Origin: Pyrinomonadaceae bacterium
GTDB taxonomy: Bacteria; Acidobacteriota; Blastocatellia; Pyrinomonadales; Pyrinomonadaceae
Direction: 5' to 3'
DNA: 64,000 nt
Assembly: GCA_030841085.1 (NCBI GenBank)
Contig: JAVEDP010000039.1
Coordinates: 1-64,000, forward strand
Positions 1 through 64,000 of the stretch are shown piece after piece (within the stretch, counting starts at the first letter, position 1; every line of letters begins with the position of its first letter). Made by a program: the position numbers and the translations under genes. The notes under the pieces were generated by a model. It made no database searches. It was not told where the DNA came from and worked only from the letters and a program-made list of their open reading frames with translations.

Positions 1-69
1 GGCGAAGGGACTTGAACCCCCGACCCTCTGATTACAAATCAGATGCTCTACCAACTGAGCTACGCCGGC
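1..69 (-). tRNA. tRNA-Thr (anticodon TGT), 3' end cut by window edge
   Basis: Read on the minus strand this gives a tRNA body: acceptor GCCGGCG, TA, a D-arm with AGCTCAGTTGGTAGAGC, anticodon stem TCTGA/TCAGA around loop TTTGTAA, and a T-arm GGGGGTTCAAGTCCC. The anticodon TGT reads ACA (Thr). The last acceptor bases and discriminator lie outside the window, because the + strand begins with GGCG. A second threonine tRNA with anticodon CGT lies at 16585. Confidence 0.93.
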
Positions 70-290
70 CCGCTATAGAGTACAAATAGCGCATTCCGAC
101 AAAATGCGGATACTAACAACCCGCATACGAAAACGCAAGTCGCACTCAGGATTGCAGATATCCTAACACTTATGAGAGGAAAAGAATGAACGCGGCGCTT
201 CAAAAATCGCGCGCGTCAAATTTGAAAACGACGACAGTGAGGCCGAAGTTTAGATGCCATCCAACGATTCACTTCATTCTTGAATGACTC

Positions 291-977
291 TCACGCTAAC
301 TGCGGACGGGAAATGACGGCCCGGTAGAACGAACGGAAGTAACCATACATGGACAGACAAGACGAGATGACTACCAACCAAAGCATCGCTCTACCAGCAG
401 TGTAAAGCAGCACCTGCCAATCATTTCCGGTGACGACTGCGGCACCAAATAAGTGTTGCCAGGCAATCTGCAATTCGGGCACAGACCAAAACTTGATTGC
501 CGGAAATGGTTTGCCGAAATTTGCGACTGGCGGTTTCCCGGCAACGCTCGCGACAATCAGCAATGCGACCGTCAATACCTGGAGTAGCATTTTGAACTTT
601 CCCATCTTCGAGGCTGAGATCACCAATCCATCCGCGGCGGCAATTGAACGCAGGCCGGTTACAGCAAACTCGCGCCCAATAATGATCACGACGGCCCAAG
701 CTGGCGCTAACTGATTTTCAACCAGCGAAATCAGCGCGGCCGAGATCAGCAGCTTGTCGGCAATTGGATCAAGTAACTGGCCCAGTCGTGTGACCTGCTT
801 TCGGCTGCGCGCAAAGTGTCCATCCAAATAATCTGTCAAAGCTGCGCCCAAAAAAAGCACCACACCAAAAATGTGACGCGGCACGCCGAAGCTTTCCGAA
901 AATGGCGTCAACAAAACGACAACCAGGATAGGAACAATGAAGATGCGCAGCAGTGTTAAGCCGTTTGGAAGATTCAC
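291..977 (-). CDS. pgsA: CDP-diacylglycerol--glycerol-3-phosphate 3-phosphatidyltransferase
   Basis: Membrane enzyme that makes phosphatidylglycerol-phosphate, the first committed step to phosphatidylglycerol and cardiolipin. The CDP-alcohol phosphatidyltransferase signature is complete: D-x2-DG-x2-AR-x8-G-x3-D-x3-D, seen as DYLDGHFARSR followed by GQLLDPIAD near residues 49-75. Several hydrophobic membrane segments follow. At 228 residues it is longer than the usual ~190, because of extra sequence near residues 145-190 (KPPVANFGKPFPAIKF region) before the last membrane segment. The start is GTG at 977. It is transcribed toward tRNA-Thr. The function is well supported; the role of the insertion is unknown. 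Confidence 0.93.
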   Translation of the reverse strand: MNLPNGLTLLRIFIVPILVVVLLTPFSESFGVPRHIFGVVLFLGAALTDYLDGHFARSRKQVTRLGQLLDPIADKLLISAALISLVENQLAPAWAVVIIIGREFAVTGLRSIAAADGLVISASKMGKFKMLLQVLTVALLIVASVAGKPPVANFGKPFPAIKFWSVPELQIAWQHLFGAAVVTGNDWQVLLYTAGRAMLWLVVISSCLSMYGYFRSFYRAVISRPQLA

Positions 978-1057
978 TAATCAGTACCGCCTAGAAGCAA
1001 ATGCTGAATTTCACGAAGTCAAAACTCCCCTCTAAAGCATAAAATCCCATTGATCGT

Positions 1058-1096
1058 TACTACCTTTTACCGAGTCGTACTACCTTTTACCGAGTC
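1058..1096. repeat. Tandem 19-bp duplication across a stop codon
   Basis: The 19-mer TACTACCTTTTACCGAGTC occurs at 1058-1076 and again at 1078-1096 (period 20). The right copy encodes the last codons and TAG stop of the DUF262 gene; the left copy lies just downstream. It looks like a recent slippage duplication that left the reading frame intact. Confidence 0.9.
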
Positions 1097-2738
1097 CAAG
1101 GAAATCGTTTAATCGCTCGGCCATTCGACCTGCCCGAAAGTCGAGAGTTTCTTCGTAAGCCTTATAATTCAAACGCTCTGAGTCTCTAAAGAAAAGTTGT
1201 TCCTCCGCTCTGTCCCGTTGGGTTGGCGATAATTCTCTATGGGTGACTTGAGGATCGCGATCACTCAACTCGGCGTTATCAGCTTGGGACAGGATCGCAT
1301 AATTAGCCGCACTGTTTAGCTTCTCTACTGGAACCTCAAATTGATGCATGAACTTCTTTGGAAAGATGTGATGAACAGCCAGGAGATCGCCCGTCACATC
1401 TCTAGCGGCAATCTCATTTATGGCTCTCCCGCTGGGCCAACTCTGAGCGTCTTGCGCCACGAGGTAAGCGAGATAAGTCTGCATCAGAGCGGAGTACATC
1501 CGCGTATTGCTCTTAATATCCTCCGGCTTAATCTTATAGAGACGGTTTTGGGGTATCTTCTTGATTAATAAGGAAGCTCTATTCTTTTGACGAGGCGATA
1601 ACTCCCGGATGGGATTGATATAAGTATTGATAGTCGTCTCTACCGAACCGCGGAAGAGAGCGCGAAAGCCCGTCAGCAAAAGGAAGCGCTTCAATTGCTC
1701 TTTGTCTGATTCGGAAATTTCCCCCGTGTTATCCTTTAGCAAATAAGCTACGGGAATGAGGGCATTCACCGATGGAAGCCATCGTCGGGTTGTCCACCCA
1801 AGCTCTTCGCGAACCAGACGACAAGCTAATCGAAGGCCTCGTTCCGTTTTGCGCCAAGACTCCTTTACATCCGATGTTTCTGTCGCCCAATTCTTCGGTA
1901 GTTTCGAGAAGCTTGAGTTTCCTCGATGGATTGTTATTAAAGCGCGAGTGACGAAAACAAAATTCAATCCCAAACTGCTTAACTCAGCCTCCTGAACAAA
2001 GTCTCGCATCGGTCCGACGATATGAGCTGTGGCCTCTTGTGATAACCGGGCCGCTTCAACATCCCCTGCCGAAAGCGAAGTTCCACCCTTATTCAGGCGC
2101 GCGAATAATTCAATTGCATTTTCTTCGTGCTCGTCCTTGAATTCCTCACAAAGCGCATCTACATTGAGCATTGACGCGACACGGTGAAGGCGCTTGCGAA
2201 CCTCTACTTCTTTTATTCTGTTCAGTCCAAGTTTATGACGCTCAGAAAGACTGTCTATCACGCTCTCGACACTATTAAGTAGATGGTTCTCATCAACGGT
2301 GTGAGTAGATATCAAATCTGACAACGGCACGAGCGTCGGATCTTCCGCCTCAATTCTCCTTTGCAGCGTCTTCTTCATCATTCCCAAGAAGAATTGCTCA
2401 TTCTCCAAATCGAAGAATGCGCGAGTGTTTAAATTCTCATCGGCTGCACCTTCTATCGCTCTCGACAGACTAGTAAGTCTTTGCTGGCCATCTAACAAAA
2501 AACCGTAAAAGTTGTCCATGGATCTCAGAGAAATCTGGTTACCGCCTGCTCTTCTTTTCGCTGCTCGATCGTGCCTTGTATTCCAAACGTAGAAACAACC
2601 TATCGGCCATTGCCGGTACAGCGAGTCCAGCAATTTAACTACCTTTGCCGGTCGCCAAACGTAATCGCGTTGCATTAGAGGCAAGCGAATTTCGCCGGTG
2701 TCAAAGCGTTTCACAAGATCAATTATTCTGACATCCAT
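1080..2738 (-). CDS. DUF262/DUF1524 protein, GmrSD-like type IV restriction or ParB-fold NTPase-HNH protein
   Basis: The N-terminus (residues ~1-80) carries the DUF262 (GmrS/ParB-like) pattern: LPLMQRDYVWR, LLDSLYRQWPIGCFYVW and GFLLDGQQRLTSL. The middle has an ELFARLNKGGTSLS motif typical of DUF262 proteins. The C-terminal third has a DUF1524/HNH-like element, HHIFPKKF followed by an asparagine-rich NYAILSQADNAELSD segment. Known GmrSD proteins cut glucosylated-hydroxymethylcytosine phage DNA using NTP, so a defence role is plausible but inferred. It stands alone, ATG start at 2738, with no partner methylase. The 19-bp duplication at its stop codon is annotated separately. Confidence 0.8.
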   Translation of the reverse strand: MDVRIIDLVKRFDTGEIRLPLMQRDYVWRPAKVVKLLDSLYRQWPIGCFYVWNTRHDRAAKRRAGGNQISLRSMDNFYGFLLDGQQRLTSLSRAIEGAADENLNTRAFFDLENEQFFLGMMKKTLQRRIEAEDPTLVPLSDLISTHTVDENHLLNSVESVIDSLSERHKLGLNRIKEVEVRKRLHRVASMLNVDALCEEFKDEHEENAIELFARLNKGGTSLSAGDVEAARLSQEATAHIVGPMRDFVQEAELSSLGLNFVFVTRALITIHRGNSSFSKLPKNWATETSDVKESWRKTERGLRLACRLVREELGWTTRRWLPSVNALIPVAYLLKDNTGEISESDKEQLKRFLLLTGFRALFRGSVETTINTYINPIRELSPRQKNRASLLIKKIPQNRLYKIKPEDIKSNTRMYSALMQTYLAYLVAQDAQSWPSGRAINEIAARDVTGDLLAVHHIFPKKFMHQFEVPVEKLNSAANYAILSQADNAELSDRDPQVTHRELSPTQRDRAEEQLFFRDSERLNYKAYEETLDFRAGRMAERLNDFLGLGKR

Positions 2739-3088
2739 ATCGTTCTCCTGCGTGAAGTGAAGAATGATAAAACAGGCCCAGTGAAAGTAGACGAAGGCCA
2801 GAAATCAAAGGTCACCGAAGGGTAGATCATAACTGCATTAAGTAACCGAAAACTAGACCGCGAAAAGGTAACGAGGTTTGAGGTCGAAGATTCCTGTCCA
2901 TTCCAGATTCACTATTTGGCAATTCTATCCCATCAAGCATTGGGTTCGGCAAAGATCTTTCCAAACGTCCTTGGGGTCAAGCACCCTCCCGCGTGAATCG
3001 GAATCTCGCGTTATTGGCCCGAGGCGCCGAGTATTACTGAGGCTCAGTTTCTCTTTTACTCTAATCTGCGTTGGGTTAGACTTTGCGC
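2739..3088. other. Intergenic stretch, nothing recognised
   Basis: About 350 bp between the divergently transcribed DUF262 gene and the VapBC-like pair. It should hold promoters for both, but I see no convincing -35/-10 pair, repeat or conserved small ORF. Reading frames here overlap on both strands and have no recognisable protein features. Confidence 0.5.
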
Positions 3089-3328
3089 ATGACCTCATAC
3101 GAAGAAATTCTGGAATCGGCAAAGCGGCTCTCTTCGACAGAGCGTTTACAATTGGCCGATGCTTTACTGGCTGAAGAGTTGGGCTTTGGTATGTGGCGCG
3201 AGCGCGAAGATATGGCCGACGCGGCGAACTACGTGTCCGCACTGCGCAAGGCCGAGATGCGCACGCCCAACGGCCGCGAGAAGACTCCCAAGGAGTTCCT
3301 GCGAGAGATAGAGACTTTGGATGAGTAG
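3089..3328 (+). CDS. VapB-like antitoxin of a PIN toxin pair
   Basis: Small acidic/basic protein (79 aa) beginning MTSYEEILESAKRLSS. The first half resembles short addiction antitoxins with a helical SSTERLQLADALLAEE segment. The second half is charged and would be the toxin-binding tail. I chose ATG 3089 rather than TTG 3083 because it is the only ATG at the start. Its stop overlaps the start of the PIN gene by 8 bp, a usual antitoxin-toxin arrangement with translational coupling. Family assignment rests mainly on context and size. Confidence 0.7.
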   Translation: MTSYEEILESAKRLSSTERLQLADALLAEELGFGMWREREDMADAANYVSALRKAEMRTPNGREKTPKEFLREIETLDE

Positions 3329-3719
3329 CCCCGCCTGGCTCAACCTCCCGAAGGCACTGGCGGACACAGGTGTTTTCATCCTCTGGTATCGCGGCGAACC
3401 TAAAGCGAAACTCTTCTTCCGCAACCCGAATATCGAGATCTACTACAGTCGCATGACGCGAAAAGAGTTGCTACGTCCTCCGATCAGCGATGCCGAGCGC
3501 CGGCGAATATTAATGATGTTGGGAACTTTGAGACAGGTTAATCCCGATCCAGCCGTGAGTGATGCGTACGCCTCACTTCTGCGTCGTTATCCGAATCTGC
3601 AACATCATTTGGCTGATACTTTGATCGCGGCTACGGCAATGGCGAAGAACCTGCCGCTCGTGACCACGAATGTCAGGCACTTCAAAGGTATTGCGGAAAT
3701 CGAAGTGGTTTCCTTTTAA
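3321..3719 (+). CDS. PIN-domain toxin (VapC-like ribonuclease)
   Basis: 132-aa PIN-domain protein. Acidic active-site positions are visible: D in ADTGVFILWYRG (residues ~15-16), E in RKELLRP (~49), and D in HHLADTLIAATA (~98), followed by LVTTNVRHFKGI, the usual T-x-N-x-x-HF close of a PIN fold. Such toxins cleave tRNA or rRNA when freed from the antitoxin. It overlaps its antitoxin by 8 bp. Downstream it converges on an orphan antitoxin-like gene with a gap of 2 bp. Confidence 0.85.
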   Translation: MSSPAWLNLPKALADTGVFILWYRGEPKAKLFFRNPNIEIYYSRMTRKELLRPPISDAERRRILMMLGTLRQVNPDPAVSDAYASLLRRYPNLQHHLADTLIAATAMAKNLPLVTTNVRHFKGIAEIEVVSF

Positions 3720-3721
3720 CT

Positions 3722-3937
3722 TCAGTTAGCGGATAGGATGCTACGAAGCGTGTCAGGGTCGCTTGAGAATGTTAGCGTGCCGTCGCGTAGCTCCCCGAGA
3801 CTAGTTTTGTAGTTCTCCTCGATCTCCCGCCGTCGCTCCTCGATCAGATACCTTTTGAGGAGTTCCTGCAATTCCTCCTTCTCGGCGGTTGAAAGCTGCT
3901 TTACATCTTCAACTACTCTTGAAAACTCCTGTGCCAT
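3722..3937 (-). CDS. Orphan antitoxin-like small protein
   Basis: 71-aa, strongly helical protein with the run VKQLSTAEKEELQELLKRYL followed by a charged tail and a C-terminal DGTLTFSSDPDTLRSIL segment. This composition is common in antitoxins that precede RelE- or PIN-type toxins. No toxin lies downstream on its own strand; instead it faces the VapC-like gene tail to tail with 2 bp between stops. It may be a leftover of a second addiction module or act in trans. ATG 3937 is the start, preceded by GGAGGTTT in the message. Confidence 0.6.
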   Translation of the reverse strand: MAQEFSRVVEDVKQLSTAEKEELQELLKRYLIEERRREIEENYKTSLGELRDGTLTFSSDPDTLRSILSAN

Positions 3938-4172
3938 TGCTAAACCTCCATAGTTCTACCGGAGGATACTTGATTTGGTTATCGGCTTTCAATTCCTAGA
4001 CCGGCGTGAGCCTGTAGCTGGTTTTGATTCCTTGACACCTGGTGGTGAGATCCCCGTGAACCACCTGGCGGCGGAGGAGTCGGTTTGCTCAACGTATTGG
4101 GTTGGGCTAAAATTCATGATTCGCTACTTGTCGATATTCTCGTCTGTAGCGTGTCAACTAGTTATTCGTCCC

Positions 4173-7034
4173 ATGGCAATAGATCTCATCACAGTCCGAG
4201 GTGCGCGCCAGCACAACCTCAAGAACATCAACGTAGAAATACCCCGCGACCGCTTCACTGTAATTACGGGCCTGTCCGGCTCTGGTAAGTCTTCGCTCGC
4301 GTTCGACACGATTTATGCCGAGGGGCAGCGCCGTTACGTCGAATCGTTGTCCGCTTACGCCCGCCAATTTCTGGATCAACTGGAAAAGCCCGACGTCGAT
4401 TCCGTCGATGGTCTCTCGCCGGCAATTTCAATCGAACAAAAGACAGTTTCGCGCAGCCCGCGTTCGACCGTCGGCACCGTCACCGAGATTTACGACTACA
4501 TGCGCCTGCTGTTTTCTTCAATTGGGCTGCCGCATTGCCACAAGTGCGGCGCGGCAATTACGCGCCAAAGCGTTGAACAGATCGTGCAGAACGTGCTTGG
4601 TCTTACTGAAGGCGAACGCGTAATGATTCTCGCGCCGATTGTGCGGGGACGAAAAGGTGAGTTCAAAAAAGAACTCGAGAAACTCGCGAAAGACGGCTTC
4701 CTGCGCGCGCGCATCGATGGCGACCTGTTATCTCTGGATGAAGAAATCAGACTCGATAAACGTCGCAATCATTCAATTGAGGCGGTCGTGGATCGCCTTT
4801 TGATCAAGCCCGGAATCAATGAGCGTCTAACCGAATCAGTGAGAACGGCACTCAAGTTAACCGGCGGCGCCGTGCTGGTTTCGGTGGTCGACGGTGAAGA
4901 AAAACTCTATTCGGAAAAGATGGCCTGCGTGATTTGTGGCATCAATGTGCCGCCGCTCGAGCCGCGTTCGTTCTCGTTCAACTCCGCTTACGGCGCCTGC
5001 AAGCGCTGTCATGGACTGGGCACTGTGCTCGAAGTCGCTGCCGCTAAGTTGATACCCGACGCAAACGTCGCGGCCGACAAACTCACTTTCATGGGCCAGG
5101 CAGATCGCCAGGGCTCGGCATATCTAAAGAGCGCGCTGGCTGCGGTCGCCAAACATTTCGGGGCTGACATCAGGAAATCATTTGCTGAACTACCAAGAGA
5201 AGTCAGCGAAGGATTCTTGCGCGGCGTCGCCGGCGAGTTAACGTTCCGCCAGGGACTTTATTCTTATCAGAATCCCTGGAAGGGTGCGGTCCGCTGGCTT
5301 CACGATCGTTTGAACGAAGCGCCTTCGGAAAAAGTAACCGCCGCGCTTGAAGAGCTGGTGTCCCCTGTTGTTTGTCCGGATTGCAAGGGCCGGCGGCTTA
5401 GATCTGATTCGCTATCGGTCCGGCTGGGCGGGCGTGGCATCGCCGAATACACGGCCCTGCCGATTGAAGATGCTGTGCCTGCGTTTGAAGCGATTAAGCT
5501 GAATCCTCGCGAGGAACAAATAGCGGGACAGATATTGCGCGAGATAAAGAATCGCCTGCGCTTTTTAGAAACTGTTGGCCTTGGTTACATAACTCTTGAT
5601 CGATCTTCTGCAACTTTGTCTGGCGGTGAAGGCCAGCGCATTCGTCTCGCCACTCAAATAGGTTCGCAGCTTCGCGGCGTACTTTACGTGCTGGACGAAC
5701 CGTCGATCGGCCTGCATCCGCGTGATAATCAAAAATTGCTCGATACCCTGACGGCGTTGCGCGACCTGGGCAACACGGTGCTGGTGGTTGAGCACGATGA
5801 AGAAACAATTCGGCGCGCCGACTACGTGGTCGATCTTGGACCAGGCGCCGGCGCGCATGGTGGTGAACTAGTTGCTTTCGGAACAGCGGACGACGTGGCG
5901 AACAACCCACGTTCGATCACCGGTCTTTATATTCGCGGCGCCAAAAAGATTGAAGTGCCAACACATAGACGAGCGGCAAACGGAAAATATCTGACGGTGC
6001 ACGAAGCGCGCGCTAATAACTTGAAAGACATCGACGTCTCGTTTCCACTGGGTTTGTTGACGGTGATTACGGGCGTTTCCGGTTCCGGCAAATCTACTTT
6101 GATCGGCGACATTTTGTATCCCGCTTTGGCGCGCCATCTTTATGGCTCGCTGGCCGAAATGGGAACCTGCGCTTCGGTAGAAGGTCTAGAGCACATCGAC
6201 AAAGTAATCGAAATCGACCAGTCACCTATCGGTCGCACCCCGCGTTCAAATCCGGCGACTTACACGGGATTGTTCACGCCGCTTCGCGAACTCTATGCAA
6301 TGCTTCCCGAATCGCGCGAACGTGGTTACAAGGCCGGGCGGTTTTCTTTCAACGTTAAAGGTGGACGCTGCGAAGCCTGCGAAGGCGACGGCATGAAACG
6401 CATCGAAATGAATTTCCTGCCGGATGTTTATGTGCTTTGCGACGTCTGTCGCGGCGCTCGTTACAACCGCGAAACGCTTTCGGTGAAGTACAAAGGGAAA
6501 TCCATTGCCGAGTTGCTCAACACCACGGTCGATGAAGCCCTGCCGATTTTGGAGAACGTTCCGCAAATTCAACAGAAACTACAAACGCTGCTTGATGTCG
6601 GTTTGGGATATTTAAAGCTGGGGCAATCGGCAACGACGCTGTCGGGCGGCGAAGCGCAACGCATCAAGCTAGCGAAAGAACTTTCCAAGCGCGCGACGGG
6701 TCGGACGGTCTATATGCTTGACGAACCGACGACCGGACTGCATTTCGCTGACGTTCATAAACTGCTGGACGTCTTGCAGCGGTTGGTATCCCTCGGCAAT
6801 ACCATCATCGTCATCGAACACAATCTCGACGTTATTAAGTCCGCGGACTACATCATCGATCTTGGACCAGAAGGCGGCGAGCACGGCGGACGCGTCGTTG
6901 TCGCAGGCACACCTGAAGACGTTGCGCGCTCGCGCCGTTCGCATACCGGCCACGCGTTGCGCCCATTGCTCAATGGCCGCTTGGCGAAGAACGGTAACGG
7001 TAACGGGCGAAGAGAGGAGAAAAGGATTGCGTAA
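4173..7034 (+). CDS. uvrA: Excinuclease ABC subunit A
   Basis: DNA-damage recognition ATPase of nucleotide excision repair, which loads UvrB at lesions. Two ABC modules are present: Walker [15 protein letters not shown] near residue 31 and [13 protein letters not shown] near residue 632. There are two LSGGE(G/A)QR signatures, two D-E-P Walker B motifs ([12 protein letters not shown] and [12 protein letters not shown]), and zinc-finger CxxC pairs (CHKCG/CVICG/CKRC, and CEACEGDG...CDVCRG). The open frame extends upstream to 3975, but the conserved [16 protein letters not shown] start is ATG 4173, giving 953 aa, the normal length. No strong Shine-Dalgarno is visible. Cytoplasmic. Confidence 0.97.
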
Positions 7035-7089
7035 CTGGTTATCGCTCTTCGCATTGTAGTGCCTTATTAGTTTGTTACAATGTTGTTGC

Positions 7090-7281
7090 ATGAAAAAAAT
7101 CAAGAGAGTTTTCAAGTCATTCGATGAAGCGGAAAAGGCTAATCGAGAATTTCACAAGTCGCTCTCGGGAACCGAGCGTTTGGATATACAGCTAACGCTT
7201 ATCAGTCAAAACAAATCGAACAAACATGATGAAGCTGGACCCGGACCTAAGAGAGTTTATCGAGTTATTAAACGCTCGTGA
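7090..7281 (+). CDS. Small partner protein upstream of a nucleotidyltransferase (candidate antitoxin)
   Basis: 63-aa protein, MKKIKRVFKSFDEAEKANRE..., with an SGTERLDIQLTLI segment and a C-terminal KRVYRVIKRS tail. This layout (a helical xxERLDILLxLI segment and a terminal RVYRV) is one I associate with small proteins encoded directly upstream of MNT/AbiEii-like nucleotidyltransferases. It overlaps the next gene by 56 bp in a different frame, indicating coupled translation. Antitoxin function is inferred from position only. ATG 7090 was preferred to an upstream TTG. Confidence 0.65.
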   Translation: MKKIKRVFKSFDEAEKANREFHKSLSGTERLDIQLTLISQNKSNKHDEAGPGPKRVYRVIKRS

Positions 7282-7666
7282 GGTTCACTACCTGATTGTC
7301 GGGGCGATAGCGCTGGGTTATCACGGCCGGGCCCGATACACCGGCGACATCGACTTCTTCGTTGAGGCGTCACAGGAGAATGCAACATTACTTACACAGG
7401 TTCTTGACCACTTCGGTTTTGCCAACATTGGAATCAATCGAGAAGATTTCACAGCTGCTGATCAGATCGTTCAACTTGGCGTCGAGCCCCACCGAATGGA
7501 TTTGATGACATCGATCTCGGGTGTTTCGTTCGAGGAAGCGTGGAACACTCGTGAGTACGGTGAACTCGATGGTATCCGCGTCCCCTTCATTTCTAAGGAA
7601 TTACTGAAGCGAAATAAGCTTGCGGTTGGTCGGACTCAGGACCTTGCAGACGTCGAATACTTGTGA
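7226..7666 (+). CDS. Nucleotidyltransferase-fold protein (MNT/AbiEii-like)
   Basis: 146-aa protein with a minimal nucleotidyltransferase core: IVGAIALGYHGRARYTGDID, in which the G-A-x-A-x-x-x-H-G-x-x-R helix is followed by the metal-binding TGDIDFFVE (D-x-D), and a later acidic position in HRMDLMTSI. Relatives modify nucleic acids or partner proteins and often belong to toxin-antitoxin or abortive-infection pairs. Start ATG 7226 lies inside the upstream small gene. The next gene begins 12 bp downstream but appears unrelated. Confidence 0.8.
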   Translation: MMKLDPDLREFIELLNAREVHYLIVGAIALGYHGRARYTGDIDFFVEASQENATLLTQVLDHFGFANIGINREDFTAADQIVQLGVEPHRMDLMTSISGVSFEEAWNTREYGELDGIRVPFISKELLKRNKLAVGRTQDLADVEYL

Positions 7667-7678
7667 CCGGAGAAAAAC

Positions 7679-8647
7679 TTGTCTAGCACGTACGGTGATG
7701 ACGTTAAGCCACTTGAGTTGGATAAGGTTAAGACTTATCCGCTCGCCTCCCGTCCCAGCAAAGTTTCGCTTGACGACTTTGGCAAATCAGTTACTGAAGA
7801 TTCATCGTTGAAAGACTTTCTCGCCAGCCTGCCAAACATTCTCGCCGTTCAGAGCTTAAGAAAACTTGCCGCGCAAATGCAGCGCGCGCGTGAGCTGCAC
7901 AAACCAATTATCTGGGGCATCGGCGGCCACGTGATCAAGACCGGCCTCGCGCCAATTATTATTGACCTAATGAAGCGCGGGTTTGTCACAGCCATTGCGG
8001 CCAACGGTTCGGTGCTGGTCCATGACGCAGAAATCGCGATGGTTGGCTCCACTTCCGAAGACGTTGACGCAACGCTCGGCGAAGGCGCATTCGGCGGGGC
8101 GGACGAAACTGGAAAACTACTAAACCGTGCGGCGCAGGAAGGCGCGCGGGACCAGATCGGACTGGGCGAAGCAATGGGCAGGGCTTTAATTGGTCAGGCA
8201 CCGAAGCATGCGGGCCACTCGCTGCTTTGTGCAGCTTACGATTCAAAGGTTCCGTTTACCGCGCACGTCACCATCGGCGGCGACATTGCGCATTTTCATC
8301 CTGAAGCAGATGGGGCCGCACTCGGCACCGCGACGCACACCGATTTTCGTTTGCTTGCCGAACTGGTGCGGCGCATGAATGGCGGCGGCGTTTACTTGAA
8401 TGTTGGATCGGCAGTCGTGCTGCCGGAAGTTTTTCTAAAGTGTGTAACGCTGGTCCGAAATCTCGGGCACGACTTGAACGACATCACGACCGCCAACTTC
8501 GACTTCATTCAATCGTATCGTCCTTTAACAAACGTCGTGCGCCGCCCCACCGCTGATGGCGCCGGACAAGGCTATTCGATCACCGGACATCACGAACTGA
8601 CTATTCCCCTGCTCGCCGCCGAATTAATCTGCGGATCTCACGATTGA
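7679..8647 (+). CDS. Conserved enzyme-like protein, possibly of the deoxyhypusine-synthase-like fold
   Basis: 322-aa soluble protein rich in glycine motifs: IIWGIGGHVIKTGLAP, AIAANGSVLVHDAEIA, TLGEGAFGGADETGKLLN, VTIGGDIAHFHPEADG, YLNVGSAVVLPEVFLK and GYSITGHHELTIPLLAAEL. The nucleotide-binding-like glycine loops and conserved His/Asp suggest a Rossmann-like enzyme, and it resembles bacterial proteins annotated as deoxyhypusine-synthase family. I am not certain of that assignment and do not infer a reaction. TTG 7679 is used as start because a GGAG lies about 7 nt before it and no ATG fits. Confidence 0.6.
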   Translation: MSSTYGDDVKPLELDKVKTYPLASRPSKVSLDDFGKSVTEDSSLKDFLASLPNILAVQSLRKLAAQMQRARELHKPIIWGIGGHVIKTGLAPIIIDLMKRGFVTAIAANGSVLVHDAEIAMVGSTSEDVDATLGEGAFGGADETGKLLNRAAQEGARDQIGLGEAMGRALIGQAPKHAGHSLLCAAYDSKVPFTAHVTIGGDIAHFHPEADGAALGTATHTDFRLLAELVRRMNGGGVYLNVGSAVVLPEVFLKCVTLVRNLGHDLNDITTANFDFIQSYRPLTNVVRRPTADGAGQGYSITGHHELTIPLLAAELICGSHD

Positions 8648-8703
8648 GTTTTCTCGCGATTATCAAACCTAGTTCAATCTCTCGTTGCAGCGCAATGAGG
8701 TTA

Positions 8704-8855
8704 ATACCGCCTGCGGTAGCGGGTGGGTTGTCTCATTGCGAATTGTCGATTTGCGATTGCCGATTGGTTTGTTCCCCAACTGGCCATTCGGCAATCGGCA
8801 ATCAGCAATTGGAAATCGGCAATCCAGGCGGCCCACTCGCTACCGCAGGCGGTAT
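8704..8855. repeat. Inverted-repeat element with heptamer arms inside
   Basis: A 24-bp arm at 8704-8727 (ATACCGCCTGCGGTAGCG then GGTGGG) is repeated in reverse complement at 8832-8855 with one mismatch. Each arm contains its own palindrome TACCGC-CT-GCGGTA. Between them lie two seven-base-period arrays on opposite strands: 8738-8767 (units like CGATTGC) and about 8787-8824 (units like CGGCAAT). The element can fold as one long hairpin. It occupies most of the gap between the 7679 gene and the TonB receptor promoter. Confidence 0.85.
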
Positions 8856-8932
8856 GCCCTCATGTCACTAAGTTAAGGCAAGCCAACCAATAATCGGGCA
8901 AAATCCCACCTTCGTTAGATCGGCTTACTCTC

Positions 8933-8962
8933 TTGACAGCCTTATCGCCGTTCGCCTATCCT
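8933..8962 (+). promoter_or_regulatory. Sigma70-type promoter of the TonB receptor
   Basis: TTGACA at 8933-8938 and TATCCT at 8957-8962 are separated by 18 bp, placing transcription start near 8969, about 45 nt before the receptor ATG. The -35 is a perfect consensus. The start point falls inside the Fur-like palindrome that follows. Confidence 0.6.
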
Positions 8963-8966
8963 GCCC

Positions 8967-8989
8967 AAATTGAAAATGGTTTTCAATTT
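8967..8989. promoter_or_regulatory. Fur-like operator palindrome
   Basis: A perfect 10-bp inverted repeat, AAATTGAAAA and its complement TTTTCAATTT, flanks a TGG centre. It covers the predicted transcription start of the downstream siderophore-type TonB receptor. The TGAAAAT...ATTTTCA-like pattern and 3-bp centre resemble Fur boxes, and iron repression would suit the gene. Fur itself is not in the window, so the regulator is inferred. Confidence 0.55.
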
Positions 8990-9014
8990 CAACTAACACC
9001 GATTCGCGCGCGGC

Positions 9015-11363
9015 ATGTCAGCAAAAACTATCTTAAGCTTTGTCCTCAGCTTGTTCTGCTCCTGGTTGATTGTTGCAGATTCTCTTTCAACAGTGCGCGC
9101 CAACGAGGCCGCGCCCTGCTCGCAACTACGCGGACGAGTGCTCGATCCGAATCGTGCCGTAATTGCGGGTGCGCGAATTACAGCCATGCGAAAAGGCATA
9201 GCCGCCTCCTCTGCTCTAACCAATGCCAACGGCGAGTTTTCACTGTCGCTCGAACCTGGCGAGTACACACTGCAAATTTCTGCTGAAGGGTTTGCCGAAT
9301 CTCTTGTAAGCGTCCGGTCAATGCCCACCACCTTTGAGCCGGTAGAGATTCTCATGCAGCTTGTCGGCTACAACGCCATCGTGACAGTGACAGACATGGC
9401 TGGCGTGGGTACCTCCGCGATCAGCAGTGCCACCAAAACCTTAACGCCGCTGCGCGACCTACCACAGTCCATCAGCGTAGTGTCGCGAGAAGCGATTAGG
9501 AACCAGTCAATGCAAAGTATTGCCGATGTGGTCCGCTATGTTCCGGGAGTCACAGCTATCCAGGGAGAAAACAATCGCGATCAAGTTGTGATAAGAGGTA
9601 ACAGCTCGTCTGCTGATTTTTTTGTCGACGGTGTGCGCGACGACGTTCAGTATTATCGCGACCTCTATAACCTTGATCGCGTAGAGGCTTTGAAGGGACC
9701 CAACGCCATGATCTTTGGGCGCGGCGGTGGTGGTGGAGTAATAAATCGAGTCACCAAACAAGCAGGCTTCGCGTCGTTGGGTGAGTTAACATTTCAAGGC
9801 GGTGCCTTTGGGAACCGACGCCTTGCGGGAGATTTTGATCGCCCGATCAACGATCGAATCGCTTTCCGCTTTAATGGTGTGTACGAAAGGTCCGGCAGCT
9901 TTCGTGAACATGTCGATCTGGAACGCGGAGGGCTCAATCCGAAACTTACGATTGTTGCCGGCAAGCAAACACAAGTCAGACTGTCCTACGAATATTTCCG
10001 CGATAAGCGCACCGCGGATCGCGGAATTCCTTCCTATCGTGGCCGACCTTCTGACGCCCGCATCTCAACTTTCTTTGGCAATCCCAACTCAAGTTTCGTT
10101 CACGCGCGCGTAAATCTTGCCTCAACGATTGTCGATCATCAGATCGGTAAACTGAATATTCGTAACCACACGCTGTTCGGTGACTATGACCGCAGTTACC
10201 AAAACTTTGTTCCTGGTTCAGTCAATGCCGATGAGACTCGTGTCAATCTTTCTGCTTACAACAACGCGACACGACGCCGCAATATCTTCAATCAAACTGA
10301 TCTGACTTACGCGGCGAAGACTGGCCCGCTGCGTCACACGCTTCTGGCGGGAACGGAATTCGGGCGCCAGCTATCGCATAACTTTCGCAACACCGGATTT
10401 TTCAACAATGCCGCAACTACAATCAGCGTTGAGTTCGCCGCGCCTACAATCAACACCCCAGTGACTTTTCGGCAGAACGTTACCGACGCTGACAATCGTG
10501 TCCAGGCCAATATCGTTGCCACATACGCGCAGGATCAAATCAAGCTGTCGCGGAAAGTTCAGTTGCTTGCGGGGATACGATTCGATCACTTCAATCTAAA
10601 ATTTCACAACAACAGAAACGGCGAAAACTTCAACCGCACGGATAATCTCCTGTCACCGCGCGCGGGCATTGTATTCAAGCCGGTTGAGCCATTATCGCTG
10701 TACGGTAGTTACAGCATTTCATATTTGCCCAGTTCAGGCGATCAGTTCTCGGCGCTGACCGCCAGTACGCAAACGCTCGAACCCGAAAAATTTACCAACT
10801 ACGAATTCGGCGCGAAGTGGGATATCGGCCAGGCACTTTCATTGACGACTGCCGTCTATCGATTAGCTCGCACGAACACGCGGGCGAACGATCCGAACGA
10901 TCCGACAAAAATCGTTCAGACTGGCAGCCAGCGCACCAGCGGCTTTGAAACAGGCCTGAACGGCAGCGTCACTCGATCCTGGAATGTGCTGGGAGGGTAT
11001 GCCTATCAAAACGCGCGTATTACCAGTCCGACCATCGCCGCGCCAGCAGGGGCACGAATTGCACAAGTTCCACGTCACACATTTTCGCTTTGGAACAACT
11101 ACCGTTTCGACGGGAAGTGGGCCGCCGGTCTGGGTCTCATTCATCGGTCCGATATGTACGCGGCGATTGACGATCGTGTAGTTCTGCCCAGCTACAACCG
11201 AGCGGATGCCGCCGTGTTTTACACCATCAACGACAACTTGGCGCTCCAGACTAATTTCGAGAACCTGATGAACAAAAAATATTTCATCAATGCAGACGGC
11301 AACGACAACATCTTACCAGGCTCGCCGCGCGCTGTTCGCTTCGCTCTCTCCTGGAAGTTCTAA
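9015..11363 (+). CDS. TonB-dependent siderophore receptor
   Basis: 782-aa outer-membrane receptor for ferric siderophore uptake. A signal peptide (residues 1-30) is followed by a carboxypeptidase-regulatory-like beta-sandwich (~38-115, LRGRVLDPNRAVIAGARITA). The plug domain follows (TLTPLRDLPQSISVVSREAI, VRYVPGVTAIQGENNRDQ, RGNSSSADFFVDGVRDD, ALKGPNAMIFGRGGGGGVIN). The rest is a long beta-barrel ending in FALSWKF with a terminal aromatic, as expected for BAM insertion. The plug pattern matches the Fiu/FhuE/FcuA siderophore branch rather than the SusC branch. It stands alone behind a promoter with a Fur-like operator. The ligand cannot be told from sequence. Confidence 0.92.
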   Translation: MSAKTILSFVLSLFCSWLIVADSLSTVRANEAAPCSQLRGRVLDPNRAVIAGARITAMRKGIAASSALTNANGEFSLSLEPGEYTLQISAEGFAESLVSVRSMPTTFEPVEILMQLVGYNAIVTVTDMAGVGTSAISSATKTLTPLRDLPQSISVVSREAIRNQSMQSIADVVRYVPGVTAIQGENNRDQVVIRGNSSSADFFVDGVRDDVQYYRDLYNLDRVEALKGPNAMIFGRGGGGGVINRVTKQAGFASLGELTFQGGAFGNRRLAGDFDRPINDRIAFRFNGVYERSGSFREHVDLERGGLNPKLTIVAGKQTQVRLSYEYFRDKRTADRGIPSYRGRPSDARISTFFGNPNSSFVHARVNLASTIVDHQIGKLNIRNHTLFGDYDRSYQNFVPGSVNADETRVNLSAYNNATRRRNIFNQTDLTYAAKTGPLRHTLLAGTEFGRQLSHNFRNTGFFNNAATTISVEFAAPTINTPVTFRQNVTDADNRVQANIVATYAQDQIKLSRKVQLLAGIRFDHFNLKFHNNRNGENFNRTDNLLSPRAGIVFKPVEPLSLYGSYSISYLPSSGDQFSALTASTQTLEPEKFTNYEFGAKWDIGQALSLTTAVYRLARTNTRANDPNDPTKIVQTGSQRTSGFETGLNGSVTRSWNVLGGYAYQNARITSPTIAAPAGARIAQVPRHTFSLWNNYRFDGKWAAGLGLIHRSDMYAAIDDRVVLPSYNRADAAVFYTINDNLALQTNFENLMNKKYFINADGNDNILPGSPRAVRFALSWKF

Positions 11364-11423
11364 TTCGCACCTTGTTCGTGTCAAGCATAAGCGCAAGCAT
11401 CGCAACAATCACGTTCAGGCGCA

Positions 11424-11453
11424 TTACGATAAACAAAGTCATTGCGCTATAAT
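11424..11453 (+). promoter_or_regulatory. Probable promoter of the DksA/TraR gene
   Basis: A perfect -10 TATAAT at 11448-11453 is preceded at 18 bp by TTACGA (11424-11429), a moderate -35. Transcription would start near 11460, about 35 nt before the ATG, and the message would carry an AAGGGGAAC ribosome site. Confidence 0.5.
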
Positions 11454-11494
11454 CCGGAACTCCTAAAACAGAGGAAAGCAAACAAGGGGAACAA

Positions 11495-11869
11495 ATGCAG
11501 CCTGAGAAACTAGCGCGCTTCAAAACCATATTGCTCGCCGCACTGCAACAGCACACGGAACATGTACGGGACGATCAGGCCGCGGCGCTCGAACTATCTG
11601 ACGACGGCGTAAAAGACACCGTCGATATGTCGTTAATGGATGTGAATAAAGAGATGGCGCTGCGCCTGGGCGAACGCGAATCGCAAATGATCGCCGATAT
11701 AGATCAGGCGCTGTTACGAATTGAAGAAGGTTCTTATGGTAAGTGCGCGCGCTGCGGTAACTTGATTGACGAGCGTCGCCTCGAAGCCCTGCCTACCGCC
11801 CGCTACGATGCCGCCTGCCAGGCGATTATCGAAGCCGCCAACGGTGAAGACGAACACTCGACCCTTTAG
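11495..11869 (+). CDS. DksA/TraR-family zinc-finger regulator
   Basis: 124-aa protein with an N-terminal helical hairpin (residues ~1-80, including LALELSDDGVKDTVDMS-like acidic sequence at the coiled-coil tip) and a C-terminal zinc-finger region, YGKCARCGNLIDERRLEALP. Family members bind in the RNA-polymerase secondary channel and tune transcription with ppGpp. The first CxxC pair is intact, but the second pair is reduced to a single Cys (DAACQAI), so the finger may be degenerate. An AAGGGG site precedes the ATG. Its TAG stop is the first base triplet of an inverted heptamer array. Confidence 0.85.
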   Translation: MQPEKLARFKTILLAALQQHTEHVRDDQAAALELSDDGVKDTVDMSLMDVNKEMALRLGERESQMIADIDQALLRIEEGSYGKCARCGNLIDERRLEALPTARYDAACQAIIEAANGEDEHSTL

Positions 11870-12024
11870 TCCAAAGTCCAACGTCCAAAGTCCAATGTCT
11901 GTCTAGCGAAGGCTGAAGCTTCGCCGGAGAATTCGCTTGCAACGAAACGTTATCAAGCTTGCAATGCAAAGAATGTTGTTTCGCGCAAACAGACATTGGA
12001 CATTCGACTTTGGACTTTGGACTA
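11867..12024. repeat. Inverted heptamer arrays joining two convergent genes
   Basis: A 35-bp arm at 11867-11901, made of seven-base units AGTCCAA/CGTCCAA, recurs in reverse complement at 11990-12024 with 32 of 35 matches. The first arm begins exactly with the TAG of the DksA/TraR gene and the second ends exactly with the TAG of xerC on the other strand. The 88-bp centre includes a small hairpin GCGAAG-N7-CTTCGC. The pair could act as a two-way terminator. Confidence 0.88.
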
Positions 12025-12942
12025 GGCTTTGGGGTGCGCCTTGTCGTAAACCTGAATCAATTTTTCCATGGAAACGTGAGTATAGATTTGTGTGGTTGAG
12101 AGTCGCGCATGCCCCAGCAGTTCCTGGATATCGCGCAGGTCGGCGCCGCTGTCCAGCAGATGTGTGGCAAAGGAGTGACGCAGCGCGTGGGGGCTGATAT
12201 CGTGTCGTTCAGCGCAGATGTTGATGTGTTTGCCCACCATTCGGCCCACCGACCGCGTAGTAATTCTGGTTCCCTGGTAATTTAGAAAGAGCGCTTCCGG
12301 TTCGCGTACCGAAATCGGCGCGGCATCCAAGAGCTTGTCGCGAATATCCAGATAGGTGCGCAAAGCATCGAGGGCCGGCTCACCAAACGGCACGATGCGC
12401 TCTTTGCGCCGCTTGCCTATCACGCGAATCAATCTATTCTTGAAATCAATGTGGCCGAGATTCATCTTGGTCAACTCGGCCACGCGCACGCCCGTCGCAT
12501 ACATCAACTCCAGCATGGCCCGATCCCTTTTGCCAAGATCGGTTGCCACGTCCGGCGTTTCAATAAATCTGATTGCTTCTTCGATCGATAGGTGTACCGG
12601 CAGTTTCTTTTCCAGGCGTGGTGTGGCCACGAGTTTTGCGGCATTCATTTCCAGCACACCTTCGCGCACCAGGAATTGGAAGAAAGTGCGCAACGCAGCC
12701 AGCTTGCGCGCGATTGAAGACTTCTTCTTTTGTGCATCGTGAAGCGTGGATAACCATTCGCGAATGGTAATGTGATCTATCGCCGCCAACGCGGGAGTCC
12801 TTCTCTTCCCTGTTTTCGGATGCGCCGGCGCAAGATAATCCTGGAACTGTTCAAGATCGCTCTGGTAATTGCGTAGGGTGTGCTCGCTGACGTTGCGTTC
12901 GTAACGCAGGTGCTCGAGAAACTGTGTTAGAAGGTCATCCAT
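12022..12942 (-). CDS. xerC: Tyrosine recombinase XerC/XerD
   Basis: 306-aa site-specific recombinase that resolves chromosome dimers at dif during division. An N-terminal SAM-like DNA-binding domain ([19 protein letters not shown]) is followed by the catalytic domain with Arg153 (ATGVRVAEL), a Lys near 177 ([11 protein letters not shown]), His252-x2-Arg255 ([12 protein letters not shown]), His278 ([10 protein letters not shown]) and the nucleophile Tyr287 (QIYTHV). No phage or integron genes surround it, so a housekeeping Xer role is likely; C versus D cannot be settled. The next upstream gene ends 15 bp before its start. Confidence 0.92.
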
Positions 12943-12957
12943 ACGCGAAGAGTACTT

Positions 12958-13290
12958 TTACTCGCCATGACAAACAGCGTAGACGCTGATCAAAACTACT
13001 TCTTCTCGTTCCAATGCCCGCTGAGCCGCGCTCCTCACCCAGTCGACGTATTGTGCGATAGCTAGTCGATCTCGGGCCCACAAAAGTGGAGCGTCGGAAA
13101 AGAGGATGTTGATTTTGTCGGTGAAAATGGCTCCGTCAAGGGAGCGGTATTGGCCCGAGGCTGGCACTTGCGTACATCCACCGAACGCATAGCTAAGTTC
13201 AGTCGCCAGTTCCTTAAGCAAGTCACGATACGCCACATCCGAGGGATCAGGAATGAAGATCTCGATGCGTACCTTTTCGGACAGCGGCAA
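12958..13290 (-). CDS. Hypothetical protein, partner of a 51-aa upstream gene
   Basis: 110-aa soluble protein, not recognised. It begins MPLSEKVRIEIFIPD and contains LLKELATELSYAFGGCTQVPASGQYRSLDG and a helix-rich C-terminus (RDRLAIAQYVDWVRSAAQRAL). The pattern, a small single-domain protein whose TTG start (13290) sits inside a tiny upstream ORF with GGGAG before it, suggests a toxin-antitoxin-like pair. Function is unknown. Confidence 0.6.
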   Translation of the reverse strand: MPLSEKVRIEIFIPDPSDVAYRDLLKELATELSYAFGGCTQVPASGQYRSLDGAIFTDKINILFSDAPLLWARDRLAIAQYVDWVRSAAQRALEREEVVLISVYAVCHGE

Positions 13291-13402
13291 TGAATTTCTC
13301 CCTGCGTTTTGGGAATGACTTCATTCGCTCCAACGCTTCCTCGCGGGCTACTTTTTCTCGCTTTGGGCGCTCGGGCTTCGGTCGTTTCTTTAGTTCTTTC
13401 AT
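13247..13402 (-). CDS. 51-aa charged protein, candidate antitoxin or leader of the pair
   Basis: Read from ATG 13402 to TGA 13247, this ORF encodes a 51-residue basic/acidic helix: MKELKKRPKPERPKREK, then REEALERMKSFPKRREKF and an IAAVRKGTHRDLHS tail. It overlaps the following 110-aa gene by 44 bp in another frame, which usually reflects coupled translation. The strong charge periodicity and coding-like overlap make chance less likely. No family was recognised with confidence. Confidence 0.55.
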   Translation of the reverse strand: MKELKKRPKPERPKREKVAREEALERMKSFPKRREKFIAAVRKGTHRDLHS

Positions 13403-13506
13403 TGGTTTCTCTTCTAGGGCCAATCTACCATCTTGTCAAGACCGATTCCGAAGGAGGTTTGTTAGTTTGCCTGTCAACTTTTTACAAGATTATTGGCATT
13501 GCGAGT

Positions 13507-14652
13507 TCACCCATCATTTGTCGCAACGTTCGACGGCTTCGGCGAATAATAGCCCTTGCGCGCGCGAACTCGCACGTCTTTTCTCGCCTTCACTCGAAGA
13601 TCGATCAAGTGGAAACGGCCGTCGCGCCGTTCTTCTCCGGGATAGAAACTAAGAACATATTGCTGGGCCAGGTCCGCGGCGATTTGTTGGAAGGCAACAT
13701 CCAAATCATTGGTCGTCTTAGGAACGTAGACTGCGCCGCCCGTCTGACCGGACAGTTGTTCCATGCGTCGCTCGGCCGCCAGGGCGCGCAGATTTGCGCC
13801 TTCGTAAAGTCCGGTTTGCACAATGAAAATCTGGCAGTCATCCGCGAGCACCTGCCGAATCGTAGTCTCGAAATCATTTCTGCTCGTCGTCTCCACGCCA
13901 TCGGAAACGATTACCAGCACGCGCCGTCCGGTGTAGGGACGCAGATAGGCGGCGGCCTCAATGATGGCATCGAAAAGTGAGGTGGAGCCTTCGGGCCTGG
14001 CAAAGCTTTCGATGGTCCGCTCGAGTAACGAAACATCTTTCGTCAACGGCTGGGCCAGGTAATTGTCCGACCCGATCGAAAAAATTGCGGCTTCATCTAC
14101 AGGTCTCATGACCTTGCGGAAAAAATGTTTTGCGGCTTGCTTTTCAAACTCGCGCGCGAAATCGATGCTGCCGCTGTTATCAAACAACATCGCCATGCGC
14201 ACATTCGTTTCCGTACGCGTCAGGTCGCTGATATTCCGCAACTGACCGTCCACGCGCAATTCAAAGTCCTCCAGCCGCAGTCCGGTGAGCGCGATGCCGC
14301 GAGCATCAAACACCGAAACAGGAATGGGCACGAGATTCGAACTAACCCGCACAATGTCTGTGGAATCGATTTCACCGTTTGCTTTGTCAGCGGATGAAGG
14401 CGGCGTCTTATTTGGAATCGCAGGCGGTGAAGGCTCGGCAACCGGGCCGGCCGATGTTTGCGGCTTCTTCGTGGCAGACTTTGAGGCTGGTTTTTTGAGC
14501 CGGCCTGATTGCGCAGCCAGGTTTAGTCCACTAAAACAAAACAGCAGACACGCGCTTGAAAGAACGCAGATGCTTCGCGACGCGAGCCTCTTTAGACGGA
14601 AGCTTGCAGCGCCGGTTCTCGATTCTGAATTTGCTGAAGCCAAGCGTCCCAT
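13507..14652 (-). CDS. Secreted VWFA-domain protein of the acidobacterial type
   Basis: 381-aa exported protein. A hydrophobic signal segment (ICVLSSACLLFCFSGLNLAA, about residues 28-47) is followed by a Pro/Ser/Lys-rich linker and a VWFA-related domain with the metal-site motif FDNSGSID (D-x-S-x-S) near residue 157, plus VLVIVSDGVETTS. This matches the VWFA-related family expanded in Acidobacteria (TIGR03436-like). A role in surface or periplasmic protein binding is inferred. The only ATG (14652) lies 61 bp inside trmFO, so the two are translationally linked or the true start is a later rare codon. Confidence 0.85.
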   Translation of the reverse strand: MGRLASANSESRTGAASFRLKRLASRSICVLSSACLLFCFSGLNLAAQSGRLKKPASKSATKKPQTSAGPVAEPSPPAIPNKTPPSSADKANGEIDSTDIVRVSSNLVPIPVSVFDARGIALTGLRLEDFELRVDGQLRNISDLTRTETNVRMAMLFDNSGSIDFAREFEKQAAKHFFRKVMRPVDEAAIFSIGSDNYLAQPLTKDVSLLERTIESFARPEGSTSLFDAIIEAAAYLRPYTGRRVLVIVSDGVETTSRNDFETTIRQVLADDCQIFIVQTGLYEGANLRALAAERRMEQLSGQTGGAVYVPKTTNDLDVAFQQIAADLAQQYVLSFYPGEERRDGRFHLIDLRVKARKDVRVRARKGYYSPKPSNVATNDG

Positions 14653-15941
14653 TCTTTCAAAGCCAGATTTACTTGCAGTTCGTGCCGATCGCGTTTGCGC
14701 CGAACGCGCCGTCGCTGGTCGTCTGATAGCGGCTCGAGCAAAGCGAAGGTAATGTTAACCGGCTGAAAGTTTTTCGTTTCGGCTCGCGAAACATAACGCG
14801 CCAGTGCGCCGACTGCGCTCAATCCGGGTGCTCGAATTAGATCAACCCCCAAAGCCCACCTTGCCGCATTTACTCCCGCCAGCCAACCCATCGCAACCGA
14901 TTCGACATAGCCTTCGACGCCGGTAATCTGCCCGGCAAAAAATATATTTGGCCGCTCGCGCATTTGCATGGTCGCGGCCAGCACACGCGGCGAGCAAATG
15001 TACGTGTTGCGATGAATCTGGCCAAACTGAAGAAACTCCGCGCGCTCCATTCCCGGAATCAATCGCAGCACGCGCGCCTGTTCGCCGTAACGTAGATGAT
15101 TCTGAAAGCCAACCAGGCTGTATGCGTCGGCCATTAAATTTTCCTGCCGCAACTGCACCGCCGCGTAAGGCTGGCGGCCAGTGCGCGGATCCACCAGACC
15201 GACTGGCTTCATCGGACCAAAGCGCGGCGTATCCACACCGCGTCGCGCCAATTCTTCAATCGGCAGACAAGCTTCAAACCAACGGGTGTCTTCAAAGCGC
15301 TGCAAGGGAACACTATGGGCATTGATCAGCGCCTCGTAAAATATCGCGTACTGCTCCTCATTAAACGGGCAGTTCAGGTAGTCATCGCCGCCTTTGCCGT
15401 AACGCGCGGCGAGAAATGCGATCGAACGATCAACCGAATCGGCCGCGACAATCGGCGCTATCGCATCATAAAAGTAAAGTTGATCGCTGCCGGTGATCTT
15501 CATTATCTCGGCGGTCAACGCATCAGACGATAGCGGTCCGGTAGCAATGATCGTTATTTCATCCTCGCGAATCTCTTTCGCTTCTTCCCGGACCAACTCG
15601 ATATTCCGATTCCTTTCAATTTTCTCGGTAACTAAGGCCGCGAACTTTTGCCGGTCGACAGCCAGCGCGGCCCCGGCAGGAACTTTCGTGGCGGCTGCGA
15701 CTTCCATTACGAGCGAACCGGCGCGACGCAGCTCCTCCTTTAATAAATAGGGAGCCGAGCCTGGTTCGTCTGACTTCAGCGAATTTGAACAAACAATCTC
15801 CGCGAGTTTGTCCGTGCGATGCGCCGGCGTTTGTTTGAGCGGCCGCATTTCAAATAAGCGCACTTGAGCACCGGCGCGCGCCGCTTGCCACGCAGCCTCG
15901 ACACCCGCCAGTCCACCGCCGATTACGTTGATTTTTTTCAT
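14592..15941 (-). CDS. trmFO: Folate-dependent tRNA (uracil-54-C5)-methyltransferase
   Basis: Flavoprotein that makes ribothymidine at position 54 of the tRNA T-loop using methylenetetrahydrofolate. The FAD-binding GxGxxG appears as VIGGGLAGVEAAWQAA at the N-terminus. Family motifs LFEMRP, AEIVCSNSLKSD, and CPFNEEQYAIFYEAL follow, then GQITGVEGYVESVAMG near the C-terminus. I use ATG 15941 (MKKINVIGGGLAG) rather than the upstream TTG 15959 because the Rossmann motif starts immediately after it. Length 449 aa, normal for the family. Confidence 0.95.
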   Translation of the reverse strand: MKKINVIGGGLAGVEAAWQAARAGAQVRLFEMRPLKQTPAHRTDKLAEIVCSNSLKSDEPGSAPYLLKEELRRAGSLVMEVAAATKVPAGAALAVDRQKFAALVTEKIERNRNIELVREEAKEIREDEITIIATGPLSSDALTAEIMKITGSDQLYFYDAIAPIVAADSVDRSIAFLAARYGKGGDDYLNCPFNEEQYAIFYEALINAHSVPLQRFEDTRWFEACLPIEELARRGVDTPRFGPMKPVGLVDPRTGRQPYAAVQLRQENLMADAYSLVGFQNHLRYGEQARVLRLIPGMERAEFLQFGQIHRNTYICSPRVLAATMQMRERPNIFFAGQITGVEGYVESVAMGWLAGVNAARWALGVDLIRAPGLSAVGALARYVSRAETKNFQPVNITFALLEPLSDDQRRRVRRKRDRHELQVNLALKEWDAWLQQIQNREPALQASV

Positions 15942-16027
15942 TTGGAAACTGACCCGCAACTGTGATGGCTCTCAACCTGATGCGCTGAAAGTTTGTGGCG
16001 CTACCGTTGGGCCCTCCTATTATGGCC

Positions 16028-16040
16028 GAGGCTGTGCCTC
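16028..16040. repeat. Isolated GGC-TGT-GCC palindrome
   Basis: Single short palindrome GAGGCTGTGCCTC, the same core type (GGC-TNN-GCC) as the arrays at 17604, 28269, 41226 and 52564, lying between trmFO and the Lys-rich gene. Confidence 0.55.
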
Positions 16041-16076
16041 GCGACGGCGGCCGAGACGGCTGGGATCCCAGCAAAA

Positions 16077-16376
16077 TTATTTCTTCTTACTCTTCGCGGC
16101 GCGCTTTGTCGCGGCTCGCTTCGCAGGGACGGCTTTTACGCCTTCTTTCTTGCGCTTTTTCTCGACCTTTTTATGCGCGGCCGCGGTCACCTGCGCCACC
16201 CGTTCAGCCTGCGTCAATCTTTTGGCGACGCGTCCTTGTTGACTCGCGTGCTCCTGCTCGGTTATCTCGCCCTGATGCTTCTGGTACTCAAATTCGTTTA
16301 TTGTGTTTCCGGCGCCGACCTTGGCAACATCAAGGTTTCTCATTTGCTCTCTACCCATAATGCTCGTGTCCTCCAT
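16077..16376 (-). CDS. Small lysine-rich protein, unknown
   Basis: 99-aa protein. The N-terminal half (MGREQMRNLDVAKVGAG, INEFEYQKHQGEITEQEH) looks folded and is not low complexity. The C-terminal third is a Lys/Ala/Arg tail (KKVEKKRKKEG, AKRAATKRAAKSKKK) resembling histone-H1-like or nucleic-acid-binding tails. ATG 16376 is used; a second ATG seven codons later is also possible. DNA or RNA binding by the tail is inferred. It has no obvious operon partner. Confidence 0.6.
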   Translation of the reverse strand: MEDTSIMGREQMRNLDVAKVGAGNTINEFEYQKHQGEITEQEHASQQGRVAKRLTQAERVAQVTAAAHKKVEKKRKKEGVKAVPAKRAATKRAAKSKKK

Positions 16377-16393
16377 TTGTTATTCGCCTGCTT

Positions 16394-16481
16394 GTGCAAA
16401 GCAAACTGTTAGTTTGCGTTGGTTGTTAAGCCTTCAGTTTGAATGGCAGCGAACCACCGCAAACTAACAGTTTGCTTTACC
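16394..16481. repeat. Nested palindromic repeat upstream of tRNA-Thr
   Basis: GCAAACT-GTT-AGTTTGC (16401-16417) and GCAAACT-AAC-AGTTTGC (16459-16475) are each hairpins with a three-base loop. Together with flanking TTGGTT / AACCA they form an inverted pair around about 40 bp. The architecture matches the GGC-NNA-GCC arrays, with a different stem sequence. Confidence 0.75.
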
Positions 16482-16584
16482 AAATCAGGTCACCACTTTC
16501 TTGTTCGCCTGCTTGACACTCAAAAGCGCGCATTCGTATAGTGCAGACTCGTTCGCCAGCGCTCTCAAGCGAATGCAATCAGAA

Positions 16585-16660
16585 GCCGGCTTAGCTCAGT
16601 TGGTAGAGCGTCTGATTCGTAATTAGAAGGTCGCCGGTTCAACTCCGGCAGCCGGCTCCA
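16585..16660 (+). tRNA. tRNA-Thr (anticodon CGT) with encoded CCA
   Basis: A 76-nt cloverleaf: acceptor GCCGGCT pairs with AGCCGGC. The D-arm has AGCTCAGTTGGTAGAGC. Anticodon stem TCTGA/TTAGA (one G-T wobble) encloses TTCGTAA, anticodon CGT for ACG. T-arm GCCGGTTCAACTCCGGC follows, then discriminator T and CCA. It shares most of its 5' half with the tRNA-Thr at the window edge. Confidence 0.95.
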
Positions 16661-16723
16661 GCAAAATCCAACATTCCCCAACAGTATAGGTATCAATTTG
16701 AGAGGCGGCAAAGTCGAGCTGCT

Positions 16724-17559
16724 GTGCAATTGACTTCCCAACAACTGGCTGACTACAAGCGCGATGGATTCCTTGTGTTGGCAGACTTTGTGAGAGAAGC
16801 AGCTTGCGATGATTTGCGAGCCGTGCAGCGCAACTGGTTCATAATTTTGATCCGGGCGGCGTCGCTTCAATCTTTTCCACTCACGAACAGAACCGGCTTG
16901 CCAACGATTACTTTCTTGAGTCCGCCGCCAGGATTCACTTCTTCTTTGAAGAAGACGCGTTCATGCCTGAAGGCACACTGAAACAGAACAAGGAACAGTC
17001 GATTAACAAGATAGGGCACGCGCTTCACGATCTCGATCCGGTCTTCAATGAATTCTCGCGCACGCCGGAACTACAGCAACTTGCGGCGGATCTTCGTTTG
17101 GTCGATCCTCTTTTGCTTCAGTCAATGTACATCTTCAAGCAGCCGCGTATCGGTGGCGAAGTAATCTGTCATCAGGACAGCACTTTCCTTTACACCGAAC
17201 CGCAGAACATCGTCGGGCTTTGGTTTGCGCTGGAAGATGCCACGCTAGAAAACGGCTGCCTGTGGGCCATCCCCGGCGGACACAAGCTGGGATTGAAGCA
17301 GCGTTGGCGGCGAGGAGTATCAGGAATGCATTTCGAAACTTACGATTCAGAACCATGGCTCGAAGATCAATTGGTTCCGTTGGAAGTCAAAAAAGGAAGT
17401 CTTATCCTGCTTCATGGGCTGCTGCCTCACAAGAGTCTCGCCAATCGTTCCGCAAGATCGCGGCAGGCCTATACGCTTCATTTGATCGACGCCAGCAGTA
17501 ACTACCCCGCGGACAACTGGCTACAACGTCCGGCGCGCATGCCGCTGAAAAGCTTCTAA
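16724..17559 (+). pseudogene. Phytanoyl-CoA dioxygenase family gene with one frameshift
   Basis: The N-terminal part from GTG 16724 (LTSQQLADYKRDGFLVLADF) and the rest of the protein lie in two frames. After DLRA at about 16822 the frame must shift by one base to read AAQLVHNFDPGGVASIF, then IHFFFEEDAFMPEG and on to 17559. Restoring one base gives a continuous ~279-aa Fe(II)/2-oxoglutarate dioxygenase with HQD (ICHQDSTFLYTEP) and a distal His (GLLPHKS) as metal ligands and a later Arg. The break is at GCCGTGC, so a dropped C in a short C run is the simplest cause, either a real mutation or a sequencing error. The substrate is unknown. Confidence 0.8.
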
Positions 17560-17603
17560 TACACTAACTGGCAACGAAATCATCTCGCTTAAGGAAGACT
17601 CTT

Positions 17604-17801
17604 GCGGCTCGGCCGCGGCCAGTGCGGTAAGGCTCCGCCTTACCGTTCAGTCTCAACTGTTTTGAGGCTGCGCCTCAGAAGCTTTGAGGCATAGCCTCAA
17701 ACTCAAGATTGAGTTTCTCGGAAAGGCAGAGCCTTTCCGCACGGGTTGCGGCGAAGCCGCTGGAAGGCAGAGCCAATCCAAGGTGTCCGCGGCAAAGCCG
17801 C
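17604..17801. repeat. Array of GGC-NNA-GCC palindromes, polarity switch in the middle
   Basis: Palindromes in order: GCGGCTCGGCCGC (17604), GGTAAGGCTCCGCCTTACC (17626), GAGGCTGCGCCTC (17664), then GAGGCATAGCCTC (17686), GGAAAGGCAGAGCCTTTCC (17720), GCGGCGAAGCCGC (17748), an imperfect GGCAGAGCC (17766) and GCGGCAAAGCCGC (17789). The first three loops are T-first (TNN) and the last five end in A (NNA). The locus lies between the dioxygenase pseudogene and lexA and contains no gene. Confidence 0.9.
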
Positions 17802-17882
17802 TCGGAACGCAGACCCTTGCCCCACGGACTGGTGAGCGCAGGGTAACCTCCGTTTTTATTGGCTTATTTGTTGTATTGATGT

Positions 17883-18503
17883 TTACGCGGTCGGCCGCAG
17901 CAGACCGCGAAAGATGCCCTGGACGCTGATCTGATTGGCGGGCAGGGTGAGCGGCAGGAGTTGCGAATTGGCAGGATGCAATTCAACGTTGATGCCTCGT
18001 CGGTAGATTCTCTTTAGCGTTGCCTGGTTCTGTTCGACCAGGAGCGCAACCACAATTTCGCCGTCGCGCGCGTCGGTGCGATTTTCGATCAAGGCAATGT
18101 CGCCATCGCAAATGTGTTCGTCAATCATCGAATCGCCCTTGACCTTTAATGCGTAAACTCGTTCGGGTCGCACCCGGCCAAGTAGGAAGCGCGGCACCGC
18201 CACTGTCTCGTCACATTCAACTACATCGAGCGGCGCGCCGGCGGCGATCCGTCCCAGCAGTTTCACTTCGCAAAGCGCGTTGGGATCGTCAACCGTCACG
18301 TTGAGAGCAAACGATCCGTCTTCATGCTTGCGGGCCAGCAGTCCACGCCGTTCCAGCGCCCCGATGTGTTTTGCGATCGTGGCGCGCGACTTCACGCCAA
18401 AGTGCCGGGCAATCTGAGCATATGAAGGCTCGTAACCATGCCGCTCGGAGAAGCGCGTGATGTAGTCGAGAATGTCTTTCTGTCGTTGAGTGCGTGGCAG
18501 CAT
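17883..18503 (-). CDS. lexA: LexA repressor
   Basis: 206-aa SOS repressor/self-cleaving protease. The N-terminal winged helix (residues 1-65: ILDYITRFSERHGYEPSYAQIA, VKSRATIAKHIGALERRGL) is typical. The cleavage site Ala-Gly is present in RIAAGAPLD. The catalytic Ser lies in VKGDSMIDEHICDGD and the Lys in QATLKRIYRRG. It should repress itself and DNA-repair genes until RecA filaments trigger cleavage. The ~100 bp upstream has scattered GTTC words, but I could not define a convincing operator. uvrA in this window is a possible regulon member, unproven. Confidence 0.94.
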   Translation of the reverse strand: MLPRTQRQKDILDYITRFSERHGYEPSYAQIARHFGVKSRATIAKHIGALERRGLLARKHEDGSFALNVTVDDPNALCEVKLLGRIAAGAPLDVVECDETVAVPRFLLGRVRPERVYALKVKGDSMIDEHICDGDIALIENRTDARDGEIVVALLVEQNQATLKRIYRRGINVELHPANSQLLPLTLPANQISVQGIFRGLLRPTA

Positions 18504-18605
18504 CAGTTCAATTCAATCGCGCTGTTCGCTGAAGAGAGCAGGATGACCCTTGAGGTAACGCGCGCATTCTATGGTGCGCTAACGAAAGCGTCAAGTGTTT
18601 GTTGT

Positions 18606-18697
18606 TAGAACACAGACTTTAAGTCGGTGTCGTCTTGCGTCAGAGCCACAGCCTAAAGTCTATGCCACCGCACAGACTAAAAGTCTATGCCACTTAA
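18606..18697. repeat. Short palindromes between lexA and the SYLF gene
   Basis: Contains GACTT-T-AAGTC, then AGACT-AAA-AGTCT, and repeats of the words AAAGTCTATGCCAC and ACAGACT. The three-base loop and inverted word order resemble the other palindrome arrays, but the copies are degenerate. No gene was found in 18504-18706. Confidence 0.55.
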
Positions 18698-18706
18698 AAC
18701 AGATTC

Positions 18707-19420
18707 TTAGCGTACTGAGTATCGCGCCAGCGTGCGCGGAAAGATGCGAACGCCGGCAGGCATCTGCGTCAACGTCATCGCGTTTCCAGTTAACACTTCG
18801 CTGGCTTTCATGTTGTAAACCGCTTCGTTGAGATGGTTGTCGGGACTAATCACCGCGCCTTTAAGTGCCGCGCCGATGAAAGCTCCCTTGCTACGGGAGT
18901 ATGAAAGAATTCCTGCATTGAGCGTCGTGGTAGTTGAAGCGGCTGCTTCACGTCCGACTGGACCAGCAGCAATTCCTATTTCGCCACCGAGCTCAAACTT
19001 GTCTTCGAGCAAACCCTTCAGTCCTTCCTGATTCATGATCAGCAGCACGTAGTCAGTTTTCGTCGCCCCTATCTGAGCTCCAAAGCTGCCGCCACCGATA
19101 TTAAAGAAAGCCGGCGCGGACCAACCCTTGGCCGTGCGCCTGCTAATCAAGCCCTGACCACCCTTGCCGCCGATAATGAAGGCGGCTTTTATGACGTCGG
19201 GAAAAACCGCGATTGCCTCAGCTTTATCGAGTAATTCCTTAGGAATAGCGTGCTCGCGCACATTCATGATCTCAGTAAAAACCTCAGCAGCCTCGCGCGC
19301 ATGCCGTTCCGCATCCTGCGTTCTCGATTTCTTTTGCGCCGACACCAGACTTGTAGAAATCACCAACAACACGCAGACGCTAAACACGCCAATCAACCGC
19401 TGTCGTAACGAATACTTCAT
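18707..19420 (-). CDS. Secreted SYLF-domain (YSC84-like) lipid-binding protein
   Basis: 237-aa protein with a signal peptide (MKYSLRQRLIGVFSVCVLLVISTSLVSAQ, cleavage near residue 29). The rest is one SYLF/DUF500 domain: IPKELLDKAEAIAVFP, AAFIIGGKGGQGLISRR, FFNIGGGSFGAQIGATKTDYVL, a glycine-rich core and LNAGILSYSRSKGAFIGAAL. SYLF domains bind phospholipids in eukaryotes; the bacterial exported forms are poorly characterised and probably periplasmic. ATG 19420 is preceded by AAGGAG in the message. No operon partner. Confidence 0.88.
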   Translation of the reverse strand: MKYSLRQRLIGVFSVCVLLVISTSLVSAQKKSRTQDAERHAREAAEVFTEIMNVREHAIPKELLDKAEAIAVFPDVIKAAFIIGGKGGQGLISRRTAKGWSAPAFFNIGGGSFGAQIGATKTDYVLLIMNQEGLKGLLEDKFELGGEIGIAAGPVGREAAASTTTTLNAGILSYSRSKGAFIGAALKGAVISPDNHLNEAVYNMKASEVLTGNAMTLTQMPAGVRIFPRTLARYSVR

Positions 19421-19583
19421 CCTTCATTCTCCTTGTAAATTGAAATAGACTCCTCGGGAAAAACCCACGCAGCCGCGCAAATTCTTGCTCATTTGTCGCT
19501 CTGATACTACACTTCTTAGCCTGCGGAGTGGTAGTACGACGACGTTGAAATTCATTGTGGTTGAATGAGCTTGAGAGGCAGTA

Positions 19584-19817
19584 ATGACGGAAAGCGAAAA
19601 GTTAGTGAGCAAGATCGTGGAACAGATCGACCACCTACCGGAGGAGTCGCTTCATGAGGTGCTCGACTTTGTGGCACGTTTGTCCAATGGCGAGCTATCG
19701 GAAGAAATCACGGCTGATGCTCGAGCTCCGGAGCTTGATCCGATCTTCAAATTCATCGGTGGCGTTTCGCATGGCTCATTGGCCCATGACATTGATAACG
19801 ATTTGTACGGTAACTAG
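19584..19817 (+). CDS. Antitoxin (DUF2281-like) of a PIN toxin pair
   Basis: 77-aa acidic protein, MTESEKLVSKIVEQIDHLPEE, with the leading helical segment LPEESLHEVLDFVARL typical of DUF2281/VapB-type antitoxins that precede PIN toxins. The C-terminal portion (FKFIGGVSHGSLAHDID) is the likely toxin-binding tail. It ends 2 bp before the PIN gene start, so the two are one transcription unit. Confidence 0.8.
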   Translation: MTESEKLVSKIVEQIDHLPEESLHEVLDFVARLSNGELSEEITADARAPELDPIFKFIGGVSHGSLAHDIDNDLYGN

Positions 19818-19819
19818 CC

Positions 19820-20242
19820 TTGAAGCTGTTTGTGGACACTTGGGGTTGGTTGACGCTGCTCGACAAACGGGAGTCTCGCCATCAGGAAGTTGTTGGTTAT
19901 TATCGCGCCTTCAGTTTCCAGCGAGGCCTTGTCTACACCAGTGACTACGTGCTGGATGAAACCTTAACGCTTCTTTTCCGCAGGCTTCCTTTTACAACAG
20001 CCCGCGAATCACTGGACAGGATTAACGAGGCGATCACTGAACGTTATCTAACTCTATTGCGGATTACGCCGGAACAGTTCGATCATGCGATTCAACTTCG
20101 TCTCAAGTTTCAAGATAAGCCTCGCATCTCCTTTACGGATTTCACCTCAATGGTGCTGATGCGCGATCGTGCCATTGCCCACATCTTAACCGAAGACGAT
20201 CACTTCACTCAGGTCGGCATGGCATTTCAAAAAGTGCCGTAA
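19820..20242 (+). CDS. PIN-domain toxin (VapC-like)
   Basis: 140-aa PIN protein. Catalytic acids are visible at FVDTWGWL (Asp6), VLDETLTLL (Glu near 47) and SFTDFTSMVLM (Asp near 114), with HILTEDDHFTQVG closing the fold. It starts with TTG 19820; an ATG start is not available, and the conserved KLFVDT motif begins at codon 2. The expected activity is Mg-dependent RNA cleavage restrained by the preceding antitoxin. It converges with copA across a short gap. Confidence 0.88.
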   Translation: MKLFVDTWGWLTLLDKRESRHQEVVGYYRAFSFQRGLVYTSDYVLDETLTLLFRRLPFTTARESLDRINEAITERYLTLLRITPEQFDHAIQLRLKFQDKPRISFTDFTSMVLMRDRAIAHILTEDDHFTQVGMAFQKVP

Positions 20243-20294
20243 GACGCTTAAACAACCTCACTCCAGTTTGATGCTTTGGGAGCGATGCCCGATT

Positions 20295-22781
20295 TTAGAT
20301 AGAGATTCTTCGTAATCGCAGCGCATTCGCAATTACCGAAACTGAACTAAAACTCATCGCCGCGGCGGCAATCATCGGACTCAGCAGTACGCCAAAAAAC
20401 GGATAGAGGATGCCGGCGGCCACCGGCACGCCCAGCGCGTTGTAAACAAACGCGAAGAAGAGATTCTGTTTGATGTTCTTCATGGTGGCGCGGCTGAGCC
20501 GGATGGCGCGCACAATGCCGCGCAAGTCACCTTTTACCAAAGTAACCGCCGCGCTCTCCATCGCCACGTCAGTGCCGGTGCCCATCGCAATACCAACATC
20601 GGCCTGGGCCAACGCCGGCGCGTCGTTGATGCCGTCGCCGGCCATAGCCACTCTGCGCCCTTCAGCCTGCAAACGTTTCACGACTTCGGCCTTCTGGTTT
20701 GGTAAAACTTCGGCGACCACCTCGTCAAGGGAAAGTTTCGCCGCGACGGCTCGCGCGGTCGTTTCACTGTCGCCGGTCAGCATCACGATACGAATGTTTT
20801 CCGAGTGCAATTGTTTGATCGCTTCGACACTCGTAGCTTTAATCGGATCTGCAATGCCGATCAGGCCAGCTGCTTTTCCGTCAACGCCGATGAACAACAT
20901 CGTCTGCCCGTCTGCGCGCAACGCTTCAGCGCGCTCGTTCAGACTGTTGATATCGATATTCACTTCCACCGCGAGCGCGCTGTTGCCGAGACTAACTTGC
21001 CGGCCATCAACTTCGCCTCTTATCCCTTTGCCGGTGAGCGATGCAAAATCTTTTGTGTTGGCCAGCGAAATTCCACGCGCCGCGGTTTCAGCGATTATCG
21101 CTGCGGCCAACGGATGTTCGCTGCTGCGTTCGACACTCGCGACGAGCCGCAGCAAAGTTTGTTCGTCAAAACCGGAAAGCGCGATCAGCGAAAGTACTTT
21201 TGGTTTGCCTTCAGTCAGCGTGCCCGTCTTGTCGACCACCAGGGTATCAATCTGTCGCAGCACCTCGATTGCTTCAGCATTTTTGAATAACACGCCTGTT
21301 TCCGCGCCTTTTCCGCTGGCCACCATGATCGACATGGGGGTCGCCAGGCCGAGCGCGCAGGGGCACGCAATGATGAGCACTGCAACCGCGTTGACCAAAC
21401 CATGGGCCAGGCGCGGCTCTGGTCCCCACAAGCTCCAGACAACAAAAGTCAAAATAGAAATCGCAAACACCGCCGGAACAAAATAAGCCGAAACGAGGTC
21501 CGCGAGTTTTTGAATGGGCGCTCGACTGCGCTGCGCTTCCGCTACCATCTGCACAATTTGCGCCAGCAGGGTTTCGGCTCCGACACGCTCGGCTTGCATT
21601 ACAAACGAACCGGTACCATTGACCGTGGCGCCAATTACCCGGTCGCCTGGTAGCTTCGCCACCGGAATAGGTTCACCGCTGATCATCGATTCATCAATCG
21701 CACTGCCGCCTTCGGTTATTACTCCGTCGACGGGAATTTTTTCGCCGGGACGCACCCTCAACTTGTCTCCAACGTGCACCTGTTCGAGTGCCACGTCTTC
21801 GTCCGAGCCATCTGCGCGAATGCGCCGCGCTGTCTTCGGCGCCAGTCCGAGCAGAGCTTTGATCGCCGCGCCGGTGCGACTGCGCGCGCGCAACTCGAGA
21901 ACCTGGCCCAGCAACACCAGCGTCGTAATCACGGCAGCGGCTTCAAAGTAAAGCGGCACGTTGCCCATCGAATCGCGAAACGACTGCGGAAAAATTTCGG
22001 GAAAGAGTTGCGCAATCACGCTGAAGAGATAAGCAACACCAACGCCAACTCCAATCAGCGTGAACATGTTTAGCGAGCGATTGACCAGCGACTGCCAGGC
22101 GCGCACAAAGAAAGGCCACGCGCCCCAAAGCACCACCGGCGTCGCCAGCGCCAGTTCGATCCAACCCCGAATCGCCATGGGCAGTAACTTGTCGAGCGGC
22201 GCGCCGGGAATCAATTCGCTCATGCCGATCAGCAGCAGCGGAACTGACAACGCGAAACACACCCAGAATCTTCGCGACATCTGCTTTAGTTCAGGATTCG
22301 CTTCATCGTCGAGTGAAACTGTGCGCGGCTCGAGCGCCATGCCGCAGATCGGGCAACTGCCCGGCGCGTCGCGAACGATTTCCGGATGCATTGGGCAGGT
22401 GTATTCGATCTTTTGTTTTGGGACCGTGACGGTCACCGGCTCCAGGGCCATGCCACATTTTTGGCATGAGCCCGGTTTTGACTGGCGTACCTCCGGATGC
22501 ATCGGACACGTGTAGGTGCTCGCGTCTTCAGCTTTTGCGATGACACTGGCGCGCTGTATTGCGACCGGTTGAGGCGTCATCGAGACGGCGGATTTATTGA
22601 CGAACGAGCCGGGATCGCTTTGAAACTTCGCGAGGCAATGTGTGCTACAGAAATAATATGTTTGGCCGTCGTATGCGAAAGACCCGGCGGCATTTTTCGG
22701 CGATACGGTCATGCCGCAAACTGGATCGATTGCTGGTGCTGGGCCACTCGGAGCATGACTGATTTCATTTGAGCGATGCAT
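20295..22781 (-). CDS. copA: Copper-translocating P-type ATPase with YHS and heavy-metal-binding N-domains
   Basis: About 828-aa P1B ATPase that exports Cu(I). Order from ATG 22781: a YHS domain ([11 protein letters not shown] ... YYFCSTHC), two copies of the short heavy-metal-binding motif ([25 protein letters not shown] and [24 protein letters not shown]), then membrane helices. Next come the actuator (GEPIPV), the CPC transport motif ([13 protein letters not shown]), the phosphorylation site DKTGTLTEG, the SEHPLA motif and [16 protein letters not shown]. The open frame reaches 23021 but the extra 80 residues overlap the divergent promoter; the AGAGAAGAA site supports 22781. It borders a copper-protein cluster. 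Confidence 0.95.
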
Positions 22782-22835
22782 TTCTTCTCTTGCCTTGTTT
22801 ATAATCGCCGCGCCCCTTAACCCGAGGTTGCCGGC

Positions 22836-22863
22836 TTGAAGGCATTGCCTGGAACAATAAAAT
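22836..22863 (+). promoter_or_regulatory. Possible promoter of the ABM gene
   Basis: TTGAAG (22836-22841) and TAAAAT (22858-22863) are spaced 16 bp, about 25 nt before the ATG of the next gene, in the narrow divergent gap shared with copA. The match is only moderate. A metal-responsive regulator site was looked for and not found. Confidence 0.35.
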
Positions 22864-22887
22864 TCAGAATCACAAAGGAGAATAGTA

Positions 22888-23187
22888 ATGGTTACTGTAG
22901 CATTGCTTGTGCGGCTGGAAGCAAAGCCCGGAAAAGAAGCTGAAGTTGAAAATTTCCTAAACAGCGGACTAGCGCTGGTCGAAGCCGAGCCGGAAACTAC
23001 TGCCTGGTTTGCAATCCGCATGGGACCGTCAACGTTTGGAATCTTTGACGCTTTCCCCGATGATTCAGGACGTCAGGCACACCTCTCGGGAAAAGTTGCT
23101 GCGGCCTTGATGGCCAACGCTTCCACGCTGCTGGCCCAACCGCCAGTTATCGAAAAGGTTGATGTGCTGGCGGCAAAACTTCCCTGA
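22888..23187 (+). CDS. ABM-domain (antibiotic biosynthesis monooxygenase-like) protein
   Basis: 99-aa ferredoxin-like-fold protein: [23 protein letters not shown], then [23 protein letters not shown] and GKVAAALM. Proteins of this fold include small monooxygenases and haem-degrading enzymes; many have no known substrate. A good AAGGAG lies 10 nt before ATG 22888. It is divergent from copA and upstream of carbonic anhydrase. No catalytic residues can be assigned. Confidence 0.85.
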
Positions 23188-23284
23188 CAAAATTTTGGCA
23201 TCGGTTTCCAGCAAGATAGGCGCGTTCGATCATGAGCGACCCTTAAAGCTCTCCGTGTGGGGGTCTCCGGTCGAGGTTGATGCT

Positions 23285-23929
23285 ATGAAAGAATTGGAAG
23301 AACTACTTGAAAAAAATAGAATCTGGGCCGAGGGCATCAAGGCGCAGGATTCCGAATTTTTCCATGCGCTCGCCCAGCAACAGAATCCGCGCTATCTGTG
23401 GATCGGTTGTTCGGACAGTCGCGTGCCCGCCACCCAACTCGTCGGTTTGCAGCCCGGCGAGATGTTCGTCCATCGCAACGTGGCAAACCTGGTGGTCCAT
23501 ACCGACTTCAACTGCCTGTCGGTGATGCAATTCGCGGTCGACGTGTTGGGGGTCAGTCACATTATCGTCTGCGGCCACTATGGCTGCGGCGGCGTGCAGG
23601 CAGCCATGCAGAACCTGCAACTCGGTTTGATCGACAACTGGCTAAGGCACGTGCAGGACGTAATGCACAACCACGCGGCGCTACTTACAAAAATAGATGA
23701 CGAAACAAAGCGCCTCAACAAGCTTTGTGAATTGAATGTGATTGAACAAGTGCTGAACGTCAGCCGCACCACGGTCATGCAGAATGCGTGGGGTCGCGGG
23801 CAGGAGTTGGCCGTACATGGCTGGATTTACGGGATTGGAGATGGCCTGCTCCGCGATTTAAACATTTGCATTACGAATCAAAACGAGCTGTCGGCCGCCT
23901 ATGAAAAGGCTGTTAATGCCTCTCATTAA
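23285..23929 (+). CDS. can: Beta-class carbonic anhydrase
   Basis: Zinc enzyme interconverting CO2 and bicarbonate, cytoplasmic. Ligands and the dyad are visible: CSDSRVPATQLVGLQPGEMF (Cys, Asp-Arg), HRNVANLV, then IIVCGHYGCGG with the His and second Cys. The C-terminal GWIYGIGDGLL motif is also present. The open frame begins at 23159, but the real start is ATG 23285 (MKELEELLEKN), giving 214 aa, the family length, and avoiding overlap with the ABM gene. It overlaps the convergent TlpA gene by 17 bp at the 3' end. Confidence 0.95.
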   Translation: MKELEELLEKNRIWAEGIKAQDSEFFHALAQQQNPRYLWIGCSDSRVPATQLVGLQPGEMFVHRNVANLVVHTDFNCLSVMQFAVDVLGVSHIIVCGHYGCGGVQAAMQNLQLGLIDNWLRHVQDVMHNHAALLTKIDDETKRLNKLCELNVIEQVLNVSRTTVMQNAWGRGQELAVHGWIYGIGDGLLRDLNICITNQNELSAAYEKAVNASH

Positions 23930-24422
23930 TACGTACTGCAGAAGTTTTGGTAAGTAGAGCTTTGATTTTCTCCTCGAACTCCTCCGGAAAGATCACGCCT
24001 TCGATCACCGCGCGCACGTTTCCCGCGCGATCAATCACAACCGTCATCGGCAGAGTTTCGCTTTCGGTAAACAGAAGCTTCGTGGCTTTTGTGCCCAGAG
24101 TGACCGGGTAGTTTACTTTTGTTTTCCGTGCGAAGCGGCGCACTTCCGCGAGCGTCTGGGGCGGATAAGTAACGCCAATAATCTGCAGCCCGTCACGCCG
24201 GTACTCCCGCTGCCACTTGATGAGTTCCGGAATTTCCGTCCGACAAGGCGCGCACCATGTTGCCCAAAAATTGATAAGCACTACACTTCCCTTGTAATCC
24301 TCAAGACGAAAAGTACTCCCCTTAATGCTCTTAAGTTTCAGGGCCGGTGCGGGCCGCGGCGTCTGCGCCAGAGGAGCAACTGGTGCAAGCAACAGCAACA
24401 AAGTGATGACAGCTACTCGCAT
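23913..24422 (-). CDS. Periplasmic TlpA/ResA-like thiol-disulfide protein
   Basis: 169-aa exported thioredoxin-fold protein with a signal peptide (MRVAVITLLLLLAPVAPLAQ), the active site WATWCAPCRTEIPEL near residue 57, and a cis-Pro region SETLPMTVVIDRAGNVRA. Such proteins keep haem or copper-site cysteines reduced. It begins 3 bp after the HMA outer-membrane gene and so is in its operon, pointing to a role in metal-thiol chemistry. Convergent with carbonic anhydrase. Confidence 0.9.
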   Translation of the reverse strand: MRVAVITLLLLLAPVAPLAQTPRPAPALKLKSIKGSTFRLEDYKGSVVLINFWATWCAPCRTEIPELIKWQREYRRDGLQIIGVTYPPQTLAEVRRFARKTKVNYPVTLGTKATKLLFTESETLPMTVVIDRAGNVRAVIEGVIFPEEFEEKIKALLTKTSAVRINERH

Positions 24423-24425
24423 GAC

Positions 24426-25919
24426 TCAAAAAAGATATTTAACTCCGAGCAGAATATTTCGATCGTTACGCAGGACCGATGGACCAGTGTTGCGTACCAA
24501 AGGAAACTGAAAACTCGCTTCGATCACGAATTGGGGCGCAGCGGCATACTGTAGCCCGGGCGCAAGGTAGTACTCAGTCGAATTGCTTCCCGCCACAGGT
24601 GTGCCGGCCAGCCGGCCTAAGCTGCGATGAACGAAAGTGGTTTCCATGATTAAGAATAGTTCGTGACCGGGAGCGGCGTAGTGGCGCGGCAGCAACACAT
24701 ACTCCGTGTCGGTGTTGAGGCGAACTTCGTGGCCCATGCGAAAGCCGTCGCGCTCAGCACGCAAAATACCTTCAGCGTTTCCGCCAAAAATAAATCTACC
24801 GCCCGCCTGCGAGAATGCAAGATCGAAGTGCGGAGAAAAGCCACCGCTGATCGGCGTCAGTTGTTGGCGCACAAATGCAGGCGCGTTCACCTGCAAAGCG
24901 GTCGGCGGATCTTTTTTACCTGTCGGCAGTTCTAAACCGACGCGTACCGCCGCTTGCCGATCTCCATAAGTCTTGACCTTACGAAAGAAGCGGTACTTGG
25001 CCCATGCAGTTATGTTTCCCAAACCTGCACCCGCCACCGAACTCGTGCCGTCCCCGAATGATGTGCGCGAGACTGGCACCTCAACTTCCAATTGCACGCG
25101 AGGGGATGGCGTATAAGAAACACTTACATCGAGGACCTGACGATCGACATTCAGATTGCCAAGGTGCTGATGGATAAGATAGAGGCGCGGAGTGACTGCG
25201 CCTCCCTTGTAGACTGTCAGGCCAGGTGAAGTGACGCGAATGGGCGCGGCTGGTTTTGCCGCAGATCCCGGCGACTCGTTCGGTTGTGCCGCGTACGCAA
25301 ACGAATCGGCATTAGCAGCAGCGAACCTGGCTGGAACAAACCAGGCGATGGGTTGTTCGTTGGCTTCGAAGAATGCAACTTTCGGCGCCGCTACGCTCGT
25401 TGGTTTTATCGCCGCGTGCGGAACGATTACTTCATGGCTGCTTGTCCCTTCGCCAACGGTTTTCCAGTCGCCTGTGATTTCAACGACGCTGTCGGCAGCT
25501 AAGCCGCCAATGACTTTGTCGATGTCATTGCCCTCTAGTATGAACCGCTGACCCGAGGCCGGGACCATTAGCGCCCACCGCTGATCTTCCTTAGCCAGCT
25601 TTCCCACCAAGGTAATGTTCGCGGCGTCGAGTGTATAGCCCGCCTTCTTCAGAGTTTCCTTCAGCGCGGCAAACGAAACCGGCTTGTCAGGTTTCGGCGT
25701 GAATACTCCGATACCCTTTTTGATGTCGGTCACCTGAATCTCTTTTAGTTTTGGTGCGTAGTCTAGACGGCTCACGGCCTTCTGAATGTTGAAGACTCAA
25801 TTGCCGCAAAGGTAGCCGGCGATGTGCATTTCAACTTGTTTGACCTGGGCCTGCGAGTCTGACGCGCCGCCAAACAACAAAACCAATCCCAACGTGGCTA
25901 ACGAAATTATTTTTCTCAT
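24426..25919 (-). CDS. HMA-domain outer-membrane protein with an in-frame TGA (candidate selenoprotein, or nonsense-mutated gene)
   Basis: From ATG 25919 one frame runs through a signal peptide (MRKIISLATLGLVLLFGGAS), then QVEMHIAGYLCGN, a single TGA at 25797-25799 (codon 41), and VFNIQKAVSRLDYAPKLKE into the rest. The first ~95 residues form a MerP-like HMA domain (GYLC-G-N-x; GIGVFTPK; LKKAGYTLDAA). TGA sits where the second Cys of CxxC is expected, so Sec would give CxxU. A second domain has lipocalin/OB-like sequence. The C-terminal ~250 residues form a beta-barrel ending in GVKYLF. If TGA is a stop, translation could restart at GTG 25775. It is followed 3 bp later by a TlpA gene. Confidence 0.75.
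25765..25783 (-). promoter_or_regulatory. Candidate bacterial SECIS hairpin after the TGA
   Basis: In the message the segment AGAAGGCCGTGAGCCGTCT can pair AGA with TCT and GGC with GCC around loop CGTGA, with one mismatch. The loop lies about 20 nt after the TGA and has G at its second position, both compatible with bacterial SECIS rules as I know them. The stem is short. A competing stem GTCTTC/GAAGGC is also possible. Weak evidence by itself. Confidence 0.35.
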
Positions 25920-25936
25920 GTTGTTGCCTCAATCCT

Positions 25937-26296
25937 TCACGCTGCTTCGATGGTGGTCACATGAATCGTGTTGCCGGTGACGCGACCGGTAACTTTTACT
26001 TTCTGCCCGGCAAACTCTCGCGCCTTTTGCTGGCCGGTATCGTCGAGTTGGTAGACCTTTTTTTGGTCACGATCGGCCAACACGAATTTGCCGTTTGCAA
26101 CGCACATGAGTACGCACGCCTTGTCGCTCTCCATGCCGTCCATGTGTTTAAGCCCGCAATGATTGTCGCTGATAAAACCGACAATGGTCCTGGTCGCGGT
26201 TTTTCCGCCTTTGGGGTTTCGCGCTGCGCTGGTCACCGGCGCGGCCATTGCTACGCCTAACACAAGTGCCAAAAGAATTAATTTTCGTCGCTTCAT
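25937..26296 (-). CDS. Small exported protein, DUF5818-like
   Basis: 119-aa protein with a signal peptide (MKRRKLILLALVLGVAMAAP) and one beta-rich domain: TIVGFISDNHCGLKHMDGM, CVLMCVANGKFVLADRD, KVYQLDD, and GQKVKVTGRVTGNTIHVTTI. The two-part pattern (D-x-x-C-G, then C-x-x-x-C, then a small OB-like barrel) is widespread in Acidobacteria; function is unknown. The conserved Cys/His residues and the neighbouring copper proteins suggest metal binding. The open frame goes further upstream but GGAGGAG precedes ATG 26296. Confidence 0.82.
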   Translation of the reverse strand: MKRRKLILLALVLGVAMAAPVTSAARNPKGGKTATRTIVGFISDNHCGLKHMDGMESDKACVLMCVANGKFVLADRDQKKVYQLDDTGQQKAREFAGQKVKVTGRVTGNTIHVTTIEAA

Positions 26297-26310
26297 TTCT
26301 CCTCCTTGAA

Positions 26311-28221
26311 CTAATGCGTACTGTGCGTGCTGCTCATGTCCATCTTTCCGGGCCGGAAGCGCAGGAATATTTTCCACGAAACTGGATTGTTGCCGTAAAG
26401 CTGATCGAGCACCGCGGGTTTGGAATAGAAAGTCACATCGCTGCCGAGGGCCATCGACACGTTATTGTTTGTGAACAATTCACGCGCGCCGCCGAAAGTG
26501 TAAGCGCCAATGCGGAACGAAGGATGGTCGTCAGTAATTCCCAATCGCGCTCGATCGACGGCACGCAGCAGCTCGTTCTTGTCCACCAATTCCAGACGCG
26601 TATAGAGATAATTCTTGTCCAGGAAATTTACAGTGGACTCAAACGTATAACCGTTGAGGTTATGGGTTTCACCCGAACTGCTGGTGTGATTGCGGCCCCA
26701 AACAAAAGCCGAAGCCCAGTTGCCACGCTTGAGCGGTTTGTTGTACTGGACCGAGGCCGTTGTGCGGCGGATGTCAGTGTCGGCTTCCGAAGCCTCGGGA
26801 CTTCGCAGGAAGCCGTAGGACGCCTGAATGACCCAGTTTTGATTGGGCATGATCGAGATGCGCGCCGATCGCGAGTTCCATTTGTGAGCATCGAAGTTGT
26901 AGCGATTCTCATCAGGCTCGCGTCCATTAAAAATCGAACCTTCCAACTTCAGCCAGCGGTACGTGAATCCGGTCGTCAACACACCAAATGCAATATGCGT
27001 TGAGTCCTGCAGGTGATGAGCAAGCGTTGCCGCGGGGTTCTCCGACGCGGACATGCGATGCATGAACGCTACTGGTCCAAGCGCGGGTTCGCCGGGATAA
27101 CCAAAGTAGGTGAACCAGGTGCCGCGCTCGCCTACAGGATGCGTGTACTGGGCCGACAATTCCATAAACAGATCGTGTGGATGCTGCCTGTCGATCAGCG
27201 GCTGGCCTTTGTAGGTCTCGCCGGTTTGAAACAGCAGCGGCGAACCGCCCGGCGGAAATGTAAAGGGCTCAAAGCTGAACATGCCGCGCAGTTGCAAAGT
27301 GCCCTTGCCAAGTTTGTGATAGGCCATCGGCATAAACCAGTTTGCGGACTCGAACTTGGTCACACCTCTTGGACCACCCTGGCGATTAACGCCGACGACC
27401 GCGTTGTAGTGAAACATCAGCAACCAGTCGCCTGACTGTTTATGAATCATGTGCATTGGTCCAGAGGATGGTTGCCAGGTAGTTCCGGAACCCATCGCGC
27501 CCATTGACATAATGTTTGTGTCACTCGAACCCACGCGGATGCCCATATCGTTGCCGGCCATCACCATTAACGGACCCAGGTTCATAGAGTCTGTGCCCGA
27601 CATTCCCGGCATGTCTTTCATTGCACCACTGGCGGGCTCGCCACTGTTCGGTGCATTCATGTCCATATTGCCCATAGGCGCGGCGGGTTGATTGCCATGC
27701 GTGTGACCAGTTCCCGTTGCGGGACTCGCCGCCGGCATCGGCATGTTCATGTCCATCTTTTGCTGTGGCGAAGCTTGCGGATTCGGTGAAAGTGAACTCG
27801 CCGGCATATTCATCCCCGGCATGTTCATGTCCATCGGTTGCGGCGACGCTTGCGGATTCGGTGACGGTGAACTCGCGGGCATATTCATCCCCGGCATGTT
27901 CATGTCCATCGGTTGCGGCGACGCTTGCGGATTCGGTGACGGTGAACTCGCCGGCATCTTATGACCCGGCATGTTCATCCCCGGCATGCTGCTCATATCG
28001 TGCTTTTTTGCCGGCTGCTTCCTGCGCACCGTCGGTTTCCGCTTTCGCGCCGCCTTTCTTTTCGTCTTCGCTTTGACCTTAGGTTTGGCCTTGCTCATGC
28101 CCGGCATCTTGGACATGTCATGTCCCTCATGCTGCGCGAACACCGCCTGGCCCATCGCTAGAAAAGTCACAACAGCAATGATTAACAGCAAATTCTTGTG
28201 CAGTGAAAACATCTTGTTCAA
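26311..28221 (-). CDS. Met/His-rich exported protein with repeat region and beta-barrel-like domain
   Basis: 636-aa exported protein. The signal segment (NLLLIIAVVTFLAMGQAVFA) is followed by a Lys/Arg-rich stretch, then Met-rich repeats built from MPGMNMPASSPSPNP and QASPQPMDMN units (25-26 residues, three copies), then HTHGNQ and GMSG words. The C-terminal ~370 residues are barrel-like strands (GDWLLMFHYNAVVGV, FMPMAYHKLGKGTLQLRGMF, WKIFLRFRPGKMDM). Met motifs of this kind bind Cu(I). It starts the metal operon going to 25937, 24426 and 23913, with 14-17 bp gaps. I do not know the exact family of the C-terminal domain. Confidence 0.85.
   Translation of the reverse strand: MNKMFSLHKNLLLIIAVVTFLAMGQAVFAQHEGHDMSKMPGMSKAKPKVKAKTKRKAARKRKPTVRRKQPAKKHDMSSMPGMNMPGHKMPASSPSPNPQASPQPMDMNMPGMNMPASSPSPNPQASPQPMDMNMPGMNMPASSLSPNPQASPQQKMDMNMPMPAASPATGTGHTHGNQPAAPMGNMDMNAPNSGEPASGAMKDMPGMSGTDSMNLGPLMVMAGNDMGIRVGSSDTNIMSMGAMGSGTTWQPSSGPMHMIHKQSGDWLLMFHYNAVVGVNRQGGPRGVTKFESANWFMPMAYHKLGKGTLQLRGMFSFEPFTFPPGGSPLLFQTGETYKGQPLIDRQHPHDLFMELSAQYTHPVGERGTWFTYFGYPGEPALGPVAFMHRMSASENPAATLAHHLQDSTHIAFGVLTTGFTYRWLKLEGSIFNGREPDENRYNFDAHKWNSRSARISIMPNQNWVIQASYGFLRSPEASEADTDIRRTTASVQYNKPLKRGNWASAFVWGRNHTSSSGETHNLNGYTFESTVNFLDKNYLYTRLELVDKNELLRAVDRARLGITDDHPSFRIGAYTFGGARELFTNNNVSMALGSDVTFYSKPAVLDQLYGNNPVSWKIFLRFRPGKMDMSSTHSTH
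27741..27968. repeat. In-frame 75-78 bp tandem repeats in the Met-rich gene
   Basis: The word GCATGTTCATGTCCATC recurs at 27741, 27819 and 27894, spacings 78 and 75 bp, both multiples of three. The repeats encode the copper-binding-type Met motifs. Copies 2 and 3 are nearly identical, implying recent duplication. Confidence 0.92.
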
Positions 28222-28268
28222 CCTCGCCTTAGACGTTGAGTCGCAAGTCGTAAACGATGTGATTATGC

Positions 28269-28421
28269 GCGGCTTTGCCGCCTCCCTTACGGTAAGGCTC
28301 TGCCTTACCGGTCGCCGCCTCGAATTTTCGAGGCTATGCCTCCGCGAGGCGAAGCCTCAAGACTCTTACAGCACTTATCGGTAAGGCAGAGCCTTACCGC
28401 AAGGGGGGCGGCAAAGCCGCG
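28269..28421. repeat. Array of GGC-NNA-GCC palindromes, nested inverted
   Basis: Left half: GCGGCTTTGCCGC (28269), GGTAAGGCTCTGCCTTACC (28291), GAGGCTATGCCTC (28330). Right half: GAGGCGAAGCCTC (28346), GGTAAGGCAGAGCCTTACC (28380), GCGGCAAAGCCGC (28409). The halves mirror each other in order and in loop polarity (TNN left, NNA right), so the whole 153 bp folds as a hairpin carrying side hairpins. It separates the Met-rich and Cys-rich genes and fills the 28222-28471 gap. Confidence 0.93.
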
Positions 28422-28471
28422 AATGTTGTGGGCGCTTCGACCAAATTCGAAACGCCCACTACTTCCCTCCT

Positions 28472-28900
28472 TTAGTTGTTCGTGTTCTTATGCTTCATCT
28501 CTTTCATTTTCATCTCGCACGAATCACCGCAACAGCCGCAGCAACCTGCCATGGTCGAGTCGGCCGCGTGATTCTTCGCGTCGTCTTTCATCTTCATGTC
28601 ACACGAGTCACCGCAACAGCCGCAGCAATCTGCCATGGTCGAGTCGGCCGCGTGATTCTTCGCGCCCTCTTTCATCTTCATGTCACACGAATCGCGGCTA
28701 CAGCAGCTGTCGTGCTTCGAGGACTGCTCTTTCGCACCTTTCATCGCTGCCGAATCGTGATGACAGCACGCCGTCGTGCAACACGACTCAGTGGTTTTCT
28801 TTTGATCGCTTTGCGTAATGGTTTGCGCCAAGGCAAGGTTTGAAAGAAACAGACCGAGTGCGAGCGCCAAACCGAGTCCATACCGGTTCATATTTTTCAT
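28472..28900 (-). CDS. Cys-rich exported metal-binding protein with 28-residue repeats
   Basis: 142-aa exported protein: signal peptide (GLGLALALGLFLSNLALAQ), then ESCCTTACCHHD, HDSCCSRDSCDMKMK and two repeats containing NHAADSTMADCCGCCGDSCD separated by 84 bp (28 residues), ending EMKMKEM. The many CC, CxxC and MxM motifs imply tight binding of Cu(I) or another soft metal, in the periplasm or outside. It is upstream of the Met-rich operon on the same strand, separated by the palindrome array. Function is inferred from composition. Confidence 0.85.
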   Translation of the reverse strand: MKNMNRYGLGLALALGLFLSNLALAQTITQSDQKKTTESCCTTACCHHDSAAMKGAKEQSSKHDSCCSRDSCDMKMKEGAKNHAADSTMADCCGCCGDSCDMKMKDDAKNHAADSTMAGCCGCCGDSCEMKMKEMKHKNTNN

Positions 28901-28947
28901 TTGGGAGTCTCCTTAGGAAAAAGATCATTGCCTGGTATCAGCAAACA

Positions 28948-29022
28948 CACACTGATACCTTTGTGGAACAGACTTTTGGTCTGTCGACATAAAGGGACAG
29001 ACAGGAATGTCTATCCTACTGG
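28948..29022. repeat. Degenerate short palindromes
   Basis: The gap before the Cys-rich gene has CAGAC-TTTT-GTCTG-like (AACAGACTTTTGGTCTGTCG) and GGACAGAC-AGGAAT-GTCTATCC hairpins, of the same general type as the other arrays but single and imperfect. Confidence 0.45.
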
Positions 29023-29032
29023 GCGCGGATCT

Positions 29033-29533
29033 TTAAATCAGGAAGGAACAGCAGCGAAGGTAGGTGTGGCCGCGATTCGGCAAGCGCACCTGAGAAACAA
29101 GCGGGGCCGGTTGTTCGATAAGATTCTGAGTAGGTAAGTTTGGATTGGCGACAGTCGCCGCGGAACGTGTTTCCCGGGCGCCGCTCTTTGCAGCGACTAC
29201 CGTTCGGCTCATGGCCAACGGACAGTCAGACATGGCTGTGGATGCCGGATCGGTCTCGATGAGCGTCGCTGCTTGCTTTTCGGCTGGTTGCGTTTTTGCC
29301 TGAGCGCGCTGATTGCGTTTGGCGCAACAGTCGTGCGATTTCGCTGAAGCACACGCGTCGCCTGAAACAACCAGGTTGAGATCGCCGGTCGCATGCTGCG
29401 GTACGTCGGCGCTCTCACTCGCTGCGGCCGTCATCATTCCTTCGCAGCCCAACAGACAGCCGGCGCCGGCGACCCAAAAAGCGAGGGCCAACGCGAGAAC
29501 TATCCGAACCATTTTGAAAAGTGAGAACGGCAT
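29033..29533 (-). CDS. Hypothetical exported Cys/His-containing protein
   Basis: 166-aa protein, not assigned to a family. The N-terminus is a signal or lipoprotein signal (VRIVLALALAFWVAGAGCLLGCEG); the Cys after GAG could be the lipidation site. The middle has AKSHDCCAKRNQR, possibly metal-binding, and a low-complexity Ala/Thr-rich linker. The C-terminus ends RGHTYLRCCSFLI. It is on the same strand as the Cys-rich gene, so it may belong to the same metal-handling unit. Start ATG 29533 or ATG 29512. Confidence 0.65.
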   Translation of the reverse strand: MPFSLFKMVRIVLALALAFWVAGAGCLLGCEGMMTAAASESADVPQHATGDLNLVVSGDACASAKSHDCCAKRNQRAQAKTQPAEKQAATLIETDPASTAMSDCPLAMSRTVVAAKSGARETRSAATVANPNLPTQNLIEQPAPLVSQVRLPNRGHTYLRCCSFLI

Positions 29534-29586
29534 GTCAGACGTTAGTCTAGCTGGTCGATACGTGGCTGTCGAGCGGATCGAGCAAA

Positions 29587-29954
29587 TGTCCGATAAACTT
29601 CAGTTTGTCGCGGCGTTACGACAAGCTAAAGGAAGCTCTGAACAAGTACATGAAAAAGTTTGCCCTGAGCCCGCGGTGCGCGGCGATAGCGTAAAGCCTG
29701 GGGTGAAGCGAAGCGCAACCCCAGGATTGTTCAGGGGAAAAAGTAAGAGCCCACGAAGTGGCCGACAGCCCTTTACGAAAGGTAAATTGCCAGGGTTTGC
29801 TCTATCGCACGCTCCGCGCGCTTGGGATTTTAACGATCGTCGTCCTGGGGTTCCGCTCCGCTCCACCCCAGGCTTTATGCTTCCACCCGCTACGCGGGTT
29901 TTGGAAACGCTAGCCGCATTGACTTGATCAGAGCTTCCTAAAGCTTATCGGACA
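29587..29954. repeat. 368-bp nested inverted-repeat element, no gene
   Basis: The outer ends TGTCCGATAA (29587) and TTATCGGACA (29945-29954) are inverted copies. Next inward AGGAAGCTC (29630s) mirrors GAGCTTCCT (29931). An inner arm containing AGCCTGGGG...CCCCAGG (29694-29725) mirrors CCTGGGG...CCCCAGGCT (29844-29875). Small triloop hairpins such as CCAC-GAA-GTGG and CCCGC-TAC-GCGGG are embedded. The 512-bp interval 29534-30045 has no credible gene. Confidence 0.85.
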
Positions 29955-30045
29955 TCAAACTCTCACCCGCCCGTTGGGCCGCTGGCATCGATTCGTTTGT
30001 TTCGCTAGACTGCATTCACAGAATTTCATTTAGAGCGAGGTGGGC

Positions 30046-30264
30046 ATGGAGATCGATAAAGATCGAATTACAACGCAGGAAGAAACCGGTGAAGCGGCGC
30101 CAATGGATCAAGTGGAAGCGCGCGTCGAGGCGCGAATGAAAAAGCTTCAGGGCGAAGCCAAGCAGCAGGTCGCGGACGGACTGCAAGATGAAGAGCTGGC
30201 GCGAGAGGGTGAGCGGTTACAAAAAGAGGGTGAACAAGAACTCGAGGAAGCCAAGGATCAATAG
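30046..30264 (+). CDS. Small charged helical protein (CsbD-like size), unknown
   Basis: 72-aa hydrophilic protein beginning MEIDKDRITTQEETGE, with a long predicted helix (QVEARVEARMKKLQGEAKQQ, then ELAREGERLQKEGEQELEEA). The composition resembles small stress-related CsbD-type or LEA-like proteins, but no signature motif is visible, so I do not assign a family. ATG 30046 is chosen because GAGG lies just upstream; an in-frame GTG at 30040 is possible. Confidence 0.6.
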   Translation: MEIDKDRITTQEETGEAAPMDQVEARVEARMKKLQGEAKQQVADGLQDEELAREGERLQKEGEQELEEAKDQ

Positions 30265-30273
30265 TGCAACGTC

Positions 30274-30311
30274 CTGGTTGTGAAGCGGCGAACTGGTTGT
30301 GAAGCGGCGAA
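30274..30311. repeat. Perfect 19-bp tandem duplication
   Basis: CTGGTTGTGAAGCGGCGAA occurs twice in a row (30274-30292 and 30293-30311), between the small helical gene and the convergent TlpA gene. Confidence 0.92.
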
Positions 30312-30328
30312 CCGCGCGCGGCGCTTGT

Positions 30329-30994
30329 TTAGTCTGCCGCACCTTTGTCGTCAAGAGCTTCCTGAATGGCTTCTCTTATTTGCTTAGGGGTGTCCATCGG
30401 ATTAAAGCCAACGAACCGTTTGACGATGCGACCGCTGCGCGAAATAACGAAACTCTGCGGGATTGCATCACGCCCCTGCATCAGTGTAATTGCTACTTCC
30501 GGCGTGGCCCAGCCGATGCGGTAATCGACGTCAAAGTTTTGAACAAACTCACGCACCTTGTCGGCAGACGCGTCCGGATTCTCAGTCGACAGTCCCACTA
30601 CTTCTACCCCTTGCGAGCGAAATTCTTTGTGCAGCTTGACCAGCTCGGGAGTTTCCAACCGGCATGGACCACACCACGTCGCCCACAGGTTCACGAGCAA
30701 CACTTTCCCGTTATAGCTTGAGAGTTTGATCGGCGCGCCAGTAACGGCCCGCAGTTCTGTGGCGGTGATGCTCGCTGGCAGCGTGAGCATGGGCGCGGGC
30801 GCGGCTGGGGCAACCGGCTGCGGCGCACTGGGGTTATTCCTCACTACGGGCGCGGGCGTTTCTCGTTTTTCATCGCTCGAGCTGCAACTGGAAATTCCAA
30901 AAGCTGCAAACAACGACAGCACGAGAATCGTGAAAGCGACGCGCAACGGCGTCCACAATGGTTTTGTTGTTTCGGTTGGGTTCGACTTTTTCAT
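30329..30994 (-). CDS. Membrane-anchored or lipidated TlpA-like thioredoxin
   Basis: 221-aa protein. The N-terminus MKKSNPTETTKPLWTPLR is followed by a hydrophobic segment (VAFTILVLSLFAAFGIS) ending in SCSSSDEK, a possible lipobox. A Pro/Ala linker follows, then a thioredoxin domain with WATWCGPCRLETPEL near residue 106 and the cis-Pro motif DAIPQSFVISRSGRIV. It is a periplasm-facing thiol reductant or oxidant. A second TlpA is at 23913; they differ in active-site dipeptide (GP here, AP there). Target unknown. Confidence 0.9.
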   Translation of the reverse strand: MKKSNPTETTKPLWTPLRVAFTILVLSLFAAFGISSCSSSDEKRETPAPVVRNNPSAPQPVAPAAPAPMLTLPASITATELRAVTGAPIKLSSYNGKVLLVNLWATWCGPCRLETPELVKLHKEFRSQGVEVVGLSTENPDASADKVREFVQNFDVDYRIGWATPEVAITLMQGRDAIPQSFVISRSGRIVKRFVGFNPMDTPKQIREAIQEALDDKGAAD

Positions 30995-31064
30995 TATTGC
31001 TTACTCAGATATCCGGATTACGCAAAGACTATAACCGAGAATGAATTAATTTCGCATTGCTGCA

Positions 31065-32267
31065 CTAAGGTTTCTTTCCAAAGCGGAACGATTCCAGGAT
31101 TACCGGCGTCTCGCCTTTTGTCCCCACATCATCAACGCTGGACAGTTCGGGAGCTAGCGATGTTGCCAGCATGATCAGCGTCGCGCCTGTTTGATCGCCG
31201 GCAACTCCGGTGGGCAAAAATATTACGCGGCCCCAAACTTTGAGGTCACCTTTTTCCGTTCCTTTTGAGGTGCTGGTGAAGCGAAATTCGTAACCGTCGA
31301 GCGAATTCACTTTGGTGGGGCCTTCCGAAACTTTCTGATACTCGGGAAAGCCATTAGCTAAAGTGTTACCGAGAACCTGGACCAGTTGCGGGAAAGTGGC
31401 TTCATCGGCCGCGAAGGTTCCTTTGCTTCCATACCAACCGACAGCGAAGTTTTCCTGCGTAAAATCAGGCGGCAATCTTCGTTCGACCTTGGCGAAGTTG
31501 CTCGCGCCTGGCGTTCCCGCCTTCGGATCGAGCTGCCAGTCTTTCGGATAGTAAAAAGAAAAGTCGAGGTAGTGTTCGGCCAACTTGCCGTCGAGATTCG
31601 CCTGCGAGTTCATAAACTTAACCGTATTCGGAGGCGCGACAAACTCAGGTTCAGTTTTAGGTTGTTCAACCGCGACGCTCGTATTGCTATTCGCATTCTC
31701 GTCTTTGGTCGGGTTCGTCGCCACGGGTGCCGGGCGCACCTCGTTCAGCCGCGGTTTGATCACCAGGAAGAACACCGCGGCGACGGCGCCAACACCAAGC
31801 ACCAGGAGCAGTAACAAGATGCCAATGATAAGTGGCATTTTTGATTTCTTCGCGGCGCGCGGCGGTGGAATTGGAATGCTCGGCGTGTCTTTCGCAAGTG
31901 GTGCGCTTCGTTGTTGCGGCAATGGCGCGCTTGGAACTGGAGCCGCGGGCGCCGGTCGATCGACGATGGTGCGCGCACCGGTCGGTCCGGTTTTCTTCGG
32001 CAGCACTGCAGTCGGAGCGGATGATGACGTTGCGATCGTAGCGCCAAAATCCGGTTGTGTAGGCGTGGAGGCTTTGTCGGCCGCTGGCGACGAAGCCGCT
32101 GGCGGCGTGGCCGGCGGCGGCGTGCTGGGTGGTGTTAACGGCGCCGACGCGCGGAAGGTTGCGTTCGGATCAAATGGCTGTTCCGCCACCAACAAGCCAC
32201 CATCGATGGTGCAAAACTTTTGATTGTCATCCGGGAAAGTGCGACTACACTTTGGGCAACGCTTCAT
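31065..32267 (-). CDS. Zinc-ribbon membrane protein with extracytoplasmic domain
   Basis: 400-aa protein. It begins with a zinc ribbon, MKRCPKCSRTFPDDNQKFC, like the kinase at 33752. A Pro/Ala-rich linker follows, then one membrane helix (LIIGILLLLLVLGVGAVAAVFF, ~147-170) and a ~210-residue outside domain (FSFYYPKDWQLDPKAG, GYEFRFTSTSKGTEKGD). The tag-linker-helix-domain plan resembles Acidobacterial sensor proteins, in which the ribbon may link to cytoplasmic partners. The function of the outer domain is unknown. The start ATG is preceded by AATG-type weak ribosome site. Confidence 0.8.
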   Translation of the reverse strand: MKRCPKCSRTFPDDNQKFCTIDGGLLVAEQPFDPNATFRASAPLTPPSTPPPATPPAASSPAADKASTPTQPDFGATIATSSSAPTAVLPKKTGPTGARTIVDRPAPAAPVPSAPLPQQRSAPLAKDTPSIPIPPPRAAKKSKMPLIIGILLLLLVLGVGAVAAVFFLVIKPRLNEVRPAPVATNPTKDENANSNTSVAVEQPKTEPEFVAPPNTVKFMNSQANLDGKLAEHYLDFSFYYPKDWQLDPKAGTPGASNFAKVERRLPPDFTQENFAVGWYGSKGTFAADEATFPQLVQVLGNTLANGFPEYQKVSEGPTKVNSLDGYEFRFTSTSKGTEKGDLKVWGRVIFLPTGVAGDQTGATLIMLATSLAPELSSVDDVGTKGETPVILESFRFGKKP

Positions 32268-32342
32268 TAGACAGGCTCCACTCTTGTGTTCTTAATTCGA
32301 AACGGGGACGATTTTGGGTGTGAACAACGCAGCAGGTTACGG

Positions 32343-33584
32343 TTAACTTGCTTTAGAAAGTTTTTGTTCCAGTTCCTTGTTTCCCGGATCCAATTCCAGG
32401 GCACGGCGATAAGCACGCGCGGCGCTCGGTTTTTTCTTCGCTTTTAAGTAACCGTCGCCAACTCCAGCAAAGCCAAACACGCCTGCCAACTGCCGTCGAT
32501 CGCCAGCGGATGCAAATTCCGCGGCGCGTTCGTAGGTCACCTCCGCATCCTCAAAGCGATCGAGCGCCAGGTACGTGCGGCCCAATAAATTAAAGGGCTG
32601 AAAGGCACGCGGGCTCATCTCCGTCGCCGTCTTCAGGTAAGGTTCCGCTTCCTGATAGCGCTTGAAAACGACCAGCATGCGGCCTAATAAAAGCACTGCG
32701 GTGGGATTGCGAGCGTCAAGCTCGAGCACTCGTTTTAATACCGGCTCGGAATTCTCCCACTGCTGTTCTGCTTGCAATGATTCGGCGATCAAGTTCAACG
32801 TGGCGGGGTCCTTAGCGAGTTGAATTGCTCGATCATAAAACGGCGCCGCTTCGTCTTTTCGTCCGCTGTGTTTGAGCGCCCGCCCAAGATGCGCATAGCC
32901 CACCGCAAATTCCGGATCGAGTTCGACTGCGCGGCGATAGGCATGCTCGGTTTCCTCGTTGAATACTCCGCGCGATTGCAGGGCAACGCCCAAACGATCC
33001 CACGCGACCGCATTCTTCGGTTGCAACTGAATTGCGCGACGGGCGAAACTTTCAGCATCGGCAAATCGTTTCGCGTTGCCGGCGCCGGAACGCGGCTGCA
33101 CCAGGACCACACTCAACGCGACCAAAGCATCGACGTCGGACGGGCTCCACAAAACGGCGTTGCGATAAGCCGCTTCCGATTCGTCCCAACGCTGCTGATC
33201 AGCATAGATGTTGCCGAGACCATACGCGGCGCGGCCATCGCGCGGCTTAAGTTTGAGAATGTTTTGATACGAATCTTCAGCTTCGGCAAAACGCCGCGCA
33301 TCGCGAAACTGATTTCCCTTTTCCAGCAGGTCGTCGACGCGGTCTTCGATTTCGGCGCTGCTCGGTCCCGTTGCGCGCGGACCGGGAGCGGGAGTTCGCC
33401 GGGCGTTCGGAGCTGTACGACCAGTGCGTTTCCTGGTTTCGGGATTCTTGGGTCTGAAAATTCCGGCGCCGCCACCAACGTCGACGCCGACATCCTGTCC
33501 GCGGGCCTCAGGGCCTGCCGCCGATAAACAAAACGAAAGCGCAATGAGGGACAACGATGCGCGAATTATCGAGGAAGCTCTCAT
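32343..33584 (-). CDS. Exported TPR-repeat protein
   Basis: 413-aa protein with a signal peptide (MRASSIIRASLSLIALSFCLSAAG), a Pro/Arg linker (KNPETRKRTGRTAPNARRTP) and about eight tetratricopeptide repeats, e.g. DARRFAEAEDSYQNILKLKP, DGRAAYGLGNIYADQQRW and LDRFEDAEVTYERAAEF. TPR proteins scaffold other proteins; this one would act in the periplasm or at the outer membrane. ATG 33584 has AGGAG at 8 nt and is better than the upstream 33626. Lies between two zinc-ribbon genes. Confidence 0.9.
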   Translation of the reverse strand: MRASSIIRASLSLIALSFCLSAAGPEARGQDVGVDVGGGAGIFRPKNPETRKRTGRTAPNARRTPAPGPRATGPSSAEIEDRVDDLLEKGNQFRDARRFAEAEDSYQNILKLKPRDGRAAYGLGNIYADQQRWDESEAAYRNAVLWSPSDVDALVALSVVLVQPRSGAGNAKRFADAESFARRAIQLQPKNAVAWDRLGVALQSRGVFNEETEHAYRRAVELDPEFAVGYAHLGRALKHSGRKDEAAPFYDRAIQLAKDPATLNLIAESLQAEQQWENSEPVLKRVLELDARNPTAVLLLGRMLVVFKRYQEAEPYLKTATEMSPRAFQPFNLLGRTYLALDRFEDAEVTYERAAEFASAGDRRQLAGVFGFAGVGDGYLKAKKKPSAARAYRRALELDPGNKELEQKLSKAS

Positions 33585-33751
33585 CGATCTACTCCTGGTC
33601 TGTCGGGTAACTATAGATTCAACCACGGCGATAAGTTGGTAGATAGCTTGGCAGAAGCCGTTGAAACGTGTGGAATTGTAGCCTAACTTCGCGAAGATGA
33701 TCTAACTAAGAAGTAAAATCAGGTTGGGACGGGGCTGGCCGGACCGCGCGC

Positions 33752-36112
33752 TCAAGCAGAACGGACCAGACGGAAGCCGAAATTCTGATGTCTTGTAGTA
33801 GGGGGATACCAATCCCGGTAGGTGGCGGAAACTGGTATTTGCCGGTCTTTGGGATCGCTGGCATAGGAACCGCCGCGCGCCACAACCCATTCTTTCGACG
33901 CGGAGGGAATCTCGGCCGCATTGTTGTAAATCGAGGCTTTTGAAGAAGTCCACTCCCAGGCGTTGCCGATGAGATCAACCACACCCCAACGATTTTTCCC
34001 TTCAGGATAGGTGCCTACTGGCTGCGGAGTGGCTTCTCTTACGACCGCGTGACGGTCCTGCCACGTATCACCCCAGGGGTAAGTTTTGTATTCGCCACCG
34101 CTGCGCGCCGCAAACTCCCATTCCTCCTCGGTCGGCAGGCGATAGGTGACGCCGTCACGCTTTGAACGCCAGGCGGCGAAAGCTTCGGCATCCTTTGGCG
34201 AAACATTTACCACCGGCCACTGCTCTTGGCCGGGTAGTGGTTGCCCTCTCACCCAGTGACTGGGAACCTCGTAGCCCATGTCGCGGACAAACTCGGCATA
34301 CTCGGCGTTGGTAACTTCGGTGCGGTCCATAAAAAACTTCGACACCGTCACCGAGTGCTCAGGCCGTTCCTGCGGTGGTCCATCGTTACGGCCCATCTGA
34401 AACGTGCCGCCAGGAATTTCCACCAGATCGGCCTTAGTTGTCCCACTCGGGTTGTTGGTTGGATTGGTTGGTGGAGTCGTTGGACCAACGCCGGTAGCAG
34501 CAGGTTTTGGACGAGTTAGAAAGTAAGCAGTACCACCGCCGGCAATCAACAGGACAACGAGCACGACACCGCCAATAAGCAACATGGACTTGCCCTTGGC
34601 CGGCGGCGCAATCGTGCCCGGCAGCGATGACGAAACTCCAGGAAGAGAGCTTGCAACACCAGGAAAACTGTTGCCGCCTGCGCCGCCAGTATTCACTCCG
34701 ACGGCTGGCGCGGATTCGGCAACAGTAGCGCCCGGATGCATGCTGGTCGCCAAACGAGAGAGGCGTTCTTCGAGTTCTTTCGCTTGCTTCTCAACGCGCT
34801 CCATCTGCTCACGCGCCTGGCGTTCTCGCTCAGCACGCTCTTCTTCTTCCTTGCGCTTTTGTTCCTCTTCTTCTTTGCGCTTGCGTTCCTTTTCCTCGGT
34901 CGCCTGTCGGCGGGCTTCGGCTTCGCGACCCAATTCGTCGCGCGCAATCTGATCGCGTTGCTGCTGTTCTCTTTCGTACTCTGCGCGCGCCGAGGCAATT
35001 TGTGCTTGTTCTTCCGCGCCTAATGCTGACGAGCTAACGGTTCCCGCCATTGAATCGAAAGCGACCTGCGAATTAGGAGAAACTGACTGGCCGCCGGTGC
35101 TGACGGCCGGCGAGTGCATGGTCGCGCTCGCATCGAGTTGTCCAGTCTGCCGGTTGCTGTGCATCGTTGAGCCAAAGTCGCCGATGGCCGCGCGCAATTC
35201 ATCGAGGAATACTTCAACCGAAGGCGTGCGGTCCGCTACTTCCTTCTCAAGGGCATGCTGCACAACTGCTTCGAGACGTGGCGAAACGTCAACTCCCATC
35301 GACTTGAAAGTCGGAAGCGGCAGCGTGAGGTGCTTCTTCATGATTGAAGGAATCGACGAGCCTTTGTACGGAACATCGCCGGCGAGCATTTGGTAAAGAA
35401 TGATTCCCAGGCTGTAGATGTCGGCGCGCGCATCGGGCTCGTCATCCGACCATTGTTCCGGCGCCATATAAAAAGGAGAGCCCATCAGCCCGCTGGTCTT
35501 GGCTTGAATAAACGAACCGAGCAATTCACCGGACTTTATTTTGGCCAGTCCGAAGTCGAGGATCTTCAGACCCTGCGAAACCGGCTGGCCCAACTGGGTC
35601 ATGATGTTCAAAGGTTTGAGATCGCGATGCACGATGTTTTGGCGATGTGCGGCCGCTACACCGGCGCCAATGGCCGAGGCAAATTCCAGGGCGCGCGCCG
35701 GCGGCATTACTTTTTCGTCGGCCAGAATGTCCTGTAACGATTTGCCGTTAACGAACTCCATCACCAGAAAAGGCATAGTGCCGCGCACCACACCAAAGTC
35801 TGTAACGGAAATAATATTTTGATGACGAATGGCGGCGGCGGCCAACGCTTCCTGGCGAAAGCGTGTAACGAGCATTGGATCGTTGCCAACCAAATCGGGC
35901 AAGATCACTTTGATAGCGTGCGATGTCTTGAGGAAAATATGCCGCGCCTGAAAAACAACTCCCATGCCTCCCTGGCCCAAACGCTTCTCCAACTGATAGC
36001 GCGCGTCGAGTATTGGTTCCCCCAGCAGCGAAGGCGTGGTGGCATCGCCGTCCTGCGGACAGTGGTTTATGTCATCGGGGAAACAGCGCCTACAGGCTGG
36101 GCATTCTTTCAT
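33752..36112 (-). CDS. Ser/Thr protein kinase fused to an FGE-sulfatase (SUMF1-like) domain
   Basis: 786-aa membrane kinase. Order: zinc ribbon (MKECPACRRCFPDDINHCPQ), kinase domain ~32-300 (GQGGMGVVFQARH, AIKVI Lys, HRDLKPLN catalytic loop, DFGLAK, APEQW), then a long charged coiled coil (EKERKRKEEEEQKRKEEEE region). One membrane helix (MLLIGGVVLVVLLIAGGGTA) leads to an extracytoplasmic FGE-sulfatase fold (VEIPGGTFQMG, RTEVTNAEYAEF, RLPTEEEWEFAAR, GNAWEWT, FGFRLVRSA). Active kinase residues are intact. FGE Cys residues for formylglycine formation are not visible, so the outer domain is probably a binding or sensor module. Confidence 0.93.
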   Translation of the reverse strand: MKECPACRRCFPDDINHCPQDGDATTPSLLGEPILDARYQLEKRLGQGGMGVVFQARHIFLKTSHAIKVILPDLVGNDPMLVTRFRQEALAAAAIRHQNIISVTDFGVVRGTMPFLVMEFVNGKSLQDILADEKVMPPARALEFASAIGAGVAAAHRQNIVHRDLKPLNIMTQLGQPVSQGLKILDFGLAKIKSGELLGSFIQAKTSGLMGSPFYMAPEQWSDDEPDARADIYSLGIILYQMLAGDVPYKGSSIPSIMKKHLTLPLPTFKSMGVDVSPRLEAVVQHALEKEVADRTPSVEVFLDELRAAIGDFGSTMHSNRQTGQLDASATMHSPAVSTGGQSVSPNSQVAFDSMAGTVSSSALGAEEQAQIASARAEYEREQQQRDQIARDELGREAEARRQATEEKERKRKEEEEQKRKEEEERAERERQAREQMERVEKQAKELEERLSRLATSMHPGATVAESAPAVGVNTGGAGGNSFPGVASSLPGVSSSLPGTIAPPAKGKSMLLIGGVVLVVLLIAGGGTAYFLTRPKPAATGVGPTTPPTNPTNNPSGTTKADLVEIPGGTFQMGRNDGPPQERPEHSVTVSKFFMDRTEVTNAEYAEFVRDMGYEVPSHWVRGQPLPGQEQWPVVNVSPKDAEAFAAWRSKRDGVTYRLPTEEEWEFAARSGGEYKTYPWGDTWQDRHAVVREATPQPVGTYPEGKNRWGVVDLIGNAWEWTSSKASIYNNAAEIPSASKEWVVARGGSYASDPKDRQIPVSATYRDWYPPTTRHQNFGFRLVRSA

Positions 36113-36179
36113 TTAGTGGCTCAGTCGGAAAACTTGCACAGAAGAATTTTAACGGGCACGAGAGCGAGCAGCAAGCAAA

Positions 36180-36575
36180 CTATTGAGGAGAACTTGTTGG
36201 TTGCTCCTCCCAACTTAAGCCAGGACCGTTCAGGACAAGTGCAAAGTGGTTTAGAACATTTCTTCCTAAGATGCCGCTGTCCGAGTTGATCAGAAGGAAC
36301 CGACCTCGAAAAGTGCGTGTTTGAAATACTAAATCCAGTTGCACTGACTTTGCCGCGCTTTTTTGTCCATCAAATGATGCCAACTCGTAGCTCTCGTTTT
36401 GATCAAGCTCTAACCTTAATTCATTGATTAACGTTTCAGGCATCAGAGTGACATCAGCTCCGGAATCAATGAGCATCGGCACGTCAGTTACGATGGCGCC
36501 ATCGTGAAGAGCTTTCAGACTTACTCTTGCTAGTGGCGCCGGCGGGTCGAAAACCTTGGAGTCATACGTTGGCAT
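36180..36575 (-). CDS. Retropepsin-like aspartic protease
   Basis: 131-aa protein with the aspartyl protease flap-and-dyad pattern: LIDSGADVTLMPETL (D-S-G, active Asp) and SDSGILGRNVLNHF near the C-terminus, plus LVFQTRTFRGRFLLI strands. It is single-domain and would function as a homodimer like retropepsins or SpoIIGA-type enzymes. ATG 36575 begins MPTYDSKVF; the longer frame to 36683 overlaps the upstream gene fully. It overlaps that antitoxin-like gene by 14 bp. Confidence 0.78.
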   Translation of the reverse strand: MPTYDSKVFDPPAPLARVSLKALHDGAIVTDVPMLIDSGADVTLMPETLINELRLELDQNESYELASFDGQKSAAKSVQLDLVFQTRTFRGRFLLINSDSGILGRNVLNHFALVLNGPGLSWEEQPTSSPQ

Positions 36576-36780
36576 CGACAGTGTCTTCGGTAACTTGCAT
36601 TTCGAAATCTTTCGCCTGCTCTGGATGGGCCAAACGAGGACTAGCGACGTAAAAGGTGGGCAGAGTCTCAGCGTCGGGTACAAGCACGTACACGCGAGTC
36701 TTATCGGGAATGTCGGAATCTGGAGGCAGCGTTACGCGCCCATTCTCGATGATGCCTTCGTATGTCGCGACCTTTCTCAT
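36562..36780 (-). CDS. Antitoxin-like small protein paired with the protease
   Basis: 72-aa protein beginning with the beta-strand motif GIIENGRVTLPPDSDIPDKT and RVYVLVPD, a pattern seen in AbrB-like/DUF104-type antitoxins. The C-terminal part (HPEQAKDFEMQVTEDTV) is a short partner-binding tail. ATG 36780; the stop lies 14 bp inside the protease gene, so the pair is coupled. If it is an addiction pair, the toxin would be a protease, which is unusual. Confidence 0.7.
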   Translation of the reverse strand: MRKVATYEGIIENGRVTLPPDSDIPDKTRVYVLVPDAETLPTFYVASPRLAHPEQAKDFEMQVTEDTVDANV

Positions 36781-36852
36781 TTTACGAACCTCTTATCGAG
36801 CTAAATCTAACATAAGCCATGTCTTGCGTCTAACCAATGTTGCTCGGGCCGG

Positions 36853-39417
36853 CTACTTGAGAACAATATTCACCAACCGCTGCGGCACCACGATTACCTT
36901 TACGACCTCGCGCCCTTCGATCAACGAGCGAATCTTGTCGTCATTGAGCGCGGCCGTGCGCAACTCTGCTTCTGAAACTTCCGGCGACGTGATCAGACGC
37001 GAGCGCAGCTTGCCGTTGACCTGAACGGGAATCTCCAACTCTTCGCTGCGAGCTAATTCCTGATCAGCCTGCGGCCAGCGAGCGGAATTCAGCAATCCGC
37101 CTTGATGACCTAATGCTTCCCACAGTTCCTCGGCAGCATGCGGAGCAAATGGCGTAAGCATCACGACCAACGTTTCCAGCGCTTCGCGCGCAACAAAGAC
37201 ATCTTCAGCTACGGCAGTTACCGGATCTGCGTTGAAGTCGCTGATCTCATTAAACAATTCCATCAGCGCCGCGACATTGGTGTTGAAATGCAGGTCGTCG
37301 AACTCGTTAGTGATGCGCGCGATTGTCTGGTGCGTCTTACGCCTTAAAGCGCGGGCCGACGAACTGAGTTCAGCAACGGGTGCTTTGGAGTTTCGATCTT
37401 GTGCAGACTCGTTTGAAAGACGTTCGTGCCAGCGCCAAACCATCGTGTACACGCGGCGCAAAAACCTGACTGCCCCTTCAACGCCCGCCTCTGACCAGCG
37501 CAATTCATTTTCAACCGGTGCGGCGAAGAGTACGAACATTCGCGCAGCGTCTGCGCCAAACGCAGCGATCATTTCATCCGGATCGACGCCGTTGCCCAAA
37601 CTCTTGGACATCGCTTTCCATTCGTCGGTTCCCTCGACTTGGTTCGTTACCATGCCCTGAGTCAACAAACGTTTGATAGGCTCGTCAAAAGAAACCAGAC
37701 CGAGGTCGCGCATGACCTTGGTCCAGAAGCGCGTGTAAATGAGGTGCATGACCGCGTGTGAGTCGCCGCCAATGTACTGTTCCACCGGTGTCCAATGTTC
37801 GGCCATCGCCGAATCAAATGGTGCTGTTTCATTGCGGGGATCGCAGTAGCGAAAGAAATACCACGAGGAATCGACGAACGTGTCCATTGTGTCTGTGTCC
37901 CGGCGGCCGGGTTTATCACACTTCGGACAAGTTGTATTCACGAACTCCGCGACACCTGCCAACGGAGATTCGCCGGTGCCCGTGAAGGCTGCGTTCTCAG
38001 GCAACACAACCGGCAATTGATCGTACGGGACCGGCACGGTGCCACAATTTTCACAGTAAACCATCGGCACCGGCGCGCCCCAGAAACGTTGGCGCGAGAC
38101 GCCCCAATCGCGAATCCGATAGGTGACAGCCGCTTTGCCAAAACCTTTCGCCTTTGCTTGCGCCGCCATTTCCTGCATCGCAACTGCGGAAAGTTTTCCG
38201 CTCCACTCGCCGGAGTTCACCAGGATTCCGTAGTCAGTAAACGCGTGCTGCATCGCTAACGATTGATCTTCGCTCAACGAGTCATGCACTATCGATTCCT
38301 GTTCGTGTGACACGCGTTCGATCACCCGGCGGATCGGCAGCGAGTACTTTTGCGCAAACTCGTAGTCGCGTTCATCGTGCGCAGGCACACTCATCACCGC
38401 GCCGGTGCCGTATTCCATCAAAACGTAATTCGCAACCCACACCGGAATCGTTTCGCCGCTGAAGGGGTTGATCGCCAACACGCCGGTATTGATGCCCAGC
38501 TTCTCTTCTTCCTGATCTACCACCCGGCTGCCGCCGGCATTTTCCTTTTTCATCTTCTCGGCAAATCTTTCCACGTCATCTTTCAATGCCGAGCCTTCGA
38601 GCAATTTGTCGAGCAAAGGATGGGCGGCGGAAAGTACGACCGCCGTGGCGCCGTAGATGGTGTCGATGCGCGTGGTGAACACACGAATCTTTTCTTTGCT
38701 TTCCTTAACGGCGAAGTCGATGAATGCGCCTTCACTGCGGCCCACCCAGTCGCGCTGGCGCTTTAAAACTTTTTCCGGCCAGCCTGTTTCGATCTGCTTG
38801 ATGTCGGCAACGAGTTGTTCGGCATAGTCGGTGATGCGCAGAAACCATTGCTCGAGATCGCGCTTCTCGACCGTTGCGCCGCAACGCCAGCACACACCGC
38901 CGGACGATTGTTCATTTGAAAGGACGGTGCCTTCTCTTGGGCACCAGTTGACCGGCGACATTTTTTTGTACGCCAGCCCGCGCTCGTACATCTTCAGGAA
39001 GAACCACTGGTCCCACTTGTAATAGTCAGGGCGATGCGCTGCGATTTCGCGCGACCAGTCGTAACTTATTCCCAGACGCTGCATCTGGCCGCGCATGTGC
39101 GCGATATTTTTTTCGGTCCACTCTCGAGGATTGATACCGCGCTTGATGGCGGCCTGCTCGGCGGGTTGCCCAAAACTGTCCCAACCAATCGGATGCAGCA
39201 CGTTGAAGCCCTGCAGCCGTTTGTACCACGCGAGCGCGTCGCCGATTGCGTAGTTGCGCACATGGCCCATGTGCAAAAAACCCGACGGATAAGGCAACAT
39301 CTCGAGCGCATAAAACTTTGGCCGCGGATCGTCGTTGCTCGCTTCAAAAGCACGCGCTTCTCGCCAGCGCTCTTGCCATTTCTTTTCAATTTGTTCTGGA
39401 AAATATTTTTCGTCCAT
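36853..39417 (-). CDS. leuS: Leucyl-tRNA synthetase
   Basis: 854-aa class I synthetase that charges tRNA-Leu. The HIGH motif appears as FLHMGHVRNY near residue 50, KMSKS as KAMSKSLGNGVDPDEM in the ~600s, and the CP1 editing domain is present between (ETIPVWVANYVLMEYGTGAVM, SVPAHDERDYEFAQ). A zinc-like CPREGTVLSNEQ/CWRCG element is at ~170-200. The C-terminal domain ends in VKVIVVPQRLVNIVLK. Normal bacterial length. Cytoplasmic, essential. Confidence 0.97.
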   Translation of the reverse strand: MDEKYFPEQIEKKWQERWREARAFEASNDDPRPKFYALEMLPYPSGFLHMGHVRNYAIGDALAWYKRLQGFNVLHPIGWDSFGQPAEQAAIKRGINPREWTEKNIAHMRGQMQRLGISYDWSREIAAHRPDYYKWDQWFFLKMYERGLAYKKMSPVNWCPREGTVLSNEQSSGGVCWRCGATVEKRDLEQWFLRITDYAEQLVADIKQIETGWPEKVLKRQRDWVGRSEGAFIDFAVKESKEKIRVFTTRIDTIYGATAVVLSAAHPLLDKLLEGSALKDDVERFAEKMKKENAGGSRVVDQEEEKLGINTGVLAINPFSGETIPVWVANYVLMEYGTGAVMSVPAHDERDYEFAQKYSLPIRRVIERVSHEQESIVHDSLSEDQSLAMQHAFTDYGILVNSGEWSGKLSAVAMQEMAAQAKAKGFGKAAVTYRIRDWGVSRQRFWGAPVPMVYCENCGTVPVPYDQLPVVLPENAAFTGTGESPLAGVAEFVNTTCPKCDKPGRRDTDTMDTFVDSSWYFFRYCDPRNETAPFDSAMAEHWTPVEQYIGGDSHAVMHLIYTRFWTKVMRDLGLVSFDEPIKRLLTQGMVTNQVEGTDEWKAMSKSLGNGVDPDEMIAAFGADAARMFVLFAAPVENELRWSEAGVEGAVRFLRRVYTMVWRWHERLSNESAQDRNSKAPVAELSSSARALRRKTHQTIARITNEFDDLHFNTNVAALMELFNEISDFNADPVTAVAEDVFVAREALETLVVMLTPFAPHAAEELWEALGHQGGLLNSARWPQADQELARSEELEIPVQVNGKLRSRLITSPEVSEAELRTAALNDDKIRSLIEGREVVKVIVVPQRLVNIVLK

Positions 39418-39471
39418 CGTCTTGTCCTAACGGTCTTTACACTTAACATGAAATCGCCGGGAAGTCGTAAT

Positions 39472-39520
39472 GCAGACTGTTCGTTTGCGATTGCGCCTTA
39501 ACGCAAACTCTTAAGTCTGC
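39472..39520. repeat. Inverted repeat in the leuS-brnTA gap
   Basis: GCAGACT-GTTC-GTTTGCG at 39472-39489 mirrors CGCAAAC-TCTTA-AGTCTGC at 39502-39520. The 304-bp gap 39418-39721 otherwise shows nothing recognisable; it holds the leuS promoter region on one side and the brnA 3' end on the other. Confidence 0.7.
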
Positions 39521-39721
39521 GTCGTTCCCGAATCTATTTTGTTGTTGGAGGATTTCGCCGCCCCGCGTGAGCGCGCCTAGAACGCGCAATGCAGAAGCGG
39601 CACCGTTAGGAGGAGTTTGGTGAGCAAGTTATGTCGCGTTGTCGTCATGATGAAAATATTTTAACGGAGGCTTTGAAAACTGTCCAATATCCAGAATAGG
39701 TCTGCGTTTCCTGCGCTTCGC

Positions 39722-40018
39722 TCAAGCTTTGCTACGCTGATGCTCTTCCATGTAGGCTCTTAAGAGCGCATTGATCTTCGTCTGATATCCCGAGCCAAGT
39801 TTTCTGTACCATGCTACGACATCGCTATCGACCCGTAGAGTCAATTGCTTCTTAGGCGGTATGGGTTTCAGTCCGCGGCGAACTATGCCGCGTGCGAACA
39901 TCTCTGTGGGAACCTCCGGATTATCGGAGAAATCAATGTCCGCATCCGTCATTGCTTCAAGACGCGCATAGTCTGTTTCGTCAGTCGTCGACCTTTCGGA
40001 AGTAGTCTTTTTCTTCAT
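39722..40018 (-). CDS. brnA: BrnA-family antitoxin
   Basis: 98-aa DNA-binding antitoxin. A basic N-terminus (MKKKTTSERST) leads to YARLEAMTDADIDFSDNPE, typical of BrnA. The C-terminal ribbon-helix-helix is PKKQLTLRVDSDVVAWYRKL-GSGYQTKINALLRAYM, as in the family. It neutralises BrnT and represses the operon. It overlaps brnT by 38 bp and comes second in the operon, the normal BrnTA order. Confidence 0.92.
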   Translation of the reverse strand: MKKKTTSERSTTDETDYARLEAMTDADIDFSDNPEVPTEMFARGIVRRGLKPIPPKKQLTLRVDSDVVAWYRKLGSGYQTKINALLRAYMEEHQRSKA

Positions 40019-40256
40019 GCTTCGTTGCCTTCCTAATTGAAATGAGTCGCATCACGTCATCAGTTTGTGTATGAGTGATGGCGACTACTTTGTCATTGAG
40101 CAAACCAAACGTCTGGATGCGCATCTCGCCGTAATCAAACCGATCATCTTCAACGTTGATGGTCGGGCCAGCCAGAATTTTCTCGACAACGTTAAAGTCA
40201 ATTCCGTGGCGATGGAGATTCGCTCGCCGCTTTTTCTCATCCCATTCGAACCGCAT
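39981..40256 (-). CDS. brnT: BrnT-family ribonuclease toxin
   Basis: 91-aa RelE-fold toxin: FEWDEKKRRANLHRHGIDF, the family start, then ILAGPTINVEDDRFDYGE-type beta strands, VAITHTQTDDVMRLISIRKA and ATKHEEKDYF at the end. BrnT cleaves RNA when BrnA is lost. ATG 40256. A promoter directly overlaps a 9-bp direct repeat upstream, consistent with BrnA repression. Confidence 0.93.
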   Translation of the reverse strand: MRFEWDEKKRRANLHRHGIDFNVVEKILAGPTINVEDDRFDYGEMRIQTFGLLNDKVVAITHTQTDDVMRLISIRKATKHEEKDYFRKVDD

Positions 40257-40260
40257 AGGT

Positions 40261-40289
40261 AGTGTAGTTACAAATTGTAGTTACGTCAA
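40261..40289 (-). promoter_or_regulatory. brnTA promoter with a direct repeat, near-leaderless
   Basis: On the minus strand TTGACG (40284-40289) and TACACT (40261-40266) are 17 bp apart. GTAACTACA is repeated (40263-40271 and 40276-40284, 13-bp period) across the spacer and -10, as an operator for BrnA could be. The -10 lies only 4 bp from the ATG, so transcription would start at or inside the brnT start codon: a leaderless message. Confidence 0.55.
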
Positions 40290-40333
40290 ACTTAGCGGCG
40301 GAAATTACGGGGTGATTAGAACCAATCGTGCGA

Positions 40334-41215
40334 CTACGCGTCGCCGTTGTCAACAAATGATCGCAGCATGTTCAGGTTCTGCAAATCCGCCCGCGGATCG
40401 TCGTAAGGAGTTTCTAAAATGAAGGCAGCGTGCGCGAGTTTCGGATGGCGGGCCACGCGACGCAGCGCTTCCGCGCCGATGTGGCCTTCGCCGATGTGCC
40501 AGTGTCGATCGACACGCGAATTATAAGGAGCACGCGAGTCGTTGAAGTGAATGGCGCGCACGTTTCGCGTTTTCACGGTGCGTTGAAGTTTCACGATCAA
40601 CGCTTCCAAACCGTCTTCCTCGCGAATGTCGTAACCGGCCGTGAACGCGTGGGCGGTATCAAAACAAACGCCCAGCGGGATCTTTGGGCAGCCATCCATT
40701 ATTGAACGCAAATGTTCGAAACGATGCCCGATGCATTCGCCCTGGCCTGCTGTGTTCTCCAAAAGTATTCTCAGTTTTCCTAAGTCGAGCCGACGACAGC
40801 CGATCTTGATGCTGGCAATGCAGGTGTTTATGCCGTCGGCTTCGCATGAGCCGCGCGCGCTGCCGGGATGGACCACCAGGTAATCTGCGCCGAGCAAGAT
40901 CGCTCGTTGCAGTTCCTCACGAAAAGAGTTTCGAGATTTTTTCAGGAGTAGTTCGTCGGCCGCGGCGAGGTTAACGAGGTAGTTGCAGTGAATTGCTACC
41001 GGCGTAATTTTTGTTTCGCGCCTTACTTTCCGAAAGAGTGCAGCGTCCGCGGCCGTTAACGGTTTCGCCGCCCATCCCCGTGGGTTGCGGGAAAAGATCT
41101 GCAAGGTATCGCAGCCGGTATCCCGTGCCACGAGCAGCGCATTGTGAAGTCCGCCTTTTATTGGAGCGTGAAAACCGATGCGAGGCACCTTAAATTTCGG
41201 CTTTGAGTCGGGCAT
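40334..41215 (-). CDS. nfo: Endonuclease IV (AP endonuclease)
   Basis: 293-aa TIM-barrel enzyme cutting DNA 5' of abasic sites in base excision repair, with a zinc cluster. Motifs: RIGFHAPIKGGLHNALL, AIHCNYLVNLA, YLVVHPGSARGS, VCFDTAHAFTAGYDI (family signature), IHFNDSRAPYNSRVDRHWHI and LETPYDDPRADLQNL. All metal-site His/Asp/Glu positions appear intact. Acts with uvrA and other repair genes; no operon partner. Start ATG 41215. Confidence 0.95.
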   Translation of the reverse strand: MPDSKPKFKVPRIGFHAPIKGGLHNALLVARDTGCDTLQIFSRNPRGWAAKPLTAADAALFRKVRRETKITPVAIHCNYLVNLAAADELLLKKSRNSFREELQRAILLGADYLVVHPGSARGSCEADGINTCIASIKIGCRRLDLGKLRILLENTAGQGECIGHRFEHLRSIMDGCPKIPLGVCFDTAHAFTAGYDIREEDGLEALIVKLQRTVKTRNVRAIHFNDSRAPYNSRVDRHWHIGEGHIGAEALRRVARHPKLAHAAFILETPYDDPRADLQNLNMLRSFVDNGDA

Positions 41216-41225
41216 TCTTTCAACA

Positions 41226-41385
41226 GCGGCTTTGCCGCCTTCTGTGCGGAAAGGCTCTGCCTTTCCGAAACATTACAAGAATTAGAGGCTGCGCCTCGAC
41301 TAACTTCGAGGCGCAGCCTCGAAAAGAAAAATGCATTCGTTAGCGGTAAGGCAGAGCCTTACCGCACGGAAGGCAGCAGAGCCGC
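41226..41385. repeat. Array of GGC-NNA-GCC palindromes, nested inverted
   Basis: Left: GCGGCTTTGCCGC (41226), GGAAAGGCTCTGCCTTTCC (41248), GAGGCTGCGCCTC (41285). Right: GAGGCGCAGCCTC (41308), GGTAAGGCAGAGCCTTACC (41345), GCAGCAGAGCCGC (41373, imperfect). Loop polarity flips between 41297 and 41308. Lies between nfo and the dipeptidase, both on the minus strand. Confidence 0.92.
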
Positions 41386-41408
41386 AGGAACCGATAAGTA
41401 TGCCTGCT

Positions 41409-42665
41409 CTACTTCTCTACTGCTTCCATCACGCGCAGCATGTTGCCGCCTAAAATCTTATCGACATCGCTTTCCGAATAGCCGCGCCGCAATAACTCAC
41501 GCGTGAGATTCGGCAACTGCGAAACGTCCGCCAGGTCACTCAACGTCGATTGCACGCCATCGAAATCCGATCCAATGCCGACGTGATCGATACCGACGAG
41601 CTTCACAACGTGATCGATGTGATCGACCAAACGCGAGACGGTGACCGGCGGCAAACGCTTCGCATACTCTTCACGGCGCACTGCATCGCGCGCCATCTTT
41701 TTATGCGCGACATCACCCTTCTCTTCTTCCGAAGCCCGCTGAACTCTGGGCGCTATCTCGGCGTCAAGCTGTTTTTTCTTTTCGCTCCAACCCGGCTCAA
41801 GATGTTCAGGGTAGAAGATCACGTTAACGACGCCGCCGGTTTTTGCCAGCGCCTTAATCATGTCGTCGGTCAAATTTCTTGGCACATTCGCCAGCGCGCG
41901 GCAACCTGAATGCGTTGCAATCACTGGTTTCGTCGACGTATTCACGATGTCCCAGAATGTCGGATCAGAAACATGTGAAACGTCAACCATCATGCCTAGG
42001 CGATTCATCTCGCGAACCACCTGCTTACCGAATTCATTCAAGCCGCGCTCTGCGCCGACCGCATCGCCTGAGGAGCCCGCCCAACTCGTACTGACGCTCC
42101 AGGCCGGCGACATGTAGCGCACGCCCAGCTTGTAATAGCGTTCGACGTTCTCCAGCTTCTCGTCGATCGCATACCCGCCTTCGAGGCCTGCCAGCGCCGC
42201 CAGTTTTCCTGCCGCAACAATGCGCCGAATGTCGCTTGTCCTAGTGGCAAACTGCCAGGTTTCCGGATGCTTTTCAGCGAGCTGATGCACCGCTGCAATT
42301 TGATCGTCAGCCCGCTTCATCGCTGGTGGACCACCGCCGCCAAACAAGTCCGGCTCAACCCAAATCGAGAAAAACTGCGCGTCCAGTCCACCCTCGCGCG
42401 CCCGCACAGAATCGAAATGCCCATCCGGTAATCGCTGAGCCAGGTCCACATTTTCGTCGAGCAGCCGTTGCGTGGTATCGGCGTGCATGTCGATGGCAAC
42501 GGCCCGTTGGTGAATCACAAGCGGATCATTATTTGTCGCGTTTGGGGAAGATGCAGGAGGTGTCGGTGAATTTGTGTTGTTCATACGGCAGTCAACAAAA
42601 AAAATCGAAAGCAGGATAGCTCCTGCAAGAAACAATGAAAGGTTAAGAGGTTTGCGACACTTCAC
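41409..42665 (-). CDS. Membrane (renal-type) dipeptidase, M19, exported
   Basis: 418-aa zinc dipeptidase. The N-terminal hydrophobic segment (LSLFLAGAILLSIFFVDC) ends in a possible lipid-attachment Cys. Metal-site motifs are visible: AIDMHADTTQ (H-x-D), MMVDVSHVSDPTFW (His), VIATHSGCRAL (His) and GIDHVGIGSDFDGV. Such enzymes hydrolyse dipeptides, often D-configured, in the periplasm. Start ATG 42665. No operon partners. Confidence 0.92.
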   Translation of the reverse strand: MKCRKPLNLSLFLAGAILLSIFFVDCRMNNTNSPTPPASSPNATNNDPLVIHQRAVAIDMHADTTQRLLDENVDLAQRLPDGHFDSVRAREGGLDAQFFSIWVEPDLFGGGGPPAMKRADDQIAAVHQLAEKHPETWQFATRTSDIRRIVAAGKLAALAGLEGGYAIDEKLENVERYYKLGVRYMSPAWSVSTSWAGSSGDAVGAERGLNEFGKQVVREMNRLGMMVDVSHVSDPTFWDIVNTSTKPVIATHSGCRALANVPRNLTDDMIKALAKTGGVVNVIFYPEHLEPGWSEKKKQLDAEIAPRVQRASEEEKGDVAHKKMARDAVRREEYAKRLPPVTVSRLVDHIDHVVKLVGIDHVGIGSDFDGVQSTLSDLADVSQLPNLTRELLRRGYSESDVDKILGGNMLRVMEAVEK

Positions 42666-42941
42666 CGGAAAGCGTTAGGGATTGATAATCTTTTGGTATT
42701 TGAAGAATCGTTTTGATGGTACTCGGGGCCCGCCTACCGAAGCAAGCGCACCTTGCAAAACGCTTCAAATTTACGGTATCGTGCGCTGTACCGATATCCA
42801 TATTGTCGTTTCCGAAAGGCCGAAAGGGTCGACGCGCTTCCTGTATTATTTGTTCCCTGGCAACCTTCAGAGCGTTAACTGAATTTCCTGATTTCCCTCG
42901 CTGCCCGTTTCCAAAGCTTATCCTGTTAAGGAGTACCACGC

Positions 42942-44036
42942 ATGTTCTCAAAAGATGGTAAAGCGAAAGATATAGCAACTCCGCGCATTTGTGATGTCGT
43001 GTGGCACGATGGCGAATTCATAAAATGGGACGACGCGCGCGTTCATGTAATGTCGCACGTTCTGCATTATGGCTCGAGCATTTTTGAGGGTATCCGTTGT
43101 TACGCGACTGAACGCGGGCCTGCGATTTTTCGGCTGAAGGAACACATGCAGCGGTTTCTCAATTCCGCCAAAATTTACCGCATGGACCACACCTGGAAAT
43201 TGGATCAGTTATGCGAAGCGTCGGTTGACCTGGTGGAGCGCAGTGGTTTGGATCAGTGCTACATCAGACCAATTCTGTTCCGCAGTCTTGACGAAGCGCG
43301 CCCGGCTTTCGGCGTCAATCCTTTCCCAAATCCGCTGGCCTGTTACATCGGCGCTTGGGACTGGGGCAAGTACCTCGGCGACGAAGCGATTGAAAAAGGT
43401 GTCGATGTTTGCGTCTCAACCTGGAACCGGTTGACGCCAAACTCGATGCCGGCGATGGCCAAGAGTGGCGCGAACTATATGAATTCCCAGTTGATCAAAA
43501 TGGAAGCGCTGGTCAACGGCTTTGCTGAAGGCATCGCGCTCGACGATCGCGGTTACGTTTCGGAGGGCTCGGGCGAAAACATTTTCATGGTGAGCAATGG
43601 CGCTGTTTTAACGCCGCCGCTTTCGTCATCGATTCTTGCTGGAATCACGCGCGACAGCGTCATTCAGATTTGCCATGAATTGGGAATCACAGTTAAAGAG
43701 CGCAGCATTCAACGTGCTGCGTTATATGTAGCGGACGAGTTATTCTTCTCAGGCACGGCCGCGGAGATTACGCCGATACGTTCCGTCGATCGCATAACGG
43801 TCGGAGTGGGCGGTCGCGGCGAGATAACTGAAAAGATTCAGAAAGCCTTCTTTGAAATCACGAAGGGGGAACGGAAAGCGCCCGGCGACTGGCTGACATA
43901 TGTGAACGCCGCGAATAAATCGCAACCGGGCAACAACGGCAACAGCGCGGACAAAGGAAGAACTGCGAACGCGCCAGCCACAACCGCTGATGAACCGGTA
44001 TTGAAATATCAGACCGCGGCGTCGATTGCTGACTAA
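42942..44036 (+). CDS. ilvE: Branched-chain amino acid aminotransferase with a C-terminal extension
   Basis: 364-aa PLP enzyme for the last step of Val/Leu/Ile synthesis. Motifs: HYGSSIFEGIRCYATERG, SMPAMAKSGANYMNSQ (catalytic Lys), GYVSEGSGENIFMVSNG, ILAGITRDSVIQI, and the FFSGTAAEITPI end. An AAGGAG precedes the ATG. The family is usually ~305 residues; here about 45 extra low-complexity residues (NAANKSQPGNNGNSADKGRT...) extend the C-terminus, unseen in relatives I know. A strong terminator follows. Confidence 0.95.
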   Translation: MFSKDGKAKDIATPRICDVVWHDGEFIKWDDARVHVMSHVLHYGSSIFEGIRCYATERGPAIFRLKEHMQRFLNSAKIYRMDHTWKLDQLCEASVDLVERSGLDQCYIRPILFRSLDEARPAFGVNPFPNPLACYIGAWDWGKYLGDEAIEKGVDVCVSTWNRLTPNSMPAMAKSGANYMNSQLIKMEALVNGFAEGIALDDRGYVSEGSGENIFMVSNGAVLTPPLSSSILAGITRDSVIQICHELGITVKERSIQRAALYVADELFFSGTAAEITPIRSVDRITVGVGGRGEITEKIQKAFFEITKGERKAPGDWLTYVNAANKSQPGNNGNSADKGRTANAPATTADEPVLKYQTAASIAD

Positions 44037-44061
44037 CGTCAAAACCATCTTCAAACAAAGC

Positions 44062-44097
44062 GCGGCGGGCGAGTTCATCGTCCGCCGCTTTTTGTTT
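44062..44097 (+). terminator. Rho-independent terminator after ilvE
   Basis: Stem GCGGCGG(GCGA) pairs with (TCGT)CCGCCGC, 11 bp with one G-T, loop GTTCA (44073-44077), then TTTTTGTTTT. Located 25 bp after the ilvE stop and before pilT. Very convincing. Confidence 0.9.
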
Positions 44098-44169
44098 TCG
44101 CCGACAAACATTGACGATTCTCATTTAGAAACGCTATCATCGCCCTGGCTTCGTGATGTTTTCTCCGCG

Positions 44170-45414
44170 ATGCCGCCCCGCAGTCCAACGCCCCATCCGG
44201 CGCAAACTCCTAACAGTCCAGTTCAAAGAACCGAAGTTAAGAAAGGTACGCCTTCCGTTATGCCTTTAAAAATTGACGATCTCCTGCGTATCGCGACCGG
44301 CCAGGGCGCGTCCGATTTGCACCTTAAAGTTGGCGCGTTTCCGGTGATGCGCATCGGCGGCGAGCTGCACCCGGTGGCCGACGCGCCGCGCCTGAAACAG
44401 GAAGACACGCTCGACATGGCATTCGCGATGATGTCGAACCGCCAGAAGCAGCGCTTCAAGGAAGTTTCAGAAGTTGACATTGGCTATGGCGTCGCCGGCC
44501 TGGGCAGATTCCGCGCAAACATTTTTCAGCAGCGCGGAACGGTGAGCATCGTGCTGCGCGTCATTCCCGATCAGACCAGAGACACCGCCGCGCTGGGACT
44601 GCCGCCGATCATCGATCGCATCGCCGAAGAGCGACGCGGATTGATCATCGTCACCGGCTCAACCGGCTCGGGCAAATCAACTACGCTGGCGGCGATGATT
44701 GACAGAATCAACGCGCGCCGCAGCGGACACATCGTAACGATTGAAGACCCCATCGAGTTTCTGCATCGCGACAAAATGTCGTTTGTGACGCAACGCGAAG
44801 TTGATGTTGATACCCGTTCGTTTGCTGAAGCACTTCGCGGCGCACTGCGTCAGGATCCCGATGTCATCCTGGTTGGTGAGATGCGTGACTACGAAACCAT
44901 TGAAACAGCATTGACGGCTGCCGAGACGGGACACCTGGTGTTATCGACGTTGCACACGCTTGATGCGACTGAAACTGTCATGCGCATCGTCTCCAGTTTC
45001 CCATCGCATCAACAAAAGTCTGTGCGCATTCAGCTCGCCGGCATTCTCAAGGCTGTCATTTCCATGCGCCTGGTCCGTGCGGCCAAAGGCGCGGGACGAG
45101 TGCCCGCAGTTGAAGTGATGGTCTCAACCGCTTTGATTCGCGATTACATCATCAACGAAGAAAAGACCTACATGATGCGCGAAGCGATTGCAGCGGGCAC
45201 GTCGCAATACGGCATGCAAACATTCGATCAATCGCTTTTCCATTTGTTCCAGTCGGGACTGATCTCAATGGAAGAAGCGCTGCACAACGCCAGCAACGCC
45301 GACGAATTTCGCATGCGTGTCTCCGGCATACTTTCCGCCGAGCAAGCGATGAACGGCATGGCGCCGAAGCCAGCGGCGAGTCGCGAGAGCGAGAGTGAGT
45401 TTGTGAAGCACTAG
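44170..45414 (+). CDS. pilT: PilT-type retraction ATPase of type IV pili
   Basis: Hexameric ATPase that retracts type IV pili. Walker A TGSTGSGKSTTLAAMIDRI, Asp-box and Walker B (DPDVILVGEMRDYETI), HLVLSTLHTLDATETV and the AIRE-like EAIAAGTSQYGMQTFD are all present. The open frame begins at 44026, inside the terminator region. ATG 44170 (MPPRSP) is used; ATG 44260 (MPLKIDDLLRIATGQ) is the alternative and closest to family start. Other pilus genes are not in the window. Confidence 0.92.
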   Translation: MPPRSPTPHPAQTPNSPVQRTEVKKGTPSVMPLKIDDLLRIATGQGASDLHLKVGAFPVMRIGGELHPVADAPRLKQEDTLDMAFAMMSNRQKQRFKEVSEVDIGYGVAGLGRFRANIFQQRGTVSIVLRVIPDQTRDTAALGLPPIIDRIAEERRGLIIVTGSTGSGKSTTLAAMIDRINARRSGHIVTIEDPIEFLHRDKMSFVTQREVDVDTRSFAEALRGALRQDPDVILVGEMRDYETIETALTAAETGHLVLSTLHTLDATETVMRIVSSFPSHQQKSVRIQLAGILKAVISMRLVRAAKGAGRVPAVEVMVSTALIRDYIINEEKTYMMREAIAAGTSQYGMQTFDQSLFHLFQSGLISMEEALHNASNADEFRMRVSGILSAEQAMNGMAPKPAASRESESEFVKH

Positions 45415-45417
45415 CTT

Positions 45418-45959
45418 AGTGGGCAGTGGGCAGTGGGCAGTTAGGACGCGAAAGCAGTCTTGTTATCGTGTGAGTGAACTCATCAAACCGTTCAGTAGCC
45501 TTCCTACTTCGCCAGTCCCTCGCATTACCCGCTCAACAGTTGTCGCCGCCACGTAACCTAATCGCCCTGCGATCAAGATCTGAGTTTCAACTTCGCGCAA
45601 AGAACCATAGGCAATAGACAAGTGTCGGAGAAAATCTGGAGTGGTTCGACGTCCTTGACCTTCTGCAATATTCGAAGGAATAGAAACTGCGGCACGCCGG
45701 ATTTGACTTGTTAGGCCATAGAGTTCTTCCCGAGGGAAGCTCTTTGAGTCTTTATAGATCTCCTCAACCAGATCCATAGCCTTTTGCCACGCAATAAGTT
45801 CTTGGTAGTTTTTGACTTTCATTTTGTCTCCTTAAGGTTGTACGAACATGTCTCCGGCATGAAACAGCCATCTGTACACTGATAGTTGCTGCCCTGCTCA
45901 CCCACCGCACACTGCTCTCTGCCCACTGCCCACTGCTCACTGCCCACTCACTCTCACCC
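45418..45959. repeat. Inverted heptamer arrays bracketing the S23 gene
   Basis: Left array 45418-45442: AGTGGGC x3 then AGTTAGG. Right array about 45888-45959: ACTGCTC, TCTGCCC, ACTGCCC, ACTGCTC, ACTGCCC, ACTCACT, CTCACCC. The right units are the reverse complement of the left. Only the S23 gene lies between. The right array also forms the 3' end of the PD-(D/E)XK gene. Confidence 0.9.
45463..45822 (-). CDS. Four-helix-bundle protein (S23/IVP family)
   Basis: 119-aa protein: VKNYQELIAWQKAMDLVEEI, SFPREELYGLTSQIRRAAVS, IPSNIAEGQGRRTTPDFLRH and LSIAYGSLREVETQILIAGR. This is the family first seen inside 23S rRNA intervening sequences and as a partner in diversity-generating retroelements; the bundle is basic and may bind RNA or DNA. 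Here it stands alone, with AAGGAG before the ATG, and is bracketed by inverted heptamer arrays. No reverse transcriptase or rRNA is nearby. Confidence 0.93.
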   Translation of the reverse strand: MKVKNYQELIAWQKAMDLVEEIYKDSKSFPREELYGLTSQIRRAAVSIPSNIAEGQGRRTTPDFLRHLSIAYGSLREVETQILIAGRLGYVAATTVERVMRGTGEVGRLLNGLMSSLTR

Positions 45960-47478
45960 GCCGCATCACGCGAACTCCGCTGCGCCAGTCTTCGTTGATA
46001 TCGAAGCGATAAATTTCGATGTCGGGCGCGATTGAGCGCGCGAGGGTGTTGAAGGCCGGATGAACGCGCAAGGTGGGCGCGACCAGGTAAATTAAAGGAG
46101 GCTCATTTTTGATCTTCCTATCGCCGAAAAGTTTTGCTCTTGAGATGTGCCCGCGACGCCGATGGGCTTCGACGCGCTGCCAGTAGTCCACTCCCTGTAA
46201 AACGTGTTCGCGGTCTTCAGAAACCTTTAACTCGATCACCGCCAGGCGGCCGTCGTGTCGCAAGGCCAACAAGTCGATCGGCCGAACGCTGATGGCGCCG
46301 CCACGAGAGGTGCGAAACTGCGCATGCAACGGCGCGATGATCAAGCCGGGATCGAGTTTGGTTATGTCGCGACGGAGTAATGACTCGAGCCATGCTTCGG
46401 CGGCGTTGCGATATAACGCGTGTCGACGATCCGCAGCGTTAGCGGCACGATGTTCCTCCAAATCGATGAGCAGATTTTGAAACTCACGCTCGCTGCTCTC
46501 ATCGAGCAAACGCCGCTTTGAACCTTCAAGACCAAACCACATTCGCTCGCTTCCCAGCAGGCGACGCACACGCGCAAACGGCAACCCAAAGTAACGAAGG
46601 GTTTCGCCTTGCCGCGCGCTTACAATGTCAATCGCATTCGGAACGATGGATTTGATCCGCGCCGCGGCATGGCTGAACTCGGCCGGAAGCATGGGCGGGA
46701 AACGTCGCAAGCGTCTCTTCCAAAGTTCCTCTCGAGTGGGTACGTCGACGAGCGTCAACTCTGTCAACTGCTGATCAACTTCATAAACTGTGATTGCGTC
46801 GCGCAGGCTTTGTCGTAGTAAGGCGACCCGTTGCAGGACCGGACGGGCGAGATCCGATTCCAGGATAAGCCGAAGTTGTTGGACGTACGGCGCGCGCGCC
46901 CGTTCGCTGGTCCGCTTGAACCACAACAGCGCCGCGGCAAGAAAGGCATCGGCGTCGCTGGGTCGGCCCGCAGTTACCAAACCGGTGACAGCAATTCGTT
47001 CGTGCTTAAGTCGCAGCAGGATGCGCGCATAACGACCGGGCTGACCACGACGCGCACCCGGGCTAAGCGAGACTCGCTCAACTTTCGCGCCTATTTGATT
47101 CGCACAAACCAGTTGGGCCAGGGCTTCGCAACGCGCCCGCCTTGCGGTCTTGACGGTCAAGGCAATCGCTGTTGCGGAGGCGCGCGGAACAAGTTCGATG
47201 ACCGGGCGCTCGGCTCCCATACGTCTTGACGCTTCGAAGATAAGTTTTTCGCTGGTCCATTCCCAGGAGAAGATTTTCCAGGAGCGCGTTCCCTTTTCGG
47301 TCCAACAGCTAAGCAGCAAGCGACCGTGCGCGACAAAGATTTCGAACTCGCTTTGGTTCAGTGCCTGCGAATCACCGCCGGCAAGGGTAAGAAACCATTC
47401 GACGTGAGATTGGAAGAGACCGTTGATGATTGCGCGCGCGGCTTCCAGCCGCTCGGACGTGTTTACGCGTTTTGGCAT
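45937..47478 (-). CDS. Large hypothetical protein with a PD-(D/E)XK-nuclease-like C-terminal domain
   Basis: 513-aa protein. The C-terminal ~150 residues contain RPIDLLALRHDGRLAVIELKVSED, the D-x(n)-E-x-K core of PD-(D/E)XK nucleases, followed by VLQGVDYWQRVEAH. The N-terminal ~350 residues are Arg/Leu-rich and unassigned. ATG 47478 (MPKRVNTSERLEAARA) is used; the frame goes on to 47508. The last codons (RVSGQ) are read from the heptamer array at 45953-45937. DNA cleavage is inferred, not shown. Confidence 0.65.
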   Translation of the reverse strand: MPKRVNTSERLEAARAIINGLFQSHVEWFLTLAGGDSQALNQSEFEIFVAHGRLLLSCWTEKGTRSWKIFSWEWTSEKLIFEASRRMGAERPVIELVPRASATAIALTVKTARRARCEALAQLVCANQIGAKVERVSLSPGARRGQPGRYARILLRLKHERIAVTGLVTAGRPSDADAFLAAALLWFKRTSERARAPYVQQLRLILESDLARPVLQRVALLRQSLRDAITVYEVDQQLTELTLVDVPTREELWKRRLRRFPPMLPAEFSHAAARIKSIVPNAIDIVSARQGETLRYFGLPFARVRRLLGSERMWFGLEGSKRRLLDESSEREFQNLLIDLEEHRAANAADRRHALYRNAAEAWLESLLRRDITKLDPGLIIAPLHAQFRTSRGGAISVRPIDLLALRHDGRLAVIELKVSEDREHVLQGVDYWQRVEAHRRRGHISRAKLFGDRKIKNEPPLIYLVAPTLRVHPAFNTLARSIAPDIEIYRFDINEDWRSGVRVMRRVRVSGQ

Positions 47479-47631
47479 TGAGGCGGCGGACCAAAAGAAC
47501 GCAGACAAGGTGCGCAGGAACTACAGCTCGGCTGTGCTTTTTGCGGCGGAGTTGAGGGTGATGTTGCGGCGGCGGACGATTCTCAGATGTTGGCTGACTT
47601 TGCTAGCCCAAGCATTCTTAAGAACTTGGAA

Positions 47632-47772
47632 TTCCAGATTCCAGATTCCAGATTCCAAATTCCAGATTTCAGATTTCAGATTTCAGATTACAGATTTCAG
47701 ATTTCAGATTACAGATTACAGATTACAGAATTCCAATCTGGAATTTGGAATTTGGAATCTGGAATCTGGAAT
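47632..47772. repeat. Heptamer arrays, 14 units then 5 inverted units
   Basis: Left 47632-47729: fourteen units TTCCAGA, TTTCAGA or TTACAGA. Right 47738-47772: five units CTGGAAT or TTGGAAT, which pair with TTCCAGA. The arms form one long stem. Fills most of the 47479-47871 gap between the PD-(D/E)XK gene and the thiolase. Confidence 0.93.
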
Positions 47773-47871
47773 CGCAAAACCCCGTCCGTTCGGCGTTACT
47801 TCTACCGTGTGCTACCATTTTCAGTCAACAATATTCGCGTTAATAAACAGGAAAAGTTTGCATAGAAGAAA

Positions 47872-49053
47872 ATGACAAGCGTTTATCTCGTAGCTTCCGT
47901 GCGCACGCCGATCGGCCGTTTCGGCGGCACGCTCGCTTCATGGAGCGCAGCTGATCTCGGCGTGGCTGCGGCAAAAGAAAGCATCAAGCGCGCCAACCTC
48001 ACGCCGGATCAAATTGAACAATCGATTTGGGGTTGCGCGCGCCAAGCCGGCGGTGGTCCAAACGTGGCGCGACAGATTACTTATCGTGCCGGCGTGCCGG
48101 AAACCGTGCCCGCGTTCACGGTCAACCAGGCATGCGGGTCAGGTCTGCAGGCAATCATCCTCGCGGCGCAGCAAATCATGTTAGGCCGTGCAGAAATCGT
48201 CCTCGCCGGCGGCGCCGAAAGCATGTCACGTGTTCCTTATTTTGCTGAAGGCGCGCGCTGGGGCATGCGTATGGGGAACACCGAACTCGTGGACGGCATG
48301 TATCGCGACGGCTTTAACGATCCGTTGTCCGGCTTGGTGATGGGCCAGACAGCGGAAAACCTTGCGGTCCAGTATCGGATCGATCGCGACGCTCAGGATG
48401 AGTTTGCTTTGCGTTCACAACAGCGGGCGCAGGCGGCAATCGAATCGGGCCGGTTCGATGACGAGCTGGTTTCGCTCGACGTAAAAGGCCGCAAAGGCGA
48501 CACGACTAAATTCGTTCGCGACGAACACTGCCGTTTTGGCACCACTCGGGCCGACCTTGCGAAATTGCCGTCGGTCTTTTCGAAAGATGGAACCGTGACG
48601 GCTGGAAACTCTTCGGGCATAACTGACGGCGCGGCGGCGGTTGTTGTTATCAGCGAAGCCGCTCTGAAACGCAGCGGCGCTAAAGCACAAGCACGAATCA
48701 TCGATTACGAAGTCGTCGGCGTCGCGCCGGAAATCATGGGCATTGGACCAGTGCCGGCAGTCCGTTCGTTACTGGCGCGCAACAAACTGACCCTGGACGC
48801 GATCGATCTAATCGAGCTTAATGAGGCTTTTGCGGCCCAGGTGATTGCCTGTGACCGCGAGTTGAACTTCAACCACGATCGATTGAACGTGAATGGTGGC
48901 GCGATTGCGCTGGGACATCCCATCGGCTGCACCGGCGTGCGCATCACCACCACATTGTTGCACGAGTTAAGCAAGCGCGGCGGCAAGCTCGGGTTGGCAA
49001 CGCTTTGCGTTAGCGGCGGCATGGGACTGGCATTGCTTTTGGAGCGAGTCTGA
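47872..49053 (+). CDS. Thiolase (acetyl-CoA C-acetyltransferase)
   Basis: 393-aa enzyme that condenses or cleaves acyl-CoA. N-terminal [16 protein letters not shown], the nucleophile Cys in [15 protein letters not shown] (residue ~89), [29 protein letters not shown] and [15 protein letters not shown] (second Cys) are present. Whether it acts in beta-oxidation, PHB or mevalonate pathways cannot be told; it has no operon partners. Start ATG 47872. Confidence 0.95.
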
Positions 49054-49147
49054 CGGCCAGGCGTTTGCTTTTTCATGGTTTGTGCAGGGCCAGGCCAACC
49101 TCTCGTAACGGCCACGGCATCCGAAAGGGCACATTAGTTCTAATCAT

Positions 49148-49169
49148 GGACAGGCTGGAAAGCCTGTCC
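49148..49169. repeat. GGACAGGCT hairpin with GGAA loop
   Basis: GGACAGGCT pairs with AGCCTGTCC around GGAA, followed by TACTAAG, 18 bp before the next gene's GTG start. Similar words occur at 28948-29022. Confidence 0.7.
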
Positions 49170-49187
49170 TACTAAGAAAGGTTCATT

Positions 49188-50213
49188 GTGAAGAAAATCA
49201 GTTTTACAGGATTAGTCGTCGCGTTCGCACTTGCTTTGGTGTTGCCAGTCGGAAGTTTTTCGCAGCGCAGTCGAAAATTGGTTAGCGCTCAAGCTAGTCC
49301 GGCTTCAGGTCTGTTGTCATCGCTGCCGCCATCCGACGCAGTGGCGCTGGTTAACGTAAATCGCCTGCTGGCTGAAGTGATGCCCAAGTTGTTGGCGGAA
49401 AACCCGGCGCGTCTTACTGAAGTGACAAACGAACTCGCTAATTTCAAAACGCAAACAGGACTCGATCCGCGCTCGTTCGATCAAATTGCTCTTGGCTTTC
49501 GCTATCTGTATCCGGCCGAGGGTGTAACGAAGATGGGCACGGTCGCGCTCGTGCGCGGCACGTTCAACGCCGGCGCGCTGGTGGCCGCCGGACGGCTGGC
49601 GGCGAACGGCAAATATGCGGAACAGAAATATCTGGGCAAGACGATCTATATTTTCACTCTTGATCGACAATTGAAACTGCTTGGGCTGTGGGACATCAAG
49701 GTGAGCGACCTTGCGGTTACTTCGGTCGATGGCAATTTGATTGCGCTGGGCGAACTGGACGCTGTGCGTGGCGCGATTGACGCCAGCCGCAGTCACAAAT
49801 ATGCAAACCCGGAATTGATAGCGCTCGCCAGCCGCGACCCGAATGCTGTGGTTGGCTTTGGCGGTAACTTAACTGACAAGCTGCGACAAAATTTGAGCAT
49901 TACCAATAACAACATTGCTCGCGAACTAACGGCAGTGCGGCAGGTCTACGGAACGTTGGGAATGACCGCAACGGATCTGGAACTGATGATGGCCGCGCGC
50001 ACCGTCGATCCGGATTCGGCGCGGAACCTCAGCGACACAGTCGAAGGGCTAAAACAGGTTGGAGCATTTTTTGTCGGACGATTGTCAACCGCAAAAGGCA
50101 CCCTGGCTCGAAGCGCTCTCAACAATCTCAAAGTCACAACTCAGGGCAATGAATTACAAATACGTACCGCGGTGGCGCAGTCGCAGGTGACTCCGTTGAT
50201 TCGGGGGAACTGA
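49188..50213 (+). CDS. Hypothetical exported protein
   Basis: 341-aa protein with a signal peptide (ISFTGLVVAFALALVLPVGSFS), then LLSSLPPSDAVALVNVNRLL, FKTQTGLDPRSFDQIALGFR, GTVALVRGTFNAGALVAAGR and YLGKTIYIFTL. The alternating strand pattern and the ANPELIALASRDPNAVVGFG region look globular. It resembles a type of Acidobacterial exported protein with an unassigned beta-rich domain. GTG 49188 (MKKISFTG) is the start. The terminator at 50284 follows. Confidence 0.75.
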   Translation: MKKISFTGLVVAFALALVLPVGSFSQRSRKLVSAQASPASGLLSSLPPSDAVALVNVNRLLAEVMPKLLAENPARLTEVTNELANFKTQTGLDPRSFDQIALGFRYLYPAEGVTKMGTVALVRGTFNAGALVAAGRLAANGKYAEQKYLGKTIYIFTLDRQLKLLGLWDIKVSDLAVTSVDGNLIALGELDAVRGAIDASRSHKYANPELIALASRDPNAVVGFGGNLTDKLRQNLSITNNNIARELTAVRQVYGTLGMTATDLELMMAARTVDPDSARNLSDTVEGLKQVGAFFVGRLSTAKGTLARSALNNLKVTTQGNELQIRTAVAQSQVTPLIRGN

Positions 50214-50223
50214 GGACATGAAA

Positions 50224-50391
50224 AGTGCTGAGTACTGAGTACTGAGTACTGAGTACTGAGTGAAAAACTTAGTGCAAATTTGAAGCGCCGCGATTTTTTA
50301 GCAATCGCGGCGCTGTTATTTTTAAGTAATTCTGTGTTTTGAAGTAACCACGCGGAACTCAGTACTCAGCACTCAGCACTCAGCACTGCTT
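50224..50391. repeat. Inverted heptamer arrays enclosing a terminator
   Basis: Left 50224-50258: AGTGCTG then four AGTACTG. Right 50357-50391: ACTCAGT then four ACTCAGC. The right is the complement of the left. The terminator at 50284-50321 is in the centre. Confidence 0.92.
50284..50321 (+). terminator. Strong terminator between two convergent genes
   Basis: A perfect 12-bp stem AGCGCCGCGATT / AATCGCGGCGCT encloses loop TTTTAGC, followed by GTTATTTTTAA. It lies between the 49188 gene (+) and ppiD (-). It sits inside inverted heptamer arms that could extend the hairpin. Confidence 0.85.
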
Positions 50392-50399
50392 TGTCCCCA

Positions 50400-52412
50400 C
50401 TATTTCGTTCGTATTGGAAATTGCGGTCGCGGCGCCGGCGCGGCGACGGGTTCATCCTCTTCCATTCCGTCCAGCACGTCGGTATAGATCTTGATTTTCC
50501 CTGCCTGCTTCATGCGCTGGGTTACCGCCGCAACGTAGTCGTCAAAGACCTGGTTTTGTCGTTCACCAACCATTGTTTGAGTTAACTGATCGCGCTGTTT
50601 AGCAAACTCCGCGAGATCGGCTTCGGTTCGTGACTTCACGCCGACGATCACCCAGTTGTCGCCAACTTTCACCGGCATCTTTACTACTTCGCCTGCCTTC
50701 AACGCATAAACCGCGTCGTCCAGCGCTGGACTCGTGCCTGCCTTCCCCAGCGGCGAGCCGAGTTTGTAGCCAATGTCAGACCCGACTTCGAATCCCGTCT
50801 TCTCGCCGGCCGCTTGCATGTCCGCTGCCGAGTTTAGAGACGCCGCTAGTTCCTGTGCCTTTTGTTCCAGTTGCTGTTTGGCGCGTTCCTGCTTCAACGC
50901 TTCCGCGACTTTGGTTTTGACTTCGTCAAAATCAGGAATACGAGGATCTCGCTTTTCAACCAGTGTCGGGATTGCGAACCCGCCTTTGATCGCGGTTAGT
51001 TCGCCGACGTCTCCTGGATTATTTAATGGCGCAACGACTGCTTCAAACTGCTGACTGCTGCCAATCTCCGGGACATTATCGCCGGGTTTAATGAATGGTG
51101 TTTCTTTGATCATCTCCGCGGGTTTCATGTTTGCTTCGGCGGCGAGCTCCTGCGCAACTTTTTGCACATCCTTGGTTTCCTTCAACCGAGTTTGAGCACG
51201 CTGGGCCAGTTGGGCTGCAACTGCATAGCCCTTGCGATTACGCAGCGAGGCCAGCAGTTCGGGTTTGGCTTCGTCAAACGTTTTGGGAACTGACTCGCCG
51301 CGCCGCAGGATGTACCAGTTACCACCGTACTTGACGGGAATGTCCGAAACGTCGCCGGGCTGCATATCAACCACGCGATCATAAAGCGCATCAACTTTGT
51401 TTGGATTCTTCTTGAAAGGTCGAGCAAGATAGCCGCCGCTCTTGGCGGTCGCGGCGTCTTCGGAATTGCCGCGCGCCAGGTCGGCGAAAACTTTCTCACT
51501 AGTATCCGGACTTGCGGCCCGCGCCTTGGCCAGCAGGTCTTTCGCTTTCGCTTCCACCTGTGCGTCGAGATCTTTGCGCGCAACTTTCAAAACTATCTGC
51601 TGAATCTTGATGCCGCCTTCTTTGGCCTGCGGCGGCAGCTTGTCATATTCATCGCGCAAATCTTTGTCCGAGATTGCGATCTTCGCGCCGGTCTTTTCCT
51701 GGTCGATATAAAGATAGCGGACCTTTTTCTGCGGCTCTAAATAACGATAATCGGTTTTGTGCTGCTCGTAATAAGCCTTTAGCTCGTCATCTGACACTTG
51801 GATCTTTTCGGCAAGTTTTTCGGGCGAGACCACGATGTAGCTGACATCCAGATCGGTATTTTTGCGTTTGTAGTCGTCCTGGACTTCTTGATCGGGCACT
51901 CGTACCGCCGCAGTGACGAAGGCTTTTAGTTTCTCGAGTGCGATTTCGTCGCGCACATTGCGCTCAAACAAATCGATGCTGCCATAGCGCGCGGTAACGG
52001 ATTCTTTATAGCGGTCCATACCGACGAACTGACCGGAAGCATCGGAAAACTGCTTGCGAATTTTGTCCGCAACTTCCGCATCGCTGGCTGCGAGTCCAAG
52101 CCGGGCAGCCTCCTGGGCCACCACGCGATCACGTATTAGACCGTCAAGGAAGCGTTTGTTGCCGCCTAGTTGCGCCAAACTAATGCGGCCGCCAAACATC
52201 TGCGTGTAGTTTTCTTTGAGCTGCGCGACCTGGGCCACCGTGATTTCGTCGCCGTTTACTTTGGCGATTACCTGAGTGTTTTTGGAAGGTTCTGCATTGC
52301 TACTATTTCGTCCGGGACCGAAGAAGGCGATCAGACTTACGGCCAATAAGATAACAAACCCAAAGATTATGATGCGGCGGGTGTGTTTCAGCCGCGATAG
52401 CTGTTTGAGCAT
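50400..52412 (-). CDS. Periplasmic peptidyl-prolyl isomerase (PpiD/SurA-like)
   Basis: 670-aa membrane-anchored chaperone. Short cytoplasmic start (MLKQLSRLKHTRRIIIF), one membrane helix (IFGFVILLAVSLIAFF), SurA-N helical domain (GDEITVAQVAQLKENYTQMF), then parvulin domains: KIQQIVLKVARKDLDAQ region and GDVSDIPVKYGGNWYILRRG / GEVVKMPVKVGDNWVIVGVK. Assists outer-membrane protein folding. ATG 52412 is chosen; the frame extends upstream to 52544 without family sequence. A DEDEPVAAPAP tail ends the protein. Confidence 0.9.
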   Translation of the reverse strand: MLKQLSRLKHTRRIIIFGFVILLAVSLIAFFGPGRNSSNAEPSKNTQVIAKVNGDEITVAQVAQLKENYTQMFGGRISLAQLGGNKRFLDGLIRDRVVAQEAARLGLAASDAEVADKIRKQFSDASGQFVGMDRYKESVTARYGSIDLFERNVRDEIALEKLKAFVTAAVRVPDQEVQDDYKRKNTDLDVSYIVVSPEKLAEKIQVSDDELKAYYEQHKTDYRYLEPQKKVRYLYIDQEKTGAKIAISDKDLRDEYDKLPPQAKEGGIKIQQIVLKVARKDLDAQVEAKAKDLLAKARAASPDTSEKVFADLARGNSEDAATAKSGGYLARPFKKNPNKVDALYDRVVDMQPGDVSDIPVKYGGNWYILRRGESVPKTFDEAKPELLASLRNRKGYAVAAQLAQRAQTRLKETKDVQKVAQELAAEANMKPAEMIKETPFIKPGDNVPEIGSSQQFEAVVAPLNNPGDVGELTAIKGGFAIPTLVEKRDPRIPDFDEVKTKVAEALKQERAKQQLEQKAQELAASLNSAADMQAAGEKTGFEVGSDIGYKLGSPLGKAGTSPALDDAVYALKAGEVVKMPVKVGDNWVIVGVKSRTEADLAEFAKQRDQLTQTMVGERQNQVFDDYVAAVTQRMKQAGKIKIYTDVLDGMEEDEPVAAPAPRPQFPIRTK

Positions 52413-52563
52413 TAGTTCTCCCTCACCTGCAAATGGCGGATTGTAAAGGACGAGCAACCGCACTGCAAATAGAGGAGCCTCAAGGTTAGGCGCGGGAATA
52501 AGGTTTGGGTGCAGCGAATCGGAATAGTGCAGGCAACAACGCAAGGCAGCGAGTCACTTCAAA

Positions 52564-52815
52564 TGTCATGGGCCACGTCAGATTCGGCTTTGCCGCCTGA
52601 GTTGACTACGTCGGCGGTGGCTGTGCCTCGCCGACAGAACCAGATTATTTCTGGGCTATGCCCCGGGTCCGGGCTTGGCCCTTCAGATTGATTAGGCTAA
52701 GGGCCGAATCAAGGGCATAGCCCAAAAGCGTAAGAAGCACCTGAACGGCGGGGCGTAGCCACCGCCGACGTAGTCAACTCGGGCGGCAGAGCCGAAGCCA
52801 CATCAACGAATGACA
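52564..52815. repeat. Array of GGC-NNA-GCC palindromes with a perfect 24-bp outer arm
   Basis: Outer TGTCAT (52564) / ATGACA (52810); CGGCTTTGCCGCC (52585) / GGCGGCAGAGCCG (52782). The 24-bp arm GAGTTGACTACGTCGGCGG-TGGCT (52599-52622) is perfectly mirrored at 52757-52780. Inside, TNN-type GGCTGTGCC, GGCTATGCC and GGCTTGGCC lie left, and NNA-type GGCATAGCC, GGCGTAGCC and GGCAGAGCC lie right. Fills the 52413-52873 gap. Confidence 0.94.
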
Positions 52816-52873
52816 CTTAGGGCAAAGCTCCTGTTTGCCGCACTCTAAGCGCGAATGCTATTTTCTCTTGCGA

Positions 52874-53890
52874 ATGAACTCGCTTAGTAGCACGGCGGCC
52901 TTATGGATCGGATTCTCTCTATTCATCCTTTTCATGCTGAGTCTGGATTTGGGACTCTTCAATCGGCGTGCTCACGACATCAAATATCGCGAAGCCGCCA
53001 TCTGGAGCGCAGTCTGGATCGCGCTGGCTTCGGTCTTTGCCGCCATAGTTTTTTATTACCAGGGATCGTCGCGCGGGCTCGAGTTTGTTACCGGCTATCT
53101 AATTGAGCTCTCGCTGTCGGTTGATAACCTGTTTGTCTTTCTGCTGATCTTTTCCTACTTCAAGGTCCCTTCTAAATATCAACATCGCGTGCTGTTCTGG
53201 GGCGTGCTGGGTGCGCTGGTCATGCGTCTGGCGATGATCTTCGTCGGTGCGACTCTGATTGATCGCTTCCATCGGATCATCTACATCTTCGGCGCCTTCC
53301 TGGTTTACACCGGCATCAAGATGTTCACGCAGAAGGGTAATGACTTCCAACCCGAAGACAATGCGCTGGTCCGGTTGCTGACGCGGGTCATGCCGATGAC
53401 GCGCACTTATGACGAGAAACACTTCTTCACCAAAGTTAATGGAAGGCGGATGGGAACTCTGCTTCTGCTGGTACTGGTGATCGTGGAAGTTGCCGATTTG
53501 GTTTTTGCAGTGGACTCGATTCCCGCCATCTTTGCGATCACCACCAACGCGTTCATCGTCTACACCTCAAACGTCTTCGCGATTCTTGGTTTACGGTCGA
53601 TGTACTTCCTACTCGCCGGCGTGGTGGAAAAGTTTCACTACCTCAAGATCGGCCTGGCAATCGTCCTGACCTTCATCGGCGCCAAGATGTTGATAGTGGC
53701 GGTTCACATCAATATTCCCATCTGGATTTCACTCGTGTTCGTCGCCATTGTGTTGCTCAGTTCCGTTGCCGCCTCGCTCGTTTGGGCCAAACACGCCGAC
53801 ACCAACATCGACGTGGATCTGCCTGAAGACTTTGACTCGCCCTTCGAAGACGACGAAGTCGAGAAGGAAACCGAGCAAATCCGGAAGTAA
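52874..53890 (+). CDS. TerC-family integral membrane protein
   Basis: 338-aa protein with about 7-9 membrane helices. The TerC signature GYLIELSLSVDNLFVFLLIF (conserved D-N) is near residues 70-90 and a second, EVADLVFAVDSIPAIFAIT, near 200. Family members affect metal (Mn/Te) homeostasis and are linked to exoenzyme loading in the envelope. ATG 52874 (MNSLSSTAAL) replaces an upstream frame start. No Mn riboswitch was recognised in the upstream array. Confidence 0.93.
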   Translation: MNSLSSTAALWIGFSLFILFMLSLDLGLFNRRAHDIKYREAAIWSAVWIALASVFAAIVFYYQGSSRGLEFVTGYLIELSLSVDNLFVFLLIFSYFKVPSKYQHRVLFWGVLGALVMRLAMIFVGATLIDRFHRIIYIFGAFLVYTGIKMFTQKGNDFQPEDNALVRLLTRVMPMTRTYDEKHFFTKVNGRRMGTLLLLVLVIVEVADLVFAVDSIPAIFAITTNAFIVYTSNVFAILGLRSMYFLLAGVVEKFHYLKIGLAIVLTFIGAKMLIVAVHINIPIWISLVFVAIVLLSSVAASLVWAKHADTNIDVDLPEDFDSPFEDDEVEKETEQIRK

Positions 53891-54111
53891 TCTCATGTTG
53901 CACGTCGGCCGAAAACGCCTGTTGAACCCACTCTCCCCGCTGTGTTAAATTCGAAATGACGGTCAGCGGCTTGCGAATGTTGAAATTTGCCGCTGGCTCC
54001 GCCCGACTTCTTCACACCTTTTGCGAGCCGCCGGTGCCTTTGCCCGGATCACCGATTAAAACGGCGAGCGTGCGTCTCGTTAGTTTGCCCCCTCAGTTTT
54101 AGCTCAGAAAC

Positions 54112-55359
54112 ATGGCCACTAAATCCCGTTTTGTATTTGACTGGTGGGTAGTCCAGAAACGCATCGTCTACCTCGTCATTCTTATCGTTGCTCTCTGCGG
54201 GCTCGCCGGCGGAGGCGCGCTATACGTTTGGAAGTATGGCAATCCGCTGCGGAATGTTGGCGCCGGAACGAAACCTGCGGCGGGCGCGCGCTTCGTGTCG
54301 TTTGAAGGTGAGGTGCGGGTTATCCGCGCCGCTACGCGCGAGACGATCACGCCTGGGGGCGACACTGAACTCTATCCGGGCGACACCGTGCAAACGCTGG
54401 CGAGTGGCCGCGCCCGTGTGGGCATGGCCGACGGCTCGACGCTGGTCGTTCGTCCCAACAGCACGATCATCATCCGCGACAACGCCAGCGAAGACGGCGG
54501 GAAGAAAACTAACGTCCACGTCGTCGTCGACAGCGGACAAATGTACGTGCGCACCGAGCAGCAGCCCGAAGGCACCAACAATGTGGTCGAAACTCCCAAG
54601 ACCAAAAACAAACTCGGCGAACAGACGGGCGCCAGCTTTGGCGTGAACCCGGAAGGCACGGAAGAAATTCGCGTCAACAACGGTGCGATTGAAACTACAA
54701 ATCGCTCGGGAGAGAAAACTACTTTGCATGGCGGCGAGTATGTATCGGTAAATCCGTCGGGAACTATTTCACGGCCGCAAAAGTTGCTGGACATTCCCGC
54801 GCCTTCCGAGCCGCGCGATCTCGAACGTGTTTTTGTTGGCGACAATGGTGCGGCGAACATTTCTTTGAAATGGCAGCGGCCACAGTCAGGCACGGCGTCG
54901 TTTTATCGCGTGGAAGTTGCGACTTCTCCTTTCTTTGTGGCTGATGGAAAAGTTATCGAACGCGATCAGCTGGCCTCGAATGAATTCACGGCCAGCGACC
55001 TGCGGCCCGGCACCTATTTCTGGCGCGTGCGCGCGACGGCCTCGAGCGGTCAAACAAGCGACTGGAGCGATCCGAAAAAATTCATCATCGCAACGCGTGG
55101 CACGGGCTCGCGCGTGACAGTTTCAAATCTCACAGCGGAACTGCTCGGCGGTAATGTCTATTTGGTGCGCGGGCACTCGGAAGTCGGCAACACTATTCGC
55201 GCCGCCGGCCGCGATACCCTGGTGGCCATCGACGGTTCGTTTCAACTGCAAATCACTGCGGCGCCTGGAATGCAGGAACTCGTAGTTGACGCAGAAGACC
55301 CGCGCGGTAACAGCAGCCAGTACCGTTTATCTCTTTCGCGCGGTGGCCGCCGCAGTTAA
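54112..55359 (+). CDS. Membrane protein with FecR and fibronectin-like domains
   Basis: 415-aa protein. One membrane helix (IVYLVILIVALCGLAGGGAL) precedes a FecR domain (PGDTVQTLASGRARVGMADG, STLVVRPNSTIIIRDN, LHGGEYVSVNPSGTISRPQK) and a fibronectin-III-like region (SFYRVEVATSPFFVADGK, LRPGTYFWRVRA), then a PEGA-like C-terminal sandwich. It faces the outside. Not a classic FecR anti-sigma protein: no sigma factor or TonB gene is adjacent. Followed 17 bp later by a diguanylate cyclase, so the two may form an operon. Confidence 0.86.
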   Translation: MATKSRFVFDWWVVQKRIVYLVILIVALCGLAGGGALYVWKYGNPLRNVGAGTKPAAGARFVSFEGEVRVIRAATRETITPGGDTELYPGDTVQTLASGRARVGMADGSTLVVRPNSTIIIRDNASEDGGKKTNVHVVVDSGQMYVRTEQQPEGTNNVVETPKTKNKLGEQTGASFGVNPEGTEEIRVNNGAIETTNRSGEKTTLHGGEYVSVNPSGTISRPQKLLDIPAPSEPRDLERVFVGDNGAANISLKWQRPQSGTASFYRVEVATSPFFVADGKVIERDQLASNEFTASDLRPGTYFWRVRATASSGQTSDWSDPKKFIIATRGTGSRVTVSNLTAELLGGNVYLVRGHSEVGNTIRAAGRDTLVAIDGSFQLQITAAPGMQELVVDAEDPRGNSSQYRLSLSRGGRRS

Positions 55360-55376
55360 GTGTTTTAGTTTTTGTT

Positions 55377-56972
55377 ATGCCCAGACATGTCATTCTGTTA
55401 ACTGATGCGCACGAAGCGCCCGCCTATGAGCTGATCGAAGCGCTGCGTCTCGCCGGCGTGCAAACGCTCATCGAGGGGTTGCGTGAAGTCGAAGCTGAAG
55501 CCGCTTTGATTCGCCGCCGGGAAAGCGAAAGCGTAAGCGAACACTCGCAGGAATCGCCGTTGGCAATTCTTTACGAAGTCTTTGCCGGAGCTGACACGGT
55601 GGAACTTCACGCGGCCATCGATCACGCGAAAACCTTTTGGCCGGGGACACCGGTAATTGCCTGTCGCCGGCACTCGATTGGCTTTCATGGTTTCAATGCG
55701 CGTGGGCTCGATGGCGCTACGCTCAAGCGGCTGGGCTTTCGCGCGATTGCCGACAAGGCGGCGCAATTGCCGGCAATCCTGCGTGAAATCGAAGGCCACG
55801 GCGCCACTGGCGATTTAGGACTTCCGGAGACGATTAGGCCGGTAACAGATCCGGGATTGGCATCGCTGCCGACTAAAATGAAAGCGGCAAGTTTGCGGGC
55901 GGCATTTGATTTAGTTTCCTCGCTGCATTTCATCGGCGATCAAAACGACGCGGCCCAGGTCGCGGTTACGGGACTGACTGCGCTTGCAAAAGCCGATCGT
56001 TGGACCATCTACCTGCTCGCCGATGAGAAGGGTCCGCAGGCAGCAACGTTGGAAGCCATCGCTTCGCTTGTGCCTGCGGAGAAAGTAATGCCTGAGCTGC
56101 ACGACGACTGGCGTCAAATGTTGCTCGCTGGAGAAGCTGTCACCTCGGTCCATGAATCTAAAGCAGCCAGACTTGCCGGCGCCGGCATGGGCACGATTCG
56201 AAAGAAAGAACAGGGCGAATTCGTTGTCGCCATTCCGCTCATTTGCGGCGAGCGCGTTCTCGGTGTGCTCGAGGGCCGACGCGAGCGGGGCTCGTTCAAG
56301 AAATCCGAGCTGGCCTTGCTTAACGCGCTATCGCTGCCGATCGCATCAGCGCTCGCGAACGCGGTGCGAATCGGCGAGGCCGAGCGGCTTTCGCAAACCG
56401 ACGATCTAACTAAACTTCATAATGCGCGTTACCTGCGCCAGTTTCTTTTGAACGAGATCCGCCGCGCCCGGCGTTATGGCACCAGTGTTTGCGCTTTGTT
56501 TTTGGACCTCGACGACTTCAAACGCGTTAACGATGCGCACGGACATCTGGCCGGCTCGCACGTGTTGATGGAAATGGCGGGCGTGATTCTTTCGTCGATC
56601 CGCGACACGGACGCGGTCGCTCGTTATGGCGGCGATGAGTTTGTAATCGTGCTGCCGGATACCGGAATCGAACTCGCCGGCACGGTGGCCGAACGCATTC
56701 GCGAAAAGATTGGGAAACATTCTTTCAATGCGGGCCGAAACTTGAAATTGTCGTTGACAGCCAGCTTTGGTGTCGCTGCTTTTCCCGAGCATGCTTCGTC
56801 GCCGCAACAGTTGATCTCGTGCGCCGATACAGCAATGTACGAAGCAAAGGCTGCGAACAAAAACTGCGTGCGCTTTTCGCCGCTGCTGCGCAGCAAGGAA
56901 GAAAAGTTGCTGGCCGAGGGCAGCGTGCCGGGATCTATTCTCGATGCCGACGAAGGAAAGGCGTTTTCTTGA
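55377..56972 (+). CDS. Diguanylate cyclase with GAF domain
   Basis: 531-aa protein. An N-terminal receiver-like fold (MPRHVILLTDAHEAPAYELIE, VIACRRHSIGFHGF) lacks a clear phospho-acceptor Asp. A GAF-like middle (ALAKADRWTIYLLADEKGPQ, AIPLICGERVLGVLEGRRER) precedes a GGDEF domain ~345-510 (SQTDDLTKLHNARYLRQF, FLDLDDFKRVNDAHGHLAGS, ARYGGDEFVIVLPDTG). GGDEF is intact; an RxxD inhibitory site (RDTD) sits five residues before it, so c-di-GMP synthesis with product inhibition is likely. Start ATG 55377. Confidence 0.92.
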   Translation: MPRHVILLTDAHEAPAYELIEALRLAGVQTLIEGLREVEAEAALIRRRESESVSEHSQESPLAILYEVFAGADTVELHAAIDHAKTFWPGTPVIACRRHSIGFHGFNARGLDGATLKRLGFRAIADKAAQLPAILREIEGHGATGDLGLPETIRPVTDPGLASLPTKMKAASLRAAFDLVSSLHFIGDQNDAAQVAVTGLTALAKADRWTIYLLADEKGPQAATLEAIASLVPAEKVMPELHDDWRQMLLAGEAVTSVHESKAARLAGAGMGTIRKKEQGEFVVAIPLICGERVLGVLEGRRERGSFKKSELALLNALSLPIASALANAVRIGEAERLSQTDDLTKLHNARYLRQFLLNEIRRARRYGTSVCALFLDLDDFKRVNDAHGHLAGSHVLMEMAGVILSSIRDTDAVARYGGDEFVIVLPDTGIELAGTVAERIREKIGKHSFNAGRNLKLSLTASFGVAAFPEHASSPQQLISCADTAMYEAKAANKNCVRFSPLLRSKEEKLLAEGSVPGSILDADEGKAFS

Positions 56973-57032
56973 TAGCGCAAAGATCGAAGTTCAGGTATCT
57001 TTGATCGTTCGGAGTTGGTTGAAGGTTTCCGA

Positions 57033-57060
57033 GGTAAGTTGTAAGTGGTAAATGGTGTTT
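57033..57060. repeat. Short heptamer array upstream of mreB
   Basis: Four seven-base units, GGTAAGT, TGTAAGT, GGTAAAT, GGTGTTT. Weak alone; its period matches the other arrays. No clear promoter for mreB was identified in 56973-57186. Confidence 0.5.
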
Positions 57061-57186
57061 GGGCTCCCCCGAGTTTCAGCCCACTTCCCCGTCGCCGTCA
57101 GGTCAGTTGCTATTGCCGCTCACGACTTTCGCGTTGCCACCCGCCGATGTTTTCTCGTTTTCATTACACTGGAAGTGAACAAATAA

Positions 57187-58233
57187 ATGGGTTTTAAATC
57201 GATTTTTAGTCTGTTTTCCAGCGATCTGGCAATTGATCTGGGAACGGCCAACACACTCGTTTATGCCAAAGGTCGCGGCATCGTAGTTTCCGAACCTTCG
57301 ATCGTGGCAATCAATAAGGTCACCAATCAGGTGGAGGCTGTCGGCCGCGACGCGAAAGACATGCTCGGCCGCACGCCCGGGAACATCGTTGCCATTCGTC
57401 CGATGAAGGACGGCGTCATCGCAAATTTTGAAGTGACTGAAAAGATGCTGCAGCACTTCATTCGCAAAGCTCACAATGGCAAAACGTGGGTCAGTCCCCG
57501 CGTCGTAATCGGCATACCGTCAGAGATTACTCAAGTCGAACGGCGCGCGGTTGAAGACTCGGCTTATCGCGCCAAGGCTTCGGAAGTGTATCTGGTTGAA
57601 GAAGCAATGGCGGCGGCAATCGGCGCCGGGCTGCCAATCACGGAACCGCACGGCAACATGGTGGTTGACATCGGCGGCGGCACGACGGACATCGCGGTGA
57701 TCAGTTTGAGCGGCATCGTTTATTCGCGCGCGGTGCGCGTCGCCGGTAACGAAATGGACGAAGCAATCATTTCGTACATCAAACGAAAATATAATTTACT
57801 CATTGGCGAGCGAACCGCGGAAGCGATTAAGATCGAACTCGGTTCGGCTTATCCGCTTGATGAGCCGCTGTCTTACGAAGTGCGCGGCCGCAACTTGATT
57901 GAAGGAATACCAAAGACGATCACGATGACGGATGAAGAAGTCCGCGAAGCACTGGCTGATTCAGTCTCGACGATCATTAACGCCGTGCGTGTGGCGCTTG
58001 AGCGCACGCCTCCTGAACTTTCCGCCGACATCGTGGAACGCGGCATTGTGCTGACGGGCGGTGGCGCCTTGTTGAAAAACCTGGACAAGCGTCTCTCGAT
58101 TGAAACTGGTTTGCCGGTGTCGCTGGCTGACGATCCGCTGGCGTCAGTTGTGCTTGGAACGGGCAAGATGCTTTCCGACTTTGACCTGCTCAAACGGGTC
58201 AAGTGGGAAAATACGATGACCAGCGGCATGTAG
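57187..58233 (+). CDS. mreB: Rod shape-determining actin homologue
   Basis: 348-aa cytoskeletal ATPase guiding lateral wall synthesis. Phosphate-1 motif [18 protein letters not shown], phosphate-2 [18 protein letters not shown], connect motif VGDAEEAIK-like [20 protein letters not shown], and [15 protein letters not shown] are present. Start ATG 57187; the family length is normal. First gene of the elongasome operon. Confidence 0.97.
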
Positions 58234-58237
58234 GGCC

Positions 58238-58368
58238 AGTCGGCAGTAGGCACTCGGCAGTAGGCAGTAGGCAGAAAAATCTCGAACTCCGAACTCCGAA
58301 CTCCGAACTAGAAACTCGCAACTCCGATTGGCGGTTCGATTCACGATTTACGATTTACGATTTACTAG
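58238..58368. repeat. Three different heptamer arrays between mreB and mreC
   Basis: Array 1, 58238-58272: AGTCGGC, AGTAGGC, ACTCGGC, AGTAGGC x2. Array 2, 58283-58324: CGAACTC x3, CGAACTA, GAAACTC, GCAACTC. Array 3, 58334-58368: GTTCGAT, TCACGAT, TTACGAT x2, TTACTAG. The mreC ATG follows at 58372 with no ribosome site. Confidence 0.93.
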
Positions 58369-58371
58369 CCA

Positions 58372-59274
58372 ATGGCCGCCACCCGCACGCAAAGAGAAAT
58401 TCGTCAGAAAGCGCCACTGTGGCTGGTGATGCTGTTGCTCACCAACCTGGTGATCATGGCTGTCGATGCGCGTGACAACAACACCAAGCAGCGCTTGTTT
58501 CGAGTTTGGATTCAGGCAGTGGCCTCGCCGGTCCAGGGCGTTTCGTCGCGAGCCAGCGGCGCCGGCAGCGGCTTCATTCGCGAGATCATGAACTTTCGCG
58601 GTGCGGCTGCCGAAAATGCGCAACTGAAAGAAAAACTTTTTGCCACTGAGTTGCAGTTGCAAAATGCGCGGCAAGCGGCGGAAGAAAACGAACGGTTGAA
58701 GGGTCTCCTCAATCTCAAACAACAAACTGGTTACGATCAGGTCACAGCGCACGTCATCGCGCGCGACTCTTCGGTCTGGTTCAATACGGTGACGCTTGAT
58801 CGCGGGACCTCTTCCGGTGTCGGGCTGAACATGCCGGTCATAACCGCCGGTGGAATCGTAGGACGCGTTATTGCAGTGAGCCCGGTGACGGCACAGGTGA
58901 TGATGGTCACCGATGAGAAAGCGGCAGCCGGCGCGATCGTCGGCCAACTTGGGGCCTCGGGAGCGCTGGGCTCTGTTCGCGGCAGCGGCGAGAGCGGGCT
59001 TATCGAGATGCGCTACGTCTCCGGATTGCAGAAGGTGGAAGTTGGGGACTCAATATTGACGACCGGCCAGGATGGAATCTATCCGCCGGGACTCAACGTC
59101 GGAGAAGTTGTCGAAGTAAAACATGGCACCGCCACGCAACCGCACCAGATTTTGATCAGGCCCGGGGCTAACCTGGACCAGTTGAAAGAGGTAGCGATTT
59201 TGCTTTATCAGGCGCCACAGCGGCCTGCACCCGAACAGACCCTGCCAAACGTAGAGAAGACTAAGAAACAGTGA
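58372..59274 (+). CDS. mreC: Rod shape-determining protein MreC
   Basis: 300-aa periplasmic scaffold. A short cytoplasmic end and membrane helix (PLWLVMLLLTNLVIMAVDA) precede a coiled coil (NFRGAAAENAQLKEKLFATE) and the beta domain: VTAHVIARDSSVWFNTVTLD, GGIVGRVIAVSPVTAQVMMV, and SGESGLIEMRYVSGLQ. Coupled to mreB by context. Lacks a visible Shine-Dalgarno; the array ends 3 bp before its ATG. Confidence 0.95.
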   Translation: MAATRTQREIRQKAPLWLVMLLLTNLVIMAVDARDNNTKQRLFRVWIQAVASPVQGVSSRASGAGSGFIREIMNFRGAAAENAQLKEKLFATELQLQNARQAAEENERLKGLLNLKQQTGYDQVTAHVIARDSSVWFNTVTLDRGTSSGVGLNMPVITAGGIVGRVIAVSPVTAQVMMVTDEKAAAGAIVGQLGASGALGSVRGSGESGLIEMRYVSGLQKVEVGDSILTTGQDGIYPPGLNVGEVVEVKHGTATQPHQILIRPGANLDQLKEVAILLYQAPQRPAPEQTLPNVEKTKKQ

Positions 59275-59275
59275 T

Positions 59276-59363
59276 GAGTGCTGAGTACTGAGTGCTGAGT
59301 AAAAGCAAAACTTGCGGATACTCTCTTGTCACTCAGCACTCAGCACTCAGCACTCAGCACTTT
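59276..59363. repeat. Inverted heptamer arrays between mreC and mreD
   Basis: Left 59276-59296: GAGTGCT, GAGTACT, GAGTGCT. Right 59329-59363: TCACTCA, GCACTCA x3, GCACTTT. The right is the complement of the left; about 33 bp between. mreD starts 8 bp later. Confidence 0.9.
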
Positions 59364-59370
59364 TTCGACC

Positions 59371-59916
59371 ATGCCCCAACTTAAGATCGCGGCTGTTCTC
59401 GCCCTGGCAATAATTTTACAATTGTCGTTGCGAGCCGTTTGGCCGCCACTTTCATATATTGACTTTCCGTTGGTGGTGGTTGTTTATATCGCTTTGCAGC
59501 GACACGCCTGGCAGGCCTTGATTGTCGGAACGATTGCCGGGCTCGCTGTTGACGCTGCCGGCGGCGGACTTATGGGCGCCGGTGGCTTTTCAAAAACCTT
59601 GACCGCCTATGTGATTTATTTTGCCGCCACGCGAGTTAATCTTGAAAACACTCTGCTGCGAATTCCAGTGCTGGCGACGGCGACCGTACTCGACTCGGCA
59701 ATCTATGTTTTTTGGCACCGCTCGCTGGGATACGCGCCCAGCGCTCCTTTTGTCCAGACAGTATCCTATCGATTGATCGCCACGACAGTGCTGGGAACGT
59801 TTGCGCTTTACTTGTTGGACTCGCTGTTCACCCAAAGTGGACGCCAACAACGTCGCGCCTTTGCCTCGCGCCGCAAAGGCGCGCGACGAGTAACGGGCTC
59901 TATGGGTAGAAGATGA
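59371..59916 (+). CDS. mreD: Rod shape-determining protein MreD
   Basis: 181-aa protein with about five membrane helices, MPQLKIAAVLALAIILQLSL, DFPLVVVVYIALQRHAWQAL, LAVDAAGGGLMGAGGFSKTL and FALYLLDSLFTQSG. Weak sequence identity is typical for the family; assignment rests mainly on position between mreC and PBP2. ATG 59371 replaces the frame start at 59326, which lies in the repeat. Confidence 0.88.
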   Translation: MPQLKIAAVLALAIILQLSLRAVWPPLSYIDFPLVVVVYIALQRHAWQALIVGTIAGLAVDAAGGGLMGAGGFSKTLTAYVIYFAATRVNLENTLLRIPVLATATVLDSAIYVFWHRSLGYAPSAPFVQTVSYRLIATTVLGTFALYLLDSLFTQSGRQQRRAFASRRKGARRVTGSMGRR

Positions 59917-59917
59917 A

Positions 59918-61873
59918 ATGAAATTCGAAGACTCTTCACAAAACTTACGCGGCCGCATTTGGCTGGTTCAGATCTTCGTTGTGCTGTTGCTGGCGTTGCT
60001 CGGCGTCAGACTCTATTACCTGCAACTGGTTCGCGGTCAGTACTACGCTGAGATTGCGCAAAATCAACGCATCAGGTTGCTTCCCATAACCGCGCCGCGC
60101 GGAGTCATCTTCGACCGCGACGGCCATCCGCTGGTCGACTCTCGCATTATTTATAGCGTCATTCTTTCCCGTGAAGATCTGCGCGGCCGCAATCCTTTGA
60201 CGCTGGTGGCGCCGCTTGCCGCTGCGCTCGCTGTTGACGGCGATATTCTGCGCGACCGCTTCGTGCAGATTGCATCGCAGCCGGCCTTTGAATCAATTTT
60301 GGTGAAACAAGACGCGACGCCGGGGGACATCGCCTGGGTCGAGGCGCATGAGCTCGAGTTTCCCGAACTGCGTGTCGAGCAGCAGCCGCAGCGGCGTTAC
60401 CCGCCAAACGGATTGTTGGCCCACGTGCTTGGTTATGTTGGCGAAATCAGTCCGGAGCAGCTAAAGCAGAACAGTTACAAGGACAAGGGACTGCGGCCCG
60501 GCGACGTGATTGGCCAAAGTGGTTTGGAACAAACTTATGACGACTACCTGCGCGGCAAAGACGGCTATCGAAAGGTAATCGTCGATAGTCGCGGACGCAT
60601 TCAGGATGAAATTGAAACGATCGCGCCGCAGCCGGGACAGGATTTAGTTACGACGATCGATTTGGATTTACAGGAAGTAGCCGAAGAACAACTGCGAACG
60701 TCAGCCACCAAGCGCGGTGTCATCGTCGTCATGAATCCAAATAACGGCGAGGTCCTGGCACTAGCATCCGCCCCAACGTTCGATCCGAATCTCTTTTCGG
60801 AACGCATCGGCACCAGAGAAGGCCGCGCGGAATACGCGGCATTGCTGAATGATCCGGACAAACCGCTGATCAATCGTGCGGTGCAAAGCCGTTACCCGCC
60901 AGGGTCGACGTGGAAGGTGCCGATGGCCATCGCCGGTTTGCAGCAGGGTGCGATCACCTTGGACCACTCGAATCTTGTTTGCGGCGGCGGTATTCAAGTG
61001 GGCAACAAGTTTACGCGCTGTATGGGCAATCATGGAACGCCTGATCTGAAAACTGCCATCACAAAATCCTGTGACGGTTATTTCTATCGTCTCGGATTGA
61101 AGATGGGCATCGACGGCATCATGGCTATGGTCGACGAGTTTGATTTGGGAAGGCGGACCGGGATTGATATCCCAAATGAAGTTATCAGCCTGACCCCGTC
61201 ACCCGAGCTCAAGCAAAAGACACAACCGCAGAATGCTGAATGGAAAGACATCGACACCGTCTACGCTTCTTTCGGGCAGGTGTATGACATCATCACTCCG
61301 ATTGCGTTGCTGCGCACAATCGCGGGCATCTCGGTAGGCGGCGATCTTTATGTGCCTCATTTCTTAAAGGAACTCAGGCCGGTGAATGCGACCGGTCCAT
61401 TCGAGCTGCGCGCCGGCAGATCTTTTCAACCGCTTGATGGCGCGCGGCCAAACCCCAAAAAGCTTTCGATTTCAGAAGACTTTCATCATCTCGTGGTTGA
61501 GGGAATGTGGGGCGTCGTGAACAACGGCGGCACGGCCGCATCAATTCGCATGGCCGGCTTCGACATCGCCGGCAAGACGGGCACGGCGCAAGTTGTGGAG
61601 AACGGCAAAGACACGGGCAAGAACAAAGACCACGCGTGGTTTGTTTCCTACGCCCCGGCTTACAAACCTGAAATCGCGCTGGTGGCTTTGATTGAGAACT
61701 CGGGCTTCGGCGGCCAAAACGCGGCACCTGCTGTGCGACGCGTTTACGACGTTTACTATCGCAAGACGCGCAATGAAGAGCCGCCGGGAGCGCTGCCGGT
61801 GGCAAAGACGCCTAAGCCCGAAGATAAAAATGAACCAAAGAAAGCGCCGGCTGAGATTGCTCAAAACCAATAA
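59918..61873 (+). CDS. mrdA: Penicillin-binding protein 2 (elongasome transpeptidase)
   Basis: 651-aa class B PBP that cross-links lateral peptidoglycan. A membrane helix (WLVQIFVVLLLALLGVRLYY), a pedestal domain (APRGVIFDRDGHPLVDSRII), then the transpeptidase: SRYPPGSTWKVPMA (SxxK), ITKSCDGYFYRLG (SxD), and IAGKTGTAQVVENG (KTG). A Lys/Pro tail ends the protein. Starts 1 bp after mreD. Normal length. Confidence 0.96.
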   Translation: MKFEDSSQNLRGRIWLVQIFVVLLLALLGVRLYYLQLVRGQYYAEIAQNQRIRLLPITAPRGVIFDRDGHPLVDSRIIYSVILSREDLRGRNPLTLVAPLAAALAVDGDILRDRFVQIASQPAFESILVKQDATPGDIAWVEAHELEFPELRVEQQPQRRYPPNGLLAHVLGYVGEISPEQLKQNSYKDKGLRPGDVIGQSGLEQTYDDYLRGKDGYRKVIVDSRGRIQDEIETIAPQPGQDLVTTIDLDLQEVAEEQLRTSATKRGVIVVMNPNNGEVLALASAPTFDPNLFSERIGTREGRAEYAALLNDPDKPLINRAVQSRYPPGSTWKVPMAIAGLQQGAITLDHSNLVCGGGIQVGNKFTRCMGNHGTPDLKTAITKSCDGYFYRLGLKMGIDGIMAMVDEFDLGRRTGIDIPNEVISLTPSPELKQKTQPQNAEWKDIDTVYASFGQVYDIITPIALLRTIAGISVGGDLYVPHFLKELRPVNATGPFELRAGRSFQPLDGARPNPKKLSISEDFHHLVVEGMWGVVNNGGTAASIRMAGFDIAGKTGTAQVVENGKDTGKNKDHAWFVSYAPAYKPEIALVALIENSGFGGQNAAPAVRRVYDVYYRKTRNEEPPGALPVAKTPKPEDKNEPKKAPAEIAQNQ

Positions 61874-61878
61874 AAAGA

Positions 61879-61981
61879 AGTGCTGAGTGCTGAGTGCTGA
61901 GTGCTGAGTTTCGAGTTTTCCGTAGAGTTCTGTTTCTGACTTCTGACTTCTGTCTTCTGTCTTCTGTTTTCTGTTTTCTGA
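61879..61981. repeat. Two heptamer arrays between mrdA and rodA
   Basis: Array 1, 61879-61920: AGTGCTG x4, AGTTTCG, AGTTTTC. Array 2, 61926-61981: AGTTCTG, TTTCTGA, CTTCTGA, CTTCTGT x3, TTTCTGT, TTTCTGA. They are not complementary. rodA ATG follows at 61985 with no ribosome site. Confidence 0.92.
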
Positions 61982-61984
61982 TCC

Positions 61985-63106
61985 ATGGTTGCAAGAATTC
62001 AAAAAAGAGGCCTACGCGATTTTGATTGGCTGCTGGCAATTCTGGCGATTGGCATCGTCTGCTTTGGCACCATTCAGATTCGTTATGCGCAACCCACCGA
62101 AAACTTTTGGGTCAAACAACTGATCGGTCTCGGCATTGCAATCGTCGCCATGCTGGCGGTCGCTTTTAATGACTATCGCAAACTGCTGAACATCGCTCCC
62201 GCGTTCTACGTCTTTGGCTTGCTGCTGCTGGTGATTGTTCTCATTCCCGGCATCGGTCTGAAAATTAACGGTCAGCGCGCCTGGATCCGAGTTCCCGGCA
62301 TCGGGCAATTTCAGCCTTCCGAATTTGTAAAAGTCACAACCGCAATGATGCTGGCGCGCTATTTCGGTAAGCATCGCACCAATGCCTTGACGCTCAAAGA
62401 GCTGGCGATGGGCGGCTTGATTCTGGGTTTGCCAATCGCGTTGATTCTGCTGGAGCACGACATGGGCCAGGTGCTGACGTATGTGCCAATACTGATCGTT
62501 GTGCTCTTTTTATCGGGAATAAAAATGCGTTTCGTCGTGGCGGCAATCGTGCTCGGAGTTGTGCTGTTGCCGTTTGCTTACTGGGTCGGAATCAAGACCC
62601 ACCTGATCAAGAACTACCAACAGGAACGCATCAACGTCATTCTGGATCCCGAGAAAGCGGACCGCCGCGGGTTCGGTTACAACACTTGGCAATCGATCCT
62701 GACAGTGGGCGAAGGCGGATTGCTGGGCGCCGGCAACTCCTCGGCATATTCGCAGAGCAGTTTGAAGTTCCTGCCCGAACCGCATACCGATTTCATTTTT
62801 GCAGTATTAGCCGGCAGCACCGGGTTTGTCGGCTGCATTATTGTTTTGCTGGCTTATGTTTTGCTGCTCTCGCGTTTGATCGCCGGCGCGAAACGCGCAC
62901 CCGATCGCATGGGCATGCTGGTCGTGATGGCGACGGTGGGCGGGCTAACCTGCCAAATCTTCATCAACGTCGGTATGTCGTTGGGAATTCTGCCGGTAAT
63001 CGGCGTGCCTTTGCCGCTGATGAGCGCTGGTCTAGCTTCGCTGATCGCCACCTTTATCGCGATCGGCTTTGCGATCAGCGTGCAGTTGCGAAGGTTCGTA
63101 AATTAG
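61985..63106 (+). CDS. rodA: Rod-shape-determining glycosyltransferase RodA (SEDS)
   Basis: 373-aa SEDS-family peptidoglycan polymerase with about ten membrane helices. Motifs: GQRAWIRVPGIGQFQPSEF (with the family's loop), LLEHDMGQVLTYVPI, GFGYNTWQSILTVGEGGLLG, EPHTDFIFAVLAGSTGFVG and VPLPLMSAGLASLIATFIAI (conserved SxG near the end). Works with the neighbouring PBP2. ATG 61985. Confidence 0.96.
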   Translation: MVARIQKRGLRDFDWLLAILAIGIVCFGTIQIRYAQPTENFWVKQLIGLGIAIVAMLAVAFNDYRKLLNIAPAFYVFGLLLLVIVLIPGIGLKINGQRAWIRVPGIGQFQPSEFVKVTTAMMLARYFGKHRTNALTLKELAMGGLILGLPIALILLEHDMGQVLTYVPILIVVLFLSGIKMRFVVAAIVLGVVLLPFAYWVGIKTHLIKNYQQERINVILDPEKADRRGFGYNTWQSILTVGEGGLLGAGNSSAYSQSSLKFLPEPHTDFIFAVLAGSTGFVGCIIVLLAYVLLLSRLIAGAKRAPDRMGMLVVMATVGGLTCQIFINVGMSLGILPVIGVPLPLMSAGLASLIATFIAIGFAISVQLRRFVN

Positions 63107-63980
63107 CCGCGGATTCTCGCGGATAAACGCGAATCAGAATGACAGGACAAATGATTATTGATGACTGTTTCAGATTCGCGTAATCCGCGTTTATTCGCGG
63201 CGAATCTTGCGGTTCCAAGTAAGTGCAGAATGCCCGTGAACCAGGATTCGTTTCGCGTTTACCTCGTCTTCGGTTTATACTCCGCTTAGCTCGCCTCTGC
63301 GGACTTTTCGTTTCAACTAAGAAACTTCGAAAACAAGCAAGCAGCACTTAGAGACTCGAAGACGAGTACTGTGCTCCCGGCAAGCGAGTTACGAATTTTA
63401 TCGTCGTCCGAATGCGTGACGATGTACCAATCAACTTTTAGGTTAAGCCGTATTGGCGAGTGCCGCCAAGCAAGCGCGTTAAGCCAGTCGAGTCCTTTGA
63501 AAACAATACGAGGTTGCGGCGTTAAATTCTCTTGAGAATGAACCGCCGCTCTGAAGACTCGGTTGTTCCAGGTTTTGCTGAGTTCCGGTTTTGCCGGATG
63601 CGCGCGGCTAGTTAGGTTTTCTTTTTGAATAGTTCCATGGACCGGCGCCTGCGAATCCAATTGGATTCAGATCAATCGGCGTCCCAGCGACAATCCATTC
63701 TCTTTCAGCCCGCGGGCAAGCGGTTTCTTTCCTTGTCTGCCACCGGGCCAACAACACCATTCAATCCAATTCACAGCGCGACGCCCGGGCGTTTCGTTAT
63801 CCAATGTTCTGCGTGCCTCGCTCCGTTGCTTGAAGCGCGCGCAGTCCACCCCACAATTTTTCATAGCGCATATGGACCAAAGAGACTGCTTAGTCGTCGC
63901 ACACCGAGAGGGGCTTTTACCTCGGCTGCGCTGCCGCGGTTTCAAGGTGGGTCCGCGCTTCAGGAGATCACGAATACAAA
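63107..63980. other. Long interval with no convincing gene
   Basis: About 870 bp after rodA. The first ~120 bp contain an inverted pair of GCGGATAAACGCGAATC-like and GATTCGCG...CCGCGTTTATTCGCGG words, an imperfect hairpin like other intergenic arrays. The remaining ~700 bp have short overlapping frames on both strands, none recognised and none with good ribosome sites. It may hold the promoter of the next gene. Confidence 0.55.
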
Positions 63981-64000
63981 ATGGCAAAAGAATTAATAGT
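63981..64000 (+). CDS. Start of a gene, possibly RNase E/G family
   Basis: Only six codons are in the window: ATG GCA AAA GAA TTA ATA (MAKELI). AGGAG lies 14 nt upstream. Rne/Rng proteins often begin M(S/A)KELIV, and rng commonly follows the mre-mrd operon. The call rests on position and six residues. Confidence 0.4.

Follow-up and report, generated by a model that had tools for sequence, protein, structure and literature searches.

An in-frame UGA codon in a gene of a Pyrinomonadaceae bacterium and its probable reading as selenocysteine in a predicted outer-membrane protein with an HMA domain

The stretch of DNA analysed here, hereafter the window, comprises 64,000 nucleotides from a Pyrinomonadaceae bacterium, and on its minus strand a reading frame starts with ATG at 25919, meets a single internal stop, TGA at 25799-25797, and then stays open to 24426. 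This raises the question of whether the codon is decoded as selenocysteine (Sec) or is merely a lesion in an ordinary gene, and what the function of the protein may be.

A reading frame with one internal TGA

Residues 36-42 of the frame read Y-L-C-G-N-TGA-V, in the wider context GYLCGN-TGA-VFNIQKAV. An intact signal peptide and HMA domain, interrupted only by a TGA in place of the second Cys of a CxxC motif, had been described in the original prediction, and the frame does read so, the motif being Cys38-Gly-Asn-Sec41. Read through, the product has 497 residues with Sec at 41. The gene itself terminates in TGA, at 24428-24426, and for this reason a general reassignment of UGA to a sense codon in this organism was rejected. 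The following features, all on the minus strand, were assigned:

24426 to 25919, minus strand: predicted selenoprotein gene (translation; TGA at this codon in 19 homologues, full-length or partial)
25848 to 25919, minus strand: signal peptide, residues 1-24, predicted cleavage SQA/QVK (by eye)
25632 to 25844, minus strand: HMA domain, residues 26-96 (Pfam HMA, E 1e-4; AlphaFold model)
25806 to 25808, minus strand: Cys38 of the CxxU motif (invariant in 19 homologues)
25797 to 25799, minus strand: putative Sec41 codon TGA (TGA in 19 genes, TGC in genome G157)
25765 to 25783, minus strand: SECIS-like hairpin AGA-A-GGC / CGTGA / GCC-G-TCT (synonymous constraint; conserved position and sequence)
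25404 to 25631, minus strand: OB-like domain, residues 97-172 (AlphaFold model, OB-fold matches)
25248 to 25403, minus strand: variable linker, residues 173-224 (many gaps; low synonymous share)
24429 to 25247, minus strand: predicted outer-membrane barrel of the PF13557 (Phenol_MetA_deg) type, residues 225-497, with C-terminal YLF (Pfam; separate homologous barrels; beta-rich low-confidence model)

Homologues were searched for in 162 genomes of the class and in a contig collection (Pyrinomonadaceae/Acidobacteria MAGs), and duplicates were removed. Nineteen homologous genes, that of the window included, were found in 18 genomes of 13 genera, all of one class (families f1 and f7). TGA occupies the codon of residue 41 in 19/19 of them, in the context GYLCGNU(V/I)(F/Y)NIQKAV, at protein identities of 54-73%. 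Residues M31-N40 are nearly invariant, and almost all homologues have A-(E/Q)V at the end of the signal peptide. Among the 19 genes, synonymous changes account for 73% of the pairwise codon differences upstream of the TGA (codons 31-40) and for 65% downstream of it (codons 42-60); this excess on both sides means that the two segments are translated in one frame. The share is just 11% in the linker (residues 173-224). When the island of the window was scanned against related loci, TGA 25799 was the only in-frame TGA aligned to TGA (once to TGC) in all of them, with highly identical flanks, and no other in-frame TGA of the island was convincingly conserved in the relatives.

A nonsense mutation or an assembly error in a single strain, which had initially been left open, is favoured by nothing except the presence of the stop codon. 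An identical TGA recurs in 19 genes from 18 separately assembled genomes, at such divergence and with purifying selection downstream, which makes an error untenable, and this explanation can practically be disregarded. The gene was also said to be intact downstream, with a barrel and a TlpA partner, and this holds: the frame is open to 24426, purifying selection continues after the TGA and the gene for TlpA follows 3 nt further on. A second copy of the fused gene in one of the genomes (L053, G063:C32) has a TAG codon and lacks a stretch of the barrel, and it looks like either a decaying duplicate or an assembly variant.

The twentieth homologue, from genome G157 (family f9), has TGC at this codon and the motif CGYC, and the sequence of the hairpin is kept. 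Here, HMA-OB and barrel are encoded by two separate genes, followed by that of TlpA. Judging by its sequence, this is a Cys form with a relic of the hairpin element. Alignment of homologues at codon 41, proposed as a check on the Sec hypothesis, has thus given TGA in 19 genes and Cys in one close and many distant relatives.

The downstream hairpin and the selenocysteine machinery

The hairpin AGAAGGC-CGTGA-GCCGTCT (25783-25765) starts 13 nt and has its loop 20 nt after the TGA, as had been predicted. It is short, consisting of AGA/UCU, an A.G mismatch and GGC/GCC, with G at the second position of the loop CGTGA. Bacterial SECIS elements are reported to carry a guanosine in a small apical loop a short distance downstream of UGA (PMC1088965), and the features of this putative element match them. 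Its folding energy, calculated for the single sequence, is no better than that of shuffles (z -0.13), and the argument from the hairpin alone, as first put forward, is weak; it becomes strong only with the homologues. Codons 46-51 span the greater part of the hairpin; their codon identity between homologues is 89-100% versus a gene mean of 45%, and after correction for codon usage they form the most constrained six-codon run of the gene, a level that 0/20,000 column permutations reached. In the divergent homologue L061, the loop is altered and both stem arms are retained. The evidence for the hairpin is therefore synonymous constraint, not folding energy.

The source genome (G000, 98.9% complete) contains two tRNA-Sec genes with 73.3 and 67.7 bits (Rfam cut-off 47), both identified as tRNA-SeC(tca) by ARAGORN, and encodes SelB (359 bits), SelA (541 bits) and SelD (354 bits). 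All of selA, selB, selC and selD, the search for which had been suggested with the original prediction, are consequently present. The gene of SelD (L018, G000:C29:109349-110278) has an in-frame TGA in the N-terminal motif SCSG-TGA-AAK, and SelD is itself probably a selenoprotein, as far as its sequence allows one to judge. Sec-containing SelD is known, with Sec at this N-terminal motif. The two tRNA-Sec genes (L001, G000:C10:60168-60262, and L002, G000:C4:20689-20783) are 93% identical and both lie near contig ends; downstream of both there is a similar coding sequence, dprA-like by eye and 77% identical. Four tRNA-Sec genes occur in another genome, G118, and two of these are separated by 2 kb.

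The presence of tRNA-Sec is little informative for the gene under study because 145/162 genomes of the class carry it. Across the phylum, tRNA-Sec did not separate Sec from Cys forms, being found in 10/16 Sec carriers and 8/14 Cys carriers. Of the six Sec carriers in which tRNA-Sec was not found, five (G131, G185, G016, G400 and G421) encode SelB or its distal part, and the sixth, G262, gave only an EF-Tu-like match for SelB. This last genome, 95% complete, has a UxxU gene (L097, G262:C32:392-670), and neither tRNA-Sec nor full SelB was found in it.

Under another explanation, UGA may be read by a near-cognate tRNA, or the main product may start at GTG 25775 (449 aa), with a 40-codon upstream leader. 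Gene callers would report precisely this 449-aa ORF, and some termination at UGA is normal in selenoprotein genes. However, GTG 25775 lies inside the HMA domain and leaves the product without a signal peptide, and the 40 upstream codons are conserved as protein, as the near-invariance and synonymous share given above indicate. Read-through by another tRNA does not predict a constrained hairpin, and TGC in G157, together with the UxxC and UxxU variants described below, places Sec or Cys exactly at the metal-ligand positions. Both versions are very improbable. Because of the machinery, the conserved TGA, the two-sided selection, the constraint on the hairpin and the exchange of Sec and Cys at both positions of the motif, we consider it very probable that UGA 41 is decoded as Sec, although there is no biochemical proof and Sec has not been observed in the protein. 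Presumed decoding would involve SelB and tRNA-Sec, guided by the hairpin 13 nt downstream.

The predicted metal site, the barrel and their neighbours

The HMA domain (PF00403) of the gene scores 23.0 bits (E 1e-4) against a Pfam cut-off of 24.8, with U scored as Cys, and Phenol_MetA_deg (PF13557) scores 18.8 bits against a cut-off of 22; separate barrels homologous to that of the window reach 35.7 and 32.8 bits, above the PF13557 cut-off. AlphaFold, run on alignment A4 of the HMA-OB part, gave an HMA and an OB-like domain with pLDDT 93. The best matches of the HMA half are HMA domains of copper ATPases, CopZ and MerP (1osd), with Z about 7 and 67-75 residues aligned; this Z is modest, yet in the model the match spans whole domains and agrees with Pfam. 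The OB-like half matches OB folds such as those of SSB proteins, YgiW and AspRS. In the model of the whole protein (pLDDT 57) the barrel is not usable, being beta-rich and of low confidence. It may be inferred from the domains that the protein is exported, with the C-terminal barrel in the outer membrane and the HMA and OB-like domains facing the periplasm.

The neighbours include the following genes:

23913 to 24422, minus strand: TlpA/ResA-like thioredoxin, 3 nt 3' of the gene (Pfam AhpC-TSA, 2.3e-23)
20295 to 23021, minus strand: heavy-metal P-type ATPase with YHS and two HMBD domains, a neighbour in the island of the window
26311 to 28221, minus strand: Met-rich (MNMPGMNMP) protein on the same strand as the predicted selenoprotein gene, without a Pfam match

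In 15 related loci, with that of the Cys form in G157 among them, TlpA is encoded immediately after the gene; it is absent there in L057 although the contig continues. The Met-rich protein also adjoins the gene in G139 and is encoded upstream in L058. Near the relatives there are genes for MerC (G249) and CopZ-type proteins (G016), for a fragment of an HMA/ATPase (G281) and for a cupredoxin domain (G139). This neighbourhood points to soft metals, copper first, without proving it.

Positions 28472-28900 (minus strand) encode a secreted protein rich in Cys, in which a repeat of the type ADSTMADCCGCCGDSCDMKMKDDAKNHA occurs three times; it is possibly a metal sponge, and a relative occurs in the same order in G139. 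In locus L080 of G139 (1973-5791, minus strand), the TlpA frame runs without a stop into the cupredoxin domain and then into a type I restriction R subunit; this may be a genuine TlpA-cupredoxin fusion followed by an assembly join. At 33752-36112 (minus strand) of the window, a protein kinase domain is joined to an FGE-sulfatase (formylglycine-generating enzyme-like) domain.

In the proposed mechanism, Cys38 and Sec41 of the exported protein would form a two-ligand HMA site for a soft metal, likeliest Cu(I) and possibly Hg(II) or Ag(I). The metal would be passed to or from the barrel for crossing of the outer membrane, in an undetermined direction, and the adjacent TlpA would keep the Cys-Sec pair reduced. 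As a ligand, Sec would be softer and more reactive than Cys. In our opinion, Sec insertion combined with an outer-membrane metal site is, as a whole, the best explanation and a likely one. The particular scheme of a Cys38/Sec41 soft-metal site, exchange with the barrel and TlpA as reductant is inferred and is only rather probable; the identity of the metal and the direction of transport are deduced from neighbours and fold only.

The main rival to the metal role accepts Sec and regards CxxU as a redox centre (selenosulfide), in which the HMA domain would take electrons from TlpA and reduce a substrate or sense oxidants at the outer membrane. In favour of this, a redox function is predicted for most prokaryotic selenoproteins (PMC13188914), and a thiol reductase of the TlpA family stands next to the gene in the 15 loci mentioned. 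Nevertheless, CxxC in the loop that follows strand 1 of an HMA fold is a classical site of metal binding, the structures most similar to the model are copper domains and MerP, and the neighbours are metal ATPases, CopZ-type proteins and MerC. In UxxU variants the pair would be a diselenide, uncommon in a redox relay though known from Prx-like proteins (PMC2398784). The redox role is therefore considered unlikely and the metal role is preferred.

The HMA-OB family in the phylum and known selenoproteins

A profile of the HMA-OB part (alignment A4) was searched in 396 genomes of the phylum with TGA read as U. Many secreted HMA-OB proteins were found, the ligand motif of which occurs in four states: CxxC (for example, in L089, L091 and L092), CxxU (the window group and CPLU in L051), UxxC (UPFC in G022, UAVC, UEVC and UETC) and UxxU (UGLU, UPLU, USLU and UNAU in nine loci). 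The HMA-OB proteins of the UxxU loci (L048, L049, L088, L090, L093, L094, L095, L097 and L099) are secreted; their genes contain two TGA codons each and a tandem pair of conserved hairpins. In L072 of G022, tandem HMA-OB paralogues with UPFC and CPFC (5172-5582 and 6178-6531) adjoin a barrel gene and represent a natural Sec/Cys pair.

Hairpins are better in the UxxU and UxxC genes than in those with CxxC (Mann-Whitney p 6e-4 for folding z and p 4e-4 for stem length). Ten aligned genes, the nine UxxU genes and L051 with CPLU, share the two tandem hairpins with compensatory, both-sided changes at 4 pairs (1/500 shuffles), 96.7% of cells being paired compared with at most 48.3% when the hairpins are slid. 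These comparisons use small sets and are somewhat inflated by sequence relatedness.

A PF13557-like barrel gene adjoins the HMA-OB gene in most loci examined, and the two are fused in the window group; as far as can be inferred, this fusion is the best evidence that both work together. One may tentatively suppose, without yet favouring it, a phylum-wide outer-membrane system for soft metals in which sulfur and selenium are exchanged at either or both HMA ligands (CxxC, CxxU, UxxC and UxxU), selenium tuning the affinity or selectivity of a barrel-tied receptor, including two-Sec sites with two tandem conserved hairpins.

Several known families resemble the protein in part. NF041115 (UxxU_metal_bind, metal-binding (seleno)protein) likewise has an HMA-type domain with Sec in the metal-ligand motif, but it is a 74-residue model without an OB-like domain or barrel, whereas the gene of the window has CxxU; the latter (14.7 bits) and those of its UxxU relatives that were scanned (32-51 bits) fall below the cut-off of 95. 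The UxxU metal-binding family is listed as a "putative mercuric reductase" in PMC13188914. The MerT/CopZ fusion-like heavy metal transport selenoprotein NF045683 (MerT_CopZ_Se) shares Sec in mercury/copper-type transport and an HMA domain, and this model (cut-off 375 bits, MerT part) did not match the gene at E 0.1. MerT (C/SxxU) and MerP selenoproteins occur in metagenomes, including MerP in GOS (PMC2398784, PMC13188914); the MerT fusion belongs to the inner membrane and the MerP selenoprotein is free, while the protein considered here has a predicted outer-membrane barrel instead. The score with MerP TIGR02052 is 18.4 bits, below the cut-off of 92.55. Cys forms of MerP and CopZ share the HMA fold and the two-ligand position, but have CxxC and neither an OB-like domain nor a barrel.

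Sec in an outer-membrane protein is also found in TonB-dependent receptors of the FCYXU type (NF049945) and in the MtrB/PioB-type barrel GSU2204 (NF041027), which belong to other barrel families; neither was reported for the gene in the NCBIfam scan, where it stayed below every cut-off. PF13557/COG4313 outer-membrane channels (4rl8) share the type of the C-terminal barrel, and to our knowledge the known ones have no HMA domain and no Sec. An HMA-CxxU barrel protein is absent from the 2026 list of 119 prokaryotic selenoprotein families (PMC13188914), an absence only as complete as that review and leaving GenBank/RefSeq annotation aside. A literature search for an HMA-domain selenoprotein found nothing, and one for selenoproteins in Pyrinomonadaceae/Blastocatellia gave general selenium work only. 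Selenoproteins with HMA domains and selenoproteins of the outer membrane are thus each already known, and it is the combination HMA-OB-barrel with CxxU that looks uncatalogued.

Annotation pipelines would truncate the gene at UGA or place its start too far downstream. It may be concluded that this is an apparent uncatalogued family of outer-membrane selenoproteins in an abundant and little-studied group of bacteria, and the natural series CxxC, CxxU, UxxC and UxxU on one fold allows a direct approach to the advantage of selenium at a metal site, a question that concerns HMA selenoproteins in general.
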